DNA from: a bacterium
GTDB lineage: Bacteria; JAMCPX01
Direction of reading: 5' to 3'
Length of the DNA: 15,867 nucleotides
Assembly: GCA_021789095.1 (NCBI GenBank)
Contig: JAJYJX010000039.1
Span: 1 to 15,867 of the forward strand
The notes beneath the pieces were generated by a model. The model was not told the origin of the DNA. It made no database searches and saw nothing but the letters and a program-made list of their open reading frames with translations. This document shows, piece by piece, positions 1 to 15,867 of this stretch. A program made the position numbers and the translations under genes. Within the stretch, counting starts at the first letter, position 1, and every line of letters begins with the position of its first letter.

Positions 1-638
1 ATATAGTCAAAGAGGTACTCAAGAATGCCCAGCTGAATCCGGGTGATATTAATGAGATCATCCTTGTCGGCGGACAGACAAGAATGCCCTCGCTTGTAGA
101 AAAAGTGAGGAAATTTTTTGGGAAGGCATCGCACAAAGGTGTGAACCCTGATGAGGTTGTTGCTGTTGGCGCTGCCCTGGATGCATCATCTCTCTCTGAG
201 GGTACCAGTGATATGCTGCTGCTTGATGTTACTCCGCTTTCGCTCGGCATTGAAACACACGGCGGTGAATTTGCAAAAATAATAGACAGGAACACTACGA
301 TCCCGGTAAAAAAGAGCCACGTGTTTACAACATCGTATGATAATCAGACGGCTGTAAGAATAAGGGTTTTCCAGGGGGAGAACACGGTTGCAGAAGAAAA
401 CGAGCTGCTCGGAGAGTTCATACTGTCTGGTATAAGGATGACCAAGAAGGGAGAGCCGAAGATAGAAGTGAGTTTCGATATTGATAACAACGGCATAGTA
501 AATGTAACCGCTGTTGACATGGACACAGGACTTGAAAACAGGATAGAAATAATGTCAAGCAGCAAGCTGACAGAAGATGAAATAAAAACCATGTCTGACG
601 AGGCACACCTGTACGAGATCGATCTGAAAGATGAATAA
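1..638 (+). CDS. Hsp70/DnaK-type chaperone, 3' part, lacking the C-terminal lid
   Basis: The reading frame is open from base 3 at the left edge, so the start lies outside the window. The visible 211 residues begin near the end of the nucleotide-binding domain, with the DnaK signature ILVGGQTRMP and then NPDEVVAVGAA. The interdomain linker follows (DMLLLDVTPLSLGIET, where most DnaKs read VLLLDVTPLSLGIET), then the beta-sandwich substrate domain (NTTIPVKKSHVF, DNQTAVRIRVFQGE, IEVSFDIDNNGIVNVTA). The protein ends about 20 residues after that domain, near the position matching residue 530 of the 638-residue E. coli DnaK. The helical lid and acidic tail are therefore absent. An ATP-driven cytoplasmic chaperone function is known for the family; loss of the lid suggests a specialised client and fast release. 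The stop overlaps the next start (TAATG), so it is coupled to the TPR gene. It could be a paralogue rather than the housekeeping dnaK. Confidence 0.93.
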   Translation, partial: IVKEVLKNAQLNPGDINEIILVGGQTRMPSLVEKVRKFFGKASHKGVNPDEVVAVGAALDASSLSEGTSDMLLLDVTPLSLGIETHGGEFAKIIDRNTTIPVKKSHVFTTSYDNQTAVRIRVFQGENTVAEENELLGEFILSGIRMTKKGEPKIEVSFDIDNNGIVNVTAVDMDTGLENRIEIMSSSKLTEDEIKTMSDEAHLYEIDLKDE

Positions 639-1234
639 TGAAAAACCCGGAAGATGTTTTTAAAAACGAAGAACTGCTCCATATCTTTGAATCAGGACTT
701 GATACTTTTGCCCAGGGCGACTTTGTAACTGCTCAAAAAATATGGAAAAAGGCACTGGAGATCGATCCGAAAAATGAGCTTGCAATAGATTATATACGCT
801 CATTGGAGGAAGAGATACCTTTTGAAGATAAAAAACACGCTTATAAGGAATTACTGGATGAAGCAATAGGTCTGTTAGGCAAAAATCAGCTTGACCCTGC
901 TTATGAACTGCTGCAGATGATTATTATAAATAATCCGGATAACAGCAAGGCAAATAAATTTCTTGATACCGCAAAGGGATTATTATTGAAAGATTATTTA
1001 AATGAGATCGGGGACACAGATGCTGTGATAGAACTGAAGAAAAATATGGATGAAATTATGAAGATAAATTTAACGAAAGAATCGGCGTTTATCGTATCGA
1101 TGATAGACGGCAACTCAAGCGTCGATGAACTTTTTACTTTGAGCGGCATCGACAGGTTTATTTTTATGAGGAATCTTGTTATGCTGCTGAGAAATGATAT
1201 TATAAGATTAGCCAACCTAAGGAGGCAGAGGTGA
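638..1234 (+). CDS. TPR-repeat protein, probable partner of the upstream Hsp70
   Basis: This 198-residue protein has no signal peptide or membrane segment and is likely cytoplasmic. Two tetratricopeptide-like helical hairpins are visible, at about residues 15-50 ([20 protein letters not shown], with the usual small/large residue spacing and a terminal DP) and 67-108 ([18 protein letters not shown] with NPDN). The C-terminal 45 residues (about 148-193) form a separate helical, winged-helix-like module containing [18 protein letters not shown] and a basic end (LRRQR). Similar modules occur at the ends of signalling and gliding-motility proteins in deltaproteobacteria, but I infer this from pattern only. 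The start overlaps the chaperone stop by one base and its stop overlaps the argG GTG start by four, so it is translated as part of the operon. TPR proteins commonly bind Hsp70, so a co-chaperone or client-adaptor role is a reasonable inference, not shown. Confidence 0.85.
1219..1225 (+). promoter_or_regulatory. Shine-Dalgarno that fixes the GTG start of argG
   Basis: The AAGGAGG core lies inside the 3' end of the TPR gene, five bases before GTG at 1231. It supports the GTG as the argG start, in a GTGA overlap with the upstream stop. Confidence 0.8.
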
Positions 1235-2424
1235 GAGAGGTAAAAAAGGTAGTTGTAGCGTATTCAGGCGGTCTGGATACATCGGTTATCTTGAGCTGGT
1301 TGAAAGAGAAGTATAACTGTGAAGTTATTGCATTCATAGCGGACCTCGGACAAGGAGAAGATCTTGAATCAATAAAAGCCAAGGCATTAAAAACGGGCGC
1401 AAAAGAGGCATATATAAAAGATGTCAAGGATGTATTTGTATCCGATTACATATTTCCCATGCTCAGGGCAAATGCAATTTATGAGGGTGCATATATGCTC
1501 GGGACTTCTATAGCAAGGCCTCTTATAGCAAAGACCCAGATGGAGCTCGTAAAAGAGGTCGGAGCTGACGCCGTTTCTCATGGTGCAACAGGCAAGGGCA
1601 ATGATCAGGTAAGGTTTGAGCTGACCTATTACACTATTGATCCCAGAATAAATGTTATTACACCGTGGAGGGAATGGGAGTTTAAATCACGCACACAGCT
1701 GATAGAATATTCCAAAAAGCACGGCATCCCTGTGAGTGCAACAAAGGACAAGCCCTATTCAAGCGACAGAAATATTTTTCATATCAGTTACGAAGGTGGT
1801 ATTCTTGAAGACCCGTGGTCAGAACCCCCTGCAGATATGTACACCATGATGACCCCCTCTGAAAAAGCGCCTGACAGACCAATCTACATTGAAATATCCT
1901 ATGAAAAAGGCAATCCTGTTGCAGTAAACGGCAAGAAGATGAAGCCTCTTGCGTTGCTTCAGGAACTGAACAGGATCGGCGGAGAAAACGGTATAGGAAG
2001 GGTTGACCTTGTTGAGAACAGGTATGTAGGTATAAAGTCCAGGGGCGTTTATGAGACACCAGGCGGTACAATACTGCATTATGCCCACAGGGCAGTGGAG
2101 TCCATTACGCTGGACAGGGAGGTTTACCACATGAAGGACAGCATGATCACAAAATATGCAGAAATGGTTTACTATGGGTACTGGTTTTCACCTGAAAGAA
2201 CGGTGCTCCAGAAATTTATTGATGAAACGCAGGGTAATGTTACCGGTGATGTAAGATTGAAACTGTACAAGGGCAATGTGCTTGTCGCAGGCAGAAAATC
2301 GCCCTATTCGCTTTACAGCCAGTCCCTTGCGACTTTTGAGGAAGAATATGTGTACAACCAGAAGGATGCGGAAGGTTTTATAAAGATCAGCGCTCTAAGA
2401 TTAAAACGTTTTCAGGAGAAATAA
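1231..2424 (+). CDS. argG: Argininosuccinate synthase
   Basis: ArgG joins citrulline and aspartate using ATP to give argininosuccinate, the penultimate step of arginine synthesis, in the cytoplasm. The 397-residue length is normal for the family. The N-type ATP pyrophosphatase loop SGGLDTS is at residues 12-18, [10 protein letters not shown] at 118-127 and the conserved [18 protein letters not shown] block at about 173-190, followed by GILEDP; the C-terminal oligomerisation helix region is complete. The start is GTG at 1231, chosen because it has an AAGGAGG five bases upstream and begins exactly at the conserved VVVAYSGG strand. It overlaps the TPR stop by four bases and the mreB start by one. 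The usual partner argH is not adjacent; argG instead sits between a chaperone/TPR pair and the cell-shape genes. No arginine-responsive operator or leader can sit in front of it because there is no intergenic space. Confidence 0.98.
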
Positions 2425-3458
2425 TGGCAGGATTATTTGTAGGTCTGTTTTCAAACGACCTGAGTATCGATCTCGGTACCGCCAATACGCTTGTTTATGT
2501 AAAAGGTAAAGGCATTGTAGCCAATGAGCCGTCGGTTGTTGCTATTTACACTGACGGCCGCGGCATAAAGAGGATACTTGCTGTGGGTAATGAAGCCAAA
2601 AAGATGCTTGGAAGGACACCCGGCAACATCACTGCAATAAGGCCGCTCAGGGAAGGTGTTATAGCCGATTTCTACGTTACAGAACAGATGCTTAAATACT
2701 TCATAAACAAGGCCCAGAATAACCGCTATACGCTCATGAGACCAAGAATTATTGTATGCATACCGCTCGGACTTACACCGGTAGAGAAAAAAGCAGTCAA
2801 GGAATCAGCTGAATCAGCCGGTGCTAAAGAAGTCTATCTCATAGAGGAACCTATGGCCGCTGCAATAGGTGCAGGTCTTGACATAACAAAGCCATCCGGG
2901 AATATGATTGTAGATATAGGCGGTGGAACAACGGGTGTGGCTGTTATCTCGCTCTCAGGCGTTGTTTACTCACGATCGATAAAAGTCGGCGGTGACAAGA
3001 TGGATGACGCGATAGTTAATTACATGAAGAAAAAATACAACATGCTGGTAGGAGAATCCACGTCTGAAGAGATAAAGATAGCAATAGGCAGTGCATACCC
3101 CTTAAACACGCCGCTGAAGTATGACGTGAGAGGAAGAGATCTTCTGACAGGCATACCGAAAGTGCTTGAAATAACGGACGAGGAAATACGTGAAGCGCTC
3201 CAGGAGCCTCTGGAAGCAATTATAGATGTTATAAAAGAGGCGTTGGAACATACACCTCCGGAGCTTGCTGCCGACATTGTCGAAAAGGGCATAGTGCTGT
3301 CCGGAGGCGGATCGATGCTGAGAAATCTTGATGTACTTATAAGGGAGCATACGGGCCTGCCTGTTATCCTTGTTGATGATGCACTGACAAGCGTTGTAAT
3401 GGGTAGCGGAAAGGTATTGGATGAACTGTCAAAGCTCGGCAAAGTGCTTGTAACCTAG
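2424..3458 (+). CDS. mreB: Rod-shape-determining actin homologue MreB
   Basis: MreB polymerises into membrane-attached antiparallel filaments that direct lateral wall synthesis. This 344-residue protein has the expected length. The N-terminus [18 protein letters not shown] matches the short membrane-binding segment followed by the first phosphate loop (DLGTANT, residues 16-22). The second phosphate loop DIGGGTT is at 164-170 and the adenosine motif VLSGGGSMLRNL at about 291-302. The EEPMAAAIGAGL block (141-152) is typical of MreB rather than of FtsA or DnaK. The ATG overlaps the argG stop (TAATG) and AGGAGA lies a few bases upstream within argG. mreC begins seven bases after its stop. It acts with MreC, MreD, PBP2 and RodA, all encoded immediately downstream, so the complete elongasome core is present. 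Confidence 0.98.
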   Translation: MAGLFVGLFSNDLSIDLGTANTLVYVKGKGIVANEPSVVAIYTDGRGIKRILAVGNEAKKMLGRTPGNITAIRPLREGVIADFYVTEQMLKYFINKAQNNRYTLMRPRIIVCIPLGLTPVEKKAVKESAESAGAKEVYLIEEPMAAAIGAGLDITKPSGNMIVDIGGGTTGVAVISLSGVVYSRSIKVGGDKMDDAIVNYMKKKYNMLVGESTSEEIKIAIGSAYPLNTPLKYDVRGRDLLTGIPKVLEITDEEIREALQEPLEAIIDVIKEALEHTPPELAADIVEKGIVLSGGGSMLRNLDVLIREHTGLPVILVDDALTSVVMGSGKVLDELSKLGKVLVT

Positions 3459-3465
3459 ACATAAC

Positions 3466-4293
3466 ATGTGGGACTGGCTCGTCAAGCATCACAGGCACGT
3501 GATAGTATTATTGATTCTCATTGCAGCCTTCCAGCTTGCTTATTCTGATGTCTTTTCAAAGGGTCCGTTTGTTTATCCTTCTAAGATACTATTTCAAAGC
3601 GGAGCATATGTAATGACGGGTATAGCCGACGGTGTAAACGGCATGAAGAATGTCTGGCATGACTATGTAGATCTCGTGAATGTAAAAAAAGAGAATACAG
3701 CTTTAAAAAGCCGGATCGCGATGCTGCAAATGGAAATACAACAGATGAAGGATGTAGATATAAGATACAATAATATCTTAAAAATTCTTAATCTTCCCCT
3801 GCCGCACAGGAATATATCTTACGTGACTGCAATGGTTATAGGAAGGGACGTTAGCAGTATATTTAAATCCATAATGGTAAACAAGGGCCTGCATGACGGC
3901 ATAAAAGATGGGGCAGGGGTCATATCACCATCCGGAGTGGTTGGAAGGGTTGTTAAAGTCAGCGGACATGCATCGGAGGTACTTCTTCTGACTGATATAA
4001 ACAGTTACATCGAAAGTATCGATGAGACTACAAGGGTAAGGGGCATCGTGAACGGCATGGGCATGGATCGGTTGAAATTCATGTACATACTTTCGAGTTC
4101 AAGGATAAATGAGGGTGATACTTTGCTGACAGGGGGCGAAGATAGAGTGTTTCCCGAGGGTATAGTCATAGGAAAGGTAATGAATATAAGAAGCAATCCT
4201 GCCGGCTGGCTGTTCAAGGATATTACCGTTGAGCCCAAAATCGACATAAACAGGCTTAGCTACGTCATGATCATTACCGGAGAAAACAGATGA
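3466..4293 (+). CDS. mreC: Rod-shape-determining protein MreC
   Basis: MreC is a bitopic inner-membrane protein whose periplasmic part activates PBP2-RodA. In this 275-residue protein, residues 1-10 are a short basic cytoplasmic tail (WLVKHHRH), residues 12-27 are the single membrane helix, residues about 65-105 form a coiled coil (VNVKKENTALKSRIAMLQM onward), and residues about 115-273 form the double beta-barrel domain with VIGRDVSSIFKSIMVNKG, GVISPSGVVGRVVKV and LLTDINSYIES. All are typical of the family. I see no strong Shine-Dalgarno before the ATG, which lies only seven bases after the mreB stop, so translation is probably coupled to mreB. The end overlaps mreD by four bases (ATGA). Confidence 0.96.
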   Translation: MWDWLVKHHRHVIVLLILIAAFQLAYSDVFSKGPFVYPSKILFQSGAYVMTGIADGVNGMKNVWHDYVDLVNVKKENTALKSRIAMLQMEIQQMKDVDIRYNNILKILNLPLPHRNISYVTAMVIGRDVSSIFKSIMVNKGLHDGIKDGAGVISPSGVVGRVVKVSGHASEVLLLTDINSYIESIDETTRVRGIVNGMGMDRLKFMYILSSSRINEGDTLLTGGEDRVFPEGIVIGKVMNIRSNPAGWLFKDITVEPKIDINRLSYVMIITGENR

Positions 4294-4790
4294 AGTATGC
4301 AGTCTGGATATCATGTGTACTTCTTGGCTCGGTTCTGCAGGCTGTACTTAATAATTACCTGCCTGTGTATCTTTCTCCGAACCTGTTTTTGATGTTTGTA
4401 ATGTACATGACTTTTTTTTATGGTTATTATACTGCTGTATCGGCAATTATTTTTATATCTTATCTTGCCTCTGTATTCAGTTCAGGTAATGCATGGTTTT
4501 ATATATTCTCTTATCTTTTTGTTTTTTACCTGCTGAATATTTTCAGAAAGTTTTTCGACAGAACGCAGGCTGTAGCCGTGATAGTTCTGGCTGCTGTTAC
4601 CACATTGATGTATCCATTTATTGTGCTTCTCCCTTCGATACCGCTTGATAAGACCTCAATGTTCAAAGCAGCCGTTGTCCTGGCGGTAAAACAGCTCCCG
4701 ATCAACATGGCTGCCGCGTATTGCCTGTTTAAATATCTGCCGTCGCTAAGCTCCAGGTTTAAGAGTGCATTGAACGCCCAGAAGGTATGA
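4290..4790 (+). CDS. mreD: Rod-shape-determining protein MreD
   Basis: This 166-residue, highly hydrophobic protein has about five or six predicted membrane helices. One lies near the N-terminus (VWISCVLLGSVLQAVLNNYL) and others cover the segments LFLMFVMYMTFFYGYYTAVS, AIIFISYLASVFSS, YIFSYLFVFYLLNIF and AVAVIVLAAVTTLMYPFIVL. Sequence alone would only say small polytopic membrane protein. Its size, its helix pattern and its position between mreC and mrdA identify it as MreD, the least conserved Mre protein, which bridges MreC and the PBP2-RodA complex. The ATG overlaps the mreC stop as ATGA, and the next gene starts directly or six bases after its TGA. Confidence 0.93.
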   Translation: MKYAVWISCVLLGSVLQAVLNNYLPVYLSPNLFLMFVMYMTFFYGYYTAVSAIIFISYLASVFSSGNAWFYIFSYLFVFYLLNIFRKFFDRTQAVAVIVLAAVTTLMYPFIVLLPSIPLDKTSMFKAAVVLAVKQLPINMAAAYCLFKYLPSLSSRFKSALNAQKV

Positions 4791-4796
4791 TTGTAT

Positions 4797-6617
4797 ATGG
4801 CCGTAAATGATGAATTCAATGTTTATGATCCCGAAGCGCCTGAGATAAACAGACTGTACAGGGTGATCTTTATAATAGTCGGCCTCTGTATTGCTATCCT
4901 TGCAATCCGGCTCTGGTACCTGCAGATTTACATGGGTTCGCAGCTTGAATACTACTCCCAGAGCAACCATTTGCGCAGAATAGACATCATTGCACCAAGG
5001 GGGGATATATATGACAGGAACGGTGAATTACTGGCAGATAACAATGTCAGCTATTCACTGTATATAACGCCTCCGGAATTTAAAGATACGGAAAAAGAAC
5101 GGTTATCCGGTATAATCAACATGCCTGTTTCTGATATAAATGACAGGCTTTCATCGTGGGACGGATTCTCCTATGCACCCATGCTTGTTGATCCGTATCT
5201 TTCGTGGGAAGAGGTCTCACAGGTACTTGCAAACAAACCCTTTCTGCCCGGTGTGACCGTTCAATGGCAGACTAAAAGGTTCTACAGGAATGAAAAAGAT
5301 ATGTCACATGTGCTTGGCTATGTGAGGGAGATCAGCGGGGAGGAGCTTGGCGCTTACGACAGGTCGAATCCCGGCAAGTATGTCAGCGGTGACTTCATAG
5401 GCAAATATGGTATTGAAAAAACATACGAGCAGGAGCTGAGAGGAAGGGACGGTGCAATTGTAAAACTCGTCGATGCGGCAGGCAAAGAAATTAAAACATA
5501 TACATATATAGATCCTGTCCAGGGCACGCCTATAACATTAACGATAGATGCAAAACTGCAGGACTATACATCCAACCTTATGCAGGGCTATATAGGCTGT
5601 GCAATCGCCATGAACCCTTCAACAGGCGCAATACTGGCAATGGTAAGCGAGCCTTCTTATGATATAAACGATTTTTCCTCACATCTGACACCGGTTCAAT
5701 GGGACAATGTGGTAAATAACCCCTATCATCCGCTTGAAAATAAATGCATACAGGGCACATTTGCCCCGGGCTCGACCTATAAACCGATTATCGCGGTAGC
5801 AGGCCTTAGTGAACACACTATCGATCCAGGACATAAAATCTTTGATCCGGGATATTTTACTGTAGGCAACAGGGTATACCATGACTGGAAGAGCGGCGGA
5901 CACGGTATGGTTGATATGCACAAGGCAATAGTTCAGTCGTGTGATACGTATTTTTACAGGCTTGGAACGCTGCTGGGTGTAGATACGATAGCGAAGTATG
6001 CAAGGTTATTCGGATTGGGCAGGCTGACAGGCATAGATCTTCCATCTGAAAAACCAGGGCTTGTACCTACGTCCCAATGGAAGGAAGATACATTCCACGA
6101 GCCGTGGTATCCCGGAGATACACCGCCTATTGCAATAGGACAGGGATACGATCTTGTAACACCGCTTCAATTGCTGGTTGCATATTCGGCTATAGCAAAC
6201 GGCGGGTATGTTGTAAGACCGCACCTGCTGGCTGATAAAGCGATGACTGCGCAAAATTATATTGTTTCAGATACGAACGTGAGCGAAGGGATACTGGATA
6301 TCGTTAAAAAGGGCTTATGGGGCGTTGTTAATGAACAGGGCGGGACCGCTCCTGGTGCAAGGCTGAAAGATATTCAGGTTGCCGGCAAAACAGGCACAGC
6401 GCAGGTTGTAAAAGAAGGTATGTTCAGGAATATGCCCGAGTCAAAGATTCCGGTTATATACAGGGATAATGCGTGGTTTGCAGCTTTTGCACCTTATGAA
6501 TCACCCGGCATAGCGGTTGTTGTGCTTGTGGAACACGGCGGTCACGGAGCTTTCGCAAGTGCGCCGATAGCAAGGAACATGATAGATTTTTACCTTCACG
6601 GAGACAAGCCGCGATGA
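4797..6617 (+). CDS. mrdA: Penicillin-binding protein 2, elongation-specific transpeptidase
   Basis: PBP2 cross-links peptidoglycan during cell elongation and is activated by MreC. The protein is 606 residues from ATG 4797; a TTG at 4791, directly after the mreD stop, would add two. I prefer the ATG because the upstream AAGG (4782-4785) is then at a normal distance. One N-terminal membrane helix is at about residues 20-40 (VIFIIVGLCIAILAIRLWYL). The pedestal domain follows, with the class B motif APRGDIYDRNGELLADN. The transpeptidase domain has all three catalytic motifs: STYK at 326-329 (nucleophile Ser326), SCD at 381-383 and KTG at 531-533. The order and the SCDTYFYRLG context fit PBP2 rather than the division protein FtsI. 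It lies directly upstream of rodA, its glycosyltransferase partner, and overlaps it by four bases. Confidence 0.97.
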   Translation: MAVNDEFNVYDPEAPEINRLYRVIFIIVGLCIAILAIRLWYLQIYMGSQLEYYSQSNHLRRIDIIAPRGDIYDRNGELLADNNVSYSLYITPPEFKDTEKERLSGIINMPVSDINDRLSSWDGFSYAPMLVDPYLSWEEVSQVLANKPFLPGVTVQWQTKRFYRNEKDMSHVLGYVREISGEELGAYDRSNPGKYVSGDFIGKYGIEKTYEQELRGRDGAIVKLVDAAGKEIKTYTYIDPVQGTPITLTIDAKLQDYTSNLMQGYIGCAIAMNPSTGAILAMVSEPSYDINDFSSHLTPVQWDNVVNNPYHPLENKCIQGTFAPGSTYKPIIAVAGLSEHTIDPGHKIFDPGYFTVGNRVYHDWKSGGHGMVDMHKAIVQSCDTYFYRLGTLLGVDTIAKYARLFGLGRLTGIDLPSEKPGLVPTSQWKEDTFHEPWYPGDTPPIAIGQGYDLVTPLQLLVAYSAIANGGYVVRPHLLADKAMTAQNYIVSDTNVSEGILDIVKKGLWGVVNEQGGTAPGARLKDIQVAGKTGTAQVVKEGMFRNMPESKIPVIYRDNAWFAAFAPYESPGIAVVVLVEHGGHGAFASAPIARNMIDFYLHGDKPR

Positions 6618-7711
6618 GCAGAAAGACCTCATTGCTTGATTATAACCTGCTTTTTCCTTTTGTATTATTGGTGATCGTATCAATTGTGAACCTGTACAGT
6701 GCAACAAAAGGCATGCACGGAATATCCGATCTGTTTTACCGGCAGTTGATCTGGTTCGGCGCAGGTACTTTTGTGATGTTTTTCTTTGCATTTCTGGATT
6801 ACAGGATGTTGAAGAAGCTGTCATTCGTGTTATACATAATTACCGTACTGCTCATTGTTGTAACAATCATAAAGGGGCGGTCGGCCATGGGTGCACAGAG
6901 GTGGCTGTCTCTCGGGATCTTTTCTTTCCAGCCTTCAGAGATAGCAAAGTTTTCAGTCCTGCTTATACTTGCAAATTACTTTGAAGAGAACTGGCTTGAA
7001 CGCGGATTTACTTTAAAACCGCTTATCATACCCATGGTGTACATCTTGATACCTTTTGTGTTAATAATTAAACAACCCGACCTCGGCACAGCCATAATAA
7101 TACTTCTTATCGGCGCATCGGTAATACTGTTTGCCAGGGTAAAACTCAAAACATTTCTTCTTTTCTTTATTGCATTCATCGTAATCATGCCTCTGGGCTG
7201 GCACTTTATGAAGGGCTATCAAAGGGCAAGACTTGTTGCTTTCGTGGATCCCTACAAAGACCCCCTCGGTTCAGGTTACCATCTGCTGCAGTCCAGGATA
7301 GCTGTAGGATCGGGGAAATTGTTCGGGGTAGGCTATCTAAAGGGCACACAGAGCCACCTTAGCTTCCTGCCCGAGAGTCATACGGATTTTATTTTTTCCG
7401 TGCTTGCGGAGGAATGGGGTTTTGCCGGTTCGATTGTTGTTATTGCATTGTTTACCATCATACTTATCGAGGGGTTTAATATCTCACGATACGCAAAAGA
7501 CAGGTTTGGTGTAATGCTTGCATTTGGTATTACTCTATCCATATTCTTGCAGTTCTTTATAAATATAGGTATGAGTACAGGTATACTGCCCGTTGTCGGC
7601 ATAACTCTGCCGTTTATGAGTTATGGAGGCACATCGGTGCTTATATTTATGATGGAGATCGGTATACTGCTGAGTATAAATTTAAGGAAATTCAGGTTTG
7701 AGGAGGTATAG
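6614..7711 (+). CDS. rodA: SEDS-family peptidoglycan glycosyltransferase RodA
   Basis: RodA polymerises lipid II into glycan strands in complex with PBP2. The 365-residue protein is nearly all membrane helix, with about ten segments. Diagnostic SEDS motifs are present: GAQRWLSLGIFSFQPSEIAK (about 93-112), KQPDLGTA (153-160), the long extracytoplasmic loop with YQRARLVAFVDPYKDPLGSG (202-221), QSHLSFLPESHTDFIFSVLA with the presumed catalytic Asp258, and LPFMSYGGTS (332-341). The PESHTDF loop and the length point to RodA rather than FtsW, and the linkage to mrdA supports this. The ATG overlaps the mrdA stop in ATGA. The gcvPB ribosome-binding site lies in the last codons of rodA. Confidence 0.97.
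   Translation: MSRKTSLLDYNLLFPFVLLVIVSIVNLYSATKGMHGISDLFYRQLIWFGAGTFVMFFFAFLDYRMLKKLSFVLYIITVLLIVVTIIKGRSAMGAQRWLSLGIFSFQPSEIAKFSVLLILANYFEENWLERGFTLKPLIIPMVYILIPFVLIIKQPDLGTAIIILLIGASVILFARVKLKTFLLFFIAFIVIMPLGWHFMKGYQRARLVAFVDPYKDPLGSGYHLLQSRIAVGSGKLFGVGYLKGTQSHLSFLPESHTDFIFSVLAEEWGFAGSIVVIALFTIILIEGFNISRYAKDRFGVMLAFGITLSIFLQFFINIGMSTGILPVVGITLPFMSYGGTSVLIFMMEIGILLSINLRKFRFEEV
7701..7707 (+). promoter_or_regulatory. Shine-Dalgarno that fixes the ATG start of gcvPB
   Basis: AGGAGGT inside the rodA 3' end is five bases before ATG 7713. It favours that start over an in-frame TTG at 7698 that would lie upstream of the site. Confidence 0.85.
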
Positions 7712-7712
7712 C

Positions 7713-9152
7713 ATGAAAAATAAACCTATCGTTGAAGAAAAGAGCATTTTCGAGCATGTATCTGATGACGGCAGAATTCATGACAAAATACCTATGGCCG
7801 ACCTGCCTGCTGCATATGTACGAAACGACATAGAAGGTATGCCTGATCCGGCAGAACCCGAAGTTGTAAGGCACTTTACAAGGCTTTCCTATATGAATTA
7901 TAGTCTTGACGCTGGTATGTACCCACTGGGCTCATGCACGATGAAGTACAACCCGAAACTCATGGAAAAGGCTGCACAGTACGAGGGTTTTCTTATGCTG
8001 CATCCCATGATGGAACAATCAACGACACAGGGCATACTGAAGCTTATTTACGATACAGAACAATACCTGAAAATGATTACGGGTATGGACAGCTTTTCCC
8101 TGCAGTTGGCCGCCGGTGCCCATGGAGAACTTGCCGGTATGCTGATCACTGCAAAGTACCACAGGGTAAACAAGACGAACAAGCATACAATACTTATCCC
8201 TGATACAGCGCACGGGACCAATCCTGCGAGTGCTTCGATGGCTGGGTTTAAAGTCGTGAACATACCTTCAGGCCCGCACGGCATGATAGAGGCCGGTATG
8301 ATCAGACCGTACGTCAATGATGATACTGCGGGCATAATGCTTACGATACCCAATACGCTGGGTATTTTTGAGGAACAGATCGCGGACATAGCAAAACTTA
8401 TACACGATGCAGGTGGACTTGTGTATGTTGACGGTGCAAACTTCAACGCGCTGATCGGAAAGGCCCGGTACAGCGATATGGGTGTTGATATCGTCCATCT
8501 TAACCTGCACAAGACCTTTGCAACACCTCACGGCAGCGGTGGTCCCGGGGCAGGGGTTGTCGGTGTATCATCATTTCTCAAGGAATTTCTGCCTGTGCCA
8601 GTTGTTGAAAGAAAAGATCGGGAATTTGTGATGAGCTGTGATCTTAAAAATACGATAGGGAGGATGGTCGGTTTCTACGGCAATGTCGGTATTATTGTAA
8701 GAGCATACACGTACATGCGCATGCTGGGATTGGATGGGGCTAAAGAGGTTTCAGAGGCTGCAGTGCTGAATGCAAATTACATAAGGGCCGTGCTGAAGAA
8801 TTATTATAATCTTCCTTATGCAACGCCGACACTGCATGAGGTTGTGTTCGATGATAAATTCCAGAACGGTGATGGTGTTAAAACCATTGATATAGCAAAA
8901 CGGCTCATTGATTACGGCTTCCATCCCCCCACTGTTTATTTTCCCCTTATTGTTCACGGTGCAATCATGATAGAACCGACTGAAACAGAATCAAAGGATG
9001 AACTGGACAGGTTTATCTCAGCCATGAAATCCATTGCAGATGAAATCAAGCATAATCCGGAAGTTGTGATTAATGCCCCCCACACAACGCCTGTTAAACG
9101 GGTCGATGAGGTCAGGGCTGCAAGAGAACCAAGGCTGGTGTGGAAAAGATAA
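7713..9152 (+). CDS. gcvPB: Glycine dehydrogenase (decarboxylating) subunit 2
   Basis: This is the PLP-bearing half of the split P-protein of the glycine cleavage system. It decarboxylates glycine and passes the aminomethyl group to the lipoyl arm of GcvH. The 479 residues match the two-subunit form found in many bacteria. The PLP lysine is Lys267 in HLNLHKTFATPHGSGGPGAG. Other family blocks are YPLGSCTMKYNP (70-81), the DTAHGTNPASA motif (164-174), YVDGANFNALIG (238-249) and LMLHP near residue 96. The start is ATG 7713, one base after the rodA stop, with AGGAGGT upstream. No gcvPA, gcvT or gcvH lies next to it in this window, although the reaction needs GcvPA; the partner must be encoded elsewhere. 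Its stop TAA is directly followed by the complement of the stop of a minus-strand gene. Confidence 0.97.
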   Translation: MKNKPIVEEKSIFEHVSDDGRIHDKIPMADLPAAYVRNDIEGMPDPAEPEVVRHFTRLSYMNYSLDAGMYPLGSCTMKYNPKLMEKAAQYEGFLMLHPMMEQSTTQGILKLIYDTEQYLKMITGMDSFSLQLAAGAHGELAGMLITAKYHRVNKTNKHTILIPDTAHGTNPASASMAGFKVVNIPSGPHGMIEAGMIRPYVNDDTAGIMLTIPNTLGIFEEQIADIAKLIHDAGGLVYVDGANFNALIGKARYSDMGVDIVHLNLHKTFATPHGSGGPGAGVVGVSSFLKEFLPVPVVERKDREFVMSCDLKNTIGRMVGFYGNVGIIVRAYTYMRMLGLDGAKEVSEAAVLNANYIRAVLKNYYNLPYATPTLHEVVFDDKFQNGDGVKTIDIAKRLIDYGFHPPTVYFPLIVHGAIMIEPTETESKDELDRFISAMKSIADEIKHNPEVVINAPHTTPVKRVDEVRAAREPRLVWKR

Positions 9153-9686
9153 CTATGTGGTTCCGTGAAACCAGCGCGCCAGTCCCCGTCCGGCCTTACC
9201 GATGGGACAGTAAGTAAATGGACAGTAGTGACATCCGTATATGGGCAAGGCGAAAAGAAATATCAAAAACACCCCTACCCACGCCGCGGTTAAACCCACC
9301 CCCCCTATGTTCCATGCATAGGGAATGGGTATGATCAGTAAGACCGTGAAAGACACTATGTCCAGCCACAGCCCCAAAGCCAGAGGAGTGCCAGGCCGGT
9401 TCTTGAACACAAACGGTACTACCTTGCCCATGATTGTGGAGCAGCTCTGGCCGTAATAAGGGCAGGGAGCGCAGATAAGATAGCGCAGCGGAATGGCGAA
9501 CAATAAAAACGCAGCGCTCCAGACACCCAGCATAAGGATGCTTGTCTTTGCCAGAATATAAACCGCCATCAAAACGATAAACGGCCAGGGAATAAAAGTG
9601 ATGATAGCCGATTTTTTTGGCCAGGGAGATTTTTTTGGACAAGAAATCCCATTATGCACGATAATTTCAACATCCGGATTTTTCAT
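9153..9686 (-). CDS. Four-helix membrane protein with two cysteine clusters, unknown function
   Basis: I do not recognise this 177-residue protein. From ATG 9686 it has a short polar N-terminus with one Cys, then membrane helices at about 26-46, 48-70, 100-125 and 130-151. After helix 2 comes a CAPCPYYGQSC cluster (Cys72, 75, 82), and after helix 4 comes GCHYCPFTYCPIGKAGR (Cys152, 155, 160). Both clusters would lie on the same side of the membrane. The spacing and the Cys-Pro pairs recall polyferredoxin-like membrane proteins such as the NapH type, and suggest a metal centre, an iron-sulphur cluster or redox thiols; this is inference. The frame stays open upstream to 9941, but GGAG at 9693-9696 sits six bases before ATG 9686 and fixes this start. 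The gene converges on gcvPB with no gap between stops and is divergent from the lipoprotein gene. Confidence 0.78.
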   Translation of the reverse strand: MKNPDVEIIVHNGISCPKKSPWPKKSAIITFIPWPFIVLMAVYILAKTSILMLGVWSAAFLLFAIPLRYLICAPCPYYGQSCSTIMGKVVPFVFKNRPGTPLALGLWLDIVSFTVLLIIPIPYAWNIGGVGLTAAWVGVFLIFLFALPIYGCHYCPFTYCPIGKAGRGLARWFHGTT

Positions 9687-9692
9687 ATTTTT

Positions 9693-9696
9693 CTCC
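9693..9696 (-). promoter_or_regulatory. Shine-Dalgarno choosing the start of the Cys-motif membrane protein
   Basis: GGAG on the minus strand is six bases before ATG 9686. In-frame ATGs at 9704 and 9713 have no comparable site, and the residues they would add are basic, low-complexity and unlike a membrane-protein N-terminus. Confidence 0.6.
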
Positions 9697-9873
9697 GTCT
9701 TCATTTTGTCCATCTCATTCTCATTTTTCAGGGGTAATGTCAAAGAAAATCTCCTTTTTTGCCTTGTTTTTCTGGATTCCCATTGGAATTTATCCCGTGT
9801 TTTGCGGGTTGAACTATAACCGCAAATTGCCATGTTACTTGACATAATTACAAATCTGATGCATTCTATAATC

Positions 9874-10110
9874 ATGAAAATACACCGGAGAATAGATATA
9901 CTGTATTTTGTCAGTCTATTGATATTCCTTTTTATATCCATACCCGCTGGTTTAGTCAGAGCAACTGATATATGCGATCAAGATATCGTAACCCAGAATG
10001 ACGGGTATACAGATAACGACCAGGATAACAACAGTGTGTCATGCCATTTTTCCGGCAGCATAACAGAACATAATTTTGTTTCATCGAATAAAGTAACAAA
10101 ATGCATGTGA
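9874..10110 (+). CDS. Possible small exported protein, doubtful
   Basis: A 78-residue frame starts at ATG 9874. Its first 30 residues look like a signal peptide: a basic start (KIHRR), a hydrophobic core (ILYFVSLLIFLFISIPAG) and a possible cleavage site after LVRA. The remainder is short, polar and acidic with three Cys, and matches nothing I know. The stop is 26 bases before the lipoprotein start, so the two could be one operon. Against it, there is no Shine-Dalgarno before 9874, nor before in-frame starts at 9859 and 9832. The best -10-like hexamer (9867-9872) is so close that a transcript from it would begin inside the ORF. It may be a chance frame or a decayed gene. Confidence 0.3.
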   Translation: MKIHRRIDILYFVSLLIFLFISIPAGLVRATDICDQDIVTQNDGYTDNDQDNNSVSCHFSGSITEHNFVSSNKVTKCM

Positions 10111-10125
10111 AAACAATAAAAACAA

Positions 10126-10132
10126 AGGAGGT
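10126..10132 (+). promoter_or_regulatory. Shine-Dalgarno fixing the lipoprotein start
   Basis: AAGGAGG followed by five bases and ATG 10137. It rejects the longer frame that begins at 10101. The same spacing and T-rich spacer precede the malate dehydrogenase gene at 15080. Confidence 0.85.
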
Positions 10133-10136
10133 TTTT

Positions 10137-11063
10137 ATGATAAAATATATAAAAACTCAAAAGGGCTTTTGGGTAGGTTGGGGGGGGGGTATAGCAGGGC
10201 TGTTGATGATGGCAATCTCCGGCTGCGGAGGAAGCGGTGGCGGAGGCGGGGGCGGGGGCAGCGGCCCATTCAGCTCCGATCAACTTTCTGCTCTTGCCCA
10301 GATATTCGCATCGTCTGCAAATAGTGCGTCGACAATGACGGTGAGTTCTTATTCGCCGTTAAAAACAAACAATCTAAGTCCGCTTTCATCGTGCGGACCC
10401 AGCACGCTTATTCCACCGTATAGCTGTCCATCAAGCGGCAATATCTACTATACACTTACCATGGACTGCACAATGCCATCAGGATGCTGTGCCAACAAGC
10501 CGCCGTGCAGCAGCGACAGTATGTCGATAAACGGGTCGGGCAGCATTAACTATAACTCATGTGCACAGACTATTACGACAACAGGTGATCATATCATGAT
10601 AAACGGAATCATACATATGGCACTTACATCCAACGCAACGATGCAATGCGGAGGTGCTGTGGATGTCGATGTGACAGTTACCTTTACTGGTATCCCAACC
10701 ATCAGTGTAAACGGCCATGATGTGTGTCATGGAGACATCTTCATAACGGCAAAGGGACATGCTGGTGCATCAAATTATGTATCCGTATCAGGAACTGTTT
10801 GCGGACAGCGTATATATGAATACGACAATAACGGTTGTGCGGTAACGTGTGCTGATAAGTCCTGCTGCTATACAGGGACAACTTGTGATATATGTGGTTC
10901 GACAAATTATGGCTGCATACCTGCAGGCGCGGTATCTTGCTGTAACGGTAAATACTGTCCCGCACCTTACAAAACGTGTAATGCATCCGCTAACACATGT
11001 TCCCTTTCTTTTAACGGCTTGGACTTCATTCCTGCCATGCCTTCATTTGGGGTTTTTAAATAA
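10137..11063 (+). CDS. Cysteine-rich lipoprotein with poly-glycine linker, unknown function
   Basis: The 308-residue protein has a type II signal peptide: basic start (MIKYIKTQKG), hydrophobic core, and lipobox ISGC with the lipidated Cys30. A glycine-rich tether of about 12 residues follows. The middle part (about 45-220) is Ser/Thr-rich with predicted beta strands. The C-terminal 67 residues (222-288) carry 13 of the 22 Cys that follow Cys30, including three CC pairs (243/244 and 268/269 here, 117/118 earlier), and look like a small disulphide-knotted module. Surface exposure and oxidative folding in the envelope are inferred. The family is not recognised. A run of ten G (10180-10189) encodes part of the signal peptide; losing one G would create TAG four codons later. 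The Shine-Dalgarno is strong and an intrinsic terminator lies 36 bases after the stop, so it is an actively transcribed unit. Confidence 0.82.
   Translation: MIKYIKTQKGFWVGWGGGIAGLLMMAISGCGGSGGGGGGGGSGPFSSDQLSALAQIFASSANSASTMTVSSYSPLKTNNLSPLSSCGPSTLIPPYSCPSSGNIYYTLTMDCTMPSGCCANKPPCSSDSMSINGSGSINYNSCAQTITTTGDHIMINGIIHMALTSNATMQCGGAVDVDVTVTFTGIPTISVNGHDVCHGDIFITAKGHAGASNYVSVSGTVCGQRIYEYDNNGCAVTCADKSCCYTGTTCDICGSTNYGCIPAGAVSCCNGKYCPAPYKTCNASANTCSLSFNGLDFIPAMPSFGVFK
10180..10189 (+). repeat. Homopolymeric G10 tract inside the lipoprotein signal-peptide coding region
   Basis: Ten consecutive G span codons 15-18 of the lipoprotein. The present length keeps the gene in frame. Nine G would give TGG GGG GGG GTA TAG, a stop; eleven G would shift the frame to an out-of-frame stop within about 50 codons. 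Tracts of this kind mediate phase variation by slipped-strand mispairing in other bacteria. Confidence 0.9.
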
Positions 11064-11098
11064 CAGATAGAATCTAATACTATATACTATTCTCAGGT

Positions 11099-11131
11099 AT
11101 AAGGGCGATCCTCCGGATCGCCCTTATTTTT
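11099..11131 (+). terminator. Intrinsic terminator of the lipoprotein gene
   Basis: A perfect 13-base-pair stem (ATAAGGGCGATCC pairing with GGATCGCCCTTAT) with a TCC loop at 11112-11114 is followed by a T run at 11127-11131. There is no A run on the other side, so it acts in the + direction only. It isolates the lipoprotein unit from the aconitase promoter. Confidence 0.95.
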
Positions 11132-11194
11132 GTTTCCATAATTGCAAAGGTGATGTGCCTCATGCCCCTTAATGCTGTGTATTGTCTGTTATAG

Positions 11195-11214
11195 AGGCAC
11201 AATATATTGTGCCT
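11195..11214. repeat. Perfect 20-base palindrome, possible operator
   Basis: AGGCACAATA is followed directly by its reverse complement TATTGTGCCT. Another GTGCCTC half-site lies at 11155-11161 and matches the inverted GAGGCAC at 11194-11200. The palindrome is 77 bases upstream of a promoter -35 box and has no T run after it, so an operator for a dimeric regulator is more likely than a terminator. The regulator is unknown. Confidence 0.6.
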
Positions 11215-11290
11215 ATCCCTCAAATTCGTAACTTTTCATTTATTATCCCGAATATGTATAATCATAACGGCCTGAACATTTTACTTTTCC

Positions 11291-11320
11291 TTGACAATCA
11301 AAAATCTGAGTTTGTATACA
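11291..11320 (+). promoter_or_regulatory. Sigma-70-like promoter upstream of aconitase
   Basis: A perfect TTGACA (11291-11296) is 18 bases from TATACA (11315-11320). It would start transcripts near 11327, six bases before the left arm of the 103-base inverted-repeat element and about 270 bases before acnA. It is the only strong promoter match in the gene-free region and probably drives acnA, and perhaps icd and mdh. Confidence 0.6.
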
Positions 11321-11332
11321 ATATTCAAGTTC

Positions 11333-11435
11333 ACCCCGTTAGAAAGACCCGCCATTTATGGCAGGGATAATGGGATAGAATTTAAATTCCTTATAGAAAA
11401 GGCGTAGTTCAAAGCCACGTCCTTTCTAACGGGGT
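11333..11435 (+). repeat. 103-base element with 14-base perfect inverted ends; structured leader RNA or MITE
   Basis: ACCCCGTTAGAAAG at 11333-11346 is the exact reverse complement of CTTTCTAACGGGGT at 11422-11435. Inside are a hairpin CCCGCCA/TGGC-A-GGG (11348-11366, UUUA loop, one bulged A), the palindrome GAATTTAAATTC (11378-11389) and a possible CCTT/AAGG stem after it. As RNA it would fold as a multi-branched structure closed by a 14-pair stem, beginning just after the predicted transcription start. As DNA it has the form of a miniature inverted-repeat element. I see no clear target-site duplication. No riboswitch class I know fits. Confidence 0.6.
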
Positions 11436-11440
11436 TTACT

Positions 11441-11556
11441 GTCATTCCCGCGAAACGTGCCCTCGTGAAAATGAGGAACGATGAGCGGGAATCCAGAGAA
11501 AAAACTGGATTCCGCATCAAGCTTGCCCTCGACCACGATCGGGGGTGCGGAATGAC
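11441..11556. repeat. Dispersed hairpin repeat, copy A (enlarged loops), upstream of acnA
   Basis: The element runs from GTCATTCC to GGAATGAC (8-base terminal inverted repeats), 116 bases. It contains the same two hairpins as copies B and C: ATTCCCG/CGGGAAT, then after CCAGA the second stem ATTCCGCA/TGCGGAAT. Both loops are enlarged, and each carries a further stem (CCTCGT-GAAA-ATGAGG in the first; CCCTCGA/TCGGGGG in the second). It begins five bases after the 103-base element and ends 40 bases before the acnA start. Confidence 0.85.
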
Positions 11557-11596
11557 GAAGGTTAATTGTTTTGTAATATAAGATTATGGAGGTAAT

Positions 11597-13525
11597 ATGG
11601 GTCAGAACATTGTTCAGAAAATAATCTCGTCCCATCTCGTTTCCGGCAGGATGACTGCAGGAGAGGAGATTGCGATAAAGATCGATCAAACCCTCACGCA
11701 GGACGCAACAGGTACCATGGCGTACCTTCAATTTGAAGCAATGGGTATACCGAAGGTGAAAACAGAATTGTCCGTCAGCTATGTTGATCACAATACATTG
11801 CAAACGGGGTTTGAGAATGCCGACGACCACAGATTTCTTCAGACGATAGCTTCAAAACACGGCGTTTATTTCTCCAAGCCCGGAAATGGTATATGCCATC
11901 AAGTGCATCTTGAAAGATTCGGTGTACCCGGGAAAACGCTGCTCGGATCCGACAGCCATACACCAACCGGCGGCGGCATCGGTATGATAGCAATAGGCGC
12001 AGGCGGACTCGATGTCGCAGTAGCAATGGGCGGCGGCCCCTTTTATCTCAATATGCCCAGGGTCGTGCTGGTGAGATTAAAGGGTAAGCTGAAGCCGTGG
12101 GTGAGTGCAAAGGACATCATTCTTGAGCTGCTCAAACGACTGACCGTAAAAGGCGGCGTTGGAAAGATGTTCGAGTACGGCGGTGAAGGCGTAAAAACGC
12201 TCTCGGTCCCTGAAAGGGCAACGATAACAAATATGGGTGCAGAACTGGGTGCCACGACCTCTGTTTTCCCGAGTGACGAGGCGACGAAGGCGTTTATGAC
12301 CGCCCAGGGGCGAGCAAAGCAGTGGAAAGGACTTGAGGCGGATAAAGATGCACAGTACGATGAGGTTATCGACATTGACCTCTCAAAGCTTGTACCTCTT
12401 GTTGCACAGCCTCACAGCCCTGATAATGTGGTTGAAATAAAGGCCATAGAAGGTTTAAAGGTTGATCAGGCTGCGATAGGGAGCTGCACCAACTCTTCCT
12501 ATAAAGACATGACAACGGTTGCAAAGATCCTGAAAGGTAAAAAAGTCCATGCTGAGACCAGTCTTGTCATATCTCCGGGTTCGAAACAGGTGCTGAACAT
12601 GATTTCAAAGTCAGGCGCGTTATCGGACATGCTCGAGGCAGGTGCAAGGATACTTGAAACAGCATGCGGGCCGTGTATAGGAATGGGGCAGGCTCCCGCA
12701 AGCGCTGCTGTGACCATAAGAACATACAACAGAAATTTCGAGGGTCGCAGTGGAACACCCGATGCAAAAGTATATTTGTTAAGTCCGGAAACAGCCGCGT
12801 TCTCTGCAATAAAAGGCGTCATTACAGACCCGAGAAAGATAGGAAAACCTGTAAGGGTTGTTATGCCAAAGAAATTTCTTATTGATGACAGCATGATTAT
12901 TCACCCTTCAAGGCGTCCTGATAGCGTAGAAATTGTAAGGGGCCCGAACATAAAACCACTTCCAAGAAAAGAGCCTCTTCCAGATAGTATATCCGGCAGT
13001 GTTATTATAAAGGTTGGCGATAATATTACAACTGACCATATTATGCCTGCCGGTGCAAAGATCCTTCCCCTCAGATCAAATATACCTGCAATGTCAGAGC
13101 ATGTGTTTGAAAGGGTCGACCCTGGATTTGCAAAGCGCGCTCAGGAAAACAACGGCGGATTTATCGTGGGCGGCTCAAATTACGGTCAGGGATCGAGCAG
13201 GGAACATGCAGCACTCGCACCAATGTATCTTGGCATAAAGGCTGTTATTGCCAAGTCGTTTGCAAGGATACATTATGCTAACCTTGTCAACTTCGGCATT
13301 ATACCGCTGGTTTTTGCCAATGAGCAGGATTATGACCAGCTCTCCCAAGGTGATACCATTGAAATAAATGACATAAAAATACAGATAGAGAAAGGCAACA
13401 CTATAAATGCAAAAACGGGTTCAGGAAAGGAACTTGTTTTAATGCATAGCTTGACACCACGACAGGCTGAAATCATAATTGCAGGTGGTTTGCTGAATTA
13501 TACAGTTAAAAATAATGCAAGTTAA
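11597..13525 (+). CDS. acnA: Aconitate hydratase (aconitase)
   Basis: Aconitase interconverts citrate and isocitrate through cis-aconitate with a [4Fe-4S] cluster. The 642 residues place it in the shorter bacterial aconitase type, not the roughly 890-residue AcnA or 865-residue AcnB of E. coli, so the symbol is used in the general sense. Cluster ligands are Cys297 (IGSCTNSSY), Cys357 and Cys360 (ACGPCIGMGQ). Also visible are the active-site block LGSDSHTPTGGGIGM (117-130), DHNT (64-67) and the C-terminal swivel domain with GDNITTDHIMPAG and GSNYGQGSSREHAAL (526-540), so the protein is complete. The GGAGGT site ends close to the ATG, a slightly short spacing. A promoter, a 103-base structured element and repeat copy A lie upstream. 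The icd gene follows after 95 bases. AcnX or homoaconitase is excluded by the full motif set, though homoaconitase-like activity cannot be ruled out by sequence alone. Confidence 0.95.
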   Translation: MGQNIVQKIISSHLVSGRMTAGEEIAIKIDQTLTQDATGTMAYLQFEAMGIPKVKTELSVSYVDHNTLQTGFENADDHRFLQTIASKHGVYFSKPGNGICHQVHLERFGVPGKTLLGSDSHTPTGGGIGMIAIGAGGLDVAVAMGGGPFYLNMPRVVLVRLKGKLKPWVSAKDIILELLKRLTVKGGVGKMFEYGGEGVKTLSVPERATITNMGAELGATTSVFPSDEATKAFMTAQGRAKQWKGLEADKDAQYDEVIDIDLSKLVPLVAQPHSPDNVVEIKAIEGLKVDQAAIGSCTNSSYKDMTTVAKILKGKKVHAETSLVISPGSKQVLNMISKSGALSDMLEAGARILETACGPCIGMGQAPASAAVTIRTYNRNFEGRSGTPDAKVYLLSPETAAFSAIKGVITDPRKIGKPVRVVMPKKFLIDDSMIIHPSRRPDSVEIVRGPNIKPLPRKEPLPDSISGSVIIKVGDNITTDHIMPAGAKILPLRSNIPAMSEHVFERVDPGFAKRAQENNGGFIVGGSNYGQGSSREHAALAPMYLGIKAVIAKSFARIHYANLVNFGIIPLVFANEQDYDQLSQGDTIEINDIKIQIEKGNTINAKTGSGKELVLMHSLTPRQAEIIIAGGLLNYTVKNNAS

Positions 13526-13526
13526 T

Positions 13527-13594
13527 GTCATTCCCGCGAAAGCGGGAATCCAGAAACAATAAAAAGCTAGATTCCGTGTCAAGCACGGAATGAC
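13527..13594. repeat. Dispersed hairpin repeat, copy B (compact form), between acnA and icd
   Basis: A 68-base element begins one base after the acnA stop. It has 8-base terminal inverted repeats GTCATTCC/GGAATGAC and two tidy hairpins: ATTCCCGC-GAAA-GCGGGAAT and ATTCCGTG-TCAAG-CACGGAAT. Neither hairpin is followed by a T run on the + strand, so it is not an intrinsic terminator there. In the acnA-icd transcript it could stabilise or process the mRNA. Read on the minus strand it gives the LDSRFRGND-like peptide typical of translated copies of such repeats. Confidence 0.9.
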
Positions 13595-13620
13595 AAAAAA
13601 TAAAAGGAGAAAGATATACT

Positions 13621-14868
13621 ATGGCAAAACAAGGAACAAAGATAGGCTTTGAGAACGGCAAACTGGTCGTCCCTGATGATCCTATAATACCTTTTATAGA
13701 AGGAGATGGAACAGGACCTGATATATGGCGGGCGTCTGTGATGGTTTTCGATGCGGCTGTTGACAAGGTTTATAAAGGCAAAAAGAAGATCTTCTGGAAA
13801 GAGATCTATGCCGGCGAAAAGGCATTCAAGAAGTTCAATACATGGCTTCCCGATGAAACGCTGAAGGCGGTTGAGGAGCACATCGTTGGTATAAAAGGCC
13901 CTTTAACCACACCCGTTGGCGGCGGCATAAGAAGTCTTAATGTCACACTCAGGCAAAAACTAAACCTGTTTGCATGCGTCAGACCAGTTAAATACATACC
14001 GAGTGTCCCGAGCCCTGTTAAGCACCCAGAAAAGATGAATGTCATTATTTTCAGGGAGAATACGGAAGATGTGTATTCAGGAATCGAATGGGCGCAGGGC
14101 ACACCAGAGGCTACAAAGGTCATAAAATTCCTTAAGGAAGAGATGGGCGCAAAGATGCGCGACGATGCAGGAGTAGGCATAAAGCCCATAAGTATTACAG
14201 GAACAAAACAGCTTATGCGTATGGCGATAAAGTACGCTCTTGATAAAAAGAGGAAAAGCGTAACCATAGACCACAAGGGCAATATCATGAAGTACACGGA
14301 AGGTGCGTTCAGGGAATGGGCGTACCAGGTAGCAAAAGAGGAGTTCAGGGACAAGATAGTTACCGAAGATGAAATAGAAAAGGAGTACAATGGCAAGGCC
14401 CCTGCCGGCAAACTGATCGTTAAGGACAGGATAGCGGACAACATGTTCCAGCAGGTGCTTACAAGGGCAGATGAATACGATATAATAGTCACACCGAACC
14501 TGAACGGCGATTATCTCTCGGATGCATGCGCAGCACAGATCGGCGGACTTGGTATGGCACCGGGCGGAAACATCGGTATACCGTACGCAATGTTCGAAGC
14601 GACTCATGGCACAGCGCCGAAGTATGCCGGCCAGGACAAGGTGAACCCCGGTTCTGTGATCCTTTCGGGTGCGATGATGTTTGAATATCTCGGATGGGAC
14701 CCGGTGAGCGAGGTCATCAAGGAATCCCTGGGAGCAACCATAAAACAGAAGAGGGTTACGTACGATCTTGAACGGCAGATGGAAGGTGCGAAACTGCTGA
14801 AATCATCGGAGTTCGGCAAGGCGATCGTGGAAAATATGGATGGCGTTATAAAGAAACTCAAAATTTGA
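13621..14868 (+). CDS. icd: Isocitrate dehydrogenase, NADP-dependent
   Basis: Icd decarboxylates isocitrate to 2-oxoglutarate, reducing NADP+. The 415 residues align along their whole length with E. coli Icd (416). Substrate-binding GGGIRSLN (100-107) contains Ser105, the equivalent of the E. coli Ser113 phosphorylation site; no aceK is visible here. Other motifs are YIEGDG-like [10 protein letters not shown] (25-34), [15 protein letters not shown] (143-157), the metal-binding LNGDYLSD (294-301) with Asp297 and Asp301, and [17 protein letters not shown] (329-345). The NADP determinants of E. coli Icd (Lys344, Tyr345, Val351, Tyr391, Arg395) are all kept, as Lys334, Tyr335, Val341, Tyr381 and Arg385, so NADP specificity is well supported. 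AAGGAG lies about 11 bases before ATG 13621. The gene sits between acnA and mdh, each separated by a copy of the hairpin repeat. Confidence 0.98.
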
Positions 14869-14927
14869 AAAAGAGATAAAGTGAGAAGGAAAACCGTGCT
14901 GTTTATTGAAGAAGTATTCGCACAGCC

Positions 14928-15015
14928 GTCATTCCCGCGAAAGCGGGAATCTAGAAAAAAAGACTGGATTTCCCCGTATCAAGTATGGGGCAGGCTCAGT
15001 CAAGCACGGAATGAC
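14928..15015. repeat. Dispersed hairpin repeat, copy C, between icd and mdh
   Basis: An 88-base element shares the left half of copy B almost exactly (GTCATTCCCGCGAAAGCGGG) and ends in CAAGCACGGAATGAC. The second hairpin is altered: CCCCGTAT-CAAGT-ATGGGG plus an added GCAGGCTCAGT-like segment replaces the simple ATTCCGTG/CACGGAAT stem. It sits in the 211-base icd-mdh gap, in which I see no promoter or terminator. Confidence 0.88.
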
Positions 15016-15040
15016 AGAAATACGGTAGTTCGCTGAATAA

Positions 15041-15867
<827 letters not shown>

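Follow-up and report, generated by a model that had tools for sequence, protein, structure and literature searches.

The window analyzed here, a stretch of 15,867 nucleotides, is contig C162 of an assembly of 203 contigs and 2.15 Mb that is 92% complete. On its plus strand, a gene for a Cys-rich putative lipoprotein follows gcvPB and precedes the genes encoding aconitase, isocitrate dehydrogenase, and malate dehydrogenase (Table 1). An in-frame ATG at 10101 was considered as the true start and is disfavored. ATG 10137 is preferred because an AAAGGAG-N-TTTTATGAT block, including the ribosome-binding site ahead of that codon, is conserved in front of the orthologues.

Table 1. Features at the lipoprotein locus (positions in the window).
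Feature	Position	Strand	Basis
Upstream ORF, 78 aa, with signal peptide; C-terminal ~50 residues missing compared with relatives	9874..10110	+	Comparison with relatives
Shine-Dalgarno sequence AGGAGG, 5 nt before ATG 10137	10126..10131	+	Direct reading; conserved in front of orthologues
Cys-rich putative lipoprotein ORF, 308 aa	10137..11063	+	Orthologues in G001-G005, distant one in G022; dN/dS
Predicted lipoprotein signal peptide MIKYIKTQKGFWVGWGGGIAGLLMMAISG with lipobox Cys at codon 30 (10224-10226)	10137..10226	+	Sequence; alignment with orthologous signal peptides
Four G-runs (GGG, GGG, G10, GGG), possible G-quadruplex in coding strand and mRNA	10163..10199	+	Sequence; ViennaRNA
G10 homopolymer, codons 15-18 (W G G G)	10180..10189	+	Direct reading; in silico translation with 6-14 G
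Gly/Ser-rich linker after the lipobox Cys, variable in length among orthologues	10227..10265	+	Alignment
Terminator-like hairpin 3′ of the lipoprotein gene	11099..11127	+	13-pair stem, then T-rich tail

Five further genomes of the family (G001-G005) carry orthologues of the lipoprotein gene, at 58-86% identity depending on the method, and a distant orthologue occurs in another family (G022). Against the nearest of these (L067, from G005; about 82-86% protein identity), dN is 0.075 and dS is 0.877, giving a pairwise dN/dS of about 0.09, while the values against L069 are 0.221 and 1.432. Relative-rate counts of 6-10 versus 10-13 unique changes reveal no acceleration on the window branch. These comparisons show that the gene is real and subject to purifying selection. 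Relaxed selection on the gene in its own lineage was also considered and is rejected on the same counts together with the low dN/dS.

The window protein contains 23 Cys residues, and 22 of these columns are kept in all aligned orthologues. In each orthologue, too, a short n-region with charged residues leads into a hydrophobic core and a lipobox Cys, and the orthologous signal peptides end in AGC, TGC, or SC. The N-terminus of the window protein, MIKYIKTQK-GFWVGWGGGIAGLLMMA-ISGC, has the features of a type II signal peptide, as assigned by alignment and a regular expression, and its Cys column is shared by all orthologues. The original prediction of a Cys-rich lipoprotein agrees with these features. 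The lipobox predicts lipid or membrane anchoring only, so the surface exposure that was also claimed is an assumption. No Pfam or NCBIfam family matched the protein, a PDB search gave no sequence relative, and a structure model of the mature protein was too poor to use (mean pLDDT 36, pTM 0.23).

Elsewhere in the window, a membrane protein encoded on the minus strand (9153-9800) carries the Cys motifs CPYYGQSC and CPFTYCPIG and matched no Pfam or NCBIfam family. Among the family relatives, the lipoprotein of G005 (L067/L118) resembles that of the window (83-86%) far more than that of G002, a member of its own genus; the aldehyde dehydrogenases of G005 and G002 are equally distant from that of the window's genome (66%). 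The closeness of the G005 lipoprotein may possibly reflect horizontal transfer or a binning error.

A run of ten G, with a T on each side, sits inside the hydrophobic core of the signal peptide. It had been placed in codons 15-18, and direct reading confirms both the coordinates and the codon numbers. Counted from ATG 10137, the codons are TGG GGG GGG GGT (W15 G16 G17 G18), such that the run takes up the later part of codon 15, all of codons 16 and 17, and the start of codon 18. In silico translation with 6-14 G yields a full-length product at 7, 10, and 13 G only, and at G10 the 308-aa ORF stands in the ON frame. With 9 G an 18-aa peptide is produced, the TAG being the fourth codon after codon 15, and with 11 G a 62-aa product. 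Both predicted outcomes, a TAG four codons on after loss of one G and a frameshift of the remainder after gain of one, are reproduced in these translations. Out-of-frame lengths truncate the protein before the lipobox. As at a contingency locus, a change in the length of the run thus shifts the frame and abolishes the product in silico. The run is also long enough to be counted as mutable, since a poly-G/C length of at least nine is the cut-off applied in phase-variation surveys (PMC5953494).

At the homologous place, G10 is absent from all orthologues (G001-G005 and G022), even at 82-86% protein identity. No G run is present there in G001, G003, G004, or G005, and G002 has TGGGGG. In the protein alignment, three extra residues at the run are found in the window protein only. 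Most simply, a short G run looks to have expanded recently, by slippage, in the window's own lineage. Phase-variable tracts are often strain- or species-specific. Retention of the tract in related lineages was tested for and not found, but it is not strictly required of such a locus, and because the orthologues belong to other genera, their lack of the run argues only weakly against selection. The exact pattern of the G10 site had no match among the viral contigs scanned. With regard to codon use, GGG accounts for 17.3% of Gly codons, so a WGGG peptide would be encoded with G10 about 3% of the time (0.173 squared). Genes in a 494-kb sample of the genome contain 14 [WG]GGG peptides, one of which, that of the lipoprotein, has G10. 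The eight other lipoprotein signal peptides identified in the sample all lack Gly-Gly-Gly in the core.

The region directly upstream also differs from that of the relatives. In G005, G001, and G003, the ORF for the small secreted peptide encodes about 130 residues and leaves about 160 nt between its end and the lipoprotein gene. In the window, the lipoprotein start lies 26 nt behind the stop of this ORF, and the distance between the two starts is 263 nt, versus 540-551 nt in the relatives. About 280 nt were lost in the window, or gained by these three relatives, and the upstream ORF is truncated. The TTGACA box that precedes this ORF (9839-9844) is conserved. With two derived features at one locus, regulation may have changed in this lineage.

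In the genome as a whole, there are 21 runs of at least eight G, nine of at least nine G, and three of G10, with none longer. The corresponding expectations from Markov models of orders 1-5, trained on 360 kb of the genome taken without selection, are 6-37, 1.1-9.1, and 0.2-2.2. Long G runs are modestly over-represented relative to the higher-order models, though not relative to order 1, and a modest excess of the longest runs is what slippage alone would give. The lipoprotein G10 is the only 5′ coding run among the nine of at least nine G. Two others are in frame well inside genes (C25 and C174), three lie 4-8 nt ahead of a start codon (C80, C86, and C170), where they can serve as a Shine-Dalgarno sequence, and the rest look intergenic or unclear. 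The gene behind the C80 run (L035) encodes a GAF/PAS protein and that behind the C170 run (L043) an aldehyde-dehydrogenase-like protein, the C86 locus being L039; orthologues of the C170 gene carry GGGAGGG or GGAGG at the place of the run. A change in the length of these three pre-start runs would alter the spacing, and so translation.

At an assumed gene density of roughly one per kb, our own arithmetic assigns about 4% of both strands to the first 75 nt of genes. The odds that luck would put one of the three G10 runs there are then about 1 in 10, without correction for the fact that this site was chosen post hoc. At such odds, chance alone is neither excluded nor needed as an explanation of the position of G10. 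Other short microsatellites number only two in 494 kb of the genome, which does not possess a genome-wide set of contingency loci as found in Campylobacter or Neisseria. The genome retains intact MutS (844 bits, above the cut-off) and MutL (also above its cut-off), and loss of mismatch repair is therefore rejected as the cause of the long runs.

Comparable runs break unrelated genes in the sister genomes. In G003, the genes encoding leucyl aminopeptidase and PilM (L028 and L022) lose their reading frame precisely at runs of G10 and G9: the profile match to leucyl aminopeptidase is lost at the run, at about position 452 of 505, and that to PilM reaches 270 of 340, its frame likewise being broken at the run. 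In G005, the frame of yajC (L024, around 1485-1515) is broken at a G10 run in the part that encodes the Gly-rich N-terminus; this N-terminus is in frame in the family relatives that have the gene. None of these three proteins has an obvious switching role. The runs have either slipped in cells or been mis-assembled in length, and either way the step from a coding G10 to an adaptive switch is weakened and length ten needs read-level proof. Such G runs arise, and slip or are mis-assembled, in this lineage with no sign of selection for switching.

Taken with the absence of the run from the orthologues, G10 is probably a recent hypermutable run; its capacity for on/off switching would be incidental or, at the most, a new recruitment. 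It would be a young simple-sequence tract, grown by replication slippage in the hydrophobic core, and the roughly three glycines that it adds would be tolerated by the export signal. As a long mononucleotide run, it is expected to change in length more frequently than ordinary sequence. Since the run would be mutable and off-frame lengths truncate the protein before the lipobox, rare and reversible loss of the lipoprotein would be expected, arising from lengths not equal to 10 modulo 3, with the on/off potential as a by-product. The low codon-use odds for G10 in WGGG and the lack of a GGG core in the eight other signal peptides count against an incidental run, and a run kept by selection for its mutability would present the same picture.

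Such selection is the basis of a true phase-variable locus, in which slipped-strand mispairing would move the gene between ON (7, 10, or 13 G) and OFF and the run would be kept for the heterogeneity that it generates. The position of the run early in the ORF, the complete loss of product in both other frames in silico, a length above the cut-off of at least nine (PMC5953494), the Cys-rich and predicted membrane-anchored product, and the modest surplus of long G runs relative to the higher-order models are all consistent with this reading, but the run is missing from every orthologue, mismatch repair is intact, and the genome is without a set of similar loci, making a contingency locus unlikely, if still a serious candidate. 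Of the phase-variation switch originally proposed, the run, its length of at least nine, its effect on the frame, and the lipoprotein itself hold, while variation in its length and surface exposure are assumptions and selection as a switch is not supported, given the lack of a run in orthologues, the few candidate loci, the intact mutS and mutL, and the broken housekeeping genes of the relatives. The on/off interpretation of G10 is accordingly plausible but unsupported. It is also rather improbable that an uncultured, probably free-living, and mismatch-repair-proficient bacterium would use a poly-G switch within the signal peptide of a lineage-specific lipoprotein in which out-of-frame lengths turn the product off and in-frame steps of three G change the core Gly and tune export.

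The remaining explanations concern the run itself. Length ten could be an error of assembly or sequencing, or the majority length in a mixed population, with the true run having another length. This is suggested by the fragmentation of the assembly (203 contigs), by the three conserved genes out of frame exactly at G9/G10 in sister metagenome assemblies, and by the finding that G-run lengths in a reference genome differ from those in the population (PMC9187656). At ten G, though, the frame is open from the conserved start through the whole conserved protein, whereas a random error would break it in two-thirds of cases, and we regard a wrong length as improbable to a high degree; 7 or 13 G would likewise be in frame, which limits this argument for length ten. 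It has also been considered that G10 acts at the RNA or DNA level, through a quadruplex that slows translation or replication and not through a change in length. The four G-runs are separated by loops of 5-7 nt, and the ViennaRNA energy of 10100-10240 falls from -26.5 to -37.9 kcal/mol with the quadruplex term, a value computed for this stretch only. Any G10 beside G-runs would score alike, however, and the arrangement is not conserved in orthologues; such a role is very improbable.

The preferred reading of an incidental run bears on how similar sequences should be interpreted. Should the run vary in the population, poly-G phase variation would reach a lineage that is uncultured and non-pathogenic, and phenotypic heterogeneity in the environment could be tested simply, at the level of reads. 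If it does not vary, it would serve as a caution against inferring a switch solely from an early G run in a surface-type gene, because G9/G10 runs also break housekeeping genes in these genomes.

Among known systems, the run is similar to the phasome loci of Campylobacter, Helicobacter, and Neisseria in its poly-G type, its length of at least nine G, and its 5′ coding place. Those pathogens have many such genes, with variation between strains, and a meningococcal or gonococcal genome carries 15-18 poly-G tracts (PMC5953494), whereas the genome of the window has one 5′ coding run and is proficient in mismatch repair. In Neisseria meningitidis, the haemoglobin-haptoglobin receptor lipoprotein HpuA is encoded by a gene (hpuA) with poly-G in its ORF that is ON at 7, 10, and 13 G (PMC3786947). 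The window gene shares the poly-G tract in a lipoprotein ORF and, by coincidence, the same ON lengths. However, variation of hpuA is documented in isolates and the gene belongs to an iron-uptake operon, whereas the run of the window gene is known at one length from one genome and is absent from relatives, and the gene lies between a truncated small gene and aconitase. In Bifidobacterium breve UCC2003, the pilus loci bbr_0113 and bbr_1889 contain G10/G11 coding runs for which population heterogeneity was measured directly, with far more variation in culture at the G11 locus than at the G10 locus (PMC9187656). As in these pilus loci, a coding G run in the window would control a cell-envelope product by frame, which for the window is the frame read in silico.
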